This document shows positions 1 through 64,000 of a DNA stretch of 64,000 nucleotides, piece by piece. Position 1 is the stretch's first letter. The number at the start of each line of letters is the position of its first letter. The DNA is taken from positions 868,001 to 932,000 of the forward strand of contig NZ_CP128362.1 of assembly GCF_034274695.1 (NCBI RefSeq). Direction: 5' to 3'. The DNA comes from Chitinophaga sp. LS1. GTDB lineage: Bacteria > Bacteroidota > Bacteroidia > Chitinophagales > Chitinophagaceae. Under the pieces are notes generated by a model. That model was not told the origin of the DNA. It searched no databases and worked only from the letters and a program-made list of their open reading frames with translations. The position numbers were made by a program, and so were the translations under genes.

Positions 1-105
1 TGGTGGTATCCGTTTCTTCTTCGCCCAAACAGATTTAGCACCTATTGCACTTCCTATTCCGACAACCACTGAAAGAATTAATAATACAATTCTATTTTTT
101 TTCAT
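1..105 (-). CDS. Small secreted protein, N-terminal 35 residues only (DUF6520-like)
   Basis: An ATG at 103-105 opens a reading frame that runs off the left edge. It begins MKKNRIVLLILSVVVGIG, then SAIGAKSVWA, a short basic start and hydrophobic core typical of a signal peptide. The MKK-x-RI start and Ala-x-Lys border resemble the small secreted protein at 62085-62423 in this window and the DUF6520 style of Bacteroidota peptides. The C-terminal part is outside the window, so the family call is tentative. Function unknown. Confidence 0.5.
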   Translation of the reverse strand, partial: MKKNRIVLLILSVVVGIGSAIGAKSVWAKKKRIPP

Positions 106-298
106 AGTCGTAACATTTAAACTGGTAAAATAAATACACAATTCAACCAATAAATGAAAGCCATAAAATTGAGCGCCACTCTAAAAAATATTATGAAGGG
201 AGAATAACAGAATTCCAAAAACGAAGCTGGAGATGTGATTATAAAAGAAAAACAATACAAGTTAACTCAATCCCCTGCAGCATCATTTCCAGTTCAAA

Positions 299-418
299 TT
301 AATTATAAATTTTAACCTGTGGCATAGGTCTACTGTAACTAAGGATAAAATCGTTATAACCTGTAGGCATCTTATGTGCAAGGTCAAACCCATTACCGAC
401 GATAATCAATCGATTCAT
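299..418 (-). pseudogene. AbiH-like phage abortive-infection protein, N-terminal remnant
   Basis: A 39-codon frame begins MNRLIIVGNGFDLAHKMPTG and continues YNDFILSY before a stop. The GNGFDLAH-x(2)-T-x-Y-x-DF pattern is the characteristic N-terminus of AbiH-family abortive-infection proteins, which are normally around 300 residues or longer. No continuation of the family is visible beyond the stop towards lower coordinates, so this looks like the stub of a decayed gene. The rest of the 106-509 gap holds only a hairpin terminator. Confidence 0.55.
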
Positions 419-450
419 TCTATAATTAATTACTAATTTATCTATAAAAC

Positions 451-485
451 GACAACAGGCCCATTACAGGCCTGTTGTCTCTTTT
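451..485 (-). terminator. Hairpin terminator downstream of the GH2 gene
   Basis: An 11-bp perfect stem (GACAACAGGCC at 451-461, GGCCTGTTGTC at 469-479) encloses a 7-nt loop. It is followed by a T-rich run on both strands (TCTCTTTTT on +, GTTTTAT on -), so it can act in either direction. It lies 30 bp past the stop of the leftward GH2 gene. Confidence 0.75.
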
Positions 486-509
486 TCCAATTCAACATAT
501 AATAGCTTC

Positions 510-2885
510 TTACTGCTTTGTCTTATTAATGGCATTTTGAAATGTCTCTTTTTCTTCCGCACGAATATGATCACCATACTTATTCATATAAGCGGTGGCC
601 ACTGGTACAAATTCCTCCCAATCTTGCTTGTTTAGATAATATATCGTTCTCGCTCTCAAATACATTTCCTCACCTGGGGCACCATATGGTTTAATGGCTG
701 TTTCAATACCATCCCAATCTGGTTTAACTGCTTTCGTCATTGGTTCTATTGTGCCTTTGTAAATCATATTCATCATATTTACGGCATACTGACGCTCACC
801 TAACATCTTCTTAAATACATCAGGATGGTTATTCATATACGCAAATCCTGCATCCCTGGAGGATTTGGCAAACTGACTGATAGCCATCAAATCTTCTTCA
901 CTTAATGGTTCATGTAAGGAAGCAATATATTCTGTACCAGCATTTTCTGCACCAGGCTTATCACCTACCTGGTTAGCAGCCATTGCTAACTTCTTTAAAA
1001 AAGCTGGCTCCCGCTTACCATTTATATATTCTTCCAACATCTGACTATACACCATAGCCGGGTCTGTTAAATCTGCATTTTTTGCTGTAACCATGGGTAT
1101 AGTTCCTATTGCAGGATTTAAAGGCGCATGAATTTTTCTTAAATCCTCAAATGGAATTTTCACTACTTCTCTATCATAAGTAATCAGTCCATTTTGCTCA
1201 CCCTCTACATCAAATGGTTGTGTATAAATTGATCCGCTCAATCCTTGCTCTTCTAATAATCGCAGGTGTTGCGCCATGATAGTATACTTAGCCTTCAGCG
1301 CTGCTGGTTTTTCCTGTATATATCCCCAGGCATTCATAGGGTTCCATTGATGATCAGGGATAAATACACCAATTCCTCCAAATTCTCCTACTATTCTCGC
1401 TTTCCCAGGTTGCGCAGGTGAATTCATTGGATTTGGATAGGAATGTACATCTGTCATATCACTAGCTACCCAATTGTCCTGTCCTGTTTTAGTCTCATTT
1501 TCATTTATAAAAATATATTCTCCTGTATGTCCATTCACTATGCGGCTCGGATCAGTTGATTTTACCCATTTAGTCAGTCTTTCCTGATCATAACTACCCC
1601 ATTGTTCATTAAATAATACCCAGGTCACAATACCAGGATAATTATGCAATTGCTCTAAAATCTCCTTACTCTCCTTTTCAAATTCTGCTTTTGAACCTTC
1701 TGGTAATCCCTGGTTAGGATTTACAAAATCCTGCCAGACTAACATTCCAATCTTATCCGCATGATAGTACCACCTGGCAGGCTCAATTTTAATGTGTTTT
1801 CTGATTGTATTAAAGCCCATCGCTTTAATTGCTTCAATGTCAAATTTCAGGGCTTCATCCGTAGGAGCGGTATACAATCCATCAGGCCAGAAGCCCTGAT
1901 CCAGGGTTCCTAAATTGAAATAAGGTTTGTTATTTAAGAAAATGCGATCGATCCCTTTATCATCCTTCGCAATTGAGATCTTCCGCATTCCAAAATAACT
2001 TTTTACTTCATCAGTAGTCTTTGTTCCTTTTAATAGTTTAACTGTGAGATTATATAAGTACGGAGATTCAGGTGACCATAATTTAGCATTCTTAACTGGC
2101 AGCTGCAAATTCACACCAGCCTTACCTTTTACTTTACTCACTATTGCATCTCCATCTTGTGCAGTCACCTCTACTGATGCACCTGCTGGAGCATTCACCT
2201 TAATATTTAAAACCCCTTTATCAATATCAGGCGTCATTACCAATCCCTCAATATAAGTCTTGGGAACAACTTCTAACCACACCGTCTGCCAGATACCGGA
2301 TGTTGGTGTATAATATATGCCCTGTGGATTCAATACCTGTTTTCCATGTGGGCCTATCCCCCTTTCTGTAGGATCGTATACTTTCACGATTAGCTCATTC
2401 TCTCCAGCCTTTAAAGCATTCGTAATATCTATTGTAAAGGCTTCATATCCACCACTATGCCCCCCTACTTCCTTACCATTTACATAAACAGTTGCCTGAA
2501 AATCTACTGCACCAAAATGTAATAGTACCTTTTCTGCACTCGGTCTTTCAAATTTTCTCTTATACCATAACAATTGATCCGGTTGCAATATTTTCTTTAC
2601 ACCAGATAATGCGGATTCTAATGGATAAGGAACCAAAATCTTGCCGTCATACTTTTCTGGTACAATTACATCCTTTCCAGTAATTGTATAATCCCATAAG
2701 CCATTCAAATTATTCCATTGTCCTCTCTCCAGCTGAGGCCTTGGATATTCCTTCAGTGCATTTTCAGGAGAAACCTCTTTAGCCCATCTTGTTTGGATAT
2801 TTACAGGTTGCATTTTCCAACTATCCTGTGCATGTACTTCAACAAATAAAACAGTAGCAAATAAAACTAATAATAAATTCTTCAT
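510..2885 (-). CDS. Glycoside hydrolase family 2 enzyme, secreted
   Basis: A 791-residue GH2 protein (beta-galactosidase/glucuronidase/mannosidase superfamily). Residues 1-19 are a signal peptide ending VEVHA-Q, so it is exported, probably to the periplasm. Next come a GH2 jelly-roll sugar-binding domain (about 55-210), an Ig-like domain (about 215-300) and a TIM barrel (from about 320). The acid/base Glu is in VLFNEQW (E427) and the likely nucleophile is in GEFGG (E501). The C-terminal ~200 residues are mostly helical and not a standard GH2 part. It is a tandem paralogue of the next gene, with which it shares KMQPV-x-I-x-TRWAK after the signal peptide. The intergenic gap is 161 bp. Substrate cannot be told from sequence alone. 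Confidence 0.88.
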   Translation of the reverse strand: MKNLLLVLFATVLFVEVHAQDSWKMQPVNIQTRWAKEVSPENALKEYPRPQLERGQWNNLNGLWDYTITGKDVIVPEKYDGKILVPYPLESALSGVKKILQPDQLLWYKRKFERPSAEKVLLHFGAVDFQATVYVNGKEVGGHSGGYEAFTIDITNALKAGENELIVKVYDPTERGIGPHGKQVLNPQGIYYTPTSGIWQTVWLEVVPKTYIEGLVMTPDIDKGVLNIKVNAPAGASVEVTAQDGDAIVSKVKGKAGVNLQLPVKNAKLWSPESPYLYNLTVKLLKGTKTTDEVKSYFGMRKISIAKDDKGIDRIFLNNKPYFNLGTLDQGFWPDGLYTAPTDEALKFDIEAIKAMGFNTIRKHIKIEPARWYYHADKIGMLVWQDFVNPNQGLPEGSKAEFEKESKEILEQLHNYPGIVTWVLFNEQWGSYDQERLTKWVKSTDPSRIVNGHTGEYIFINENETKTGQDNWVASDMTDVHSYPNPMNSPAQPGKARIVGEFGGIGVFIPDHQWNPMNAWGYIQEKPAALKAKYTIMAQHLRLLEEQGLSGSIYTQPFDVEGEQNGLITYDREVVKIPFEDLRKIHAPLNPAIGTIPMVTAKNADLTDPAMVYSQMLEEYINGKREPAFLKKLAMAANQVGDKPGAENAGTEYIASLHEPLSEEDLMAISQFAKSSRDAGFAYMNNHPDVFKKMLGERQYAVNMMNMIYKGTIEPMTKAVKPDWDGIETAIKPYGAPGEEMYLRARTIYYLNKQDWEEFVPVATAYMNKYGDHIRAEEKETFQNAINKTKQ

Positions 2886-3046
2886 AACTCGATTTAAACT
2901 AGAAATTAAATCTCTATTGTAAAATTATAGTTCCTTATAATCCTTTTTTGAGCGGTCTAAATTACTATTCTGTCGTGTCAATTCAGTTAATGGCAAGTTA
3001 ATAATATCTATTAATTAGGACCTCCCATGTTGTATTGCAACAAGCA

Positions 3047-5674
3047 TTACTCCCAGGTACTTTCTCCTTTTCTCATTTTATCCAAATTCGCCTGAAACGA
3101 AGGCTTATCTCCTTTCGCAGCCATATTCACCGCTTTCTCCTCAACTGAAATGGCTTCATCTTTCTTACCCAATTTATACAAGAGATTCGCATATGTATCC
3201 ATAAAAGTAATTGCTTCTCCTTCCTGTAATGTCCGTTTACTCCAACTAAGCGCCGCCTTCAACGCATTAGTATCTTCCAAATGCTGAAATACTTCCCAGG
3301 CAAAATTATTTAATTCAAAAAACATGACATGATCTCCATATTTATCAATATATGGGATAGCACTATTAGCGAACTTTTCATAATCCTTTTTATCTAAATA
3401 ATTAATTGTTCTTGCCTTCCATACTATCTCTTCACCAGTTGCTCCATATTTAGACACTATTGTCTTTTCTATTTTTTCCCAATCAGTATTTGCGTCCATT
3501 TGTGGCTTTATCTCATCTATATAAATGATGCCCTGTAACTTATCAAGTGCACTTTTCGCACCTAATACTGCGTCTATCTTTTCCGGATGCTTTTTAATAA
3601 TTGCAAATCCAGGGTCAGTAATATGGGTTGTAAATGCATCTATAAATGCGATATCATCTTTTTGATAAGGCTCTTTTAATTGTCGGATATAATCATTGCC
3701 AATTTTCCCCGCATTCGTAAAATCCTTCATCTTGCTAGCTGTTTCTGCCAGATTACGGAGAAAATTAGCATCTCTATTCCCTTTGTTATATGCCTCCAGG
3801 TTGATAGCGTATTCTCTTTCGTGATCTATTGTATCTCCAATCTGGGCCTTAAACTGACCAGGGGCTGCCGCATATTGACTTGCATTGGGCACAAGCATAG
3901 TATGGATCTCCCTTAACTTTTCAGCTGGTATTTTGATGATTTCTCTATCATAAGTCATTAATCCATTCTCCTCTGTCTCTACATCAAACGGCTCTGTATA
4001 AATGGATCCGGAAAGTCCCTCCTCTTCAAATATCTTCAAATGCTTCATCATAAACTGATACTTCTTCATAAATTCAGCTCCCTGTACTTGTATATATCCC
4101 CATCCCTCAGCGCCATTCCACTGATGGTTAGGTGTAGGCACACGCACACCTCCCCACTCACCCAATACCCGGGCTTTTCCAATTAAATATGGAGCAATAC
4201 CAGGCCCCGGATAATCATGAATATCTGTTAAATCACTACTAATCCATTTTTTTCCTGGATCATCCGGCGATTTTCTATCATAATTTTCTCCTGTATGCCC
4301 ATCCACTACCCTACCAGGATCAGCCCTTTTTAACCACTCAGTCAAACGTTGTTGATCATACCTGGCCCAACCCTCATTAAAAAGCACCCAGATCACAATA
4401 CTTGGATAATTATGTAACTGGGCTATATTCTCTTTATTTTCCTTTTCAAATTCCGCATGTGCATCCGCATTCCCATTAGCACATGTCACCATATCCTGCC
4501 ATACTAATACTCCCATTCTATCAGCATGATAATACCACCTGGCTGGTTCAATCTTAATATGCTTACGGATAGTATTGAAACCCATATTCCGGATAGCCAT
4601 AATATCAAACTGCAAAGCAGAATCAGTAGGCGCCGTATACAGACCTTCTGGCCAAAATCCCTGATCAAGCACTCCCAGATGGTAGGTATACTTATTATTC
4701 AGGAAAAGCCTTTCTACACCCTGTTCATCCTTTTTGACTTCAATTTTCCGCATGCCAAAATAACTGCCAACACTATCTACCATTTTCCCCTTATGTAGCA
4801 GGCGCACATTCAGATGATATAAATAGGGATCATCAGGACTCCATAGCCTAGCATTATTCACCGGCAATTTCAAATCTTGTCCAGGTTTACCTTTTATAAT
4901 GCTCCCATTAGAAGCTACAGCTTCTACCTGATAATCCTTACTATTGCCATCGACATTAACTTTCAAACTCAGTTCCTGGTTATCTACATCAGGCGTCATA
5001 TACAAATTATCAATGTAGGTAGCTGGTACCGTCTCCATCCACACTGTCTGCCATATTCCACTGCTTGCCGTATACAGTATATTTTTAGGTTGTAAAACTT
5101 GTTTCCCGTGAGGATTAGGTCCTTGATCTGTAGGATCCAATACTCCTACTACTAACTCATTATTACCTGCCTTTAATGCATCTGTTATATCAATAGCAAA
5201 CTCCTGGTATCCTCCTGTATGGCCACCCACTTCTTTTCCATTTACATATACAGTTGCCTGCCAATCTACAGCGCCAAAGTGCAGTAAAACCCGTTCCCAT
5301 TTCTTAAGGTTAGGCCTGGCTATATTTCTCTTATACCATAAGCGTTGAGTGGGTAATAAAGGCTTTTTTAGACCTGAAAGTGCAGATTCAATAGGAAAAG
5401 GAACCAATATTTGTCCCTGATACTGCGTAGGCCGTTCAGCAGCCTTATCAGTAATAGCATACTGCCAAAGGCCATTTAAATTCTCCCATTGATTGCGCAC
5501 CATTTGAGGGCGGGGATAGGCTGGTAATACATTGGCAGGATTAACATCTTTTGCCCAACGGGTTTTGATGCTCACAGGCTGCATTTTCCATTCATTGCCT
5601 CCCTGGGCATAACCCGAGACTATTAAAACACATAAAATTGCTCCAATAGCAAACGCCTTGCACATTCTTTTCAT
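3047..5674 (-). CDS. Glycoside hydrolase family 2 enzyme with C-terminal TPR-like extension
   Basis: Second GH2 of a tandem pair. The ATG at 5674 (MKRMCKAF) puts a normal signal peptide (ending VSGYAQG) first and matches the paralogue; the frame is open to 5728, but that would add 18 unlikely residues. Sugar-binding, Ig-like and TIM-barrel domains follow as in the neighbour, with acid/base Glu in VLFNEGW and nucleophile Glu in LGEWGG. It is longer by a C-terminal helical region of about 100 residues with TPR-like repeats (for example around MDTYANLLYKLGKKDEAI). Pairing suggests the two enzymes act on related glycans. The decisive substrate test is biochemical. Confidence 0.86.
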   Translation of the reverse strand: MKRMCKAFAIGAILCVLIVSGYAQGGNEWKMQPVSIKTRWAKDVNPANVLPAYPRPQMVRNQWENLNGLWQYAITDKAAERPTQYQGQILVPFPIESALSGLKKPLLPTQRLWYKRNIARPNLKKWERVLLHFGAVDWQATVYVNGKEVGGHTGGYQEFAIDITDALKAGNNELVVGVLDPTDQGPNPHGKQVLQPKNILYTASSGIWQTVWMETVPATYIDNLYMTPDVDNQELSLKVNVDGNSKDYQVEAVASNGSIIKGKPGQDLKLPVNNARLWSPDDPYLYHLNVRLLHKGKMVDSVGSYFGMRKIEVKKDEQGVERLFLNNKYTYHLGVLDQGFWPEGLYTAPTDSALQFDIMAIRNMGFNTIRKHIKIEPARWYYHADRMGVLVWQDMVTCANGNADAHAEFEKENKENIAQLHNYPSIVIWVLFNEGWARYDQQRLTEWLKRADPGRVVDGHTGENYDRKSPDDPGKKWISSDLTDIHDYPGPGIAPYLIGKARVLGEWGGVRVPTPNHQWNGAEGWGYIQVQGAEFMKKYQFMMKHLKIFEEEGLSGSIYTEPFDVETEENGLMTYDREIIKIPAEKLREIHTMLVPNASQYAAAPGQFKAQIGDTIDHEREYAINLEAYNKGNRDANFLRNLAETASKMKDFTNAGKIGNDYIRQLKEPYQKDDIAFIDAFTTHITDPGFAIIKKHPEKIDAVLGAKSALDKLQGIIYIDEIKPQMDANTDWEKIEKTIVSKYGATGEEIVWKARTINYLDKKDYEKFANSAIPYIDKYGDHVMFFELNNFAWEVFQHLEDTNALKAALSWSKRTLQEGEAITFMDTYANLLYKLGKKDEAISVEEKAVNMAAKGDKPSFQANLDKMRKGESTWE

Positions 5675-5859
5675 ATAAGCTGGATTATTGAATTTAGTAT
5701 TCAAGAACCCATATAGTTGCAATAGCAAGTATTTTATAACACGCTGTTAAGGAATTTTTTAAGCAAGGATGAGGTTAACTGGATGTTACCTTTTAATAAT
5801 AAACGCAATTTAAATCGCCAATAGCTAGTTACTACTCCTGGTATTAATCTAATAAAATC

Positions 5860-7134
5860 ATGATAAAGAAAATCCTCCTCCTATTTTTCCTGATATTCCA
5901 TCTTTTAAAAATAGAGGCACAAATAAATAATGGCTATAGCAAAAACTACCAACCAATAAAATCAGGGAATATACTTTGTGACAAGAATTTCTATCTACTT
6001 ACTGCTCTTGCCAGGTATCCTAAAATCAACCAATTAATTGCCGAAAACAAAACGCTCAATAATATATTAAAATCCAAAATCGACTCTATTCATCTTTATG
6101 CCTATAAAAATGGTATGTTCCTGAATGCAGATTCAACTGTCGGAAATTTTATATGGAGCAAGGAAGACACTGCAACCATCTTGCAAGTACTAGGCAATCT
6201 TTACCAATCAAATACATCCTTATTTGACAAATTGATCAATAATGATTTAAGACCGAGCGGTAATTATCAAAAATTCATTAATCGAACTAACGCTGATTTA
6301 TTCCAGCAAGCCTGGAGACAATATCTATACGGAACTAATTACATCATTTCTCAATATGGATTAGGCAAACACCTCCGTTATCCATCCATTGATTCTATCA
6401 GCTATGATGTTAATGGGGAATACTTTCGGTACATGCTAAAACCCCTATTCAATTTCCTTGATTCTCATCAACAGGAAATGACCTTATTTTACCAGCCTAC
6501 GCTACAACTAGCTATCCGCCTGATGGAGGCAAATGACAGAGATGAGGCCGCACGTTTCGAACCAATGGGAAATGGAGAAAATAAAGAAGCTGTAAAAAGT
6601 GTGAAATCAGTTGATTGGAGTAAATATCAATATTCCGTCATCATGGTTCCTGGTGAAGGTCCTGAGTTATATTCCGTTCCCCTCTCTTTTGGTGGAAAAT
6701 TGCGTTGCGAACTGGCAGCAGAACGCTATAATAAAGGATTAGCGCCATATATTATTGTCAGTGGTGGATACTGTCATCCTTTTCACACGCCATATTGTGA
6801 AGCGATTGAAATGAAAAAGTACCTGATAACAAAATTTAACATTCCGGAAAAGGCCATTATTATAGAACCTCATGCGAGACATACTACTACCAATTTCAGA
6901 AACGCGAACCGTTTGATCATCAGATATAACATTCCAATCAACAAACCAGCACTATGTGTATCGACCAGTGATCAATCCGGATATATCGCAGATGATAGGT
7001 TCGATACCAGAAACCTAAAGGAATTAGGTTACCTCCCCTACCAAAAGAAACAAAAAATATCATCACAAGAAACTGTCTTTTATCCAACAATGGAAAGTTT
7101 ACAGATGGATCCATTAGATCCTTTAGACCCGTAG
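5860..7134 (+). CDS. YdcF/SanA-like DUF218 domain protein, exported
   Basis: A 424-residue protein with signal peptide MIKKILLLFFLIFHLLKIEA. The C-terminal half carries the DUF218 fold of the ElyC/SanA/YdcF family: VIMVPGEGPELY, LAAERYNKG, YIIVSGGY, EAIEMKKYL, and IIIEPHARHTTTNFRNA, in which conserved His and Asn residues line the putative active site. Members are implicated in envelope or undecaprenyl-phosphate homeostasis, with poorly defined chemistry. The N-terminal ~240 residues are not recognised. The C-terminus ends in a short MDPLDPLDP repeat. It is divergent from the GH2 pair and followed by a hairpin terminator. Confidence 0.75.
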   Translation: MIKKILLLFFLIFHLLKIEAQINNGYSKNYQPIKSGNILCDKNFYLLTALARYPKINQLIAENKTLNNILKSKIDSIHLYAYKNGMFLNADSTVGNFIWSKEDTATILQVLGNLYQSNTSLFDKLINNDLRPSGNYQKFINRTNADLFQQAWRQYLYGTNYIISQYGLGKHLRYPSIDSISYDVNGEYFRYMLKPLFNFLDSHQQEMTLFYQPTLQLAIRLMEANDRDEAARFEPMGNGENKEAVKSVKSVDWSKYQYSVIMVPGEGPELYSVPLSFGGKLRCELAAERYNKGLAPYIIVSGGYCHPFHTPYCEAIEMKKYLITKFNIPEKAIIIEPHARHTTTNFRNANRLIIRYNIPINKPALCVSTSDQSGYIADDRFDTRNLKELGYLPYQKKQKISSQETVFYPTMESLQMDPLDPLDP

Positions 7135-7171
7135 TAGCGGTTTTTCATTCAATATTTTAACCTCATTTACA

Positions 7172-7205
7172 AAGCCGCTATTATCAAATAGCGGCTTCCT
7201 ATGTT
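7172..7205 (+). terminator. Hairpin terminator after the DUF218 gene
   Basis: A 9-bp stem, AAGCCGCTA (7172-7180) and TAGCGGCTT (7189-7197), with an 8-nt loop, followed by CCTATGTTTT. The U-tract is interrupted, so strength is uncertain. Confidence 0.6.
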
Positions 7206-7407
7206 TTAGCCCGATCTATGATGCTATCCAGGCAGCATTGTCATTTCTAATTTACTGCCATCACATTTCATTCGACCATTAGTAGTTTCATTCCGTTAAT
7301 CTACCAATCAGCATGCATTGCATTACCTATGCGTTTACAGACTGGTTAGCCCTTTAGTTCAGAAATCACAGCATGTTCTTTAACCCTAAATTGTTAAACC
7401 ATATATC

Positions 7408-8973
7408 ATGAGAGAAAAAGCAATAGTTGATCCGCCTGCCAACGCACTCTCTCCTATAGATCATTATACAGGATTATTACCCAGACAGGAAATAACCCAC
7501 AGAAAATTCCTACAATTCGTCATAGGAGAAAATAGGGTCTATCGGTGGATTATGATTTTGCTGATTTACGGACAGTTTATCATCTTTAAACTATGCTACC
7601 CATACCCTGATTTTTTTTCTGATAGTTACAGCTATATAGAGGCTGCCTACAGGCATTTAAATGCGAATATCTGGCCAATTGGATACAGCAAATTTTTATG
7701 GCTGTTTCATTATATTACTTACTCGGCTCTGGCCCTCAACTTTTTTCAATATACTATCATTATATTAGCGGGTCTATATTTCTATAAAACCATTGTATAT
7801 TTCTACCCGACCAGCAAAAGAACAAGGGCTGTTCTTGCTATTTTTTTCTTTTTCAATCCACTTAATTTATACCTCGCAAATTACATCGCTAGCGATGGCC
7901 TATTTGTGGCACTCAGCCTTATCTGGCTGGCTGAATTATTATGGATATTAAACAGGCCAGCTCTCCATCATACTATAATTTTGTCTTTTGTATTTTTAAT
8001 AGCATTTACCTTCAGATATAATGCGTTGTTCTACCCTATTATTACGGCATTGGTATTCCTGTTAAGCAAGCAAAATACCTGGAATAAAATTACAGGTATT
8101 ATTCTAGGACCATTATTAATACTACCGGTTATAGTAATAGTTTCCACTGCTGTAAAGAATATGAGTGGCACTGCCCAATTCCCACCTATTCTTGGTGGCT
8201 GGCAATGGGGTAACAATGCTTTATATTTTCGGGAATATGTAGACGAGGATACTTTACATTTCCCTACCCCTCAAATGGCGGAACTGGATCAAATAGCACG
8301 TGTTTATTATAGAACTGTTCCACCACATAAAAGAGAACTTTCTTCTTATGTTGGGAATTTCTTTATTAAACAATGGGATGCTCCATTAAAGATTTATATG
8401 ATGAAGCATTATCCTGATCCGGATGTAAGCTCCTGGGCAAAAGCAGCGCCGCTCTTTGGAGAATATGGGTTATATATTATAAAAAGGCATCCTGTAGAAT
8501 TTGCCTTGCATTATATATCGATCAATACAAGAAACTACTTTTTCCCTCCAATGGAAAAACTGGAATTATATAATCTAGGTGGTGACGAAATGTGGCCGAT
8601 TGCTGCCTGGTGGTTTCATTATCCATCCACAAGAATGACTGTAATTTCAAAAACATTACAAGGATACATTCTATTAATGCTACCATTCATTTTTTTACTG
8701 GTAAACATATATGGAATATGGGGACTTATATATTATATAAGGATCAAGGGATTTAAAAAGACCTCACGCGTTTTTAACCTGACCATTATGCTACTGGCAG
8801 CTGTGTTAATTCTAAACTTTTCATTTAGCGTATTTGCTAACATAATTGTGATGCGATATCAAATTTTCCCACTGATTACAGGGTTGATTTTTGTCTTACT
8901 ATTATCTGACTACCTGGAATTGAGCTATAGATCCAAGGTGACCAATAAAAATCTGGAATTAGCAACTTTATAA
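7408..8973 (+). CDS. Multi-pass membrane protein, GT-C-like glycosyltransferase candidate (paralogue 1)
   Basis: A 521-residue polytopic protein with about 10-12 hydrophobic segments. A short cytoplasmic N-terminus precedes TM1. The first extracytoplasmic loop has DSYSYIEAA and WPIGYSKF; later landmarks are ANYIASDGLF, RYNALFYP, GGWQWGNNALY and FSVFANIIVMRYQ near the C-terminus. An early Asp in loop 1 of a many-TM protein next to a GT2 polyprenyl-phosphate sugar synthase is the usual setting of GT-C transferases that use lipid-linked sugars. Three relatives lie at 10363-11898, 11910-13433 and 21458-22924. Family assignment is inference. The next gene starts 12 bp downstream, so they are probably co-transcribed. 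Confidence 0.65.
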   Translation: MREKAIVDPPANALSPIDHYTGLLPRQEITHRKFLQFVIGENRVYRWIMILLIYGQFIIFKLCYPYPDFFSDSYSYIEAAYRHLNANIWPIGYSKFLWLFHYITYSALALNFFQYTIIILAGLYFYKTIVYFYPTSKRTRAVLAIFFFFNPLNLYLANYIASDGLFVALSLIWLAELLWILNRPALHHTIILSFVFLIAFTFRYNALFYPIITALVFLLSKQNTWNKITGIILGPLLILPVIVIVSTAVKNMSGTAQFPPILGGWQWGNNALYFREYVDEDTLHFPTPQMAELDQIARVYYRTVPPHKRELSSYVGNFFIKQWDAPLKIYMMKHYPDPDVSSWAKAAPLFGEYGLYIIKRHPVEFALHYISINTRNYFFPPMEKLELYNLGGDEMWPIAAWWFHYPSTRMTVISKTLQGYILLMLPFIFLLVNIYGIWGLIYYIRIKGFKKTSRVFNLTIMLLAAVLILNFSFSVFANIIVMRYQIFPLITGLIFVLLLSDYLELSYRSKVTNKNLELATL

Positions 8974-8985
8974 AAAACTGTTGTT

Positions 8986-9792
8986 ATGGAAAACATGACT
9001 ATTGTTATACCCTGCTATAATGAAGAGAAAAGGCTTCCTATCAATGATTATAAATCCTTCTTATTAAACTATAAGGGGCAAATGGTCTTTGTAAATGATG
9101 GTAGTTCAGATAAAACCCTCAAAGTACTTGCATATATAAAAAGAGATTTTCCTGAAAAAGTGTCTATCCTTCATTTAAAGAAAAATGTAGGTAAAGCAGA
9201 AGCTATCAGGAGAGGAATTTTAGAAAAAACGACCAATAATACCAATAATATAATCGGCTTCATGGATGCAGACCTTTCCACGCCGTTTGATGAGGTAGAT
9301 TATTTTATAGAAGCACTCCAAAAATCTAATTTCAAAATGATCTTTGGATCACGCATAGCAAGAATAGGCGCAAATATCCATAGATTTCACTCTCGTCACT
9401 ATTTCGGTCGCATAGTAGCTACCGCCATAAGTATATATCTGGGAATCCCGATCTATGATAGTCAATGTGGCGCTAAATTCTTCCGGGCGGATTTTGCTCA
9501 CCAGGTATTTTCAGAAGCATTTATATCAAGATGGTTATTTGATGTCGAAATTTTTAAAAGAATCCTTCAAAGTAAAACTAAGGTAGATGAAATATGCTAT
9601 GAATTGCCATTGCATACATGGATAGAAAAAGGTGATTCAAAGTTGACGATTCATGACGTCATAAAATTGCCATTTGAATTTTATAGAATAGCCAATTACT
9701 ATATGGATAAAGAAAATAAAACGGATGTCTATGGTCTCTACCAGGACTATAGAAAACCTGGCAATCTTATGCACAAAAATATTGCACAATAA
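8986..9792 (+). CDS. GT2 glycosyltransferase, polyprenyl-phosphate sugar synthase-like (ALG5 type)
   Basis: A 268-residue GT2 enzyme with no C-terminal transmembrane segments. Motifs: TIVIPCYNEEKRLP at the nucleotide-sugar site, FVNDGSSDKT, KNVGKAEAIRRG, the DXD-like MDADLSTP, DSQCGAKFF and RWLFDVEI. This pattern is that of dolichyl/undecaprenyl-phosphate glucose or mannose synthases. It would supply the lipid-linked sugar for the GT-C-like proteins on either side. It lies 12 bp after the paralogue-1 gene and 38 bp before the lipoprotein gene, in one apparent operon. Confidence 0.82.
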   Translation: MENMTIVIPCYNEEKRLPINDYKSFLLNYKGQMVFVNDGSSDKTLKVLAYIKRDFPEKVSILHLKKNVGKAEAIRRGILEKTTNNTNNIIGFMDADLSTPFDEVDYFIEALQKSNFKMIFGSRIARIGANIHRFHSRHYFGRIVATAISIYLGIPIYDSQCGAKFFRADFAHQVFSEAFISRWLFDVEIFKRILQSKTKVDEICYELPLHTWIEKGDSKLTIHDVIKLPFEFYRIANYYMDKENKTDVYGLYQDYRKPGNLMHKNIAQ

Positions 9793-9830
9793 ATTTAATT
9801 ATATTCAATCACCCCATAAGATCATTACCG

Positions 9831-10322
9831 ATGCGTAACGCCATAATATTCCTGCTTACCATTTTATTAATTGGTTGCTATGCCAGGGTCCCTGATGTGA
9901 TAGGAAAAGAAGGACAACCCATACCTGGTTTTAAATTTTTATTACGCGATGGCCAATCCCTGGTCTGGACTGATACAATAAAAGGCAACTCACCCACTGT
10001 TTTCTTATATTTTGGCACCCAATGTCCTTATTCAAGGGCAGAAATTCAGGATATTTTTGACAACATGGATGAAATGCAAGACATAAAATTCTATTTCGTC
10101 ACGCCCGACAGCCTTAGTTACATGCAAAAAGTGGTTGATGCCTACCATCTATTCGGTTTTAGCAATCTCCAGGTTGGACAGGATTGCGAATATTTCATCA
10201 GCAATCACTTTGATGTACATTCAGTTCCAACCACGCTAATTTATGGAAAGGACCATCTTCTAAAAGCAGCATTTGTGGGTCAAATTAATTCAGGTGATAT
10301 CACAAAATATGCCAGAGAATAA
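9831..10322 (+). CDS. Thioredoxin-fold lipoprotein
   Basis: A 163-residue protein. The N-terminus has a lipobox (LLIGC at about residues 13-17), predicting a lipid-anchored envelope protein. VFLYFGTQCPYSRAEIQDIF looks like the start of an AhpC/TSA or thioredoxin-like fold, but has a single Cys (CPYS) instead of CxxC. VPTTLIYG supplies the conserved cis-Pro loop. It may be a peroxiredoxin-like or non-redox member. It sits inside the glycosylation operon; a link to that pathway is positional only. Confidence 0.68.
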   Translation: MRNAIIFLLTILLIGCYARVPDVIGKEGQPIPGFKFLLRDGQSLVWTDTIKGNSPTVFLYFGTQCPYSRAEIQDIFDNMDEMQDIKFYFVTPDSLSYMQKVVDAYHLFGFSNLQVGQDCEYFISNHFDVHSVPTTLIYGKDHLLKAAFVGQINSGDITKYARE

Positions 10323-10362
10323 ACCTGATTGAAACATTACAACAATTGAAAATAGCCATACA

Positions 10363-11898
10363 ATGATCTTTGAAAAAAATATATTCCCAAAAACCTTTAA
10401 AGACTGGACCTGGAAGGATAATGAAAACAAGATTATCTTATTCTTCTCTACTGTTTCCGTGTTATGTCTTTTTTACATTTTCAAAAACTGTTATCCTTTC
10501 CCCAATTTTTTACCTGATTCATACTCATATCTTGAAGCTGCCAAAGAAAATTGGAACATCAATATGTGGCCGGTTGGGTATTCTAAATTCTTACGATTCA
10601 TAAGTGTATTCAATCATACGGACAAAGGATTATTCTTCGTCCAATATATAATACTTGAATCGTCCATCTTATTTTTTATACTTACTATCAGATATTTGTT
10701 GAACCCTGACAAATGGACCATTAGGATCGTAGCGATCTTACTAGTCTTAAACCCATTATGGCTATATGTTAGTAATTTTGTATCCAGCGATGCACTATTT
10801 GCTTCGATGAGCCTCTTATGGCTAACTACATTAATCTGGATAATCTATCACCCGGGTAAAGACCTTTTATTGCTGCACGGGCTAATACTTTTCTTTGTAT
10901 TTTCCATCAGGTATAATGCCTTATACTATCCAATAATTAGTGCCATTGTAGTGCTCTTCAACAAAGATTCTATAAAAAATAAATCTCTTCACCTTTCTTT
11001 AGTGTTGGTACCTGTCCTGGTTTTCTTAGGCTGCACCATAATGGAATATAGAGAAAAGACAAATACAACGCAGTATTCCCCGTTTGGTGGTTGGCAGATG
11101 GCGAGCAATGCACTTTACATGTATGCACATGTTTCTCCTAAAACAACAGAAACAGTTCCGCCAAAGCTCCAAACACTACATAACATAACCGTCAAACACC
11201 TGGATTCTTTGAACCATCTCAGGTATGATAAAAGGCCTGATAACGAATTAGGCATTTATTACCTCTGGGATGAGAAAGCGCCTCTTAAAAGCTACCTTAT
11301 TACTAAATATAAAAATGATAGTATTACCCCTTATCTAAAACGGTGGGCAAAAGTAGCGACTTTATATAATCAATATGGTACATGGTTAATTAAGCAATTC
11401 CCGGTTGAATTCACTAAATACTATGTTTTACCAAATCTGATTAACTATTATGCACCTAATCCTGAGTTCCTGGGATTTTATAATATGGGAAGGGATTCTG
11501 TTGACGCAGGTGCGGTTCAATGGTTTGGTTATAAAACCAATAAAGTACATGGTTTTTCCAAAGATAACAAGATTACATTGACTCAAATTTTCCCTCCCTT
11601 ACTAGCTATAATAAATATTTTTTTCTTTACCGGATTATGGGGATTTATATTTTTGAATGGTTTTAAAGAAATACCTTCCCTTTATAGGAAAACACTATAT
11701 GTACTTATTTCAATCTGGATATTTAATTTATTATTCAGCGTCTTTGCATCACCCATCGTTTTGAGGTACCAGGTATTCCCTTTTATATTTACTTTATCTT
11801 TTGGAGGCATATTATTATCCTTCATGATCAGAAAAAGTTTTATAACACCTACCGAAAAATCACCTCTTGTTAATAAAGATATTGCAGCAGCACTTTAA
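10363..11898 (+). CDS. Multi-pass membrane protein, GT-C-like glycosyltransferase candidate (paralogue 2)
   Basis: A 511-residue relative of the 7408-8973 product. The shared landmarks are [54 protein letters not shown] and [13 protein letters not shown]. Its cytoplasmic N-terminus (KTFKDWTWKDNENK) is important for reading the start of paralogue 4. It begins 40 bp after the lipoprotein gene. Its 3' end faces paralogue 3, with an 11-bp gap that lies next to a strong shared hairpin. Confidence 0.66.
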   Translation: MIFEKNIFPKTFKDWTWKDNENKIILFFSTVSVLCLFYIFKNCYPFPNFLPDSYSYLEAAKENWNINMWPVGYSKFLRFISVFNHTDKGLFFVQYIILESSILFFILTIRYLLNPDKWTIRIVAILLVLNPLWLYVSNFVSSDALFASMSLLWLTTLIWIIYHPGKDLLLLHGLILFFVFSIRYNALYYPIISAIVVLFNKDSIKNKSLHLSLVLVPVLVFLGCTIMEYREKTNTTQYSPFGGWQMASNALYMYAHVSPKTTETVPPKLQTLHNITVKHLDSLNHLRYDKRPDNELGIYYLWDEKAPLKSYLITKYKNDSITPYLKRWAKVATLYNQYGTWLIKQFPVEFTKYYVLPNLINYYAPNPEFLGFYNMGRDSVDAGAVQWFGYKTNKVHGFSKDNKITLTQIFPPLLAIINIFFFTGLWGFIFLNGFKEIPSLYRKTLYVLISIWIFNLLFSVFASPIVLRYQVFPFIFTLSFGGILLSFMIRKSFITPTEKSPLVNKDIAAAL

Positions 11899-11909
11899 CA
11901 TTATTTACT

Positions 11910-13433
11910 TTAAAAATTACCCTTTTTAATCAAAGGGTAATTTTTATTATCTGACAAAAACACGAACTCCACAAATATCAACATAAACGTAAACTCCACA
12001 ACTGTAATAAAAAGCTGGTACCTCAACAAACTAGCGGATGCAATGACTATAAAGAAAAAATTAGTTACCCACAGCAAGCCGACTAACAACACACATCTTG
12101 CAAAGACATTTTCTATCTTTTGATATCCATTTAATACCACAAATCCAGCCAATCCAATTAAAAACAGAATATGTATAAAGGTATTTAATAATGGATATTG
12201 TGAAAATAAGGCTGCTCTAAATGATATTACTTCCCTGGAGGCGCTGACTGAGTAATTACCAAACCATTTGTTTGCTACTTTTCCTAGAGTATCCTGTTGT
12301 ATACGAAAAGGATTGATGCTATCAAAGTACACTTCAGGATAGGGCATCATGTAAATACTGATATTAGGCAAAACAAAATAACGTGCATAAGTTAAAGGGT
12401 ATTGCTTCAATATATATGAACCATAATCTTTGTATAAGGGTCCTAATAAAGATAACGTGCGCACATTAATTAAAAAATTCTTCTCTGGACCCATCTTCTT
12501 ATCCCGGAAGGTAAGCAAGGGAGAAGGGTACATAAACATGTAGTAGCTGCCCCATGATGGATCTGGATTAAATATACTTACAGGCATATGTTTAGAATGA
12601 TAATAACTTTGTACTGAACTATCTAATTCTTTAAATCTCGGAGGTACCGGTTTTACTTCATTCGAATCTACATGTTCATAAATATACAATGCATTACTAG
12701 CCACTTTCCATCCTTGAAAGGGTGAAAATTGGTTAATACCGAATAATTTGTTGTTCTCATGTATACTAAATAACATAAATCCACCTATTAATACACAAGG
12801 AAGAACTATTCCAACCATTTTATAGACGATTCGTTGTTTGCTTAATAACAATGCAAAACATCCAACAATTGGATAAAATAATGCACTATGCCTGATAGTA
12901 AAAGTGATGAACAACAATAAAGCCTGTATAATAATCATATAAGGCCGAGGCTTAAAAATAATCCATAACAAATTTATCAACCACATCAAGCTTAGCCCCA
13001 GGAATATTGCATCAGAAAGAACCAGATTGCATGTGTAGAGATATATAGGATTCAGAAACAAGAAAGCAAACAATATAGCCGATGTCCAACTTGAAATTTT
13101 AAATATGTAGCGAATAGAGAGGGAAAAAAATAAAAAAGAGCATTGAAGAAAAATATACTGCACAATGAGTACTGCATCAATCGAATGAGAAAACCAACCA
13201 ATTAACCTCAATATTTTAGAATAACCAACCGGCCATGCGCTTACATCATCATTAAAATAAGCGGCATATATATAATAATAAGAATCGAAAATAATATTAG
13301 GATTAGGATAAAACACTTTAAACACAATCCAGGCGGCAAAGCTTAGACTTATACTAAAAGCAATATATAGCTGGTTGGCCGGTGTCCTTAAAGCATAATT
13401 AACAAAGTCCTTCTCAAGATTATTTGTTGGCAT
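11910..13433 (-). CDS. Multi-pass membrane protein, GT-C-like glycosyltransferase candidate (paralogue 3)
   Basis: A 507-residue relative of the two preceding membrane proteins, but on the opposite strand. Motifs: FDSYYYIYAAYF, WPVGYSKILRLIGWF, CNLVLSDAIFLGLSLMWL, IRHSALFYP, GWKVASNALYIYEHV and the C-terminal IASASLLRYQ. The loop-1 Asp is kept. It is convergent with paralogue 2 and shares its terminator. About 250 bp without a recognisable feature separate its start from the next GT2 gene. Confidence 0.65.
   Translation of the reverse strand: MPTNNLEKDFVNYALRTPANQLYIAFSISLSFAAWIVFKVFYPNPNIIFDSYYYIYAAYFNDDVSAWPVGYSKILRLIGWFSHSIDAVLIVQYIFLQCSFLFFSLSIRYIFKISSWTSAILFAFLFLNPIYLYTCNLVLSDAIFLGLSLMWLINLLWIIFKPRPYMIIIQALLLFITFTIRHSALFYPIVGCFALLLSKQRIVYKMVGIVLPCVLIGGFMLFSIHENNKLFGINQFSPFQGWKVASNALYIYEHVDSNEVKPVPPRFKELDSSVQSYYHSKHMPVSIFNPDPSWGSYYMFMYPSPLLTFRDKKMGPEKNFLINVRTLSLLGPLYKDYGSYILKQYPLTYARYFVLPNISIYMMPYPEVYFDSINPFRIQQDTLGKVANKWFGNYSVSASREVISFRAALFSQYPLLNTFIHILFLIGLAGFVVLNGYQKIENVFARCVLLVGLLWVTNFFFIVIASASLLRYQLFITVVEFTFMLIFVEFVFLSDNKNYPLIKKGNF
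11912..11945. terminator. Bidirectional hairpin terminator between convergent genes
   Basis: A perfect 14-bp stem, AAAAATTACCCTTT (11912-11925) and AAAGGGTAATTTTT (11932-11945), with a 6-nt loop. The A/T tails make it a Rho-independent terminator in both directions. It overlaps the stop and the last codons of the leftward gene, so the terminator is partly coding. Confidence 0.85.
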
Positions 13434-13689
13434 TTTAAGTGAGGTTTTGAGTTAACATAGGTAATATCCTTTTCGCAGTCCAACACACCTATCTAAGTTA
13501 GTCAAATTTAAAAAACAAAACTTTTCATTACTAAAAATAAAAGCAATTTCCACTCATGCAACCACATTTCAGTAAGAGTTCATTTATTTGTAATTCCTGA
13601 ACCATTCTAAGATATAATAGATCCATTGGCTAATCCATACCCATCGGCATTGTAGAATTACCAGTATTTGCTTTGTTAAAACCCTGCAT

Positions 13690-14514
13690 ATGCAACACAC
13701 TCCAAATAGTACAGAATTAATTACAAGTGATATTATGAATAATCGCAAATCCATTAAGCGATTATCTATTATTATTCCCGCTTATAACGAAGAGAAAACA
13801 ATTACCCAAATACTGGACAAAATTCGGGATGTAAGACTCATTCATGAAATTGAGAAAGAAGTGATCATAGTAAATGATTGCTCCAAAGATAAAACTGAGG
13901 AAGTGGTCAAAGATTACATGTCAAATTGTAATGAAATGCTAATTAAATACTCTGTACAGCCAGTTAATAGTGGTAAGGGAGCAGCCATTCATGCAGGGAT
14001 ATTGCAGGCTACAGGTGAATATTTGTTGATCCAGGATGCTGACTTAGAATATGATCCATTCGAATATAATACACTATTGAAACCAATTGTACATGGATTT
14101 GCAGATGTCGTGTATGGTTCCCGCTTTATGGGCGGTAATCCGCATCGTATCCTCTTCTTCTGGCATACTATAGGAAATAGGGTGTTGACCTTTCTATCCA
14201 ACATGTTCTCTAACTTAAACCTTACAGACATGGAAACAGGATACAAAGTATTTCGGACCGATTTCATTCAACAACTGCCCCTCAAGGAAAAAAGATTTGG
14301 GTTTGAGCCTGAGGTAACATTAAAAATTGCCCGTATTCCCTTGATAAGAATTTATGAAGTAGGCATTTCCTACTATGGACGTACGTATCAGGAAGGTAAA
14401 AAGATAAACTGGAAAGATGGCGTCCGTACTATTTACTGCATTGTTAAATATGGTTTCCAAACCAATAGTATTGTTAACAAAAAAGCAGCAGTACCCTTAT
14501 CAAAAAATAACTAA
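13690..14514 (+). CDS. GT2 glycosyltransferase, DPM1-like
   Basis: A 274-residue GT2 enzyme. Motifs are LSIIIPAYNEEKTI, IIVNDCSKDKT, NSGKGAAIHAGI, the DXD-like QDADLEYDP, VVYGSRF, METGYKVF and GFEPEVTLKIA, the pattern of polyprenyl-phosphate mannose/glucose synthases without a membrane anchor. A second in-frame ATG at 13735 (MNNRKSIKRLSI) is an equally good start. It stands 36 bp before the methyltransferase gene and is likely co-transcribed with it. It probably makes another lipid-linked sugar donor for the GT-C-like proteins. Confidence 0.82.
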   Translation: MQHTPNSTELITSDIMNNRKSIKRLSIIIPAYNEEKTITQILDKIRDVRLIHEIEKEVIIVNDCSKDKTEEVVKDYMSNCNEMLIKYSVQPVNSGKGAAIHAGILQATGEYLLIQDADLEYDPFEYNTLLKPIVHGFADVVYGSRFMGGNPHRILFFWHTIGNRVLTFLSNMFSNLNLTDMETGYKVFRTDFIQQLPLKEKRFGFEPEVTLKIARIPLIRIYEVGISYYGRTYQEGKKINWKDGVRTIYCIVKYGFQTNSIVNKKAAVPLSKNN

Positions 14515-14550
14515 ATAGATTTATATACACAACAAGCAAACCATCAAATA

Positions 14551-15288
14551 ATGGCAAGATCAACAATAGACGAGGTAGGTATATCTACTCTTGAGCATTT
14601 AAGTATAGCTAACCGTTTAAATGACTGGATGTTTGATTCAATACGACCTTTTACAAAGGGGAGAATTCTTGAAATCGGGAGTGGAATAGGCAATATATCT
14701 ACCTGTTTTATCGACCATGGCATTCCCTTATGCGTAAGTGACTACAGCGATCACTATTGCAATCTCCTGGATCAGAAATTCGCTAATCAACCATTAGTTG
14801 GAGGCGTTTTCCAAATTGATTTAGCTGATAGCGATTTTGAATCTAGATATAGTCCCTTAATTGGCAGATTTGATACTGTTTTTGCATTAAACGTAGTAGA
14901 ACATATCAAAGATGACCACTTGGCAATAGCTAACTGTAAAAAACTACTATCTCCTGGTGGACATTTGATTATTCTTGTTCCAGCCTGGCAACTTTTATAT
15001 AATGGATTTGACAAGGAGTTGGAACACTTCAGGAGATATAATAAAACAACGGTTAGAAAATTGTTCCAATCACAAAATTTTGAGATAATAAAATCCTGGT
15101 ATTTCAACCTGGCCGGAATATTGGGATGGTTTGTATCAGGTACAGTTTTACGTAAGAAAACGCTACCAGCAGGTCAATTGACCTTTTATAATAAACTCGT
15201 ACCAATATTCCGGTTAGCTGACAAACTAGCCTTCAATAGTGTCGGGCTTTCGGTAATTATAGTGGGGAGAAAATCGGAGAAGGAATAA
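14551..15288 (+). CDS. Class I SAM-dependent methyltransferase
   Basis: A 245-residue protein with the Rossmann methyltransferase motif I (GRILEIGSGIGNIST, about residues 31-45), an acidic post-I region (CVSDYS), motif II FDTVFALNVVEHIKDD, and LLSPGGHLIILVPA. This is the UbiE/Methyltransf_11/12 style. It follows a GT2 gene, so the substrate could be a lipid-linked glycan or sugar, but that is positional inference. The last 32 bp overlap the 3' end of the convergent isomerase gene. Confidence 0.8.
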   Translation: MARSTIDEVGISTLEHLSIANRLNDWMFDSIRPFTKGRILEIGSGIGNISTCFIDHGIPLCVSDYSDHYCNLLDQKFANQPLVGGVFQIDLADSDFESRYSPLIGRFDTVFALNVVEHIKDDHLAIANCKKLLSPGGHLIILVPAWQLLYNGFDKELEHFRRYNKTTVRKLFQSQNFEIIKSWYFNLAGILGWFVSGTVLRKKTLPAGQLTFYNKLVPIFRLADKLAFNSVGLSVIIVGRKSEKE

Positions 15289-16051
15289 GTTGCTTCTTCA
15301 ATAAACTCATCATATGTAGGTTAATATCCCATTGACTATAATCATGTACTAAATAAGGGAATGGTCCAAATTCAGTTGTAATAGTCAATATTTCATCATT
15401 ATTAAATCTTTCCGCGATGCGCGTCCACCATCCCAAGTGTATCTTTACCGCTTCCTGCCATTCCGGTAATCTTGGATCAGGTATCTGAGGCCCTTCTGGG
15501 TATCCCACCCTGGCGTGAATATGCTGCGCTCGTTCAATTGCCAGTTGCACAGCCTCCTGCTGGTCGCCAAGAAATGATTCAGCCACTGCCACCCAATGCG
15601 AAATATCGAAAGTAAGCTTCAGCTCAGGATTAGCCTTTAAATATTCCTTAGTCACATGGGCAGCAAAACTAAACTTCCCCCGATGCAACTCATGTACTAC
15701 CTTCGGGCCAGCCAAATCAATTAAAGCATTATTTTGCTCAAATGTAAAAATATCTCGTCCTGTCTGCGAATTGATTTTCACAAAAGGATAAGGATTTATC
15801 CATTCCAACCAAGCGGCATATAAGTCATAATGCTCATTGAAATCTGGACTACAGGTATCAAAATGTTGAGGAAGCATCAGTAATTTATGCTGTTCTGCCA
15901 GATTCCAAACTTCATCCAATGTTTGATCATCAGTGTCTGAAGTAATAGCATACTCAATCCCATCATACCCTGCAGCCTTTGCCTTTATCATGAAATCCTT
16001 CCAGGAGAGGTTTTCACTTCCCCAACGGGGGCAAAAAAATTGAATTTTCAC
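15257..16051 (-). CDS. Sugar phosphate isomerase/epimerase-like TIM-barrel protein
   Basis: A 264-residue xylose-isomerase-like TIM barrel. Landmarks are the start KIQFFCPRWGSENLSWKDF, AGYDGIEYAI, a metal-site stretch LTFDISHWVAVAE, HIHARVGYPEG and a C-terminal metal-binding Glu in TTEFGPFPY. Such proteins isomerise or epimerise sugars or polyols. It is the third gene of a leftward operon with a dioxygenase and an MFS sugar porter (1 bp after the dioxygenase), suggesting catabolism of the imported sugar or cyclitol. Its end overlaps the methyltransferase gene by 32 bp. Confidence 0.78.
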   Translation of the reverse strand: MKIQFFCPRWGSENLSWKDFMIKAKAAGYDGIEYAITSDTDDQTLDEVWNLAEQHKLLMLPQHFDTCSPDFNEHYDLYAAWLEWINPYPFVKINSQTGRDIFTFEQNNALIDLAGPKVVHELHRGKFSFAAHVTKEYLKANPELKLTFDISHWVAVAESFLGDQQEAVQLAIERAQHIHARVGYPEGPQIPDPRLPEWQEAVKIHLGWWTRIAERFNNDEILTITTEFGPFPYLVHDYSQWDINLHMMSLLKKQLIPSPIFSPL

Positions 16052-16052
16052 T

Positions 16053-16892
16053 TTAAATGGTAGTTTTAATGATCAATTTTTCCGGACGGAGATATGGTTT
16101 ATTTAAGTCTACCGTACCTTTCCAAACGTAAGGGTCTTTCCCAGACACTAATACGATATCTCTTAAATCCTCTGTAGCAGGTAAATGTCCATCCTGATCC
16201 CATGGCAACATAGAATCAGCACTCATATAGTGATTCACCAAAGCAGTTCGGAAACAATCGTCAGTTTTATTACGGAGCGAGCTATGCAATGTATAACCAT
16301 GAAAAAATACCACAGATCCACTCTTTACTTCTACAGGTATACTATCCTTATCAAATCGGGTAACATCTACAGTATCCACATCGGCGTATTCCTTACTTGA
16401 ATTTTCTACTCTTCGCATGATGTAACCAGGTTTACCCGGAATAATCCAAAGGCAACCGTTCTCTACATTAGCATCATCAATAGCAATCCATACACCAGTC
16501 AATGACCTGTCACGGGTTGGAATGTAAAATTCATCCTGGTGCCAGGATTGACCAGCTTTACCTGGTCCTTTCACAAATAGCATCGACTGCATGCATTTAA
16601 CATCCGGACCAATGATGCCATTTAATACGTCAATTACACCTTTATGAAATAACGCTTTATAGATAACAGGAGAGATCTTATGCGGAAAATGTATAGCGAC
16701 GTATTTTTTCAATACTTCTTCATCGCTAATATCATCATCTGTATCAATCATCCCTTCCACTACCCCTCTTTTACCTCTAAAGATATCCGCAGTTTCTTTT
16801 CTTAAAGCGGCTATTTCTTCTTTACTGAAGAGATCAGGGATAACCAGGTATCCTTTCTCTTTATATTGATTTACCTGTGTAGTTGTAATCAT
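16053..16892 (-). CDS. Phytanoyl-CoA dioxygenase (PhyH) family oxygenase
   Basis: A 279-residue Fe(II)/2-oxoglutarate dioxygenase of the PhyH family. Motifs: GYLVIPDLFSKEEI at the N-terminus, the iron ligands in WHQDEF (H-x-D) and the distal His in FFHGYTLHSS, then a 2-oxoglutarate-binding Arg in NKTDDCFRTALVNHY. GVWIAIDDANVENGCLWIIPG is the typical family core. Members hydroxylate varied small molecules. The start overlaps the MFS stop by ATGA (4 bp), so translation is probably coupled. It may oxidise the sugar taken up by the porter. Confidence 0.83.
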   Translation of the reverse strand: MITTTQVNQYKEKGYLVIPDLFSKEEIAALRKETADIFRGKRGVVEGMIDTDDDISDEEVLKKYVAIHFPHKISPVIYKALFHKGVIDVLNGIIGPDVKCMQSMLFVKGPGKAGQSWHQDEFYIPTRDRSLTGVWIAIDDANVENGCLWIIPGKPGYIMRRVENSSKEYADVDTVDVTRFDKDSIPVEVKSGSVVFFHGYTLHSSLRNKTDDCFRTALVNHYMSADSMLPWDQDGHLPATEDLRDIVLVSGKDPYVWKGTVDLNKPYLRPEKLIIKTTI

Positions 16893-18211
16893 AAAAATAA
16901 AGTTTCAATTTCTTCCAACGATTTTCCTTTTGTCTCAGGAATATTAACTATCATATAAATAAATGCGATCAAACAAAATCCAGCATAAATCCCCAAGGTT
17001 ATAGATGTGCTAAAGTGAGCCGTCATTACCGGAAAACTATAACTGATAGCGAAATCTGCCAACCATAATGCAAATGTGGAAAGTGATAAAGCAAGTGCTC
17101 GAATGCGATTGGGGAATATTTCAGAAAGGTACACCCAGGTAACAGCCCCCAGTGTACAACCGAAGCTAGCCACATATACCAGCACTGAAATAAGAATGAG
17201 GTAATATTTATAAAATTGAAAATAAAAACATATGGCCACAACAATCAAAGAAGCACCCATTAATACACTTCCCATTACCAAAAATCTTTTTCTCCCAACC
17301 TTATCAACAAATCCAATTGCGATAAAAGTAGATACAACGTTCACCAGTCCAATAATAATTGTGTATAATAATGAATCGTTATTACCCAATCCAGTTTGAT
17401 TAAAAATTACAGGAGCATAATACAAAATAGCATTAATACCTGTCACCTGTTGAAAAATAGCTAACAGTACACCTGCTATTAATACTTTAGAATATTTTTT
17501 ATCAAATAACCTGGAAATCGAACTTTTTTCACCCTCAGAATAGCTTAATTGAATCTGTGTAAGCTCATGCTGTACATCCAAACTATTCTTGATCTTCTGC
17601 AATACAATAACAGCCTGTTTAACCTGCTCATTATTCACTAACCAACGCGGTGTTTCCGGAACAGATAACAACATCAATAAAAAGAGAATAGAAGGAATCA
17701 GTTGTGTACCAAACATCCACCGCCAATTATATTCTCCTGTACCATTTAATGCATAATTAGTGAAATAGGCTAACAATATTCCCGTTACAATAGCCAGTTG
17801 ATACAGGGCTACCAATTTTCCACGTTGCGACGCTGGAGCTATTTCCGCTATATACATGGGAGAAACCATTGCAGCTGCTCCAACGCCCAATCCTCCAATA
17901 ATTCTAAATATGATAAACAAAAAGAACTGCTTACTGATCGCGGCTCCAATACCTGATATAGCAAATAGCAAAGCACAGATAATAAGGGAATTCCTTCTAC
18001 CATACTTATCTGCTAAACCGCCAGCAGCTAAAGACCCCATAGCACAACCTATCAACCCTGAACTAACAGCCCAGCCAATCATGACAGCATCTAATTTAAA
18101 ATAGGCCTGTATATAAGGTATCGTACCGGATATAATAGCAGTATCAAATCCAAATAATAATCCTCCAAGAGCGGCAGTAGCACTAATGAGTATTACAAAG
18201 CGATTATTCAT
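16889..18211 (-). CDS. MFS sugar porter (XylE/GLUT family)
   Basis: About 440 residues and 12 TM segments. Sugar-porter signatures are present: GGLLFGFDTAIISG in TM1, DKYGRRNSLI after TM2, PMYIAEIAPASQRGKLVALYQL, FQQVTGINAILYYAP in TM7, DKVGRKRFL, and PETKGKSLEEIE near the C-terminus. The start is set at the ATG at 18211 (MNNRFVIL), which places TM1 normally; the frame is open to 18274. It is first gene of a three-gene leftward operon and divergent from the AraC regulator, 227 bp away. A proton-coupled monosaccharide or polyol importer is expected. Confidence 0.85.
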   Translation of the reverse strand: MNNRFVILISATAALGGLLFGFDTAIISGTIPYIQAYFKLDAVMIGWAVSSGLIGCAMGSLAAGGLADKYGRRNSLIICALLFAISGIGAAISKQFFLFIIFRIIGGLGVGAAAMVSPMYIAEIAPASQRGKLVALYQLAIVTGILLAYFTNYALNGTGEYNWRWMFGTQLIPSILFLLMLLSVPETPRWLVNNEQVKQAVIVLQKIKNSLDVQHELTQIQLSYSEGEKSSISRLFDKKYSKVLIAGVLLAIFQQVTGINAILYYAPVIFNQTGLGNNDSLLYTIIIGLVNVVSTFIAIGFVDKVGRKRFLVMGSVLMGASLIVVAICFYFQFYKYYLILISVLVYVASFGCTLGAVTWVYLSEIFPNRIRALALSLSTFALWLADFAISYSFPVMTAHFSTSITLGIYAGFCLIAFIYMIVNIPETKGKSLEEIETLFL

Positions 18212-18438
18212 GAGAATGAAGGTACCCGCTTCTAAAATCGCATTTAGCCACTTTATTATTGAAAAAATAAACAATTTTAATTGTAAATTAGCTATACAGA
18301 TAATACCCCAATTATTGTTTTATTGATCGGCCATAGCATTCATTAAAGCTCAATTTCAGCAGGTACTTATTCAGTTTAATATGTTTTTTTTATTTAAAAG
18401 GAAATCTTATAGCAGTATCTCTCCTTAATTTGCCAATA

Positions 18439-19437
18439 ATGACCCTACCATTGTCCATTACAACCCTCATAGGGCAGCCCATTTTGTTTTCCCCTGGCCT
18501 GCCTGACAGCTTTGCCAGCTACCGCTTACAAGGAGCAAAGCCATTTTATGCTCAAAGTGAAAGCTTTGGACATCTGATATGCCAACAGATTGCTAGTGCT
18601 GGTTATACTGCCTGGATTAGTCACTTTATTTTGTCTAAGCCTGCAGATTTCAAGATAACAGCTAACGTAGACGATCTGCTATTGCATTACACCATCAAAG
18701 GAAGCATGCATTATGTCTTTGACACCACTGAAAGTATTGCTAGTGAGCATCACTTAAATATAGTGGTGTCCCGCCGTTTGAAACATGTTATTAGATTCAA
18801 AAGTGCTGGTGTCTATGCTGCTATAAATGTGCATATTCCAATTGTGGCTTTGCAGGAATTAAAAGACAGTTTTCCCGTTATCAGCACATTCCTGGAAAAG
18901 ACAAATAGTGGACATGCGGTTACGCTATTAGACCACAACATGGTAGCCCATGAAAGATTAAGAAACATCGTAAGAGATATTAACGAAAGAAATTTGCCCA
19001 GCACAGCTGGAGAAAAATACCGCGAACAAAAAACCACAGAACTTATTATTGAATCATTAGATATGCTATCACGTTATCTTACTGACAATAACGGGCTCAG
19101 TGCCGCAGACCATGAAAGAGGTGAAAGAACAGAAGTGCACCTATTAAAACATTTACATCAGCCCTCACCACCAACCTTACGACAATTATCTAAGTTCGCA
19201 GGAACAAATGAGAAAAAGCTGGAAGACATCTTTAAGTTACGACATGGTGTAACAGTATATGATTTTTTTCAAAATGCCAGGATGAGTATCATTTATCGAA
19301 AGTTGACCGAATCTGATATTCCTTTACAAGATCTGGCTGATGAATTTGGCTATACTGATTATTCAAGCTTCTCGTATGCCGTAAAGAAAAGATTTTCTTA
19401 CAGTCCGCGAGAGTTACGTAGAAAAAATTTAGCATAG
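18439..19437 (+). CDS. AraC family transcriptional regulator
   Basis: A protein of about 332 residues. The start is the ATG at 18439 (MTLPLSITTL); a TTG at 18430 would add three residues. The N-terminal part is an unrecognised ligand-binding region. The C-terminal ~100 residues have two HTH motifs: PTLRQLSKFAGTNEKKLEDIF and LQDLADEFGYTDYSSFSYAV, followed by KKRFSYSPRELR, the AraC signature. Divergence from the porter/PhyH/isomerase operon makes that operon the likely target, with the 227-bp intergenic region as operator. Confidence 0.84.
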   Translation: MTLPLSITTLIGQPILFSPGLPDSFASYRLQGAKPFYAQSESFGHLICQQIASAGYTAWISHFILSKPADFKITANVDDLLLHYTIKGSMHYVFDTTESIASEHHLNIVVSRRLKHVIRFKSAGVYAAINVHIPIVALQELKDSFPVISTFLEKTNSGHAVTLLDHNMVAHERLRNIVRDINERNLPSTAGEKYREQKTTELIIESLDMLSRYLTDNNGLSAADHERGERTEVHLLKHLHQPSPPTLRQLSKFAGTNEKKLEDIFKLRHGVTVYDFFQNARMSIIYRKLTESDIPLQDLADEFGYTDYSSFSYAVKKRFSYSPRELRRKNLA

Positions 19438-19602
19438 TAAGCTAATAAATATAATATTTCCTCTTATCCAAACTTAAAGCTATTTATCCAATTGCTTTAA
19501 GGATGAGAGCTAGTAACTTTATACAGAGATAATAGTGGATCTTATTATTATCTCTATTTAAAAGTATAAGAACATTTAATGGTATATTGAGGAATATTTA
19601 AC

Positions 19603-19624
19603 GTCCCGATTTTCTAATCGGGAC
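19603..19624 (+). terminator. Hairpin in the 362-bp gap after the AraC gene
   Basis: A 9-bp stem, GTCCCGATT (19603-19611) and AATCGGGAC (19616-19624), around a 4-nt loop. It is followed by ATTGTTATC, a weak U-tract. It lies 166 bp past the AraC stop. Nothing else is seen in 19438-19799. Confidence 0.5.
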
Positions 19625-19799
19625 ATTGTTATCTTAGCCAAGTCATATAGTTCATCGAACAAATTTAGCCTCGTATTATCTACCTCATAAATTCTTTCTT
19701 TATCTCCTATTTTTATTACAGGTACACTCCCTAAATTTGGAATTACCTTGTTAACTCATTATTATCACCCTCTTCAATAAACCTAATATCGTTAACCCC

Positions 19800-21479
19800 A
19801 TGAGTACTCCATTTATCAATGATACTGATATGAATTCGAAAAAATATGCCATTATAATTGGAGCTGGACCAGCCGGTCTAACTGCTGCCTATGAATTGCT
19901 GAAACGCAGCGATATTATACCTATAATATTTGAAAAAAGTAATGACATCGGTGGCATTTCTAAAACCATCAATTATAAAGGCAATAGAATGGATATTGGT
20001 GGACATCGATTCTTTTCCAAATCGGATAGAGTCATGAATTGGTGGATGAATATCCTACCTATTGAACATGGAACCGAAAGTGAATTCACGATTAGCTATC
20101 AAAATAAATCACGACAAGTAAATAGTTCCTCTGAAAGGAATGGAAAAGCAAATGATGACAAAGTTATGCTTGTAAGAAAGCGGTTATCCAGAATCTATTT
20201 CTTGCGAAAATTCTTTACATATCCCATTACACTTTCTATTGAAACATTAAGAAAATTGGGAATTGGCAGAACCATTGCAATATTAATCTCTTACCTACAA
20301 GCACAAATATTTCCAATAACGCCTGAAAAAAGTCTTGAGGATTTCATGATCAATCGATTTGGGAAAACTCTATACAAATTATTCTTTAAAGACTATACTG
20401 AGAAAGTATGGGGGGTACCCTGCAATGAAATATCAGCTGAATGGGGTGCACAACGGATTAAAGGTGTAAGTATTCGAAAAGCTATACAGCACGCGGTACA
20501 AGAACTCAACAAAAAGAAAAATAAAAATGATATTGCTCAAAAAGATACAGAAACAAGTCTGATCGAACAATTCCTCTATCCTAAATATGGCCCTGGTCAA
20601 CTATGGGAAGAAGTGGCTAGGCAGGTCGTTGACATGGGAGGCATCATTTATATGAATCATGATGTAAAAAAGATACATACGGAGGGCAATAAGATAGTCG
20701 GTATTTCTGTAACTGATAAAACCAACGGAGAAGAAAAGATCTATCCAGGAGATTATTTTTTTAGTACTATGCCTGTTAAAGAGTTAATTTCAGGTATTCA
20801 AGGAAACGTACCTCAAGAGGTTTCTACAACAGCGAATGGTCTTCAATATAGAGATTTCATAACAGTGGGAATATTGTTAAGGAGATTATCATACTTGGAT
20901 AAAAAATCAGGAGAATGGAAGCCGTTAAAATTGGAAGATACATGGATTTATATTCAGGAAAAAGAAGTAACTGTTGGCAGGTTACAAATATTCAATAATT
21001 GGAGCCCATTTATGGTCAATGATCCAGACACTATTTGGGTTGGCATGGAATTCTTCTGCAATGAAACCGACACCTTTTGGAAATTACCTGATGAAGAAAT
21101 TAAATCACTAGCTATCACAGAATTAGAAAAAATAGGCTTAGCTAACAGTTCAAATGTACTGGACAGCACAGTTCTGCGCGTAGAAAAGACCTATCCAGCC
21201 TATTTCGGAACTTACGAAAATTTCGATCAAATTAAACATTTTACAGATAATTTTGAAAACCTATTTCTTGTTGGAAGAAACGGAATGCATAAATATAACA
21301 ATGCAGATCATTCAATGCTTACAGCAATGGTCGCTGTTGATAATATTATTGAGGAAATTACAACAAAGGAAAATATTTGGTCAATAAATACGGAACAGGA
21401 ATACCATGAAGAAACAAAAGAACCTAATTCATTCTCGTCTACAATAGAAAAAAAAAAACTTTCAAAGAATTTCTCATAA
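19800..21479 (+). CDS. NAD(P)/FAD-dependent oxidoreductase, UDP-galactopyranose-mutase-like
   Basis: A 559-residue flavoprotein. The N-terminus has the dinucleotide-binding fingerprint [20 protein letters not shown] and the acidic end of beta-2 ([11 protein letters not shown]), then [20 protein letters not shown], a pattern shared by UDP-galactopyranose mutase and related sugar or carotenoid flavoproteins. A C-terminal FAD segment is [20 protein letters not shown]. It starts at 19800; an ATG at 19830 (MNSKKYAI) is also possible. The last ~25 residues ([12 protein letters not shown] and on) look low-complexity and contain an 11-A run that overlaps the next gene. Its place among glycosyltransferases suggests a sugar-modifying role. 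Confidence 0.72.
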
Positions 21480-22924
21480 ATGATTCTGAAAATAGAAATT
21501 TAATACTAATTGCAATATTAGGAATTATAGTTCAGTTACTCTTTTTTAAATATTGGTATCCTTTTGCTAGTTATATCAATGGTGATTCTTATGCATACTT
21601 GCAATCAGCTTATTTAAATAAAGATATTGACATTTATCCAATTGGTTACCCGCGATTCTTAAGACTATTTAGTGTCTTTAGTCATTCAGATACAATTCTT
21701 GTCATATTTCAATACGTATTACTTCAAGCAAGTATATTGTTTATGTTATTTTCAATTTTTTACCTACATAATCCATTGAAAATAACTAAAATATTTTTAT
21801 TCGTTTTCATGCTATTTAATCCAGTATTTTTATATTTAGCTAATTATATATCTAGCGATACTCTATTTCTTTCCTTAAGTATCATTTGGTTTACTATTTT
21901 ACTATGGATAATTTATAGTCCAAATATAAAACTCATCATTTTTCATGCCTTAATATTATTTCTTGCATTTACAATAAGATATAATGCGCTATATTATCCG
22001 CTCATATCATTCGTAGCATTTCTCCTTTATAAAAAGAAAATCATTACTAAAATAATAGGCTTAATTTTTTCAATCTTAATTGTCTATTCTTTTATTCAAT
22101 ACAACAGAGAGAAATATTTTGAATTATCTGGATATAAACAATTCACTCCCTTTTCAGGATGGCAAATGGCGAACAACGCCATGTATGCATATAAATTTGT
22201 TCCTAATAAAGAAGTAAAAAAAGTCCCATTAAAGTTTAAAGAACTTGATAAAATGATACGGGACTATTTTGACTCTACTAGAAACAATCCCAATCATCCT
22301 GAAGAAAAATTAATAGCTAGTACAGTATATATGTGGACGCCTACAGCACCCTTGAACCTATACATGAACAAGAAGCTCAATATAGATAGCCTAGATAAAT
22401 CTGAGCTAAAACATTGGTCAACAATAGCACCAATATATAAAGAATATGGAGTATTTATAATTAGAAACTATCCTTGGACGTTCACAAGATATTATTTGAT
22501 TCCTAATGCTTTAAAATATTACGTCCCTCCCATAGAATTTCTAGGACAATATAGTACAGGAAAGGATGTTGTCCACCCAATTGCACAAAGATGGTTTCAA
22601 TACAATAGTAATAAACTTACAACTATATTTAAAGACTTTAAAGTAAATGTTTTGAATTACTTTCCAATTTTAGTTGGAATAATGAACATTATATTTCTAA
22701 TGGGCATTTTAAGCTTTCTACTTTTGAATGGATTAAGAAAATGTAACTTTCTTAAAAATTCAATTTTCCTTATAACCTTGTTGTGGATAGCAAATTTTAT
22801 ATTTAGTGTATTCGCATCTCCTATAGCATTAAGATTTCAGTTATTCCCGATATTAGTAATGATCACGTTTACATTTTTATTTATTGAATATCTTTTAAAA
22901 GAAGCGTTAATACCTAAAAATTAA
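21458..22924 (+). CDS. Multi-pass membrane protein, GT-C-like (paralogue 4), start codon missing
   Basis: About 488 residues homologous to the three other GT-C-like proteins: [70 protein letters not shown]. The first TTG in frame is at 21599, which would delete TM1 and the DSYAY motif. The homologous frame is open back to 21428, and [17 protein letters not shown] (from 21458) matches TFKDWTWKDNENKIIL of paralogue 2. No ATG, GTG or TTG exists in that upstream stretch. An 11-A run (21448-21458) lies where this frame overlaps the oxidoreductase frame. The start given here is a homology limit. Options are slippage, a non-standard start, or an indel. Confidence 0.55.
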
Positions 22925-22946
22925 TAAGGAATTTTCACCATTAGTA

Positions 22947-23021
22947 ATGAAATATTTCTTCTTTTTATTTATAATAGGATCATCCTATTTTTTTTTAAGA
23001 GCTGTAAAAAAAACATCATGA
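22947..23021 (+). CDS. 24-residue hydrophobic small ORF overlapping the lanthipeptide synthetase start
   Basis: ATG at 22947 to TGA at 23019-23021, which overlaps the next ATG (ATGA), the spacing seen in coupled translation. The product is MKYFFFLFIIGSSYFFLRAV followed by KKTS, essentially one membrane span. It contains Ser and Thr but no Cys, so it cannot itself carry lanthionines. It could be a leader or coupling peptide, a membrane peptide, or a chance ORF. Confidence is low because of its length. Confidence 0.3.
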   Translation: MKYFFFLFIIGSSYFFLRAVKKTS

Positions 23022-25642
23022 ACTCATCCTCTTCCGATCGGACCATTAATATAGTCAATGATTATACCGAAATCTTAAATCGCTTTGGCATAGAAGAGAA
23101 GGAAGTTAATGGATATTATTACCAAATAGGTGAAAGCTACCAAAAACAAGGTTGGATAATCAATATTTCTATTTGGGATATTCATTTTCAATCCTTATCT
23201 GAGTATTTACTACCACGATTAAAATGCTACAATGTAGCATATCTAATCCCTATGAATAGTGGTATACATAGTATGTTACAAAATGGTCTATTTGGTTATA
23301 AGAATTTAGGGAAAATAATTACTATATATCTTCAAGAAGAAAATCAGTTGTTAGCACTTATAAAGGAACTGATAGAAATGACAAAATATTTTAATGGACC
23401 AGAAATTCCTACAGATTTTCATTTAGAAAGCCTTGTTTACACAAGATATGGTAGCTACACACAAGATGCCAGTGAAAAAAAATACATATTCGACAATAAA
23501 GGAAACAAGATTTTAGATGAAGAAAGTATTCCTCCTGTTCTTTATGACTGGGCACCATGGCCATTTAACGAGATCCGCCAACCTACTATAAATAGTAGAA
23601 GAAAAATCTTAAACGAAAAGTATTTAGTAACTAAATCAATTAAACCGGATGTAAAGGGTGAGGTAATGAAAGGTATTTACCAACATAGCTTCTTAAATTT
23701 CAAAAAATGTATAATAAAGGAAGGAAAAAAAGGAATGTCAGTTGACATACATGGTAGACAAATGAGCGATCGATTAAAATGGCAATATGAAACTCATAAA
23801 AAATTAAAAAAGAAAGTACCAATCCCCGATATTATTGAATTTTTTCAAGAATATGAAGAAACGTATTTAGTTTTTGAGTTTATAGATGGAAAGTCACTTA
23901 ACAATCTATTAACTGATATATATGAGGGAAATACGTGGGAAGATTTATCTTTTTATAAAAAGAATCAAATAATTGATGTACTGATCAAATTTATAAAAGC
24001 AGTTGATCTTTTGCATGCAAATGATTATATACATAGAGATTTAAATATAGAAAATGTATTTATCGATAAGAATAATGAAGTTTGGCTAATTGATCTGGAA
24101 TTATCATTCGACTTAAAAGAGTCAAATCCCTTTCCTCCTTACGAAAGAGGTACAGAGGGTTATATGTCCCCGGAGCAAAAAGATTTATTATATCCTACAA
24201 TTCAACAAGATATTTTCAGTATTGGGGCAATATTGGTTATGTCATTTGTTCATATAACTCCATACAAGTTTAATTTTACAGACAAGAATGCTCTAAATAA
24301 TATCTTAAGATTCTTTATTAGTGATGAAGAGATTAATAATCTCATTTCTTCCTGCTTAGATAATAATATGTCAAATAGGCCAAATCTTAATAAGATTATA
24401 GAGAATTTGAGTAGCTTTAAGAGAAGATTAAATGATATTATACCTAAGATTAATACAAAAAAACTTAACAAGAAAGCTTTAGAAATTATAATTAAGAATT
24501 CCTTATTGTCATTAAATTATTCGGGGATGCTAAGTTCACAAAATTATTGGTCGTCCCCAATATCAACAAAAGAAGCATTTATTGGTAATTTTAGAGCAGA
24601 TCGTACTATATATACAGGATTCCGAAAAGGAGTAAGTGGTATTATATTTTTAATTGGTCAGGCAGCAAAAGTAGGATTAAATATAGAACCATTAAAGGAA
24701 AATTTGGAGGAAAATTTTCCTTTAGTTTCTGACACTATATTCAATAGTACTCAAATGGAACCAGGCCTCTTTGATGGCAGCTATAGCCTCGCATTAGCCA
24801 TTCTTTCATTAATTCAAGGTCATCTCCTACCAAAAGATGATCACAATATCTCACTAGTACAAAAATGTCTGAATTTCATTCCTAGCGAACTAAATCTCTC
24901 ATATGGCATCGCCGGGTATGGGATCACATTATTAAAATGCAAGGATATTGTAAAAGAAAAATTCACAAAAGAAAAATTAAATTATTGCATTGATTTAATC
25001 ATAAATAAACAACTATCTAATGGAGCTTGGAGATTTGATAATAATGTTGGAAAATCAAAAATCGTTACCGGATTTTCATATGGTATTGCTGGTATAATTT
25101 GGTTTTTATTAAATTATGTTGAAATATATAATGATGAAACAGCTTTATCATCCGCATTAAAAGGTCTACAATATTTAAAAAAGATTAGCAAACGATCTAA
25201 ACAAGAATTCCGTTGGCAAATAACATCCAGTTCAAAAGAAGTTCATGAATTTAAGTCAGGCGGGTATTTCTTATTACTCCCTTTCATTAAAGCTTACAAA
25301 ATTACTAAGAACCCGTTATATAAAAAAATAGTTGAAGGAACTTTATATGCTTATCCTCAGCATGTAGTAGCTGATTTCTCATCGATAGAGAGAGGGGTTG
25401 CAGGTCTCGGAGAAGTTTATTTAGAAGCTTGGCAGACTTTTGGCAATAAAGAATGGCATGAAAGAGCTTCTTGGATAGTCCAATTATTAATACATACTTC
25501 ATATAAACATGATAAATATGAATATTGGCTACAAACTGATCCATATAATCCGCATGCCGATCTCTTAACTGGACAAAGTGGAATTATTCATTTTTTATTA
25601 AAGTATAATTTTAATGATGGAGTTTCTAATTTATTTGACTAA
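23018..25642 (+). CDS. Class III-like lanthionine synthetase (LanKC): lyase-like, kinase and cyclase-like domains
   Basis: An 874-residue protein. Residues 1-200 resemble the phosphothreonine lyase-like part of LanKC enzymes (TDFHLESLVYTRYGSY, VLYDWAPWPFNEI). Residues 205-475 are a Ser/Thr kinase: catalytic loop HRDLNIEN (339-346), metal-binding IDLE in place of DFG (358-361), and GTEGYMSPEQ. Residues 480-874 are a LanC-like alpha/alpha barrel with repeated Gly motifs (GVSGI, SYGIAGYG, SYGIAGI, GVAGLG, TGQSGI). The Cys-Cys-His zinc ligands of NisC-type cyclases are absent (EFKSGG and ERGVAG stand where WCxG and CHG are expected), as in class III enzymes. No precursor with Cys and Ser/Thr is visible nearby, and an IS remnant begins 38 bp downstream. 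Confidence 0.78.
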   Translation: MNSSSSDRTINIVNDYTEILNRFGIEEKEVNGYYYQIGESYQKQGWIINISIWDIHFQSLSEYLLPRLKCYNVAYLIPMNSGIHSMLQNGLFGYKNLGKIITIYLQEENQLLALIKELIEMTKYFNGPEIPTDFHLESLVYTRYGSYTQDASEKKYIFDNKGNKILDEESIPPVLYDWAPWPFNEIRQPTINSRRKILNEKYLVTKSIKPDVKGEVMKGIYQHSFLNFKKCIIKEGKKGMSVDIHGRQMSDRLKWQYETHKKLKKKVPIPDIIEFFQEYEETYLVFEFIDGKSLNNLLTDIYEGNTWEDLSFYKKNQIIDVLIKFIKAVDLLHANDYIHRDLNIENVFIDKNNEVWLIDLELSFDLKESNPFPPYERGTEGYMSPEQKDLLYPTIQQDIFSIGAILVMSFVHITPYKFNFTDKNALNNILRFFISDEEINNLISSCLDNNMSNRPNLNKIIENLSSFKRRLNDIIPKINTKKLNKKALEIIIKNSLLSLNYSGMLSSQNYWSSPISTKEAFIGNFRADRTIYTGFRKGVSGIIFLIGQAAKVGLNIEPLKENLEENFPLVSDTIFNSTQMEPGLFDGSYSLALAILSLIQGHLLPKDDHNISLVQKCLNFIPSELNLSYGIAGYGITLLKCKDIVKEKFTKEKLNYCIDLIINKQLSNGAWRFDNNVGKSKIVTGFSYGIAGIIWFLLNYVEIYNDETALSSALKGLQYLKKISKRSKQEFRWQITSSSKEVHEFKSGGYFLLLPFIKAYKITKNPLYKKIVEGTLYAYPQHVVADFSSIERGVAGLGEVYLEAWQTFGNKEWHERASWIVQLLIHTSYKHDKYEYWLQTDPYNPHADLLTGQSGIIHFLLKYNFNDGVSNLFD

Positions 25643-25679
25643 AAGGATAACAATGATTTTACAATGGAAACTTCATAAG

Positions 25680-25765
25680 GAACACTATTTCAGAAAACTG
25701 TGCAAATAATTGAAATCGAGGTTTTATAAGTCTCGATTTCTTAATATTAAACATACACAGTGGAT
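25680..25765. mobile_element. IS256-family terminal fragment
   Basis: ACACTATTTCAGAAAACTGT at about 25682 matches the end of the IS256-family element at 42607. The downstream AATCGAG/CTCGATT hairpin (about 25713-25739) and the AT-rich ATACACAG tract also correspond to that element. No transposase remains here. It marks an old insertion that may have cut away whatever followed the LanKC gene. Confidence 0.6.
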
Positions 25766-25854
25766 TTGCAACAAAAAACTGGACAAATTGTAAGATTCCT
25801 CGTCTCTAAGCCCATGATGAGTTAGAAAAAAACACTAACTTAATTGGGTTAAAT

Positions 25855-26025
25855 ATGAAAAAGACAAGATTCACAGAAACGCAGATCATTTCCATCTTAA
25901 AGCAACAGGAAGCGGGCATACCTATAAAGGATCTGAGTCGCGAGCATGGAGTAAGTGAGGCCACTATTTACAATTGGAAGGCCAAATACGGAGGAATGGG
26001 GTTCTTCGTCAATTTTGGTGAATGA
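25855..26025 (+). pseudogene. IS3-family OrfA, N-terminal fragment
   Basis: A 56-codon frame starts MKKTRFTETQIISILKQQEA, then GIPIKDLSREHGVSEATIYNWKAKYGGM, the HTH of an IS3-family OrfA. The last residues (GFFVNFGE) are encoded by the end of an ISL3 element inserted at about 25998. The rest of this IS3 is gone. Confidence 0.75.
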
Positions 26026-27062
26026 AACCTCCTTATAATTTATTCGAAACTCATTATCAGCCTTCGTTTCAGAAGATTAAAACTACATCTTCCATACATC
26101 TAACGCTTAATAGTTTTTAGTTTATTAATTTGTCCTTCTACCTGCCCATTACTCCATTTTAATAAAATTGCATTACGCACTGCTGAAATGTCGGATAACA
26201 ATCCCTTTGCAAAAGATCTTATTTCCGATGCTTTACATTTAAGAGCTTTGTCAATCCAAGTCTCAAATCTGTTAGTAAGTTTTCCTCTTTTTAAGATCAG
26301 TAAATTTCTGAATTGTCTGGATAGAATACAAGCTTGTTTTATATCCGGAGCTGCAGAACATATTTTTGTTACTATGTCATTCTGAATAGAACTTAATTTT
26401 GAAGGAGATTGAGATAATAATAATGCTGCCTTTGCTGGAAAATATAGATGCTTGGGGAGAGTTGGGCTAGATTTTCCTTTGTGCACTTTGAAATTTTCCC
26501 TAATGAATTTATATGCTGTTGTTAAACCTCCGCTATATCCTATCTTCTTCATCTCATTAATCAGTATTTTAATGGGCATGTCCTCCGATTTATTGATAAA
26601 TTCCAGGATATAACTGGTAAATTCTGAAAAATTATATTTTGCAGGAGATGCCTTTATTGGCGGTTCTTCAAGTTGAAGGTAGCTAGCCACCGTTTTCCTA
26701 TTAAGCCCCACCGAAGATGCTATCTTTCTAAGTGACTCACCTTTTTGGTATCGCATTTTCACTTCCTGCATTTGAACCAATCTTTTATTATAGCCTGAGG
26801 TTAAGCCGATTGACAATGAATCTGATGGTATATTAATATTTTCGCATTTCTTAATATGGCTGGTTGTTGCAAACATTTGCTTGTATGCCTTGTAATTTCG
26901 ATTAAGTACCTTTTTCAATGCTTCGCTAAGATTTTGTAATAAATGAAACCTGTCAGCTATCTGTGTTGCTTCTGGACATCCTTCTGTTGCTCCTTTTGCA
27001 TAATTTGAATACCTGTCTCTGGTGATAATTTCTACTCCAGGATTATCAATTAGGTATCCCAA
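25998..27062 (-). mobile_element. ISL3-family element, right-hand part missing
   Basis: The left end reads GGTTCTTCGTCAATTTTGGT at about 26000, the style of ISL3 terminal repeats. The transposase gene is cut at about 27062, where IS66-related sequence begins; the other terminus is missing, so no target duplication can be tested. Confidence 0.7.
26100..27062 (-). pseudogene. ISL3-family transposase, N-terminally truncated
   Basis: 320 residues of the catalytic and C-terminal part: PGVEIITRDRYSNYAKGA, ADRFHLLQNLSEALKKVL, an internal HTH (KGESLRKIASSVGLNRKTVASY), and the catalytic Glu in NGQVEGQINKLKT. The zinc-finger N-terminus and first catalytic Asp are missing; the frame meets a stop just upstream of the TTG that looks like its start. 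It is therefore inactive. Confidence 0.85.
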
Positions 27063-27098
27063 CGAGCAACAGCATATTTTTTATAGAAGTGAGTAGGG

Positions 27099-27308
27099 TT
27101 ACTTTTGCTGCATTATCCAGTTATGTGGAAGAAGTTCTTTGATTTTGTTTACAGGATGTTCTGCGATGCGGGATAAGACATCATTTAACCATGCATAGGG
27201 ATTAACGCCGTGCATTTTACAGGTTCCTAATAAGCTATATAGCATAGCTGATCTGCGTGCGGCTTCATGGGATCCGGCAAACAGATGATTTTTCCGCCCG
27301 ACTTTATG
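27099..27308 (-). pseudogene. IS66 TnpC-like transposase, C-terminal fragment
   Basis: A leftward frame reads KVGRKNHLFAGSHEAARRSA, then MLYSLLGTCKMHGVNPYAWL and HPVNKIKELLPHNW before a stop at 27099. This is the C-terminal domain of IS66 transposases. It begins just inside the 5' end of the group II intron and points away from it. Confidence 0.8.
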
Positions 27309-27938
27309 TAAAGCTTTACAGTGCGACCTGCAAAGGTCACTTTTGGATTGTTTTTATGGGAAACCATAAGTTAAACCTACCCTTCCACGGGTAGTAACCT
27401 ACCGGGGCCTGCGTCTTAGGTAACTGAGGGGTAGGAAGCCCCCGGGACAATGTACCGAGCAGTCTTGTGACTGGCTTTTGAAGTCCGTGAGGAACTTGAA
27501 AGAACCGATAAACTCAATCGGTGTAGGGCTAGGTTGGGTGGTATGCGTAAAGTAATTGAACGAACACTTGAATCATCGTAATTTACAAGAAGCTTAAGAG
27601 TTTGAAAAGCTTCAGCCAAAAGGCAACGACATGGGTTAAACTGCTTGTAAATCAGTTTACGTGGACAACCAACATGTTCGGTGAAAAGTTCGACGCTAAC
27701 CCATCCGTGTCCAAAAGTGGCAACAGGGGAACCCCATGTACCGCCCTGTGAATAGGGCAGGTTTCCTGTAAAGGGAACTGTTGGGAAGTGGGAGTAAGAA
27801 TGGGCAAAAAGCGAAGGGGTGGCTGTAATGGTTGCCATAAGGGTTGAAACATAATCCTACGGTGAAAACCGGCTAACGTGCCTAAGGTCTGTTTATCGTA
27901 ATTAAAACAGAAGAACTTCAAATCAGGAAGGCAAGCAA

Positions 27939-29639
27939 ATGATTGCAACCAATAAAAAGCCGGCAAAACTGGTAAATAAAAAGTCTGCGAATGCGGTCCT
28001 CAGGTCTGCGGAAAATTGGGATTCCATCAAATGGAGTTACCACCGCACAATCGTCAAGAAGCTTCAGTTGAGGATTGCGAAGGCTACACAGTTAAAGAAG
28101 TTCAGGAAGGTTAAAACCCTCCAATGGCTCCTTACACATTCCTTTTCTGCCAAATTGCTGGCAGTAAGGAATGTTATGCAAAACAAAGGGAGTAAAACAC
28201 CAGGAGTGGATGGCATCATTATCAAAACACCAGAAGAAAAGCTAACATTAGCAAAGAACATGAAGCGTAGGGGATACCAACCTTCACCGCTCAGACGCAT
28301 CTATATTCCAAAAGCCGGCAATATGAAAAAGCTCAGGCCGTTAGGAATTCCTACCATTACTGACAGGTGCCAGCAAGCACTATACACGTTGGCTCTGATA
28401 CCAGTATCCGAAGTCACCGCAGATCTGAACAGTTATGGCTTTCGTCCCCAAAGAAGCTGCGCTGATGCTATAGCCCAATCTTTTATTACATTGGCAAGAA
28501 GGGGGTCTCCTACATGGATACTGGAGGGTGACATAAAGGGATGCTTCGACCATATCAGTCACGAATGGATGGACAACAATATTTGCCTAGACAAAGTGAT
28601 TATGAACAAATGGTTAAAAGCTGGATTTATCGAAACCGGCAAGCTATTTCCTTCACTAGATGGTATTCCCCAGGGTGGGATGGTTTCGCCCGTCATGTGT
28701 AACATGACACTGGACGGGATCGCGCAAATGTTAGCAAACAACTTTAAGCAACACAAGGGCATCACCTTCATCAGATATGCAGACGACTTCATCGTAACAG
28801 GACATTCTAAAGAAACACTGGAAAAGGAGGTCAAACCGGCTATTACAGCCTTTTTGAAAGAAAGGGGACTGGAACTATCAGAAGAAAAGACCAAAGTCAC
28901 CCATATAACAGAAGGCTTTGACTTCCTCGGACAAAACGTGCGCAAATACCCCTCTCGGGGAAAGCTCAAACTCCTGATTAAACCCTCGGAGAAGAATATT
29001 CATTCCTTTCTCGAAAATATCAGGGAATTATTCCATCTGGCGCGGAGCACCACACAAGCCCAACTCATCCAAAAACTAAATCCCAAAATCAGAGGATGGG
29101 CCAACTTCCATCGAGGTGTTGTATCAAAAAAGACCTTTTCCAGAATTGACAATGAAATTTGGCACTTGAGTCTTCGATGGGCCAAACGCCGTCATTCAAA
29201 TAAGAGCGTAAAGTGGATACTATCGAAATACTATAAACGTATTAAAGGGGTAAACCACAGGTTCAGCGGCAATGATTTACAAAAGAATGGAATACTACAA
29301 GAAGTACCTCTCTTTTTGATGTCTTACACATCTATTCGTAGACATGTTAAGATCCTTAAATCAGCACACCCTTTTGACATAAAGTACGATGAATATTTTG
29401 AAATGCGAACATCTGAGAAATGGAAGTACAACAGCCAAAGATTAAACATCGAAAAGCACATTGGTAACTTTCAAAAAGGTAAATGCCCCTGCTGTTTGGA
29501 AGAATTAAAGGTTAATCAAAACTGGTGTATAAGTCTGAGAAGGAAAGCCTCTAAAGGTGGAGAATACAAATCAGAGAATATGAATGTCATTCACAAAAAG
29601 TGTTATGAAAAGTGGCAAACGAAAACATTGCATATGTGA
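27939..29639 (+). CDS. ltrA: Group II intron reverse transcriptase/maturase with HNH endonuclease
   Basis: A 566-residue intron-encoded protein. RT domain about 50-330: GVDG (89-92), RPLGIPTI, YGFRPQRSCADA, EGDIKGCFDHISH, GIPQGGMVSP and the catalytic YADD (280-283). The maturase X domain follows (RGWANFHRGVVSKKTFSRID, LRWAKRRHSNKS). The C-terminus is an HNH/zinc-finger endonuclease with CPCC and IHKKC, suggesting retrohoming ability. No frameshift is seen. It is encoded in the intron domain IV loop. Confidence 0.92.
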   Translation: MIATNKKPAKLVNKKSANAVLRSAENWDSIKWSYHRTIVKKLQLRIAKATQLKKFRKVKTLQWLLTHSFSAKLLAVRNVMQNKGSKTPGVDGIIIKTPEEKLTLAKNMKRRGYQPSPLRRIYIPKAGNMKKLRPLGIPTITDRCQQALYTLALIPVSEVTADLNSYGFRPQRSCADAIAQSFITLARRGSPTWILEGDIKGCFDHISHEWMDNNICLDKVIMNKWLKAGFIETGKLFPSLDGIPQGGMVSPVMCNMTLDGIAQMLANNFKQHKGITFIRYADDFIVTGHSKETLEKEVKPAITAFLKERGLELSEEKTKVTHITEGFDFLGQNVRKYPSRGKLKLLIKPSEKNIHSFLENIRELFHLARSTTQAQLIQKLNPKIRGWANFHRGVVSKKTFSRIDNEIWHLSLRWAKRRHSNKSVKWILSKYYKRIKGVNHRFSGNDLQKNGILQEVPLFLMSYTSIRRHVKILKSAHPFDIKYDEYFEMRTSEKWKYNSQRLNIEKHIGNFQKGKCPCCLEELKVNQNWCISLRRKASKGGEYKSENMNVIHKKCYEKWQTKTLHM

Positions 29640-29678
29640 AACCGGCCACCAACAAAAAAGATGGCTTAAAACAGGCTT

Positions 29679-29712
29679 GAGCCGGATGATGGGAAACTAT
29701 CATATCCGGTTC
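29679..29712 (+). ncRNA. Group II intron domain V
   Basis: A 34-nt hairpin beginning GAGCCGGATGATGGGAAACT and ending CCGGTTC. It has the GAGCCG...CGGTTC stem and a GGGAAAC-type terminal loop, typical of the catalytic domain V. A domain VI-like hairpin (AGAGCA...TGCTCT) follows at about 29724-29739. Confidence 0.88.
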
Positions 29713-29759
29713 TTAGGGGGCAAAAGAGCAGCAATGCTCTTAGCTACCCGATTAACTTA

Positions 29760-29957
29760 GGTCGCAAAAACTATCTCTTTTGTGGTTCCCATGATGCTGC
29801 GCAACGAGCAGGATTACTCTATTCTTTATTAGTCACCTGCAAACTAAACAACATCAATCCATATAACTGGCTGAAGGATGTTCTAAGCCGGGACATTAAT
29901 GAAATGCCTATCAATCAGATCAAAAACTTGCTACCATATAACTGGAAAGAACAATAA
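29760..29957 (+). pseudogene. IS66 TnpC-like transposase, C-terminal fragment (3' exon of the intron)
   Basis: The frame reads GRKNYLFCGSHDAAQRAGLL, then LVTCKLNNINPYNWLKDVLS and MPINQIKNLLPYNWKEQ, stop at 29955-29957. It is the IS66 C-terminal domain and begins a few bases after the intron. The rest of the transposase is absent on the other side of the intron. Confidence 0.8.
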
Positions 29958-30123
29958 TGTTCAGCAAATAAAAGGCCTTAAGCAAAGCTAGTATGAAAAA
30001 TTGTATTCAGTCTTAAACTTCCCGGAGGTTTTATGTATGTAATTGCGAAAAAAGAAACTGGTTCTTGAAAATAAGTGAAATTTGAAGTAGCAAATATTCT
30101 TAATCACATTAAAATCAAGAACC

Positions 30124-31215
30124 ATGGGTAAAAATAATCAACTTCGGTTTGATAATGAAATTATCTATTGTGGGATAGATGTACATAAGACAAATTGGAA
30201 GATCAATGCCTGGATGAATAATATAGAAATTTCAAAATTTAGTCAAAATCCTGATGTATTCTTACTGAAGAAATATTTTGAGAAGAACTATCCAGGTGCT
30301 CATTTGAAAGTTGTTTATGAAGCTGGCTTTTGTGGATTTGGAATACAAAGGTCCTTTACAGATCTCGGGATAAATTGCCAGGTTGTTAATGCCTCTGATA
30401 TTCCGGCTACTGATAAGGATAGAAAAAGAAAGAATGATAAACGGGATGCACGTAAACTGAGCATTGAATTAGCCAACAATAATCTGAAAGGCATATATGT
30501 ACCAAATGAACTGATGGAGCATGCTCGTGCTTTAGTTAGAAAACGACATCATTTAGTTAGAGATCAAAGCAGGGCAATGAACCGAATTAAACATTTGTTG
30601 CTTTGCCATGGGCTTGCAGATAGCATTATAGGGGAAAGAATAACAGAAAAATACATCAAGCAGCTTCAAATGCTGGAATGTGGATCTATTGTGCTAAAAC
30701 AAACATTACATTTTACAATTGAGCAATATAGGCAGTTAAGGATAATAGTCAAGGATATAACACTTTCTATTAGAAAACTCTCACAGCAGGAGCCATTTTT
30801 AAAACTACAACAACAACTCCAGACTATTGATGGGATTGGATTAATCAGTGGTATGGTTATACAAACGGAAATAATGGATATGTATCGCTTTAAAACTTTT
30901 GATAGCCTCTGTGATTATACAGGTCTTGTGCCAGATATATATAGCAGTAACGATAGAATGATAGTGCGAGGAATATCGAATCGCGGGAATAAATTTCTAA
31001 AGGATACTATTATCGAATGTAGTTGGGCTCTCCTAAGAAAGGATCCTGCAATGCTTATGAAATATAACGAATACAAAAAAAGAATGAATGGAAATAAAGC
31101 AATTATCCGAATAGCAAAGCATCTTTTGGCAAGAGTTAGACATATATGGAAAAATAACGAAGCATATTGTAATGGAATTATTGAACCAAGTAATAATGCG
31201 TTTTTAAGGCATTAA
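30124..31215 (+). CDS. IS110-family DEDD transposase/recombinase
   Basis: A 363-residue complete protein. The N-terminal RuvC-like DEDD domain has YCGIDVHKTNW (D), VVYEAGFCGFG (E) and NDKRDARKLS (D, D). A coiled middle follows. The C-terminal Transposase_20 domain has TIDGIGLISGMVIQTEI and the catalytic-Ser region RMIVRGISNRGNKFLKD. IS110 enzymes recombine using a bridge RNA made from the element's non-coding end. The gene seems intact, so the element could still be active. Confidence 0.92.
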   Translation: MGKNNQLRFDNEIIYCGIDVHKTNWKINAWMNNIEISKFSQNPDVFLLKKYFEKNYPGAHLKVVYEAGFCGFGIQRSFTDLGINCQVVNASDIPATDKDRKRKNDKRDARKLSIELANNNLKGIYVPNELMEHARALVRKRHHLVRDQSRAMNRIKHLLLCHGLADSIIGERITEKYIKQLQMLECGSIVLKQTLHFTIEQYRQLRIIVKDITLSIRKLSQQEPFLKLQQQLQTIDGIGLISGMVIQTEIMDMYRFKTFDSLCDYTGLVPDIYSSNDRMIVRGISNRGNKFLKDTIIECSWALLRKDPAMLMKYNEYKKRMNGNKAIIRIAKHLLARVRHIWKNNEAYCNGIIEPSNNAFLRH

Positions 31216-31427
31216 CTCAGAAGATAGAACAAAAGCCAGAAATTTAGATCTCTGGCTTCTACTATCTCCTTCGATCTGGCTATCCCTTGTAAGGTTGCTC
31301 GCCAGCAGAGCCCTACTCCGTTTGGCCAAGACAATATAAAAATAACAGAACTATCCAAATAATTATAAGTTTTTATGAGTGTTCATCGTTACGTATGCCT
31401 GCAGCACTTTAATTAAAGATGTCTGTT
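31216..31427 (+). ncRNA. Candidate bridge RNA region of the IS110 element
   Basis: The non-coding stretch after the transposase (about 212 nt) is longer than the one before it (about 93 nt). It has a stem AAGCCAGA/TCTGGCTT at about 31231-31256 and further short complementary blocks. In IS1111-type members the bridge RNA lies at this end. This is inference from position and one clear stem only. Confidence 0.3.
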
Positions 31428-31628
31428 CTTCCCGGAGGTTACAAACACTCATTTTATAGGCTTAAATGAACCTTGCAGCATGCAACGCTCAAAATGTTGC
31501 ACAGACTGTTTATCGTAGGATGCTTATATATTGTTTTGATGGTACATGGAAATATTATGCCCAGTATTTACAAGAGCCAAATTTATTTTGGATCTCCGCG
31601 AACAATATTACATCATAGTAGGCATACG

Positions 31629-31744
31629 TTAATCCATATGAATGGCTGAAGGATGTGCTTAGCCAAGATATATATGAAATGCCTATCAACCAGATCAAAA
31701 CTCTTCTTCCTCATAATTGGGCCAAAACAAAAAATCCTCTATAA
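31629..31744 (+). pseudogene. IS66 TnpC-like C-terminal remnant
   Basis: The frame reads VNPYEWLKDVLSQDIYEMPI, then NQIKTLLPHNW and a stop at 31742-31744. It closely resembles the fragment at 29760-29957 and is followed by a similar tail ending CTTCCCGGAGG. Only the last ~38 codons remain. The 31441-31628 stretch before it holds no recognised gene. Confidence 0.75.
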
Positions 31745-31831
31745 ACACAATGGCTTAATGCAAAGTTAGCATGGCGAGATTAAAATGTTTTTAAACTTCC
31801 CGGAGGAATACGATGAACCAACATAAAAAAA

Positions 31832-31862
31832 TGAGGTGGGTCAACATGGTCCAGAATCTACA
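31832..31862 (+). repeat. 31-bp inverted repeat, left copy
   Basis: Begins TGAGGTGGGTCAACATGG and matches the reverse complement of 46018-46048 at 30 of 31 positions (mismatch G/T at base 18). The two copies point inwards and bound 14.2 kb that holds an S9 peptidase, a SusD/SusC pair and nested IS elements. Confidence 0.85.
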
Positions 31863-32071
31863 ATTTGCTTAAAAACACGTCTGTGAGGCAAATTATGAGT
31901 CGGAAGGGCTATAATCTAGCAGCTTAATTATTTATCTATTTTTTTTATTGCAAATCTATTCTCATATTATTAGATTCAGACAACAATTAAGTCTACCCAG
32001 TATTCAAAAGAAAAAGTTCAAATCAGCTAATAGTATTAATATGATTAAACAACTTCAAAGGTCACAAGTAT

Positions 32072-34759
32072 CTAATTTTTGAGAGGTAGTAGACTACTAG
32101 CTCCTGGAGTATTTACTTCTTTATCATATTCAAAACCTGAATCAATAATAGTTTTATTTCCTGGTATACCTTTCGTCATCCATAGCGGTGCTGGGGCGCC
32201 TTTTAAATAATGATCAAAAAACTGGGTCATTCTTGTGTATAAATCATAAATATTATTCAAATTTGATATACCATGCCCCTCTTGCTGATATCTCAACATC
32301 CACACAGGCTTCCCCTCTCTACGGAGAGAGATAAACCATTCTATCCCTTGCTGTACATTAACATTGTAATCCTTTAAAGTAGTTACTATTAAAATCGGCG
32401 TCGTTACATTTTTCGCATATGCTACAGGTGAATTATGTAAATATCTCTCCGGGTCTGTTGATAAGCTTACCCCCATCCTAAATTGCCGATTTTCAAATTC
32501 CTCATCTCGAAGACCTGGCACATTACCATATCCGCTTATCAGATCCGAAGGAGCTGAAATAGGTACTGCTGCAGCAAATTTATTACTGAAAGTTGCTAGG
32601 CAATTTGTAACATATCCACCAAAGCTGCCACCACATAATCCATAATGCGTACTATCAACATATGGAAGTTTTGCTAAGTAAGAACCAGCCCCTTCTACAG
32701 CATTGACTATGCTCCGAGATAACTCACCAGGTTTAAAATGGATATCAGTTCGGCAGATTAAATAACCGTGACTTAACATCATTGGGAAATTATAATAATA
32801 ATAATCACTAACTGCGGGTAAGATAAAGGCATTAAGCTTAGCACTTTCTTGTTCGTAGTAACTAAATAATACAGGATATTTTTTGGTAGAATCAAAATTA
32901 TCTGGTTTATATAAAATGGCTTGCGTTTTAATGCCATCTCTTGTTTCAAAATTAATTAGATCTGCAGTATGCCATTGGTAATTTTTTTCTGGATGGATAT
33001 GACTAATTTGATGAAAATCTTTAAAATTTGATGTCCAAAAATAATTAGAAGATTCACGAGTACTCATTCTACTGACTACCCAAATTTCCTTATCCTTCGC
33101 CTTAATCGGCATACTATAGTAAACATTTTGGCTTGGTGCACAATACACATATTTCCCCATCGTTAATAATTGCGGATTCCGTTTACTACCAACTTTTATC
33201 CGAAAGAATCCATTATCCTTCGTTTCTTCATTAAACGCAGTTATAACAAGCGACTGACCATACTTTGGTTGTAATTTTTCATTCGAAGACTGTTGATAAA
33301 ACCTAAAAACAATGTGATTTTTCCTACCATATCCATTTGTTAGATTAACAGCAGCAGTCTTACCGCTCAGATCAATTTGCCAAACGTCATAACGATCATA
33401 AACAATAATGTAATTATTACCACTACACCAATTATAAAATTCTAGTCCTCTGCTATTCTGATGTGAAGGCTGTTCCACCTTATCATCAACTAATGGAATT
33501 GATAAGTCCTTTGTGATATTAATACTGGATCGCGTAGTGGTATTAATACTATACAAATCTCCTCCCCAATCTTGTTGGTTTACTAAGTATTCACCAGTAG
33601 GTGACATCTCAATATTACCAATCCGAGAATCTACTGTAAACTTTTTGCGATCTGATATACATAATAAATGGCCTCTATCCCAGCTCTTATAGTTCCAGTA
33701 ATACTCAGAAGGATGCCCCTCTATATTTGAAATAAAAATATTATTTTCATCAATTGATAACGAACGAACTCTTTCATAATGATTATCGGTTAAACGAATG
33801 AGTGTTCCCATTTTCAGATCATAAGCAAAAGAATAGACTGCTACGGTAGGAGTTGCTTCAAGATTGAAGGAAGCATCCTGATAACTAAATATCTGAACTG
33901 CATTAGCTCTTGATTCTTGTCCTTTAATTGAAGGCCCTTTTATATTAATAAATAAAAATTTACATTTTGGGCTGAAAGATTGTGGGCCATCTATTGTCAA
34001 ATTCATTGTATCATACGATTTCGAAAGTTCAATCTTCTTAGCACTTTCTTTAGAATTATCATCCCATAACCAAATTGAAGAATTATTAAAGAAGCTCACA
34101 TGTTTACCCTCCGAATCGATTATCAAATGAGAAGGCATATTTTTACCTCTCCATATTTCTAATTGCCGTTCTTCACCTAGTTGCAAAACTTTAATACAAT
34201 AATTATTACCATTTTCCTCTATAAAGGAAATGACATTTCCCTGACTAGAAGAAATAAACTGTTTGACATACGCATAACTCTGTATTGATTTTTTTGATAG
34301 GTTAATAATAGAAAGAGTATTTAATGAGTCCTTTTTTCTTAGTAACAAATACTGTTGCTGTCCTTTTCCTTTAAGAGTAAATTCGGCTACATTTTGTATG
34401 ATTTCACGTCTATTATTTCCTAATTCCTGAATAAACAACTGATCTCCTTGAACTAAACAAATACCATAGCGATTATCATCTGTAAACATTGGAAACCCAA
34501 CAAGACTATCAATATGAAGTTCCCATTTATTGTCAATTCGTTTATAAATTAATCTAGACTTATTGCTCATGGCTAACATGGCATCGTTAATAATATATCC
34601 TACATATAATCCATCGTTACTTACAATACAAGAACCGTAAACGATTGTTGGCCAACCACGAACTGAACTAGTATCAATTAATGGAAGCAAATGCTGATTA
34701 TAGGCCTTAGTGAAAACTAATAATGAAAAAAATATTAATAATATGTTTTTCTTCTTCAT
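32072..34759 (-). CDS. S9 family prolyl oligopeptidase/dipeptidyl peptidase-like, exported
   Basis: An 895-residue protein with signal peptide MKKKNILLIFFSLLVFTKAY. A beta-propeller-like N-terminal ~600 residues is followed by an alpha/beta hydrolase peptidase domain. Nucleophile Ser is in GLCGGSFGGY (about S712), Asp in TTLKDYNVN (about D797) and His in QQEGHGIS (about H829). This is the order of S9 enzymes; KDYNV departs from the usual D-x-x-V surroundings. It probably cleaves peptides in the periplasm, perhaps products imported by the neighbouring SusC/SusD pair. It shares its C-terminal half with the shorter protein at 59735-61309. Some 270 bp upstream hold no recognised feature. Confidence 0.87.
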   Translation of the reverse strand: MKKKNILLIFFSLLVFTKAYNQHLLPLIDTSSVRGWPTIVYGSCIVSNDGLYVGYIINDAMLAMSNKSRLIYKRIDNKWELHIDSLVGFPMFTDDNRYGICLVQGDQLFIQELGNNRREIIQNVAEFTLKGKGQQQYLLLRKKDSLNTLSIINLSKKSIQSYAYVKQFISSSQGNVISFIEENGNNYCIKVLQLGEERQLEIWRGKNMPSHLIIDSEGKHVSFFNNSSIWLWDDNSKESAKKIELSKSYDTMNLTIDGPQSFSPKCKFLFINIKGPSIKGQESRANAVQIFSYQDASFNLEATPTVAVYSFAYDLKMGTLIRLTDNHYERVRSLSIDENNIFISNIEGHPSEYYWNYKSWDRGHLLCISDRKKFTVDSRIGNIEMSPTGEYLVNQQDWGGDLYSINTTTRSSINITKDLSIPLVDDKVEQPSHQNSRGLEFYNWCSGNNYIIVYDRYDVWQIDLSGKTAAVNLTNGYGRKNHIVFRFYQQSSNEKLQPKYGQSLVITAFNEETKDNGFFRIKVGSKRNPQLLTMGKYVYCAPSQNVYYSMPIKAKDKEIWVVSRMSTRESSNYFWTSNFKDFHQISHIHPEKNYQWHTADLINFETRDGIKTQAILYKPDNFDSTKKYPVLFSYYEQESAKLNAFILPAVSDYYYYNFPMMLSHGYLICRTDIHFKPGELSRSIVNAVEGAGSYLAKLPYVDSTHYGLCGGSFGGYVTNCLATFSNKFAAAVPISAPSDLISGYGNVPGLRDEEFENRQFRMGVSLSTDPERYLHNSPVAYAKNVTTPILIVTTLKDYNVNVQQGIEWFISLRREGKPVWMLRYQQEGHGISNLNNIYDLYTRMTQFFDHYLKGAPAPLWMTKGIPGNKTIIDSGFEYDKEVNTPGASSLLPLKN

Positions 34760-35033
34760 GATAAAATATTATAAAAACAGAATAACTCAATGTTAAAGTA
34801 TCAGCCTGAAATAAAACATCAGTAGAGCAAATATCTCCGAAAGACCCTACCCAATAACTTCTTGAAAAAAGTATAAAACCTATTATTTATTAACTATAGT
34901 AGTATCTGATATAATTTTAGATCCCCCAGTAATAATTCCGAATCTAAAAAATAGTGATTAAAATTAAGTGGTAGAATCATAACCTAAATAATACACACTA
35001 TTCTTGACCTAAAAAAATGAACACTCGGTTAAG

Positions 35034-35720
35034 CTAAATTTTTCAATATTCCATTTGGCCCATTTAACTCAAATTCATATGAAGAAACATAGCCAAGATA
35101 TGAGTATTTGTGACTCCTGTTATAAAATCCTTCAATGTAACTTAAAATGGCACTTCGAGCATTGTTAATAAGGTAGATCTAATCTCGCTTTAAAGTAGAG
35201 AACAGACTTTCGGCAACAGAATTATCCTAGCAGTTACCTTTTCTACTAATACTATATATCATTTTGAAATGTACAAATTCATTTTGATACTTATGGTTAG
35301 CATACTGAACTCCCAGTCTAAATGCTGCATTAGTCCCGATTGGAATTTTCGTAAGTTGATTTACATCTTTAAGGGCACAAAAACGAAATTGATTTTCATT
35401 CTTGTTTCCTAGACCATCCAACTATATCCTATGAGAAAAGGTCTACCATTATCGCTAGAAAAAGCTACCCTCATTATTACGGATGTAGGTTATATCCGAG
35501 GCCAAATTCTGATTGGGTTTTCCGCTTAAAAATCTCGAATGAACACATTTCCAGCAACTGGCAGATCATGGCCACTTTCAATCGTCACACAATCTGTCCT
35601 TTCTGTACCCTACATAGTCCCTTCTGCTGAATGGATTCTTCCTTAAACTCTTTACTGTATTTTTTCACTTTGACATATACTAAATTAAGATAGAAAAATC
35701 TTAATTTAGTATATGTCAAA
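35034..35720 (-). pseudogene. Decayed IS3-family element (copy 1)
   Basis: Leftward fragments of OrfB are readable: SRKGNCWDN, SLFSTLKRDLIYLINNARSA and EGFYNRSHKYSYLGYVSSYE, stop near 35034. Between 35430 and 35660 only scraps in shifting frames remain, and the OrfA start (MSK) at about 35675 soon meets a stop. It is the same IS group as the disrupted copy at 42386-45965. Confidence 0.75.
35669..35720. repeat. Perfect 23-bp hairpin at the OrfA start of the IS3 remnant
   Basis: TTTGACATATACTAAATTAA and three more bases (35669-35691) pair exactly with 35698-35720 around a 6-nt loop. The OrfA start codon lies in the stem. The related element has an imperfect equivalent at about 45911-45960. Such stems can hide the start site from read-through transcripts. 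Confidence 0.8.
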
Positions 35721-35757
35721 TTAGGGCATATCAAGATATCTATTGCAATCCGGACAC

Positions 35758-37263
35758 TCAATATCCCTCATTTTGGGTTAGGTTTGAGTTAGCATTCAGC
35801 TCCGTGTTTGCTATTGGGTACAATTGCCAATTAGTATTCCAGGTTCCCCCCTTCTCTACTGATATATCTTTCATCACATTATCTATTAACTTCGTACGCT
35901 TCAAATCAAGCCAACGATGTCCCCATTCCGAAAACAGCTCAACTCTTCGCTCTTGAAGCACCGCTATATTTAGAGAATCTTTTGTTGTTAAAGGGATATC
36001 TTCAAGCCCAGCCCTATGTCTAATTACATTTATATCAGCTACCCCTTCTTGTAATTTCCCCTGTTGAATTCTAGCTTCCGCTCTAATTAAATATTGCTCC
36101 GCCAACCTAAGTATCATAATATATTCTGTAGGATTATTATCAGAAGCCAATGCTCCAGATTTGTATTTATAAGGGAAAAAATACGTACCATTGTCAGTTA
36201 CAACACTATCTATCCATTTTTTTCTACGCAAGTCTCCAATTTCAAAATTATCATATATATGACGACTTAAAACAACAGGATAATTATCTGTATTAGGTCC
36301 ACTATCAGGTAAGACAAATACTTTTCCATCACCAGTGTTAGCACTTGTATTATCAACTACCTGCAACTGCCAAATTGACTCATTACTATTTTTAAGAAAT
36401 GTAAAATCAAGTGAATCTAGTTTAAACAACGATTGATTCCCAATTACGATACTAGCTTGCTTTTCAGAATTCGTAAAATCAGAATTATATAGATAAACTC
36501 TCGCTAACAAGGCCGCAGCAGCCCATTTCGTGGGCCTTACACGTTCACTGGTACCTCCAATTAAGTTACCTGATAAAAAATTTTCACTTAAAAGGTTCTC
36601 TGCAGAGATAAGGTCATCTATTATTTGAGAGTAAATTAAATCAACACTAGATTTGCTTAAGGTTGAATTAATTATTGGATTAGTAGATAATACCAACGGA
36701 ACCTCTCCGTAAAGATTAACTAAATAAAAATAACAAAAAGCTCGAATTAATTTAGCTTCACCTAACAATTGATTTTGAACCTCTGATGTCAAAGTATTTT
36801 TATTGGTTAAACCTTCAATCGCTGAGTTTGCATTAAAAATTATTCCATAATCATAATTCCATAAAAGAATATCATAGTCTGCTGTTAATGAATTTGCATA
36901 AAAATTATTTAAGAATACATTACTTGTATTAAAAAGTGTTAATTCGTCAGCTGATAAACCGGCGTAAAGAGATATACTAGTCAAACCTCCAGATCCACTA
37001 AAAGCATTATGATTATCTTTACTTATAGTTGAATAAATGTTCGTTACTGCAGCAATAGCAGTCTCATCAATACTATATACGTTTGTCCCATTAAGACTAT
37101 TATTGGGAGGATCAATTGAGATTAGCCTACTACAACCAGTTTGTAGCATCGAGCAAAAGAATAAAAGAGCGAAAATGATATTTCTATCTTTATCCAATAA
37201 TGGGAAATTATTCGAAGAGTTATGCGTTTTATTCATAAAATTAATCTTCAACTTATTATTCAA
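35758..37263 (-). CDS. SusD/RagB-like nutrient-binding outer-membrane lipoprotein
   Basis: A 501-residue SusD-family protein. The lipobox is LQTGC after a long N-terminal stretch; an ATG at 37236 (MNKTHNSS) would give a more usual leader. Landmarks are LLGEAKLIRAFCYFYLVNLYGEVPLV, AALLARVYLYNSDF, a C-terminal EYIMILRLAEQYLIRAEARI and ERRVELFSEWGHRWLDLKR, diagnostic of SusD/RagB. It is translated 14 bp after the SusC stop, as usual for a SusCD pair, and forms the cell-surface lid over the SusC channel. Confidence 0.92.
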   Translation of the reverse strand: MNNKLKINFMNKTHNSSNNFPLLDKDRNIIFALLFFCSMLQTGCSRLISIDPPNNSLNGTNVYSIDETAIAAVTNIYSTISKDNHNAFSGSGGLTSISLYAGLSADELTLFNTSNVFLNNFYANSLTADYDILLWNYDYGIIFNANSAIEGLTNKNTLTSEVQNQLLGEAKLIRAFCYFYLVNLYGEVPLVLSTNPIINSTLSKSSVDLIYSQIIDDLISAENLLSENFLSGNLIGGTSERVRPTKWAAAALLARVYLYNSDFTNSEKQASIVIGNQSLFKLDSLDFTFLKNSNESIWQLQVVDNTSANTGDGKVFVLPDSGPNTDNYPVVLSRHIYDNFEIGDLRRKKWIDSVVTDNGTYFFPYKYKSGALASDNNPTEYIMILRLAEQYLIRAEARIQQGKLQEGVADINVIRHRAGLEDIPLTTKDSLNIAVLQERRVELFSEWGHRWLDLKRTKLIDNVMKDISVEKGGTWNTNWQLYPIANTELNANSNLTQNEGY

Positions 37264-37277
37264 TTAATTTTTTCAAT

Positions 37278-40200
37278 TTAAAGAGTTACATTTATACCTC
37301 CCATTACAATACGAAGAGGTGGCAATATTGCGTTTCCACTTTCCGGGTCTAATCCTTTATAATTGGTGATAGTAGCAAGATTCGAACAATTTAATGTCAA
37401 CCTACAACTTTCAATTTGCAATTTCCTAATCCACGACTCAGGCATTTTCCATGAAGCCGAAATGTTTTTAAACCTTAACACCCATGCGTCAGTGTAATTC
37501 ATAGTACTTAGAGAAGTTGCAGCGAAAGAATTAGTACGAATAGAGGAAAATTTTTGAATTTGAGATACATCATTCGAAATACGCCATCTTCCCATCACAT
37601 ATTTAGGTTGATTTCCCGTATTAGTTGAAAAATAACCAGGGCCAGTATTAAATCCTGGATAGCCACTTGATACCACAACCTTTGTAAACTGGAGTAAAAC
37701 ATCTAACTCAAATCCTTTCCATGAGATTTGATTGGTAATACCACCATAAAACGTGGGAGTCAAATCTACCATTACAGTTCTATCTGTTGAATAAGAGGGA
37801 GAAGATGTTGCGCCTCCTTTTGAGTCTTCAAATTCATAATATCCAGTTTCAGTATTAACTCTTAAAAATTTATATAATCTAATTCCACTCATCGGTTTCC
37901 CAACTATATAACTTGATGCATAGGTTGAACTTGACAAACCAGGGAACGAAATAAGTTTATTCCTCGCAAATGTTATATTTAAATTAGTTGACCAACTAAA
38001 TGCATGTTTTCTAATATTTATTGAGTTTAGACTAATTTCCAAACCACTATTTTGAATAGTAGCAGGTAAATTACGTGGATAAGAATTATTACCAGAAATC
38101 CAAGGTAATTTATAAGCCAAAAGTTGATTGGAGGAGCGATGGCGATAGTAATTAATACTTAAAAGAACATTATTATCTTTAATAAATCCTAGATCAACTC
38201 CAAATTGCATTTTCCGAGTTTCCTCCCATTGTAAGTATGGATTAGGTATCCCAGCAGGCATTAACCCAACAACCCCTTGATAAGCAATAGGTACATTATT
38301 AGGTATATAACTGTTAACATATTGATAGTCTCCTATTTGATCATTTCCGGTAGTTCCATAGCTTGCTTTTAGTTTACCAAAAGACAAGAATTGTAGATTT
38401 CGATGAATAAAAGGTTCTGATGAAAATATCCAAGCTCCTGCTACACTCCAAAAATTATGAAATAGATTTTCTGGTCCAAACCGTGATGAACCATCTCTTC
38501 TAGCTGCTAAATTAACTATATATTTATCCTTCAATCTGTAATTAATTATGCCAAATAAAGCATTATACTTATATCGAGAATCGACTGTTGAAGTTGCTGT
38601 TAAAGTTGCTGCAGACAAAGGATCTAACAAAAGCAAATCCGTCGAATAACCCGAACCATATAATTTAACTTGCCGATCAGCCTTTTGTTGCAAAGTTGAA
38701 CCTACTAAAAATTCAAGATTTTCTTTGCCTACATTAAGTTTGTAATTTATTTGAGGTTCTATAATCCATGAAGATGTACTACCATAAGAATAATTAGCTG
38801 ATCTAATAGAATACTTCCTCACCTCAGGGGCGTTGATAGTTAAAGGGTAAGTTTGATATTCATTTATTTGCATACTAGTATATCCTAAATTAGCTTTCAC
38901 TATCAAACCGGAAAATATCTCATAATTCATCATAAAACTACTTATGAGGTTTTTTGTACTAACATCAGCTTGGGATTGAGTATAATTTAAAGGATTTCTC
39001 CAAGAAGAGGTACTATCAGACTTAAGAGCCCAATTCAATGTTCCATCTTTGTTATACAAGGGAGGTGCAACTGGCGACAGATAAAGAGCCGCTGTTGCTA
39101 AGTTGATTAGCGGCAAACGATTATCATCTACCATATAGGATCCAGACAATTGCATCTGAAATTTTCGATTTGCAGAAAGGTTATTTAAATTTAAATGAAT
39201 TGCCCCCCTTTGATCTCCTAAGTTAGTAGGATACACTGTTGTTTCCTTATGATAACCAACGCCAACTAAATATTGAAATTTTTCTGAACCGCCAGATGCA
39301 GCTCCTTGAATATCATTAAATGTTGCAGTACCCCCAAGTAACTCTTTTTGCCAGTTAGTACTCCTTGTCGTATCCCATGTTCCATTTAAATCATAATCTG
39401 TTGGCAAAATTGGTCTTCCGTCATTTAACTTAGCCTCATGACGCATTTGCAGATATTCTTTTGCATTCAATAGGCTTAATTTTTCACCAACCCTACCTAT
39501 CCCTGTTTGCAGGTTAAAATTTAACTTTAGAGGGCCTATCTTTCCTTTCTTCGTTGTTATCAAAATAGCACCTGCTGCAGCACGTGAGCCATAAATGGAA
39601 GTTGCATCAGCATCTCTCAAAATACTTATACTTTCAATATCATTAGGGTTAATAAAGCTTAAAGGACTACCTGATTGAGCATTAGGATTTATTATTAAAT
39701 TACCAGAAGTTCCCATTGTAGTATTAGTAGAAGGTAATAGCTGAGACGCATATGGTACTCCATCAATCACATACAATGGATCCATACCTTTAGAGAAGCT
39801 ATTTTGACCTCGTATTTGAACGGTTATCCCCGAATTGGCAACCCCACTATTTTGATTAATGACAAGACCTGGAACCTCTCCCTGTAAAGCCATTAGTAAG
39901 TTAGTAATTGGCTTTCTCGCGATCTTATCGGAACCTATTGTAGTAATAGTTCCAGGCAAAAAACGTTGATTAGTAGTAGTATAAGCTGAAATTACTGCCT
40001 CATCTAGTATATTTACATTTCCCTTCAAAACAAAGGACCTCTCTTGTAAAGCAACAGCTACATCTGATTCAAAAGTAACAAATCCCATGCTACTAATTAC
40101 TACTTTAGTTCTTAGCGGTACCCCTTTCAATATAAATGTTCCATTATCTGCTGTAACAGTACCTATTGGCCTACCTCTTATTGAAATAGTTGCTCCTGGT

Positions 40201-40628
40201 ATTGGATTCCCTTTTTCATCAATTACTTTTCCTGAAAGTATGATAGAAGAATCTACAGTATTAGTTAAGGAGATTTCATCCGTTGGTGTGTGTTTATTTT
40301 TTTTTATTACTATCGATCGTTCTCTTATTTCCCAACTATATTCCTTATTATCAAGCAAACCATTCATTAACATCTCTATTGTAAAACCTGAACCACTAAT
40401 AGAAACCAATTTATTTTTATCTAGTTGATCATTACTATAAGTAACTATAAATCCAGTCAGCTTCTTTATTTCATAAAATACTTTATTAATTGGTACTTTA
40501 TTAACTGAAATACTAATTAATTTTTGAGTTTGAACAATAGCTAAAGCATTAGAGGAAATGAATGATATTATTAAGACTATAATAATCTTTGAATAACGAT
40601 TTGCAATAGTAATTACAGCTTTAATCAT
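37278..40628 (-). CDS. SusC/RagA-like TonB-dependent transporter with STN domain
   Basis: About 1116 residues from the ATG at 40628 (MIKAVITIANRYSK), which places a signal segment (ISFISSNALA) first; the frame is open to 40727. An STN secretin domain (about 35-95: SVNKVPINKVFYEIKKLTGF), a CarboxypepD-like domain (SGKVIDEKGNPIPGATISIRG), the plug (VQIRGQNSF, GVPYASQLL, ILRDADATSIYGSRAAAG) and a beta-barrel follow. An STN domain usually means control through a FecR/FecI pair. It imports oligomers with SusD; the neighbouring S9 peptidase hints at peptides, though this is inference. Confidence 0.92.
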   Translation of the reverse strand: MIKAVITIANRYSKIIIVLIISFISSNALAIVQTQKLISISVNKVPINKVFYEIKKLTGFIVTYSNDQLDKNKLVSISGSGFTIEMLMNGLLDNKEYSWEIRERSIVIKKNKHTPTDEISLTNTVDSSIILSGKVIDEKGNPIPGATISIRGRPIGTVTADNGTFILKGVPLRTKVVISSMGFVTFESDVAVALQERSFVLKGNVNILDEAVISAYTTTNQRFLPGTITTIGSDKIARKPITNLLMALQGEVPGLVINQNSGVANSGITVQIRGQNSFSKGMDPLYVIDGVPYASQLLPSTNTTMGTSGNLIINPNAQSGSPLSFINPNDIESISILRDADATSIYGSRAAAGAILITTKKGKIGPLKLNFNLQTGIGRVGEKLSLLNAKEYLQMRHEAKLNDGRPILPTDYDLNGTWDTTRSTNWQKELLGGTATFNDIQGAASGGSEKFQYLVGVGYHKETTVYPTNLGDQRGAIHLNLNNLSANRKFQMQLSGSYMVDDNRLPLINLATAALYLSPVAPPLYNKDGTLNWALKSDSTSSWRNPLNYTQSQADVSTKNLISSFMMNYEIFSGLIVKANLGYTSMQINEYQTYPLTINAPEVRKYSIRSANYSYGSTSSWIIEPQINYKLNVGKENLEFLVGSTLQQKADRQVKLYGSGYSTDLLLLDPLSAATLTATSTVDSRYKYNALFGIINYRLKDKYIVNLAARRDGSSRFGPENLFHNFWSVAGAWIFSSEPFIHRNLQFLSFGKLKASYGTTGNDQIGDYQYVNSYIPNNVPIAYQGVVGLMPAGIPNPYLQWEETRKMQFGVDLGFIKDNNVLLSINYYRHRSSNQLLAYKLPWISGNNSYPRNLPATIQNSGLEISLNSINIRKHAFSWSTNLNITFARNKLISFPGLSSSTYASSYIVGKPMSGIRLYKFLRVNTETGYYEFEDSKGGATSSPSYSTDRTVMVDLTPTFYGGITNQISWKGFELDVLLQFTKVVVSSGYPGFNTGPGYFSTNTGNQPKYVMGRWRISNDVSQIQKFSSIRTNSFAATSLSTMNYTDAWVLRFKNISASWKMPESWIRKLQIESCRLTLNCSNLATITNYKGLDPESGNAILPPLRIVMGGINVTL

Positions 40629-40956
40629 AAAGGTTAGTTTACTAGGTATAAAAGAGGAGTTAAATGTCAATATGATGCCTAAAAAGAAAATCTTATTTAA
40701 GTTGCATTTAAAAGATAAACATAACATTCCATAACATCTGTTAACCTTTCATTGATCCAAATGCATATCTATTTAACATTCCATTAACTTGAATCTGGTT
40801 GTGCTCTAGTTTTGAAATCTGTAAGCATCACTCTATGTAAAACGGTTTCGTAAGTTATTAGAAAATAAAAAGGGATAAGGATTGCAAGGTTGGATTATAA
40901 TACTCCCCAAAAATCGGACAGTAAGTTTAAGTGGAAAAACATCTTAAATTTACGAT

Positions 40957-41289
40957 ATGAACAAGGGAAGAAGAAAGTTCAATGCAGCATTTAAAGCGAA
41001 GGTAGCAGTAGAAGCCTTAAAAGAACAACTCACACTTGCAGAGCTGGCTGAGAAGTATGATTTACATCCCACTCAGATAACGGAGTGGAAGAAACAGCTG
41101 TTATCAGGCTCTGAACAGGTATTTGATCAGGGTAAGAAAGCTGATTCTGAAGCAACAGATCACCAGGAAGAAAAGGATGAACTATATAAGCAAATCGGTC
41201 AACTCAAGGTAGAGAATGACTGGTTGAAAAAAAAATCTGAACAGGTCTATGGGAAGAACTGGAAGGATGGCTATAGTAAGCAAGGATGA
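40957..41289 (+). CDS. IS3-family OrfA, copy A
   Basis: A 110-residue HTH protein beginning MNKGRRKFNAAFKAKVAVEA, with HTH LTLAELAEKYDLHPTQITEWKKQL and a leucine-zipper-like coiled region (EEKDELYKQIGQLKVENDWLKK). After an A9 tract (41227-41235) it ends in the alternative-frame tail SEQVYGKNWKDGYSKQG. A -1 slip on the A9 run would produce the OrfAB fusion that is already continuous in copy B. Confidence 0.92.
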   Translation: MNKGRRKFNAAFKAKVAVEALKEQLTLAELAEKYDLHPTQITEWKKQLLSGSEQVFDQGKKADSEATDHQEEKDELYKQIGQLKVENDWLKKKSEQVYGKNWKDGYSKQG

Positions 41290-42202
41290 TACGGAGCTTA
41301 GCATTGTACGTCAATGTCAATTGCTTGAAGTATCCCGTAGCAGTCATTATCATGAGCCTAAAGGAGAGAGCAAACAAAATCTGGAGCTGATGGCTCAGAT
41401 TGATCGTCTCCACCTTGAACATCCTTATTTCGGGGCTGTTCGGATGGCCAAACATTTGAGTACAGATGATCTGGTTGTCAATGTGAAGCGGATTAGGCGC
41501 CTGATGCGAAAAATGGATATTTCGGCCATATATCCGGTTCCCAATACGAGCGAGGCATATAAATACCACCAAAAGTATCCATACCTGCTAAAGGGGCTTA
41601 ATATTGACAGGAACAACCAGGTTTGGAGCATGGATATCACTTACATTCCGATGGCGAAAGGTTTTATGTATCTGTGTGCGATTATAGACTGGCATAGCCG
41701 GTATTTGCTATCCTGGACGCTAAGTAATACCATGACTGTTGATTTCTGCCTGGAAGCCCTTCAAAAGGCCGTTTCCATCTATGGCACTCCTGAGATCCTA
41801 AACACAGATCAGGGAAGCCAGTTTACCAGTGAGGAATTCACCTCAGCGGTATTAAATGCTGAGATCAAATTCAGCATGGACGGTGTTGGAAGAGCTACAG
41901 ATAATATTTGTATTGAAAGGTTTTGGCGTAGCATCAAATACGAGAACATCTATCTCAATGCTTACGACAGCACGCTGGAATTATACAAAGGAATTCACAG
42001 GTATGTGGAATTCTATAATTGGGAACGAAAACATCAAAGCCTTGGATATGTTACTCCTGCTGATGTTTATGGCGCTGCTGATAAGTTATCCACATATTCA
42101 CAGCAATTCACAAAGAGAAAAAAAGTAACAAAAAAAGAGAAAGTTTATAATAGTAGTAATAGATTTGATTCTTTAATTAATAACCCACCTATTGCTGTCT
42201 AA
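41249..42202 (+). CDS. IS3-family OrfB integrase catalytic protein, copy A
   Basis: A 317-residue rve-type DDE integrase: D in WSMDITYIPM, D in LNTDQGSQFTS, E in CIERFWRSIKYE. The HTH_21-like N-terminus is QIDRLHLEHPYFGAVRMAKHL. It overlaps orfA by 41 bp in the -1 frame. It is probably made mainly as an OrfAB frameshift product. Confidence 0.92.
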   Translation: MGRTGRMAIVSKDDTELSIVRQCQLLEVSRSSHYHEPKGESKQNLELMAQIDRLHLEHPYFGAVRMAKHLSTDDLVVNVKRIRRLMRKMDISAIYPVPNTSEAYKYHQKYPYLLKGLNIDRNNQVWSMDITYIPMAKGFMYLCAIIDWHSRYLLSWTLSNTMTVDFCLEALQKAVSIYGTPEILNTDQGSQFTSEEFTSAVLNAEIKFSMDGVGRATDNICIERFWRSIKYENIYLNAYDSTLELYKGIHRYVEFYNWERKHQSLGYVTPADVYGAADKLSTYSQQFTKRKKVTKKEKVYNSSNRFDSLINNPPIAV

Positions 42203-42410
42203 TAAATGGGGAGTATCTAAGATAGATGAAATATCTGGTAGCAATCTTAAAGAGCTAAAGCCTTCACAAAGGGTTTACTATCCGACATAACAGCGGTAAA
42301 AAATTCAGGCTCTCTTCCTTGAAACAACGGACAGATTGAGGGTTAAATTAATAAATGAAGATTATAAATCGGCAGATGTATGGTCTTGACCTAGAAATAC
42401 AGACACCTAA

Positions 42411-42598
42411 TTAAACTGCTTTTCTCAAAAATATATTTTTGCTATCTAATTCAAATTCATCCGGTGAGACTTACCCTAGGTAGGAGTGTTTTCTATTTCT
42501 GTTATAAAATCCTTCTATATTGCTAAAAATGATGCTACGAGCTTCTTTGATGCTAGTAAGTGTACCTGATGGATAGATCAATTCACGTTTTAAAGATG
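42411..42598 (-). pseudogene. Decayed IS3-family element (copy 2), OrfB C-terminal part
   Basis: Leftward frame: FSSLKRELIYPSGTLTSIKE, then EGFYNRNRKHSYLG, an in-frame TAA, VSPDEFELDS. It is the C-terminal half of OrfB cut by the IS256 element; the other half resumes at 45270. The IS end lies near 42386. The 42224-42385 stretch before it shows no recognised feature. Confidence 0.8.
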
Positions 42599-42638
42599 AA
42601 AAGAAAGACACTATTTCAAAAACTGTGTATAACTAAAT

Positions 42639-43962
42639 TTAGATACTCCCCATTTATTAGACAGCAATAGGTGGGTTATTAATTAAAGAATCAAATCTAT
42701 TACTACTATTATAAACTTTCTCTTTTTTTGTTACTTTTTTTCTCTTTGTGAATTGCTGTGAATATGTGGATAACTTATCAGCAGCGCCATAAACATCAGC
42801 AGGAGTAACATATCCAAGGCTTTGATGTTTTCGTTCCCAATTATAGAATTCCACATACCTGTGAATTCCTTTGTATAATTCCAGCGTGCTGTCGTAAGCA
42901 TTGAGATAGATGTTCTCGTATTTGATGCTACGCCAAAACCTTTCAATACAAATATTATCTGTAGCTCTTCCAACACCGTCCATGCTGAATTTGATCTCAG
43001 CATTTAATACCGCTGAGGTGAATTCCTCACTGGTAAACTGGCTTCCCTGATCTGTGTTTAGGATCTCAGGAGTGCCATAGATGGAAACGGCCTTTTGAAG
43101 GGCTTCCAGGCAGAAATCAACAGTCATGGTATTACTTAGCGTCCAGGATAGCAAATACCGGCTATGCCAGTCTATAATCGCACACAGATACATAAAACCT
43201 TTCGCCATCGGAATGTAAGTGATATCCATGCTCCAAACCTGGTTGTTCCTGTCAATATTAAGCCCCTTTAGCAGGTATGGATACTTTTGGTGGTATTTAT
43301 ATGCCTCGCTCGTATTGGGAACCGGATATATGGCCGAAATATCCATTTTTCGCATCAGGCGCCTAATCCGCTTCACATTGACAACCAGATCATCTGTACT
43401 CAAATGTTTGGCCATCCGAACAGCCCCGAAATAAGGATGTTCAAGGTGGAGACGATCAATCTGAGCCATCAGCTCCAGATTTTGTTTGCTCTCTCCTTTA
43501 GGCTCATGATAATGACTGCTACGGGATACTTCAAGCAATTGACATTGACGTACAATGCTAAGCTCCGTATCATCCTTGCTTACTATAGCCATCCTTCCAG
43601 TTCTTCCCATAGACCTGTTCAGATTTTTTTTCAACCAGTCATTCTCTACCTTGAGTTGACCGATTTGCTTATATAGTTCATCCTTTTCTTCCTGGTGATC
43701 TGTTGCTTCAGAATCAGCTTTCTTACCCTGATCAAATACCTGTTCAGAGCCTGATAACAGCTGTTTCTTCCACTCCGTTATCTGAGTGGGATGTAAATCA
43801 TACTTCTCAGCCAGCTCTGCAAGTGTGAGTTGTTCTTTTAAGGCTTCTACTGCTACCTTCGCTTTAAATGCTGCATTGAACTTTCTTCTTCCCTTGTTCA
43901 TATCGTAAATTTAAGATGTTTTTCCACTTAAACTTACTGTCCGATTTTTGGGGAGTATTATA
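42639..43962 (-). mobile_element. Intact IS3-family element, copy B (1324 bp)
   Basis: Same ends as copy A, inverted orientation, with its own 3-bp target duplication AAT at 42636-42638 and 43963-43965. It is inserted just inside the left end of the IS256 element. It is one base shorter than copy A, accounted for by A8 instead of A9 in the frameshift tract. Confidence 0.9.
42657..43901 (-). CDS. IS3-family OrfAB fused transposase, copy B
   Basis: A 414-residue continuous protein joining OrfA (MNKGRRKFNAAFKAKVAVEA...) to OrfB (MGRTGRMAIVSKDD...) through NDWLKKNLNRS. The DDE residues are as in copy A. Fusion results from an A8 run at the site that is A9 in copy A, so transposase would be made without frameshifting. 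Confidence 0.92.
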   Translation of the reverse strand: MNKGRRKFNAAFKAKVAVEALKEQLTLAELAEKYDLHPTQITEWKKQLLSGSEQVFDQGKKADSEATDHQEEKDELYKQIGQLKVENDWLKKNLNRSMGRTGRMAIVSKDDTELSIVRQCQLLEVSRSSHYHEPKGESKQNLELMAQIDRLHLEHPYFGAVRMAKHLSTDDLVVNVKRIRRLMRKMDISAIYPVPNTSEAYKYHQKYPYLLKGLNIDRNNQVWSMDITYIPMAKGFMYLCAIIDWHSRYLLSWTLSNTMTVDFCLEALQKAVSIYGTPEILNTDQGSQFTSEEFTSAVLNAEIKFSMDGVGRATDNICIERFWRSIKYENIYLNAYDSTLELYKGIHRYVEFYNWERKHQSLGYVTPADVYGAADKLSTYSQQFTKRKKVTKKEKVYNSSNRFDSLINNPPIAV

Positions 43963-43990
43963 AATCGAGGTTTTATCGCCTCGATTTTTT
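43963..43990 (+). terminator. Hairpin at the left end of the IS256 element
   Basis: An 8-bp stem, AATCGAGG (43963-43970) and CCTCGATT (43979-43986), followed by TTTT. It lies upstream of the IS256 transposase start and probably stops incoming transcription. A related stem is in the fragment at 25713-25739. Confidence 0.65.
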
Positions 43991-44013
43991 AATTTTAAAT
44001 ATACACAGCAAAC

Positions 44014-45210
44014 ATGAAACCAGAAGACTTCATTACAGATGACTTTCTAAAGCAGTTCAAGACAGGTAAGGAATTGAATGATTTTCTTGCCCAGATTCAG
44101 AAGCGTGGGATAGAGAAGATGCTAGAAGGATAGTTAGATAGCCATTGGGGCAATGATAAGTATGAGCAGACTCAAAAAGACAACTCCCGTAACGGTTTTG
44201 GCAAAAAGAAGATCAAAACGAGTTATGGAGAATCAGAGATACGTGTTCCTCGCGACCGTGATGCCAGTTTTAACCCGATAATCGTTCCCAAACGCGAGAA
44301 TATGGTTGAAGGCCAGGAAGAGGTAATTGTATCTCTTTATGCAAAAGGGATGAGTGTAAGTGATATTGAAGATCAGATAAAGGATGTGTACAATTTTGAA
44401 GTCTCCGGACCGACTATTAGCCGGATAACAGCTAAAGTAGCCGAGGATATCGTTGCCAGGCAAAACCGTCTATTAGAGGCTGTCTATCTAATCGTCTGGA
44501 TGGATGGAATAGTTTTTAAGGTACGTGAAAACAGCAAAGTGATCAATAAAACGGTTCACATAGCTGTAGGACTTCGTCGTGATGGTCTGAAAGAAGTATT
44601 GGGAATGTGGTTAGGTAAAAATGAATCTGCAGCATACTGGATGACAGTACTGACGGATATGAGAGCCCGTGGCTTAGAAGACATACTGATCACCGCTACT
44701 GACAATCTGAATGGCTTTGCCCAAACCATTTGTTCTGTTTTCCCACAGTTCTCTACCCAGATCTGTGTGGTTCATCAAATCCGCAACAGCTGCCGCTATA
44801 TGGTCTGGAAGGACAAAAAAGACTTCATAACAGATCTGAAAGATATCTATGGAGCTCCTACCAAACAAGCTGCATTGGCCGGTTTAGAAGCACTTGATGA
44901 AAAATGGACCGGCAAATATGCGTATGCAGTAAAGAGCTGGCGGGACAATTGGGACGAATTAACTGTATTCTTTGATTTTCCGATTGAGATCAGGCAATTC
45001 ATTTACACTACTAATCTCATCGAAAATCTCAACGGCAAGATCAGAAAATACACCCAAAATAAGCTCTCGTTCCTAACAGATGATGCAGTATTGAAGTCTG
45101 TATACCTGGCGCTTAGAGAAGCATCAAAAAAATGGACCATGCCCATTAGAAACTGGGGCATGATCCTTAATTAGTTCTTGACTATCTTTGGTGATAGAGT
45201 AAGAATATAA
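44014..45210 (+). pseudogene. IS256-family mutator transposase with two in-frame TAG codons
   Basis: A 398-codon frame, MKPEDFITDDFLKQFKTGKE to NWGMILN, then QFLTIFGDRVRI expected at the end. In-frame TAG codons occur at 44131 (codon 40, in MLEG-stop-LDSHWG) and at 45172. The rest keeps DDE motifs ([34 protein letters not shown]) and no frameshift. A product starting at 44302 would lack the N-terminal DNA-binding region. It is therefore probably dead. Confidence 0.85.
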
Positions 45211-45269
45211 ATTATAATATAACCTCGAATTTAATATTTACACACTTATTGAAATAGTCCCAAAAGAAA

Positions 45270-45915
45270 TTTTCAGCCACACTATTATCCCAGCAATTAC
45301 CTTTTCTACTCATATCATATATCCATTTTGGCTTTGGTAATTTTAATCTGATATTTATAACTAGCATATTGAACTCCTCTATCAGAATGATGAATTAGTC
45401 CAGGAGCTGGTTTTCTTATTCGGATCGCCATACGTAATGTAGCCAGAACAAGATCTGTTTTCATTCTGGTATCCATAGACCAACCACTTTCCTTGAAAAT
45501 AGATCTATTACAATTGCTAGATAAAGCCATCCCTCACTAGTTCGGATATAAGTGATTAATACTACAACCTAAAACCCGGCACAAAGTCCTTGTACTAAAT
45601 TGCTCCGACATCTTTTTTATCACAAAGTATCTCTCCCGGAGCGGTATAGAAAGATACCGGCTGCTTTTTATAAGTACCTCGACCGCCTCTTTTAGCCTCG
45701 CATTTTCCTTTTGTAATCTGACCATTTCCTGATCAGTTGGGGTACCCTGACCCAGAAATGCTTTTTTTCGCCTGATGATCCTGCTGCCTTTTCCATACAT
45801 AAAGCATGTAAGGGTGTACTCCAAAATCCTGAACAACTTAGGTTATACCATATTTGGCTGCTAAACGAAGAGCTTCTTCGTTGAACCCCTTACTGTAAGT
45901 CTTTCTCTTTGACAT
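45270..45915 (-). pseudogene. Decayed IS3-family element (copy 2), OrfA and OrfB N-terminal part
   Basis: OrfA starts at 45915 (MSKRKTYSKGFNEEALRLAA), meets a TAA at about codon 26, and goes on with VQDFGVHPYMLYVWKRQQDH. OrfB pieces follow: [20 protein letters not shown] and SRKGNCWDNSVAENF up to the IS256 insertion. Frameshifts and stops throughout show it is dead. The left end has an imperfect hairpin around the OrfA start and ends near 45960. Confidence 0.8.
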
Positions 45916-46017
45916 AATTACTAAATTAAAATTTTCATATCTTAATATAGTGTCCGTCAAACTAAGACAATAATTAGTAAGGGCATGTGGGATTTAATCT
46001 TTTGCGCATTCGATTAG

Positions 46018-46048
46018 TGTAGATTCTGGAACATGTTGACCCACCTCA
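46018..46048 (-). repeat. 31-bp inverted repeat, right copy
   Basis: The reverse complement begins TGAGGTGGGTCAACATGT and matches 31832-31862 with one mismatch. It lies 90 bp before the acyltransferase gene. Its TG...CA ends are in the style of transposon termini; no transposase that clearly owns it was found between the copies. Confidence 0.85.
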
Positions 46049-46138
46049 ATTTTTTTTCCCCCGAAATACACACTTATCGGTTTAACTGAATTTCTCTTTC
46101 AGTATGATAATGTAAATTACCATATATTAAAGGTTCTC

Positions 46139-47200
46139 ATGAAGTTAAAAAGTATCCAATTTTTACGTGGAGTAGCTGTATCATTAGTTGTATACGCACA
46201 TTCAATAGATCTACAGGAAGATCATTCAATTTCCTTTCAACAGAATTTTTATTATCTCGAAAATTTTGGTGCTATAGGTGCCGATTTATTCTTTGTTATC
46301 TCTGGTTTCATAATAAGTTATATAGCATCAGAATACAATGGGATTGAAAAAGGTTGTCTTTTTCTAAGAAAAAGATTCCTTAGAATAAATCCGCCTTATT
46401 ATATTGCCTCTTTAATTCAAATAATTATCTTTCTTTCCTTTACAAGGATATCAAATGATGTTCTATTAAATGAAATTTTCGACACAATATTTTTATTTCC
46501 TATATGGGATGGAAAAGAAAGTTTAGAGCCTATTCTATCTGTTGGATGGACCTTGAGTTTTGAATGGTGGTTTTATTTAATTTTCTTCATTACAATATCA
46601 TTTGGAATTAAAAAGAAATCTTTATGTCTGATTATTGTCTTTATAATAATAACCACATTAGGTATTTTTTTTGCAGGACATGATACTAGAATGATTTTTT
46701 TCCTAAATCCAATATTATTAGAATTCACAATAGGTATTTTGGTTTTTAACTTATATAATACTTTCAAGGTTAATGCCTCTTTAAGTTATTTTCTCCTTCT
46801 TATAGGATTGATTGGATATATGCTAAATATCCGCTTAGGTTATGGTGAAATTTCGGAATTGAATAGCATTATAATTGATAATAAAGGTTTAAAAAGAACA
46901 TTATTATGGGGTATCCCAAGTGGTTTTATCGTAATGGGCAGTATTTACTTAGAAAGACATGATAAATTAACAAAACTATGGAATAATAATTTAGGTCTCC
47001 TACTTGGTAACGCTTCTTTTTCCATTTATTTAATTCATATCCCTGTATTTTACTTGATTGCTGTCTATTATAAAAGATATGGTTTTTATATTATTCCTGA
47101 TTTATCGATACTCTTACATTTATGTCTATCATTAGTAATAGGAATTTTTTTTTATTTCTGGATTGAACGAAAGTTATTGATTACATTTAACTTGGCTTAG
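46139..47200 (+). CDS. Membrane acyltransferase (acyltransferase 3 family)
   Basis: A 353-residue protein with about 10 TM segments. Motifs of the acyltransferase 3/OafA family: IQFLRGVAVSLVVYAHS with the catalytic-region His, GAIGADLFFVISGFIIS, RKRFLRINPPYYIAS, SVGWTLSFEWWFYLIF, and ASFSIYLIHIPVFYL near the C-terminus. Such enzymes O-acetylate or acylate envelope glycans. It is convergent with the esterase gene, 3' overlap 27 bp. Its AT-rich codon use matches its neighbours. Confidence 0.87.
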   Translation: MKLKSIQFLRGVAVSLVVYAHSIDLQEDHSISFQQNFYYLENFGAIGADLFFVISGFIISYIASEYNGIEKGCLFLRKRFLRINPPYYIASLIQIIIFLSFTRISNDVLLNEIFDTIFLFPIWDGKESLEPILSVGWTLSFEWWFYLIFFITISFGIKKKSLCLIIVFIIITTLGIFFAGHDTRMIFFLNPILLEFTIGILVFNLYNTFKVNASLSYFLLLIGLIGYMLNIRLGYGEISELNSIIIDNKGLKRTLLWGIPSGFIVMGSIYLERHDKLTKLWNNNLGLLLGNASFSIYLIHIPVFYLIAVYYKRYGFYIIPDLSILLHLCLSLVIGIFFYFWIERKLLITFNLA

Positions 47201-48121
47201 TAATTGTACAATCCAATTCTGTATTGGTAGTAGCCAATCATCTTGCTTCATTCTTAAAACAAAACCATGATCTCCTTTTGAATACAAATGAATTTCCGCA
47301 GATACCTTATTTTTAAGGAGCGCCTGATAAAAAACCAAACTATTATTAACTGTAACCAAACTATCATCTTCAGCATGTATAATATATGCTGGTGGTGTAT
47401 TAATATCTACATAATTTTCGTTTGAAAAAGAATCTATAACAAGTTGTGATGGATTCCTTCCTAATAAATTATTCCTTGATCCAAAATGCGTTAAACTATC
47501 TTTCATACTTATCACTGGATAAACTAATATTTGAAAGTTGGGTTTTAAACTCACATTTTTAGGGTTTGTAATATAACTTATATTAAATTTTGTAGAAATT
47601 CCAGCGGCTAAATGTCCTCCTGCGGAAAATCCAATTACTCCAATTGCATTCGATTTTATCCCCCATCGTAAGCACTGACTCCTGATTACCTTAATAGCGG
47701 TCTGAGCATCCTGCAAAGATTCTATACTTATATTATTAGAGCTTGCATTACTAGGTAGACGATATTTTAAAACAAATGCAGTGATACCATGATTTGCAAA
47801 CCAGGCTGCAATATTTGTCCCTTCCTCATTATAAGCGAGAAATTGATATGCTCCTCCTGGGATTACCAAAATACCAATTCCAAGATTATTATTCTTCGAA
47901 GGACTAAATATTTGCAAGGATGGATACGATGTGTTTAAATATGCATCCGAATAAAGAGAACTATCTAATATAATCTCACTCATTTTATCTCTGGGATTAT
48001 TCGGAACCATATCATACAATAATGGAATAATTTGGGCATTTAGTGAATAAATTCCTATAAATATAAAAGAACAAATAAATCCTATTAATTTACTCATCGA
48101 ATCTTTATTTGGAAATTGCAA
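47174..48121 (-). CDS. Alpha/beta hydrolase, secreted esterase (BD-FAE-like)
   Basis: A 315-residue protein. An ATG at 48097 (MSKLIGFI) may be the true start, giving signal peptide ...YSLNAQ. Motifs: oxyanion loop LVIPGGAYQFLAYNEEG, nucleophile Ser in GVIGFSAGGHLAAG, Asp in HAEDDSLV, and His in KGDHGFVLR. This is the acetyl-esterase/acetylxylan-esterase-like group. The 3' end overlaps the acyltransferase gene. Together they could put on and remove O-acyl groups, though that is inference. Confidence 0.84.
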   Translation of the reverse strand: MQFPNKDSMSKLIGFICSFIFIGIYSLNAQIIPLLYDMVPNNPRDKMSEIILDSSLYSDAYLNTSYPSLQIFSPSKNNNLGIGILVIPGGAYQFLAYNEEGTNIAAWFANHGITAFVLKYRLPSNASSNNISIESLQDAQTAIKVIRSQCLRWGIKSNAIGVIGFSAGGHLAAGISTKFNISYITNPKNVSLKPNFQILVYPVISMKDSLTHFGSRNNLLGRNPSQLVIDSFSNENYVDINTPPAYIIHAEDDSLVTVNNSLVFYQALLKNKVSAEIHLYSKGDHGFVLRMKQDDWLLPIQNWIVQLLSQVKCNQ

Positions 48122-48163
48122 ACTGATTTAAAAAGTAACATCTTATATAAATAATCATGAATC

Positions 48164-50737
48164 TTAATTATTAACTCTACGAAAGTCATATAAAATATTA
48201 ATCATTACATAACGCCCTCTATTTTTTACATTTGTAGAAGAAATTAAATTATTAGAAAGAATTTGAGAGGCATTAGCCTTATTATTTAGTAAATTATTTA
48301 CATTTAAGGAAGTAATTAATTTACTATTTAGCCATCTAAAGCTTGCTCTTGATTCAACAATCAAAGAACTATATCTAAATGCACTTTCAAGACTATAATT
48401 TTTCTGTCCCGAATAGGTTATCTCCATTGAAATATTTTTAGTAATCTTAAAGTGGTTGTATCCATAATAATTTATTGAGTGAATATTTATAGCAACATTA
48501 TTTACACCAAAATCATTCTTATTATAAGAATATGTAATATTAGAAGATGTACTCCAGAACCCCAATACAAATTCAAATCCCAATCTTATATTAGCCTTAA
48601 GTGAAGTAATCTTCCATTTAGTTAAATCATAATATTGATCATTCGTAGAATAAAAAATTCCTTCCTCTAAATTAATATTACTTCTCTCTCCAACCTGCCC
48701 ACTCCATCCGCTTTTATTTCCCAATGAATATTTCTCATTTGTATTCAAAAAATGAGTCTCTTGTTTCACTGTTCCTAATTTATCTTCAACCAACAGAACA
48801 TTGGTCGTAATATTATTCTTCGTAGCATCAAAAGAAAAATTTGAGAACAAACTGCATTTTCTTTTACTTCCCCTGTATTCAATTGTTAAGGAATGATTAT
48901 TAGCCGGCTTAAGGTCAGGATTTCCTATAACAGGATTTTGTAAATCTAAATAATCTGGAACACTTGATAATTGATTATAAGTAGGGAAAGCATTTTCTCC
49001 TTTATATAACATCCTAACAAAGGAATTCTTCGAAAATTTATAATCAAATTGCAAAACTGGGAAAAATGAAAATCCTATTTTTTTAGAAGGACCCAATAAC
49101 TTATATGAAGAAATATTTCCACCAATCCAATAATTTAGCCTATTACTTTTATATTCATAAGTAATCTCACTCTCCATTTGACGGACAATGTAATTAAAGT
49201 TATTGCTTAAAGAATCTATAGGTACTAACTTTCCACTTGTCTCTTCAATTTTAGTCTTATAATCGTTATAAAATAATGAGTTTAAATAACTATACCTTAA
49301 CTCAAAATTCTTTTTGTCGCCTATAGGTTCAATGTATGAAACCTCCAATTTATTTTCTGAGATATCATTATTTCTGTTTATCAATTGATGTATACTTGAA
49401 TCCTGAAATTGTGTAGTATCTGCATTATAGTAATAACGAAATCTATTCTTTGAATCGAGATCTATACCATTATCTTTAAAATTCCCACTATACGAAAAAG
49501 CTAAATTTCTACCATTCTTTTTAAAAAAATGAGTAAAAAACAGATTGCCTTTCAATAAATTGGATTTATTTTTAGTACTATTAATTGAAAATTGGTCTTT
49601 TCTTTGAAAACCTGACTGAATATTTGTTATTTCACTATAATTTTCCCCATTAGCAAGGTCCCCATCCAAATGAATTATGAGCTTATTATTCTTATCAGGA
49701 TTAATTTTCCATTCCGAGTTAAAAGTTCCATTTTCAGATTGGCTATTTCCATTTGAATTTATATTATTATATAAAGTTCCGTCACTAGTAATTGTTTCTA
49801 TTGAATTATTTGATATTATCTCTGTATTCTCACTTTTATAATATATCCCGGTGTTAAAAGAAACCTTATCACTAATTTTTTTCCTTAACCCAATATCAAT
49901 ATCAGAATTATTCGCTTTCCCGGTATATTGCCCCATATTACTATTTGCCAAGGCTATATGATACTCTTGCTGATCATTAAATCTAAAGGCACTTGCAGCT
50001 AGACGATATAGACCATATTCTCCATATTGTGACGACAGTCTTCCAGCTATTATATCTTTAATACTTTCACTAGTTGTCAAATTAATAATTTTTTGCGTCT
50101 CCCCTCTTGATGTTCCTCTCATCCGATTAATATCTCCGTGATCATCAATCAACTGTATTTTATTAATAAGATAAGCCGGGACCAAACTTGTCAATGTTTT
50201 GATATCATTTACCAAAAACTCCTGCCCATTAATCATAATTTTAGTCACCTTCTGCCCCATCATACTAATCGTCCCATCACTATTAACTTCCAATCCAGGT
50301 AGCCTTTTCATTAGGTCTTCTACCATATCATGCTCAGAAAATATAAATCCTTTAGTATCATACTCAACTGTATCCTTCTTATAAGTAACTGGCTGTACAA
50401 TCCCTTTTACCACAAATTCTCTCAACATTTTCATACCTGTTTTCAAAACAATCTGAAAATCCAAACTACCCCCTGGTAAAGAAGTCTTTTCCCATACCTC
50501 ATATCCCAAGGATGTAACCCGCAATTTAAAAGCCTGGCTCTTTATCCCTGTAATCCTAAAAGATCCATTCTTATTACTCATACCTCTAAGCGTATCATTT
50601 GCCGTCATTAACCATACATTAGCTCCAATCACTACCTGACCAGTAGAATCCCTAACCGTACCCGTAACTATATAATCAGATTGTCCGTATAAGCAGAAAG
50701 AAACAAACAATGAGGATAATAATAAGAAGATTTTCAT
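48164..50737 (-). CDS. TonB-dependent receptor-like outer-membrane beta-barrel protein
   Basis: About 857 residues from ATG 50737 (MKIFLLLSSLFVSFCLYG), a clear signal peptide; the frame extends to 50761. A CarboxypepD_reg-like domain (GTVRDSTGQVVIGANVWL), a short plug (VEDLMKRLPGLEVNSDG, VTKIMINGQEF) and an outer_membrane beta-barrel family 3 region make up the rest. No SusD partner is next to it. The C-terminus ends in an aromatic-rich strand (NILYDFRRVNN). The ligand is unknown. Confidence 0.84.
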   Translation of the reverse strand: MKIFLLLSSLFVSFCLYGQSDYIVTGTVRDSTGQVVIGANVWLMTANDTLRGMSNKNGSFRITGIKSQAFKLRVTSLGYEVWEKTSLPGGSLDFQIVLKTGMKMLREFVVKGIVQPVTYKKDTVEYDTKGFIFSEHDMVEDLMKRLPGLEVNSDGTISMMGQKVTKIMINGQEFLVNDIKTLTSLVPAYLINKIQLIDDHGDINRMRGTSRGETQKIINLTTSESIKDIIAGRLSSQYGEYGLYRLAASAFRFNDQQEYHIALANSNMGQYTGKANNSDIDIGLRKKISDKVSFNTGIYYKSENTEIISNNSIETITSDGTLYNNINSNGNSQSENGTFNSEWKINPDKNNKLIIHLDGDLANGENYSEITNIQSGFQRKDQFSINSTKNKSNLLKGNLFFTHFFKKNGRNLAFSYSGNFKDNGIDLDSKNRFRYYYNADTTQFQDSSIHQLINRNNDISENKLEVSYIEPIGDKKNFELRYSYLNSLFYNDYKTKIEETSGKLVPIDSLSNNFNYIVRQMESEITYEYKSNRLNYWIGGNISSYKLLGPSKKIGFSFFPVLQFDYKFSKNSFVRMLYKGENAFPTYNQLSSVPDYLDLQNPVIGNPDLKPANNHSLTIEYRGSKRKCSLFSNFSFDATKNNITTNVLLVEDKLGTVKQETHFLNTNEKYSLGNKSGWSGQVGERSNINLEEGIFYSTNDQYYDLTKWKITSLKANIRLGFEFVLGFWSTSSNITYSYNKNDFGVNNVAINIHSINYYGYNHFKITKNISMEITYSGQKNYSLESAFRYSSLIVESRASFRWLNSKLITSLNVNNLLNNKANASQILSNNLISSTNVKNRGRYVMINILYDFRRVNN

Positions 50738-51006
50738 AATTGGGTAAACAGACGTAGACAATGGATATACTTCGCTTCTGAAGGTAATTGATTAGAAGAA
50801 GGGAAGTCATAGGAGCAAACGAATATATTTACTATTTAAAAAAATAAAACATACAACAAAATTAAAATACCAAAGAAAATTGTTAAACGCTCGTTAATCA
50901 GCCACTTCTGTATGTTATAAAAACCCCATTATATCAATTTAACAATACACCTATCTTATTAATATTGGAATTTATTTTTTTACCTGGAAACAATTAAAAT
51001 TTCACC

Positions 51007-51783
51007 ATGCATCGATTCAACTCATTTTTTGATGAGCTTATTACCCATCCATTATTGAGAGCCTCCCTCAGACTACCTCTATTTCATACCATGGATGTTG
51101 CCACGTTATCTCATATTTTAACGAGCAAGCAACTTCGCCCGCAACCTTGTCCGGTATTTAAAGAGAATCTATTATATCTCAGTTATGGAAAACCGGGGTA
51201 TAAAGTAGACCAACCATTTACAAGTAGACAAACAGCTTTAATGCCTGTGGTAATTATCTTAAAGCCCCAGGCCATCCATAGTATAATTAGGGCGTATCCA
51301 TTTGACTCCGGCGGTTTTAAGCTATATAAAGAACAGATGCATCGAAAAATGCGATTAGAGGATTTTATGATTACTCCTCACCTACCAGCTATTGAGAAGG
51401 TGGTACAATTCTTCTTTGATAATAATATGGGGTATTACCAGGGATCGGCTATTCAACAGATCAAGTATGACCTCATTCAAACCCCAATCGAGGCTTATCA
51501 TGCCTTAATTACCAATAAATGTTTAAGCCAGGCCGATGACCGTAAAATGAGTGTCGAAATCCAAGTTAACTACCCTCTTTTACTTACAAAAGAAACAGTA
51601 GAAGCAATTATTCTACCAGAAATGCTGGCCACTAACTCAATTATAAAAACCTTTGTTAGTGACACCGCTGCAGCTGTAATTAGCATCCCTAATTATGGCT
51701 TGCCTTTTAATATGTACTATGTTTTCTATTTAGAAGAAATCAAAAAATTCTTACAAAAAAAACAATATTTCAATGACAATTGA
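51007..51783 (+). CDS. Unknown protein, possibly ADP-ribosyltransferase-like, first gene of the DnaA-like pair
   Basis: A 258-residue cytosolic protein without signal or TM segments. I do not recognise a named family. Seen: an early His (FHTMDVATLSHILTSKQL), CPVFKENLLYLSYGKPGYKV at about 48-66, and late MSVEIQVNYPLLL and AIILPEMLA. An early His before a helix that ends in an L-x-P, and a late Glu in a strand, recall DarT/PARP-like transferases. This is pattern resemblance only. Its last 11 bp overlap the DnaA-like gene, so the two are translationally coupled. About 270 bp upstream hold no recognised feature. Confidence 0.5.
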   Translation: MHRFNSFFDELITHPLLRASLRLPLFHTMDVATLSHILTSKQLRPQPCPVFKENLLYLSYGKPGYKVDQPFTSRQTALMPVVIILKPQAIHSIIRAYPFDSGGFKLYKEQMHRKMRLEDFMITPHLPAIEKVVQFFFDNNMGYYQGSAIQQIKYDLIQTPIEAYHALITNKCLSQADDRKMSVEIQVNYPLLLTKETVEAIILPEMLATNSIIKTFVSDTAAAVISIPNYGLPFNMYYVFYLEEIKKFLQKKQYFNDN

Positions 51784-53518
51784 TATCGAATATGAGTTAT
51801 ATGGGTTCATTGAATATTTACCCAATAGTATCGGATTTTTATCCCCTGTCTTTAAGTCAGGGGATAATTACTATATGCAAAACTCATATGATAACCACGT
51901 CATAACCTCCTTTCTGGCTTTGCCTCCCTCTCAGACACATCTTATTCAACAATGGCCGAAAGAAAAACTAACCAGAAGGAGTGGACAAAATTGTGTTTTT
52001 GGCTTCAAAAAGGAGAGTCAGATTTTTTTTGCCGAAGGGAAAGTACTCGCACGGCAACTAATTACTGAAGTTCATTTTAACGATGATTGTTATAACCAGG
52101 TACAAAGATTTATCGATGAATTTAAGGATGATAATGATAGTCGCAATCTGGCAGAATCCGTCTGGCGACAGTGTCTAAATATTATTGCTTCACAAAGTCG
52201 TGTTTTTAAAAACCTATTTGAAAAAAATTTCATGCCCTATTATTATGCTACCCCAAATTTATATTTATATTCTAAGAACCCTCAATTAAAAGACATTCTC
52301 CGTAATCAATTTTTCCCGGATATACACGCCTCAATGCTAAATAAATATGGAGATAAATTTAACATTATCATCCATAGTGAAAAAGATTCCGGTATCTCAT
52401 TATATGATGTTAGACCAGTAAAGCTGAATGAGTCTCCTCACTTAAAACATTTCTTCAGTCAAAAAAGAGAAATGATTCCTGGCATGACATTCCAAAACTA
52501 CTTCACTTGCAAATACAATTTGGAAATTTACAACCTATTGTCCCACTTTGTAAGCAGAACTGAAGTGAATGGAGAAAGAGTATTTGTGCTACTTGGTCCA
52601 AATGGTTCAGGGAAAACACATTTATTGCATGCATTAGCAAAGGAATACAGAAACCCTAATATCTACCCACAAACATTGCTTTACACCATCCCCTCTAATT
52701 TTTTCTATGTAGAAGAAATTCTTCAGGAACCGATTGATTTATTTCAAATGCATTGTCGTAACAATGACATAGTAATAATTGATGACGCACAATTTATCTT
52801 TCAGCAAAGAAGTAAGCTAGCTGAATCATTTATTGATATCATCTCTTCTTATATTAAACTGGGGAAAAAGTTCATTTTAGGGTATCAGATTAAGCAGGAA
52901 AATGACAACATTTCGCACCGCATATGTGTCGAGTTGAATACAAACGTCAAATCGGTAAGCATTTCATTGCCTGGCATTCAGGACAAAATTGATTTACTTT
53001 CGAATAAATTATCTAAGAACAATCTTACTTTTTCGGACGACTTTATTAAAAACTTATCATATCTTCTTCCCCCTAGTCTAGAATACATCGACAAATTAAA
53101 TGTTTACATACACCTGCTAATAGAGAGGAATCGATGTGAAAATGATCTCTTAACCTTATGCTCGAATTATCTAAAACACAGAAATCAAAATAACCTAAGT
53201 CTGCTATATGACCTTATCCAATTATATTTTACCCAAAATAATGATATTAAAGGAATGGAAAATATTTCCCTTGAATATGCGAACGCCACTTTTATATGTA
53301 TGTACCTTTCCGAATTATTAATACCTAATAGAGAAGTTTTATCCAGATCCTGGATCAAGGATTACTCTTACCATACACTCACACAGGTTTTCTTTCTAAA
53401 TCCCAATTTTAAAAAACTAATTACCAATATCTTTAAATTCATGATTGACAATGGGTGGCAACTATCTCCCAACAAAACGAAACCATATAAAGATCCTATT
53501 ACCTCCAACCACTTATAA
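51773..53518 (+). CDS. Divergent DnaA paralogue (DnaA-like AAA+ ATPase)
   Basis: A 581-residue protein. Residues 1-125 are unrecognised. Residues 129-205 resemble DnaA domain I (SVWRQCLNIIASQSRVFKNL, PNLYLYSKNPQLKDILRNQF). Residues 232-455 are a DnaA-type AAA+ domain with Walker A GPNGSGKTHLLHAL (275-288), Walker B DIVIIDDAQFIF (332-343) and HRICVELNTN where DnaA has the RLxSRF arginine-finger segment, so the finger Arg appears to be Glu. Residues 474-560 resemble DnaA domain IV (LLYDLIQLYFT, FICMYLSELL), but the GGRDHSTV signature reads IKDYSYHTL. DnaA-box binding is probably lost. It is coupled to the preceding gene. Confidence 0.72.
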   Translation: MTIDIEYELYGFIEYLPNSIGFLSPVFKSGDNYYMQNSYDNHVITSFLALPPSQTHLIQQWPKEKLTRRSGQNCVFGFKKESQIFFAEGKVLARQLITEVHFNDDCYNQVQRFIDEFKDDNDSRNLAESVWRQCLNIIASQSRVFKNLFEKNFMPYYYATPNLYLYSKNPQLKDILRNQFFPDIHASMLNKYGDKFNIIIHSEKDSGISLYDVRPVKLNESPHLKHFFSQKREMIPGMTFQNYFTCKYNLEIYNLLSHFVSRTEVNGERVFVLLGPNGSGKTHLLHALAKEYRNPNIYPQTLLYTIPSNFFYVEEILQEPIDLFQMHCRNNDIVIIDDAQFIFQQRSKLAESFIDIISSYIKLGKKFILGYQIKQENDNISHRICVELNTNVKSVSISLPGIQDKIDLLSNKLSKNNLTFSDDFIKNLSYLLPPSLEYIDKLNVYIHLLIERNRCENDLLTLCSNYLKHRNQNNLSLLYDLIQLYFTQNNDIKGMENISLEYANATFICMYLSELLIPNREVLSRSWIKDYSYHTLTQVFFLNPNFKKLITNIFKFMIDNGWQLSPNKTKPYKDPITSNHL

Positions 53519-53626
53519 TAAAATCTTATATCATTAACTCCGCATTAACTACTCCCTATTTTTTTATCAATAGATTTGGAACGGTATCAACAATTGTCAT
53601 GTAACCTATATCAGAGGGGTCTACTT

Positions 53627-54169
53627 ATGTTACACAAATCAGACGAGGAACTGCTTAAAGAAATAAAAGCAGGTAACGAAGCTACATTTGCGGCTGTTTA
53701 CAACCATTACCAACCATTACTGCTAATGGAGGCTTATTACAAAATCAGATCTACTGCCGAGGCAGAAGATATGGTACAGGAGATCTTTACTTCGTTTTGG
53801 AACCGAAGGAAGGAGATTCCGCTTACCATTCCGCTGAAACACTACCTTTATAAAGCAGTACATCTGCAGTACGCCTACAAATGCCGTAAAAGCGAGGTGG
53901 CGAAGAAATTCATCCAACACTCTCTTTACATCTCAAAGGAAGGGACAATCAACCACGCGTTAGAAAATAAAGAAATATACCACCAAATTAAAGAAGCGAT
54001 CGCTACAGTAACAGCACCTGCCACCAGAAGGGCATTTGAGCTTTTATATATAGAAGATAAAAGCCATAAGGAAATAGCACTTGATATGAATATCCAACCC
54101 CAGGTGGTCAAAAACCAGGTAAGCCGGGCGCTTAAAATAATCCGTTCCCATCTTAAAAAAGTAATATGA
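53627..54169 (+). CDS. ECF sigma factor (FecI-like)
   Basis: 180 residues from the ATG at 53627 (MLHKSDEELLKEIKAGNEAT); a TTG at 53576 is a less likely start. Region 2 is AAVYNHYQPLLL...AEDMVQEIFTSFWNRRKEIP and region 4 is LLYIEDKSHKEIALDMNIQPQVVKNQVSRALKII. A TAGATTTG (53571-53578) matches the Bacteroidota -7 element TAnnTTTG and could be its promoter, though no clear -33 element was seen. It is followed after 40 bp by an anti-sigma gene. Confidence 0.87.
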   Translation: MLHKSDEELLKEIKAGNEATFAAVYNHYQPLLLMEAYYKIRSTAEAEDMVQEIFTSFWNRRKEIPLTIPLKHYLYKAVHLQYAYKCRKSEVAKKFIQHSLYISKEGTINHALENKEIYHQIKEAIATVTAPATRRAFELLYIEDKSHKEIALDMNIQPQVVKNQVSRALKIIRSHLKKVI

Positions 54170-54209
54170 ATATGTTACTTTAGATTGTAATTCGCAATCT
54201 AAAAGCATC

Positions 54210-55310
54210 ATGAATACAGATTATGAACTGATACACCGTTTAACTTTAGAAGAGTTAGCTGAGGTGATCAGTGATGAAGACCTCGTGTACCTCAAAACAA
54301 CCATTCGGGAAGACCCGGAAGCCTTTAATGTTTGGTTCGAAACCAGGAATATTCTCAATGAACCAGATGTAAAGGAGTTCCTTGAGCGATCTCGCCCGGT
54401 GGAAATGATTTTTCAAGCGACATTAAAAGACAAAAAAAGGCCAGGGTCCTGGAAATTTTATTTATTAAGCATCGCCGCAATAATTATGGTTGGTCTTTGC
54501 TTCTTCCATTTTTATTATCCCCCAGCAACCAGGTTCCCGGTCCCTAACAATGCCCTTGCCAACAAAGATATTCGCCTGGAATTGCCTGGTTCAGGTAATA
54601 TTAATTTATCTGACAATCATGATTCAGTAAAAGTAAATGATATTACCATTCATCACAATGGTGACTCTATGACCTATGTTTCCGCTACGGCTCCTGCAGG
54701 AATAGCAACACTGACCATACCTCAGGGGAAAGATTACAAAATCACACTAAGTGATGGATCTACGGTCTGGCTGAATTCTATAACCACACTTCAATTCCCT
54801 TTGTCTTTCACAGGAAATACAAGAGAAATATCCATCAATGGAGAAGCATACATTGAAGTTGCGAAAAGCACAAAACCATTTTTTGTCAAATTACCTGGCA
54901 AGATGCTCCAGGTATTAGGAACTTCATTTAATGTCAATACATATGATAGCAATAAAGTGCAGGTGGCATTGGTCAATGGTGCTGTCAAAGTACAGGATAG
55001 AATATTGCACCCAGGCCAACAGCTAACCTATACGTCTGATCAGATGGACATAACCACATTTGATGAATCAGCACTCCTTGGTTGGCGTCAGGGTTTATAT
55101 ATTTTTAACAATACTTCCCTTTCCGACATTATGAAAGTAATACCCCGTTGGTTTGACAAGCAGGTAATAATGGATAATCCAGCAAAAGGCAAATCCAGAT
55201 TTACAGGAGTAATTTATAAAAATGAGCCAGTAGAGCATTCCCTGGATATACTAAAGGCTACCAACGACTTTGATTATTATATTCAAGGAGACATCATTCA
55301 CATTAAATAA
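54210..55310 (+). CDS. FecR-family anti-sigma factor/regulator
   Basis: A 366-residue membrane protein. A cytoplasmic N-terminal ~75 residues is followed by one TM segment (FYLLSIAAIIMVGLCFFHFY), then the periplasmic FecR domain (TIPQGKDYKITLSDGSTVWL, LPGKMLQVLGTSFNVNTY) and a C-terminal DUF4974 domain (LYIFNNTSLSDIMKVI, TGVIYKNEPVEHSLDILKAT). It controls the neighbouring ECF sigma factor in response to a TonB-dependent transducer. No SusC with STN domain follows directly, which is unusual. Confidence 0.88.
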   Translation: MNTDYELIHRLTLEELAEVISDEDLVYLKTTIREDPEAFNVWFETRNILNEPDVKEFLERSRPVEMIFQATLKDKKRPGSWKFYLLSIAAIIMVGLCFFHFYYPPATRFPVPNNALANKDIRLELPGSGNINLSDNHDSVKVNDITIHHNGDSMTYVSATAPAGIATLTIPQGKDYKITLSDGSTVWLNSITTLQFPLSFTGNTREISINGEAYIEVAKSTKPFFVKLPGKMLQVLGTSFNVNTYDSNKVQVALVNGAVKVQDRILHPGQQLTYTSDQMDITTFDESALLGWRQGLYIFNNTSLSDIMKVIPRWFDKQVIMDNPAKGKSRFTGVIYKNEPVEHSLDILKATNDFDYYIQGDIIHIK

Positions 55311-55353
55311 ATAATTCCTTACAGTACCAAACTACTTTCCTATAGGGTTTACC

Positions 55354-55392
55354 CCAAAAAAGGCACTCCGCATATAGCGAAGCGCCTTTTCT
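55354..55392. terminator. Imperfect hairpin between convergent fecR and 187-residue ORF
   Basis: AAAAAAGGCACTCCGC and GCGAAGCGCCTTTT can pair around ATATA with two mismatches; A- and T-runs on both sides fit a bidirectional terminator. It lies 44 bp after the fecR stop and 3 bp from the next leftward gene. Confidence 0.6.
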
Positions 55393-55394
55393 AA

Positions 55395-55958
55395 TTACAA
55401 TACTACATCCATCATCGTCTCATTCGCCGGCAGATCTTTCGCCACCGCTCTCACCTTACTCCCCGCTACCACACCATTCGCCACAGTAGCCGTATACAAC
55501 CAATCCAATCCATTCGCCTGCAGCACTGCATCTCCCTGCTCAACCACATCTCCATTCGCGGAATAGATCACCAACCTCACACTCGCCACCTTGAAATCAT
55601 CCACTGCTCGCAAAGTAATCGTAGATCCAACCAGCCCATCATACAGCTCCGTATTGATCTTCGTAATCTCCGGCGCCTTAAACGCATCTCTCATCGCCAA
55701 ATTATAAGCACTCTGATCGCCCTTTATCGCCGTTGCATACAGCGCCTTCAAATCAGGATCATCCATTACCGCCTTGGCATAGATGATACTCTGCTTGAAC
55801 TTAGCCTGCACTTCGAGCTGTTTAGACGTAGCTAATACACGACTCGCACCTCGATGCTTACCTAGCCGGGTAGCCCCGGATTTTGACTTCGTAATAGTCA
55901 ATATTCCTCCTATCGACCCTGAAGCTTCCTTCAGGATCAGGTTTTCTGATTTTGCCAT
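55395..55958 (-). CDS. Hypothetical protein, Bacteroidota-specific small family
   Basis: A 187-residue protein without signal peptide, starting MAKSENLILKEASGSIGGIL. It has a first half (to ~90) with KQLEVQAKFKQSIIYAKAVM and a second half with Ig-like strand patterns (STITLRAVDDFKVASVRLVI, VAGSKVRAVAKDLP). I have no function for it. It has noticeably higher GC and plainer codon use than its neighbours. It is transcribed convergently to fecR. Confidence 0.65.
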   Translation of the reverse strand: MAKSENLILKEASGSIGGILTITKSKSGATRLGKHRGASRVLATSKQLEVQAKFKQSIIYAKAVMDDPDLKALYATAIKGDQSAYNLAMRDAFKAPEITKINTELYDGLVGSTITLRAVDDFKVASVRLVIYSANGDVVEQGDAVLQANGLDWLYTATVANGVVAGSKVRAVAKDLPANETMMDVVL

Positions 55959-56203
55959 AAAAATTAATTTTTGGGGTTACACAATTTTGAAAGGCCTTAC
56001 TAGACATTTTGTCGTTGTGAGTTCGACTAAAACCATCCAGTGAAATGAAAGGTGCCTCTCCTTCATTCCGGGCACAGCCTGGATGATCGATGCCTTACGA
56101 CAACAATATTAACACGACAATACACATCAAAATGAAGAATCTTTTGAGGAAGCTATAAGAAGGAGTTGGGAAGCGATAAAATGAGGTTAAATAAAACAAA
56201 CAG

Positions 56204-56524
56204 TCACATGATGATACGAATCCGGCTGAATAACATGGGAGCATAAGCTCTTGACAGGGGAATATCCCTGTCAAGAACTTTAACACTAGAATCTGTCACA
56301 CTGGTAATTTGCTCTAATGCAACAATGTAACTACGATGTACACGGCAAAAGAGTGCCACGGGTAGCTTTTTTTCCAGTTGGCTGAGCGTACTACTTACCA
56401 GGTAATTACCCTCTCTTGTGATGATCCTGGAACATCCGCCACTGGCTTCTACCAGTATGACGACTTGGCTATTCACCTTAGTGAAAAGCCCTTTACTTTG
56501 ATGGACAAACAAATCTACAGACAT
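56204..56524 (-). CDS. LytTR-type DNA-binding protein, stand-alone domain
   Basis: 106 residues forming almost only a LytTR domain: VILVEASGGCSRIITREGNY, a LSQLEKKLP helix, FCRVHRSYIVALEQITSV and the terminal IPLSRAYAPMLF. No receiver domain is present, so it acts as a simple regulator or needs a partner. It is 15 bp after the small leftward gene upstream, with which it is probably co-transcribed. Confidence 0.82.
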   Translation of the reverse strand: MSVDLFVHQSKGLFTKVNSQVVILVEASGGCSRIITREGNYLVSSTLSQLEKKLPVALFCRVHRSYIVALEQITSVTDSSVKVLDRDIPLSRAYAPMLFSRIRIIM

Positions 56525-56539
56525 AAATAAAGGTTGTTT

Positions 56540-56857
56540 TTAAATCTCCTTCTTCAGAATAAAAAGTCGTGCAGCCGTTTCTTCTGGGTCAAAATCTGGA
56601 AAGGCTCTACAGAACTCCCTTAAACAGAGAGGATAGTCTTCAGATTTACCCAATTTAGAACGGGCTTTACCCAACCTTCTATTTCCGGTTTTAGGAGATT
56701 TTCGGGTTAATAATGCGATATCCTCAGCGAATACCGTTGTTGCAAGGATGCGGACAATAATCTCACGCGGGACATTATGCCCATTTTTGCCACTTTCCAA
56801 CATTGAATGTTTTTCATGTTTAATTTTATTTGGGTTTGATTTTACGTGGCATACCAA
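56540..56857 (-). CDS. Hypothetical small basic protein
   Basis: A 105-residue frame; an ATG at 56803 (MLESGKNGHNVPREIIVRIL) gives an 87-residue product and is the likelier start. It has a basic centre (TRKSPKTGNRRLGKARSKLG) and an acidic C-terminus (FPDFDPEETAARLF). No family is recognised. It precedes the LytTR gene and is divergent from the 56917 operon. Confidence 0.5.
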   Translation of the reverse strand: MVCHVKSNPNKIKHEKHSMLESGKNGHNVPREIIVRILATTVFAEDIALLTRKSPKTGNRRLGKARSKLGKSEDYPLCLREFCRAFPDFDPEETAARLFILKKEI

Positions 56858-56916
56858 ATATAAAAATTATTCTTTTTATCACAAACACTTTGAATCATTA
56901 AAATTCACAATTTCTC

Positions 56917-57594
56917 ATGCCTGAAAAACATAAACAGCGTACCAGCAAATGGCCCTTACAAAAGAAAAAAGTATCTACTGAATTGATACACATAGCACGT
57001 GTAGCAAAGCTAATCCGCACCGTGTGTTGTTGTGGTCCTATCTACATGCAACCAGACCGCAGTAGATTTAATCAACTCTCAAAATTTATTGTTCGCAAGT
57101 GTATCATCACCGATACATTACAGCCACCTGGGAAGCGAAATATATTGAATGCAGATCTGGAAACGCTGAAAGGTTATGAATTGGATATAGAATGTCCACT
57201 CGCTGAACACCTGGATATTCAATATCAAATCAACATCGGAAAGAGGATTGATATTTATTTCCCTGCTTTTATCCCGGCAGTACAGATTAACAACCCATCC
57301 GATGCTACGCATTGCAGGTTAATAGCCGTGACCGCGTCCCTGGATTTCGGTTATTATTCTGCCGTCATAAAATCAGATCAAACATTGCTGATCCAACTTT
57401 CTCATGAACCGGTACATCCATTCACCCTGCAAATGGAACTACCACAGCCATCACATCTACCAATCTTCATTGTACTAGGCCTTTCTTATTGCAATGAAAT
57501 AAATCTGTCAAAATACTGCCAGGCTGTGAGAATTTTACACATTGAAAATGCTAACCCTGTTTCAATTTCATCAACCCAAAATACAATCCCATGA
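56917..57594 (+). CDS. Hypothetical protein, first gene of a four-gene module
   Basis: A 225-residue protein with a basic N-terminus (MPEKHKQRTSKWPLQKKKVS) and beta-rich remainder; CCCGPIY near residue 38 is the only Cys cluster. No family is recognised. The stop overlaps the next start by ATGA, suggesting coupled expression with the following genes that lead to a DnaC-like ATPase. Confidence 0.6.
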   Translation: MPEKHKQRTSKWPLQKKKVSTELIHIARVAKLIRTVCCCGPIYMQPDRSRFNQLSKFIVRKCIITDTLQPPGKRNILNADLETLKGYELDIECPLAEHLDIQYQINIGKRIDIYFPAFIPAVQINNPSDATHCRLIAVTASLDFGYYSAVIKSDQTLLIQLSHEPVHPFTLQMELPQPSHLPIFIVLGLSYCNEINLSKYCQAVRILHIENANPVSISSTQNTIP

Positions 57595-58463
57595 CCTTCC
57601 CATTTTTACCCCTTCATGATCTACGAAATTGTTTAGAAGAATATCTTTTTACTCCGGATGATGGTACCGGATTTCTCTATGAAAAAGCCCAGGCATGTAT
57701 TGAGCATATGCACCATACGATCGCTGACTTCATGCTATCTCCAAAAGAAGATGCTGTACTCAAAAGATACATGCGCACCTGGCAGGAACAGATCAGGCAA
57801 TTATTCGACCTGGTGCCATTGTCGTGGGTAGAAGATCTGGATCCGGATGATCCCCCTGCTTTTGACGATCCTGCCTCATGGCATAAAAACATATGCTATG
57901 AATGCTTTCGCCTATTAAAGGAGATGCAGACCCAATACCCTATCTATTTTGAAAAAAGCGGGGCACCGCCACTCATTTACATAGAAGTAGAAAAGTCAAT
58001 GTTTCATCACAAAGTATTAATCATCGCACAATGGATGGAAAAAAAAGGGCCGCAACTGCAAAAACTATGGCAGATACTACACCTCTCCATCCAACGAATA
58101 TGGAACCAGGAGTACATCCGGTTTAGCTACGGGGAACACGATTATACCTGGAATCTGATCACCCACTTAATGACCCAGATTGACACACATGGAGATAATA
58201 TGGGACAACGTCATATGTACTCATTGCTGTTTTATCTCAACTTCAATGATACCAGCTTTTTGCAATACCTCATATCTGGTATCAAAGAAGAAATTAGTAG
58301 GACCATCATCCCGGATAAGAAAATTAAAATTCTAAAAAAGATGGATAGCACCATGGGAAAACTCCTGGTCAGAAATGACGTGGTACTGGATCCAGGTAAC
58401 CCACCTATCAATATAATGCTCCAGCGCTGGCTAAAAGGACAGCTGGAAGAACTTCAGTCCTGA
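57591..58463 (+). CDS. Hypothetical protein, second gene of the module
   Basis: A 290-residue, mainly helical, cytosolic protein (MTFPFLPLHDLRNCLEEYLF). No motif is recognised. It is acidic in the middle (WVEDLDPDDPPAFDDP). It overlaps the preceding gene by 4 bp and lies 19 bp before the replisome-organizer-like gene. Confidence 0.6.
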   Translation: MTFPFLPLHDLRNCLEEYLFTPDDGTGFLYEKAQACIEHMHHTIADFMLSPKEDAVLKRYMRTWQEQIRQLFDLVPLSWVEDLDPDDPPAFDDPASWHKNICYECFRLLKEMQTQYPIYFEKSGAPPLIYIEVEKSMFHHKVLIIAQWMEKKGPQLQKLWQILHLSIQRIWNQEYIRFSYGEHDYTWNLITHLMTQIDTHGDNMGQRHMYSLLFYLNFNDTSFLQYLISGIKEEISRTIIPDKKIKILKKMDSTMGKLLVRNDVVLDPGNPPINIMLQRWLKGQLEELQS

Positions 58464-58482
58464 TACTCAAAACCATATCAAT

Positions 58483-59061
58483 ATGAATTATATCATTCAT
58501 CTCAACGCCTTTTTAGAAAAGGCAGCAAAGGAGGAATGGATGGTACCGCACCACTATTCCCTTTACATGGCGCTGTTCAACACATGGAATAAGTTAGGGT
58601 TCAGAAAAACCATTTACGTTCGCCGTGAAGAAATCATGCGGGCAGCTAAAATTAAGTCTAAATGTACCTATTACCGCAGTTTACGTGAGTTAGCGGCCCG
58701 GCAGTACCTGGTTTATCAGCCATCGGCCTCGAGGTTTACCCCTGCAACAGTTTCTATGGTCCCGATGGGGATACGTAATGAACCCCTACAGGTACCACCA
58801 AAAGGACCATTATTAGAAACTAAAATAAAATCTATATCAAATGATGTGTCAAACGGTCTGCCGACAATGGACGAAGTAATAGCTTTTTTTACCAGCTACC
58901 AGTATAGCCAGGAAGAAGCCCGGAAATTCTGGTATCACCACGAAGCTACCGGGTGGCTCTCAGGAAATACACCTGTTCAACACTGGCAACCACTTGCTCA
59001 TAAATGGATGTTAAAATCCCCTCAATTTAAAAATGATGAAGATTATAACCAGTCTTTTTGA
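58483..59061 (+). CDS. Replisome-organizer/DnaD-like protein
   Basis: A 192-residue protein of a Bacteroidota type often seen in mobile elements: N-terminal winged-helix (MNYIIHLNAFLEKAAKEEWM, SLYMALFNTWNKLGF, REEIMRAAKIKSKCTYYRSL), a Pro-rich linker, and a C-terminal helical domain (MDEVIAFFTSYQYSQEEARK, HWQPLAHKWML). The family call rests on recalled pattern. It overlaps the ATPase gene by 29 bp, as helicase-loading partners often do. Confidence 0.68.
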   Translation: MNYIIHLNAFLEKAAKEEWMVPHHYSLYMALFNTWNKLGFRKTIYVRREEIMRAAKIKSKCTYYRSLRELAARQYLVYQPSASRFTPATVSMVPMGIRNEPLQVPPKGPLLETKIKSISNDVSNGLPTMDEVIAFFTSYQYSQEEARKFWYHHEATGWLSGNTPVQHWQPLAHKWMLKSPQFKNDEDYNQSF

Positions 59062-59671
59062 TTATAAACAGATCCTTCATCTCCTGGCTGAAAAAGGCAG
59101 GGAACAGTTCGGAAAACACTTCCAGATTTATAATGAAGACCTTTCCGTACTGCTCCCTGTCATCGCCTGGATGCTGCGTGATGAAGAAGTCGCACAACAG
59201 CTCAATATCGACCTGCACAAGGGAATTTTCCTTGGAGGTCCTGTAGGAGCGGGGAAAACGCATATCATGCAACTCATGCGCCTGCTGGTGCCAGGACCTT
59301 TGGACTACGAAATGCATAATTGTGACCGGATCAGTACAGACTTCACGAGGAAAGGTCCAGGGATCCTCGATAAATACATAGGTAACCCCGAAAATAATGA
59401 CAACAAAAATTACCGGGTCTGGTGCTTCGATGATATGGGAAGGGAAGATCAGGCGCATTACTATAAGATTACCTGCGAGGTGATGAAGAAAATTCTGATA
59501 AGGAGATATGAATTATTCACAAGCTACGGTACGGTCACCCACATTACATCATCTTTAACCACAGCTGCTATTGAAAAACGGTATGGCTCGGAAGTCAGGA
59601 GCCGGATGCGGGAGATGTTAAATAGAATAGTTTATGACAAGTACACAAAAGACAAAAGAAGAATCCTGTAA
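59033..59671 (+). CDS. DnaC/IstB-like AAA+ ATPase, helicase-loader candidate
   Basis: A 212-residue P-loop protein: Walker A GIFLGGPVGAGKTHIMQL, Walker B VWCFDDMGRE, sensor-like VTHITSSLTT, and RYGSEVRSRMREMLNRIV containing a possible arginine finger. Size and pattern fit DnaC-like loaders. With its overlapping upstream gene it forms a replication-initiation pair, usual on phages or integrative elements. Confidence 0.75.
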   Translation: MMKIITSLFDYKQILHLLAEKGREQFGKHFQIYNEDLSVLLPVIAWMLRDEEVAQQLNIDLHKGIFLGGPVGAGKTHIMQLMRLLVPGPLDYEMHNCDRISTDFTRKGPGILDKYIGNPENNDNKNYRVWCFDDMGREDQAHYYKITCEVMKKILIRRYELFTSYGTVTHITSSLTTAAIEKRYGSEVRSRMREMLNRIVYDKYTKDKRRIL

Positions 59672-59734
59672 ATCATACTTTTTACCCATCAGTATTGTCT
59701 TATAATTGATACCAACCACTTTAAGTCAGGTACT

Positions 59735-61309
59735 ATGCCAGCTTTATTCACATTTCTCCTGTTAGCCTTCCTATTGGGTCCAATAGCTGCTATAGGTATG
59801 CGGCAGCTGAATGACAGCAAAACAGAGATCTGTTTTATAGGGAATCATTATGCATTATTACAAAACAAACTCAACTACCAGGAATACTACTGGAATAAAA
59901 CAATCATTGCGACCCTCTACCTGGTAGACATTGCCACTGGCCTGAGATGGAAAATTGCAGAAAATCCAAAAGCCTTACTCATCAATGGCACATTATCACC
60001 AGCTGAAAAATATGCAACCTGGTATGATGTAGCGCTCAAATGCTACCGCATTTACGACATTTCAACCGGTACCACCCATTCTCTTCCTAAACAAATCACC
60101 GCTATTGTAAAATGGCAGGAAAACGACACCTCATTCATCGCCTATGACAATTACGACATCTGGGAAATGAACCTTACCCAATCCCGCTGCCTCACCAACC
60201 ACTACGGCCGAAAACAAAAGATCATCTTTCGCCAACTGGATGATACGCTACTCATTGCCCTCAATACAAAAAACAAACAAAACGGGTTCTGGCGACTGAC
60301 AAAGGCAGATCCCATGAAATATACCATGGATGATTGCCTGTACTATTTTCCCATCTATCCAATCGATCAATTCAAACCCATTTACGCCAATGGAACATAC
60401 CTGGTCAATAAGCAAACAGCTCAATCGCCACCTAACCTTTACACCACCACAAATTTCAACATATTCATACCACAAACAGCCGTACCACCAGCCTACACCA
60501 TTCAGGTCCAGATGATGCGCTTTAAAGGCATTACCGGCATCTTATATATGCCTCAAGAGATCAACCCAACCCAAAAGTATCCCATCATCTTCACCTACTA
60601 TGGCAAATATAGCAACAACCTACACCGCCACCTTCCGCTGCAACTCAGCGAAGGCACACTCAATATTCCCACCTATATTAGCAAAGGCTATATTGTTTTC
60701 ATTCCCGACATCCAAGTCAAACCTGGTGCACCTGGGGCGAGTACAGCGAAAACAATCATTAAATCTGCTAAACACCTGGGCAAATATCCCTTCATAGACA
60801 AAAAAAGAATGGGGTTGCAGGGCTTCAGCTTTGGCGGATACATCACCAATTACATCATCACACACTCAGACCTTTTCGCAGCAGCACAGGAAACCGCCGG
60901 CCCCACCGACTTCATCAGCGGGTACGGCAGTATCCGAAAACTAACTGGTAATAGTTACCAACCGCTATATGAAACAGGACAAAACGAAATGAAGGTGCCC
61001 CCCTGGGGAAACCTAAAAAGATATTTACGAAATTCGCCTATTCTAAAAGTGCATCATATCAATACACCGCTATTGATCATGCACAACGAAGATGATAACC
61101 AGGTTCCCTGGGCACAGGCAGCCGAACTCTTTACAGCGTTACGCCGATTACAAAAACCAGTCTGGTGGCTACAATACAAAAACGAAGGTCACCAATTAAC
61201 CAACCTTGCCAATCAACAGGATTTTACTACCAAACAAATGGAATTCTTCGACCACTACCTAAAAGGCGGCCCAATGCCTGAATGGATGTCTGGTTCAGGG
61301 CAACCCTAA
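59735..61309 (+). CDS. Short S9-family prolyl oligopeptidase-like hydrolase
   Basis: A 524-residue protein with an N-terminal hydrophobic leader (MPALFTFLLLAFLLGPIAAI). Catalytic residues: Ser in LQGFSFGGY (about S365), Asp in HNEDDNQVP (about D453/454), and His in NEGHQLTN (about H486). It is collinear with the C-terminal 500 residues of the 895-residue peptidase at 32072-34759 (both have the YGRK motif after the DxW stretch), but lacks about half of the propeller. It is either a true short form or a truncated copy. The end overlaps the convergent sigma factor gene by 15 bp. Confidence 0.8.
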   Translation: MPALFTFLLLAFLLGPIAAIGMRQLNDSKTEICFIGNHYALLQNKLNYQEYYWNKTIIATLYLVDIATGLRWKIAENPKALLINGTLSPAEKYATWYDVALKCYRIYDISTGTTHSLPKQITAIVKWQENDTSFIAYDNYDIWEMNLTQSRCLTNHYGRKQKIIFRQLDDTLLIALNTKNKQNGFWRLTKADPMKYTMDDCLYYFPIYPIDQFKPIYANGTYLVNKQTAQSPPNLYTTTNFNIFIPQTAVPPAYTIQVQMMRFKGITGILYMPQEINPTQKYPIIFTYYGKYSNNLHRHLPLQLSEGTLNIPTYISKGYIVFIPDIQVKPGAPGASTAKTIIKSAKHLGKYPFIDKKRMGLQGFSFGGYITNYIITHSDLFAAAQETAGPTDFISGYGSIRKLTGNSYQPLYETGQNEMKVPPWGNLKRYLRNSPILKVHHINTPLLIMHNEDDNQVPWAQAAELFTALRRLQKPVWWLQYKNEGHQLTNLANQQDFTTKQMEFFDHYLKGGPMPEWMSGSGQP

Positions 61310-61825
61310 TATATCTTTTAATGACTTCCTGGCCCTACAGATCTGGTTTCGTACTACCTCCACTTCAATATTTCTCTCAACCGCAATTTCTTTATAACTC
61401 TTTTGCTCTACCACATGTAACCATAAGATCTCTTTGCACGCAGGTGGGTACACCTGCAAAATCGCCTTGTGTATATTGGCCAGAAATTCCTTTCTGGCCA
61501 GCTCACTAAATCCATCTCCCTCATCTTCTACATTAGGCAATTCATTTGTCAGATTATTGCGTCGCAATTCATATGCAACACAGATCTCTAACACACGCTG
61601 ATATAAATAATCCGTCAATGGCACATCCACATCAATCTGCTTTCTATTTTCCCACAACTGAGAAAACACCTCCTGCAAAACATCATCCGCTGCAGCAGCA
61701 TCTTTTAAGATAAATAAAGCACGTAAATGTACAAATCCTCCATAAGTACAATAAATGTGTGTAAATGCAAGTTCATTACCTTTTTTTAATAGGGACAACA
61801 TGGATCTTTCCTCTGCGTTTTTCAT
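61295..61825 (-). CDS. ECF sigma factor (FecI-like)
   Basis: A 176-residue protein: MKNAEERSMLSLLKKGNELA, region 2 AAAADDVLQEVFSQLWENRK, and region 4 EILWLHVVEQKSYKEIAVER. No anti-sigma gene is adjacent; the SusCD genes to the right are transcribed in the same direction, but 259 bp and a small gene lie between. It may control them. Confidence 0.86.
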   Translation of the reverse strand: MKNAEERSMLSLLKKGNELAFTHIYCTYGGFVHLRALFILKDAAAADDVLQEVFSQLWENRKQIDVDVPLTDYLYQRVLEICVAYELRRNNLTNELPNVEDEGDGFSELARKEFLANIHKAILQVYPPACKEILWLHVVEQKSYKEIAVERNIEVEVVRNQICRARKSLKDILGLP

Positions 61826-62030
61826 AACAGAAAGTTTTATTTATAGTAAAGTCGTTTCCGGACTATTTTAATTAAACTTATTCCGCGCTGGCATATAGTG
61901 GGAAACAATTAAAGTGTAATAGCATTCACACGATTATTGTAACATGACTAACATAATGATTAACAAATGCTCGCTTCGAAATTAACATTCTCACAACAAT
62001 TCCATGCGATACCTCCAAAAGGAGGTGGTG

Positions 62031-62060
62031 GCTCCGGAAATCAATTCCCTTTTCCGGAGC
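62031..62060 (-). terminator. Hairpin after the small secreted protein gene
   Basis: A 10-bp perfect stem, GCTCCGGAAA (62031-62040) and TTTCCGGAGC (62051-62060). A second stem ACCTCC/GGAGGT lies at about 62011-62026. No clear U-tract follows on the minus strand, so termination is uncertain. Confidence 0.5.
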
Positions 62061-62084
62061 GCTCCCCCCCAAAATAATCCCTCC

Positions 62085-62423
62085 CTACTGATCTTCATCC
62101 GCATAAATGGGTAAATTCCATGAAATCCCATTTGTTACCGTATAAGTAAATCCTCCCCCTCCAATGGTCGTAGTTGTCAGTGTAACATCCAGAAATAACG
62201 GAATAGTTGGATGTACGCTTAACTGCGTCGGATCTGTTTGGAAAGTTCTGTAAGGTGCTAAAGTTGCATACCTTAATTGCAACGTAGCACCATTTGAATA
62301 AAAAATCCCTGTCGTTGTCAAATACAGGTTATTGAGGTTGTAACTAGCCACCTTATAGGCCAGTAAAAAATTGACTACTAAAAAAAAAGCAGTCACACCG
62401 AGAAAGATTCTTGCTTTTTTCAT
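62085..62423 (-). CDS. Small secreted protein, DUF6520-like
   Basis: 112 residues from ATG 62423 (MKKARIFLGVTAFFLVVNFL), a signal-anchor-like start; the frame extends to 62453. The rest is Thr/Tyr-rich (LYLTTTGIFYSNGATLQLRY, DVTLTTTTIGGGGFTYTVTN) and acidic at the end (ADEDQ). It resembles the fragment at 1-105. It follows SusD in the same direction and may belong to that locus. Function is unknown. Confidence 0.6.
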   Translation of the reverse strand: MKKARIFLGVTAFFLVVNFLLAYKVASYNLNNLYLTTTGIFYSNGATLQLRYATLAPYRTFQTDPTQLSVHPTIPLFLDVTLTTTTIGGGGFTYTVTNGISWNLPIYADEDQ

Positions 62424-62509
62424 ATCCCAAAGTTTTATAAGTAAAGGTAGCATTACCCTTACGGATAAACTTAGGAATACTCCTTGCTAATTAGGATAAA
62501 GAACATTGA

Positions 62510-63838
62510 TTAATAGCCTGCATTCTGCTTCAGATAAGGGTTTGCTCTCAACTCACTTTCCATCAACGGATACAATTGTTGATAAGCTTGCCAGTTACTG
62601 GTTTTCGTTTTCATCACCTCATCCATGTTTCCACTTCGTTTTAAATCAAACCATCTGTGTCCCCATTCACTGAATAATTCAACCCTACGTTCTTGTATAA
62701 TGGCACTTAATATTTGCTCTTGCGTATTAGCCTTCAATCCCTTAATTCCAGCTCGCTTTCTAATTATATTTAGATCTGCCAGCGCACCATTCAGATCCTT
62801 CAAATGTGCTTTTGATTCTGCCCGGATCAGGTATAACTCACCAACTCTTATCATCATCAGATATTCTAACGGGTTATCCACAGGTAAGTCACTCTTATAC
62901 TTAAAAGGATAACCATTTAATACCCAGTTCTGCTGCCGCTTATCTCCGACTTCAAATGCATGCAACAAAGATTTACTACAGGCTGCCAAGGTATCTACAA
63001 GAAATAAATATCCTTCGTCAGTATAATTATTCTTCACTGGTTGTAACTGCCAAATAGCTTCCCTGCTATTCTTCAGAAATACATTTACCAACGGTACAGT
63101 ATCAAACAGATCCTTTTTTTTCAGTATGGTATCGGCTGCTTTTACGGCCTTTTCATATTCTCCCGTATATAAATAAACCCGCGCCAACAAAGCCTTCGCA
63201 GACCAAATACCAGGCCTCACCCGATCGGAAGAAACTGTTTCTACATCACCTGCCAGAAAATCTCCGCTCAATACCTCCACGGCATTATTCAGATCATTTA
63301 CAATCTGTGCATAAACAGTCAACGCGGCAGTCCTCGGCTGTACCGCATTATACTTGTAATCCGTATTCAATAATAAGGGCACATCTCCATATAAATTAAC
63401 CAGGTAGAAATAACTAAATGCCCGCACAAATAAAGCCTCTCCTTTTAATTGTTTTCGCACCGTCTCTTTCAAAGACTGACTTTTTTCTAGTCCTTCTAAT
63501 GCCAGATTTGCCTGGTAGATATAATTATAGAAATCCGTCCAACAATCCACATCTCCTGCCACCAGTGCATTTTGATATACTGCTTGCAGGTTCATATCAC
63601 TTGCCTGTAAGATGAATTCATCCGCCGAAAGTCCACACAGGAATGACAATCCTTTATTCCCTGTTACCGGACCACCACTACTCATTGTAGAATAAATACC
63701 ATTTAAAGCGGCAATAGCGGTGGTATTGCTCTCATATACTGTTACTGAAGTAACTTTATCAGTAGGTTGTCCTGCATCTAAGATCTTATTACAGGCACTA
63801 CCAATAATTACAATCATTACGATGAATAAATACCTCAT
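62510..63838 (-). CDS. SusD/RagB-like nutrient-binding lipoprotein
   Basis: 442 residues from the ATG at 63838 (MRYLFIVMIVIIGSAC), which gives a correct lipobox; the frame open to 63991 is an overlap with SusC. Motifs: LKGEALFVRAFSYFYLVNLY, AKALLARVYLYTGEYE, EYLMMIRVGELYLIRAESKA and ERRVELFSEWGHRWFDLKRS. It is homologous to the protein at 35758-37263. Its start is 14 bp from the SusC stop. Confidence 0.92.
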   Translation of the reverse strand: MRYLFIVMIVIIGSACNKILDAGQPTDKVTSVTVYESNTTAIAALNGIYSTMSSGGPVTGNKGLSFLCGLSADEFILQASDMNLQAVYQNALVAGDVDCWTDFYNYIYQANLALEGLEKSQSLKETVRKQLKGEALFVRAFSYFYLVNLYGDVPLLLNTDYKYNAVQPRTAALTVYAQIVNDLNNAVEVLSGDFLAGDVETVSSDRVRPGIWSAKALLARVYLYTGEYEKAVKAADTILKKKDLFDTVPLVNVFLKNSREAIWQLQPVKNNYTDEGYLFLVDTLAACSKSLLHAFEVGDKRQQNWVLNGYPFKYKSDLPVDNPLEYLMMIRVGELYLIRAESKAHLKDLNGALADLNIIRKRAGIKGLKANTQEQILSAIIQERRVELFSEWGHRWFDLKRSGNMDEVMKTKTSNWQAYQQLYPLMESELRANPYLKQNAGY

Positions 63839-63851
63839 GTGTGTGTGTCTT

Positions 63852-64000
63852 TTAAATTTGTATCTGGATACCCACACTAAATGATCTAAGTAGTGGCAAC
63901 TTTGACCGGTTCTGTGTTTCAGGGTCCAATCCTTTATAGGGTGTAAGCGTAAATAGATTCTGGCTTTGCACATAAACGCTACCATCTTCAAGATGCAGCT
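63852..64000 (-). CDS. SusC-like TonB-dependent transporter, last 48 residues
   Basis: The leftward frame reads LHLEDGSVYVQSQNLFTLTP, then YKGLDPETQ and SVGIQIQI, ending in TAA at 63852-63854. VYVQSQNLFTLTPYKGLDPE is the standard C-terminal SusC motif (also NLATITNYKGLDPE in the SusC at 37278). The start is beyond the window. Confidence 0.88.
   Translation of the reverse strand, partial: LHLEDGSVYVQSQNLFTLTPYKGLDPETQNRSKLPLLRSFSVGIQIQI

Follow-up and report, generated by a model that had tools for sequence, protein, structure and literature searches.

The genome of Chitinophaga sp. LS1, a single 8.67 Mb contig, holds a dnaA gene of its own, and the question raised by the locus studied here is why the same genome should encode, ~130 kb away, a separate and degenerate relative of DnaA directly behind a gene of no named family. 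An earlier note, made from the sequence alone, had proposed a two-gene unit of a possibly ADP-ribosyltransferase-like protein and a degenerate DnaA paralogue within the window (the whole stretch of DNA that was analysed, 64,000 nucleotides). We followed both genes, termed A and B, into related loci, and the answer that emerges concerns the pair as a whole more than DnaA itself.

The gene pair and protein A

The 11-bp coupling that had been described is real: among the ORFs of the window, the ATG of B lies inside A and the two genes overlap by 11 bp. The base composition of the pair is ordinary for the window. The features of the pair and of A are as follows.

51007..51783, + strand: gene A, 258 aa, ATG start; predicted DarT-like ADP-ribosyltransferase-fold protein of no named family
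51085..51087, + strand: codon of His27, putative H of the H-Y-E triad; invariant in 71/71
51175..51177, + strand: codon of Tyr57, putative Y of the triad; invariant in 71/71
51304..51312, + strand: Asp100-x-Gly102 of the PFDSG motif; D and G invariant in 71/71
51556..51558, + strand: codon of Glu184, putative catalytic E; invariant in 71/71
51773..53518, + strand: gene B, 581 aa, ATG start; conserved N-terminal domain followed by a degenerate DnaA (TIGR00362, E 3.1e-24)

The earlier assignment of A to an unknown family holds, as searches of Pfam, NCBIfam and PADLOC (the 2023 copy) return no family for it other than one weak match under cut-off, with 0 PADLOC families for the window A. The DarT/PARP-like traits that had been seen in A are recovered in its predicted structure and in its invariant residues, but not at the level of sequence profiles, where hhalign against one DarT gives P 0.22 and finds no link; the DarT family PF14487 is likewise absent at E 0.1 from 71 of 71 A proteins and from the window A. 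The structural model is confident (pLDDT 91) and adopts a DarT-like ADP-ribosyltransferase fold, DarT being the best structural resemblance in a Foldseek search, with TM-scores of 0.32-0.44 by query length and no match below E 1e-3. H27, Y57 and E184 are invariant in all 71 aligned A proteins, the pattern of conserved H, Y and E that characterizes the H-Y-E group of the ADP-ribosyltransferase superfamily, and from the order of these residues and what is known of the family we take them to be the catalytic triad. Of the 83 A proteins, 71 entered the alignment; those that were truncated, of doubtful status or nearly identical to others (L041, L052, L053, L072, L078, L081, L095, L101, L102, L105, L106 and L108) were left out. 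The predicted structure and the residue conservation together support A as an ADP-ribosyltransferase-like protein closest to DarT, and as a putative enzyme. In the tree of A proteins the window A is weakly placed.

Two loci hold unusual forms of A. The A protein at L052:5692-6870 is extended at its N terminus by what look like pentapeptide repeats and has no recognisable B. At L041:4429-8185, next to a WYL regulator and to CBASS genes, lies an A cut down to 149 aa, also lacking a B and probably a decayed module.

The pair recurs well beyond the window, B lying directly after A in 74 of 80 plasmid, genome and viral loci. The two genes overlap in 60 of the 74, are separated by 0-20 bp in 11 and stand farther apart in three (50, 60 and 266 bp), spacings that are biased toward small gaps by the choice of the start codon nearest the stop of A as the start of B. 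Automatic pairing gave a downstream ORF in 77 of the 80 loci, of which those of L041, L052 and L101 were judged spurious (short or far); L072 and L102, close to a contig edge, and L106, with one long ORF, have none, and the plasmid match H15 was left out. Within the Chitinophagaceae, a second DnaA-type pair (L156) was obtained from the family search in another genus. The outcome named in the earlier note as refuting its idea, two genes never found together in other genomes, is thus not what is seen. Its B matches TIGR00362 at E 7.5e-23, and its proteins are identical to those of the window at 96 of 252 (A) and 142 of 522 positions (B).

Some loci depart from the plain two-gene order. The L106 ORF (5190-7694, 834 aa, Cloacimonadales MAG) appears by eye to join A, a stretch like the N-terminal domain of B and TPR repeats, of which the HMM of that domain did not confirm the middle part. 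In L153, L154 and L155, from other Chitinophagaceae, a small membrane-protein-like gene upstream and another gene downstream of A/B look alike by eye and may represent a four-gene variant. The MAG of L092 (G653), titled Bacteroides sp., belongs to the same taxonomic order as a Provencibacterium MAG and is probably misnamed.

Protein B: a common N-terminal domain and exchanged C-termini

The following features were located in the window B.

51773..52126, + strand: N-terminal domain, ~aa 1-118; also present in B proteins whose C-termini are unrelated; predicted to partner A
52145..52387, + strand: DnaA domain I-like stretch, ~aa 125-205; 0/500 shuffles match its score against the host's own DnaA
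52478..53047, + strand: DnaA AAA+ domain, aa 236-425; phmmer to solved DnaA chains, hhalign P 1.2e-12
52595..52618, + strand: Walker A, GPNGSGKT, intact
52769..52786, + strand: Walker B, IVIIDD, intact
53354..53380, + strand: IKDYSYHTL, near the site at which the host DnaA carries its DnaA-box signature, GGRDHTTV; placed by alignment, alone not significant

The window B matches the NCBIfam DnaA model TIGR00362 at E 3.1e-24 over aa 131-428, Pfam Bac_DnaA at E 1.4e-11 and solved DnaA chains at E 3.4e-6 (phmmer), with a TIGR00362 score of 85.8 bits that does not reach the family cut-off of 343.9 bits. Together with domain I, which scores above shuffled sequences, these matches support the C-terminal part of B as a degenerate DnaA paralogue, in agreement with the initial description. 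Of the DnaA domain order proposed there, domain I stands (aligned with residues 1-85 of the host DnaA, B aa 121-200 score 47, compared to a shuffle mean of 14.5, sd 6.0, with 0 of 500 reaching 47; hhalign P 0.0008), as does the AAA+ domain (P 1.2e-12), whereas domain IV taken by itself lacks significance (hhalign P 0.06, with 1 of 20 shuffles better; pairwise score reached by 311 of 500 shuffles) and the term 'domain IV-like' thus rests on co-linearity in longer alignments. Both Walker motifs are intact as had been stated, leaving B with an AAA+ ATPase domain of the DnaA kind. The loss of the arginine-finger segment and of the DNA-binding signature is equally borne out, GGRDHTTV being absent from B. 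For the window B, PADLOC returns nothing beyond weak ATPase-type matches (best E 1.6e-5), and the pair thus matches none of its models of known anti-phage defence systems.

The extra N-terminal domain noticed in the window B is confirmed and ranks as the most important part of the protein, as it is shared by B proteins whose C-termini are unrelated. An HMM built from 59 B proteins detects this N-domain in 76 of 77 true B proteins (the 74 plus those of the window, L028 and L029) including 17 of the 18 held out, some of which are close kin of training rows. The exception, L033, has no detectable N-domain; besides L033, the HMM has no match in L106 or in the three ORFs judged spurious. The structural model of the N-domain is confident (pLDDT 92.2) and gives no convincing match among solved structures, from which novelty of the fold does not follow. 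Identities between A proteins correlate with those between their N-domains (Spearman 0.29; 0 of 1000 permutations), a correlation that joint inheritance alone can produce.

Behind this domain, single linkage at E 1e-3 sorts the C-termini of 72 B proteins into 32 families (L033, L053, L078, L095, L105 and L108 left out, L156 added), the largest having 10, 9 and 6 members, and the kinds are kept in whole clades. The C-terminal kind never differs between A proteins more than 50% identical (0 of 33 pairs), and differs in 17 of 49 pairs at 40-50% and in 64 of 95 at 35-40% identity. Most kinds match no named family. Among 76 scanned B proteins, the recognisable ones are ribosomal protein uS9 in four (L071, L082, L092, L093), DnaA in two (the window and L050), STAND/AAA-like ATPases in a few, and FtsZ (L069), a cold-shock protein (L103), RES and an FGE-like domain (L107) in one each.

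The host-protein copies differ in how well they are preserved. In Magnetospirillum aberrantis (L050) the gene order is dnaA, A, B, and the DnaA part of B is 88.3% identical to the adjacent DnaA (384/435), with GLSKT in place of GLGKT in Walker A. The last 115 codons hold three amino-acid changes plus five silent ones, and two of the three convert GGRDHTTV to GGRAPTTV; as the copy has 51 amino-acid differences overall, it is only these last 115 codons that single out the signature. The DnaA copies of the window and L156 retain Walker A and B and are missing the DNA-binding signature. The FtsZ copy of L069, 75.3% identical to host FtsZ (292/388), reads GVGEGGG in place of GVGGGGG in its nucleotide loop and nearly keeps the C-terminal peptide. 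The loop change in FtsZ and the Walker A change of L050 would be expected to harm nucleotide binding. Three uS9 copies that were compared are 62-81% identical to host uS9 and keep its C-terminal tail, with 62 silent versus 34 amino-acid changes in L071, 76 versus 24 in L093 and 61 versus 50 in L092; these copies and that of the cold-shock protein look intact, and the label of a crippled decoy therefore does not fit them. That a fused copy might be the genome's sole copy was considered and rejected, as a separate DnaA (window, L050), FtsZ (L069) and, in three of four genomes, uS9 are present; in the fourth uS9 genome, a MAG, the fused copy alone was seen.

The C-terminus has a relative among the neighbouring genes in four loci, namely dnaA (L050), the module's own A (L058), a nearby ORF (L061) and a split darG (L100). 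The L058 C-terminus is a copy of A, at 30% identity over 136 residues, in which H27 and Y57 are replaced. At L061 (4400-6169 and 6679-8403) the B C-terminus and a nearby downstream ORF of 575 aa, which has no Pfam family, share 29% identity (E 1e-34). At L100, A is preceded by a genuine darT (PF14487, E 1.9e-56) and by an ORF with a macrodomain (PF01661, E 5.5e-27). The B of this locus consists of the N-domain joined to the half of DarG that normally follows the macrodomain (profile 156-338, E 8e-52), an order from which A and the N-domain appear to sit inside a split darG. The C-terminal half of DarG binds DarT.

L100:4390-7889: apparently split DarTG operon, with A and the N-domain between the halves

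Readings of the module

The reading that we favour, at somewhat less than an even chance, is an abortive module of two genes, in which an effector is joined by an exchangeable sensor, often a host-protein decoy. A would, in a resting cell, be bound and kept inactive by the N-domain of B. The C-terminus of B would act as the sensor, a host-protein copy serving as decoy for an attacker of that protein, for which a phage protein is the most plausible candidate. Once the decoy is engaged or lost, A would be freed or activated, and would ADP-ribosylate nucleic acid or protein and stop the cell or the phage. In the window, the decoy would be the degenerate DnaA, reduced to domain I and the ATP-binding core, with arginine finger and DNA-binding signature gone. 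This reading draws on the DnaA, FtsZ and (in three of four genomes) uS9 copies being second copies, some of them altered at functional motifs; RES, FGE-like and TPR C-termini are no decoys that we know of, which counts against it. The earlier suggestion of an effector coupled to a DnaA decoy or regulator thus survives as the leading reading, within a much wider pattern of 32 C-terminal kinds in 72 B proteins, the DnaA kind being one of them. On a slightly more tentative footing, the modules may represent a type of bacterial immunity that has so far gone undescribed and relies on integrated decoys, in which one ADP-ribosyltransferase effector and one adaptor domain are combined with copies of essential proteins as bait, sprung by a phage protein that hits an essential host process.

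The main rival is a toxin-antitoxin pair whose antitoxin mimics the target: A would ADP-ribosylate the protein copied in B, and the C-terminus of B would be a pseudo-substrate that occupies A until B is degraded. We regard it as unlikely, with several points in its favour: A comes first and B second with overlapping ends, the H-Y-E triad is invariant, A proteins more than 50% identical never differ in C-terminal kind (0/33), and the ADP-ribosyltransferase toxin Tre1 attacks FtsZ. However, unrelated C-termini in 17 of the 49 A pairs at 40-50% identity speak against such matching of enzyme and substrate, and the ATPase-like, RES, TPR and DarG-derived C-termini are not obvious substrates of an ADP-ribosyltransferase. 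The retained tail of the uS9 copies and their excess of silent over amino-acid changes, as if they were still competent for the ribosome, point instead to a targeting adaptor, whereby the C-terminus would bring A to the ribosome, divisome, origin or single-stranded DNA or RNA and A would modify what is there; a cold-shock domain could likewise bind ssDNA or RNA. We judge this improbable, as the DNA-binding signature is gone from the DnaA copies, which should therefore not reach the origin as DnaA does.

The C-termini related to a neighbouring gene in L050, L058, L061 and L100 would suit an opportunistic cassette, that is, an addictive insertion of A and the N-domain that fuses to adjacent genes by chance and whose C-termini have no role. 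Such a cassette is distinctly improbable in view of entire clades sharing a C-terminal kind (families with 10, 9 and 6 members), the concentration of two of the three late L050 changes in the signature, and the separate host copy found for most copied proteins tested. A private replication regulator, with the window B acting on DnaA or oriC independently of A, although compatible with a DnaA-like domain I and an AAA+ domain with intact Walker motifs, is very improbable given the same kind of A and N-domain with unrelated C-termini in more than 70 loci and the rarity of A among relatives (3 of 79 same-genus and 5 of 394 same-family genomes, window included; absent from the same-species genome G245). 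A lone DnaA regulator is rejected on the ground that the A and N-domain families carry 32 C-terminal kinds among 72 B proteins. The replication control once proposed for the pair is not supported.

Known systems and genomic setting

The module resembles DarTG in that A is structurally closest to DarT and in that two adjacent genes are present with the enzyme first. It differs in that none of the 71 A proteins has a DarT Pfam match, the window A has no PADLOC match, the N-domain of B is without a fold match and the C-terminus of B is swapped. No macrodomain is found in the window B at E 1 among the best 25 of 30 families, or in the 76 B proteins among the best 25 of 28 families. Identity with DarTG is consequently rejected, there being no DarT profile match in A and no macrodomain found in B. 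The C-terminus of the window B is akin to DnaA/Hda by domain order and profile, but carries the extra N-domain, scores 85.8 against a cut-off of 343.9 bits, and has lost the signature and the arginine finger. Plant NLR receptors with integrated decoys consist of a constant receptor part and a swapped-in copy of a pathogen target; the modules share the arrangement of a constant part with an exchanged copy, whereas the proteins are unrelated, belong to another kingdom and here comprise two genes with an ADP-ribosyltransferase.

To our knowledge, few bacterial defence sensors use a host protein as bait. If the decoy reading is true, the modules would parallel, in bacteria, the integrated decoys of plant immune receptors, each C-terminus would name a host process hit by phages or other attackers, and the family would amount to a natural list of phage targets, from which activating phage proteins could be found by bait matching. 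Even under the toxin-antitoxin reading, a partner made from DnaA, FtsZ or uS9 copies would control an ADP-ribosyltransferase in a new way.

PARIS, PrrC, Ronin and Panoptes are effector-triggered bacterial defences (PMC12409349, available part) and are similar in that a sensor part offers a phage target and restrains a toxic effector, although the same part of that source describes for them neither copies of essential host proteins as bait nor an ADP-ribosyltransferase of the family of A. No description of the A/B pair was found in searches of open-licence PMC papers, the available parts of PMC9503650 and PMC12409349 included; preprints and most subscription papers were outside this scope, so that a recent description could have been missed. 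The A/B architecture looks new, the fold of the enzyme being a known one.

The A/B module is accessory. Order-wide searches for A gave 3 of 394 and 1 of 399 genomes, centre included, and the A1 search of 395 genomes of the phylum gave the window's A alone. No A was found in phages; viral contigs number five distinct ones over three scans. Searches for B in phages and plasmids gave partial DnaA-like matches only, none covering 80% of B, and a pattern search of genome contigs gave 32 stretches and no relative. A defence role is suggested by neighbouring genes, an argument weakened by the control set of neighbours, which too contained defence genes (Cas1, HEC-01A). These scans covered 145 of 203 neighbour ORFs and 136 of 168 control ORFs and list families, such that model counts do not equal protein counts. 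The right edge of the module was placed as follows.

53514..53532, strand not assigned: right edge of the accessory module, where DNA similarity to five same-genus genomes begins, within ~15 bp of the B stop codon

The five same-genus relatives carry different genes upstream of the shared right flank. From window position 53532 onward, and in L125-L129, a conserved pair of sigma-factor-like and FecR-like genes is preceded by varied genes in the same-genus genomes, likely marking an insertion hotspot.
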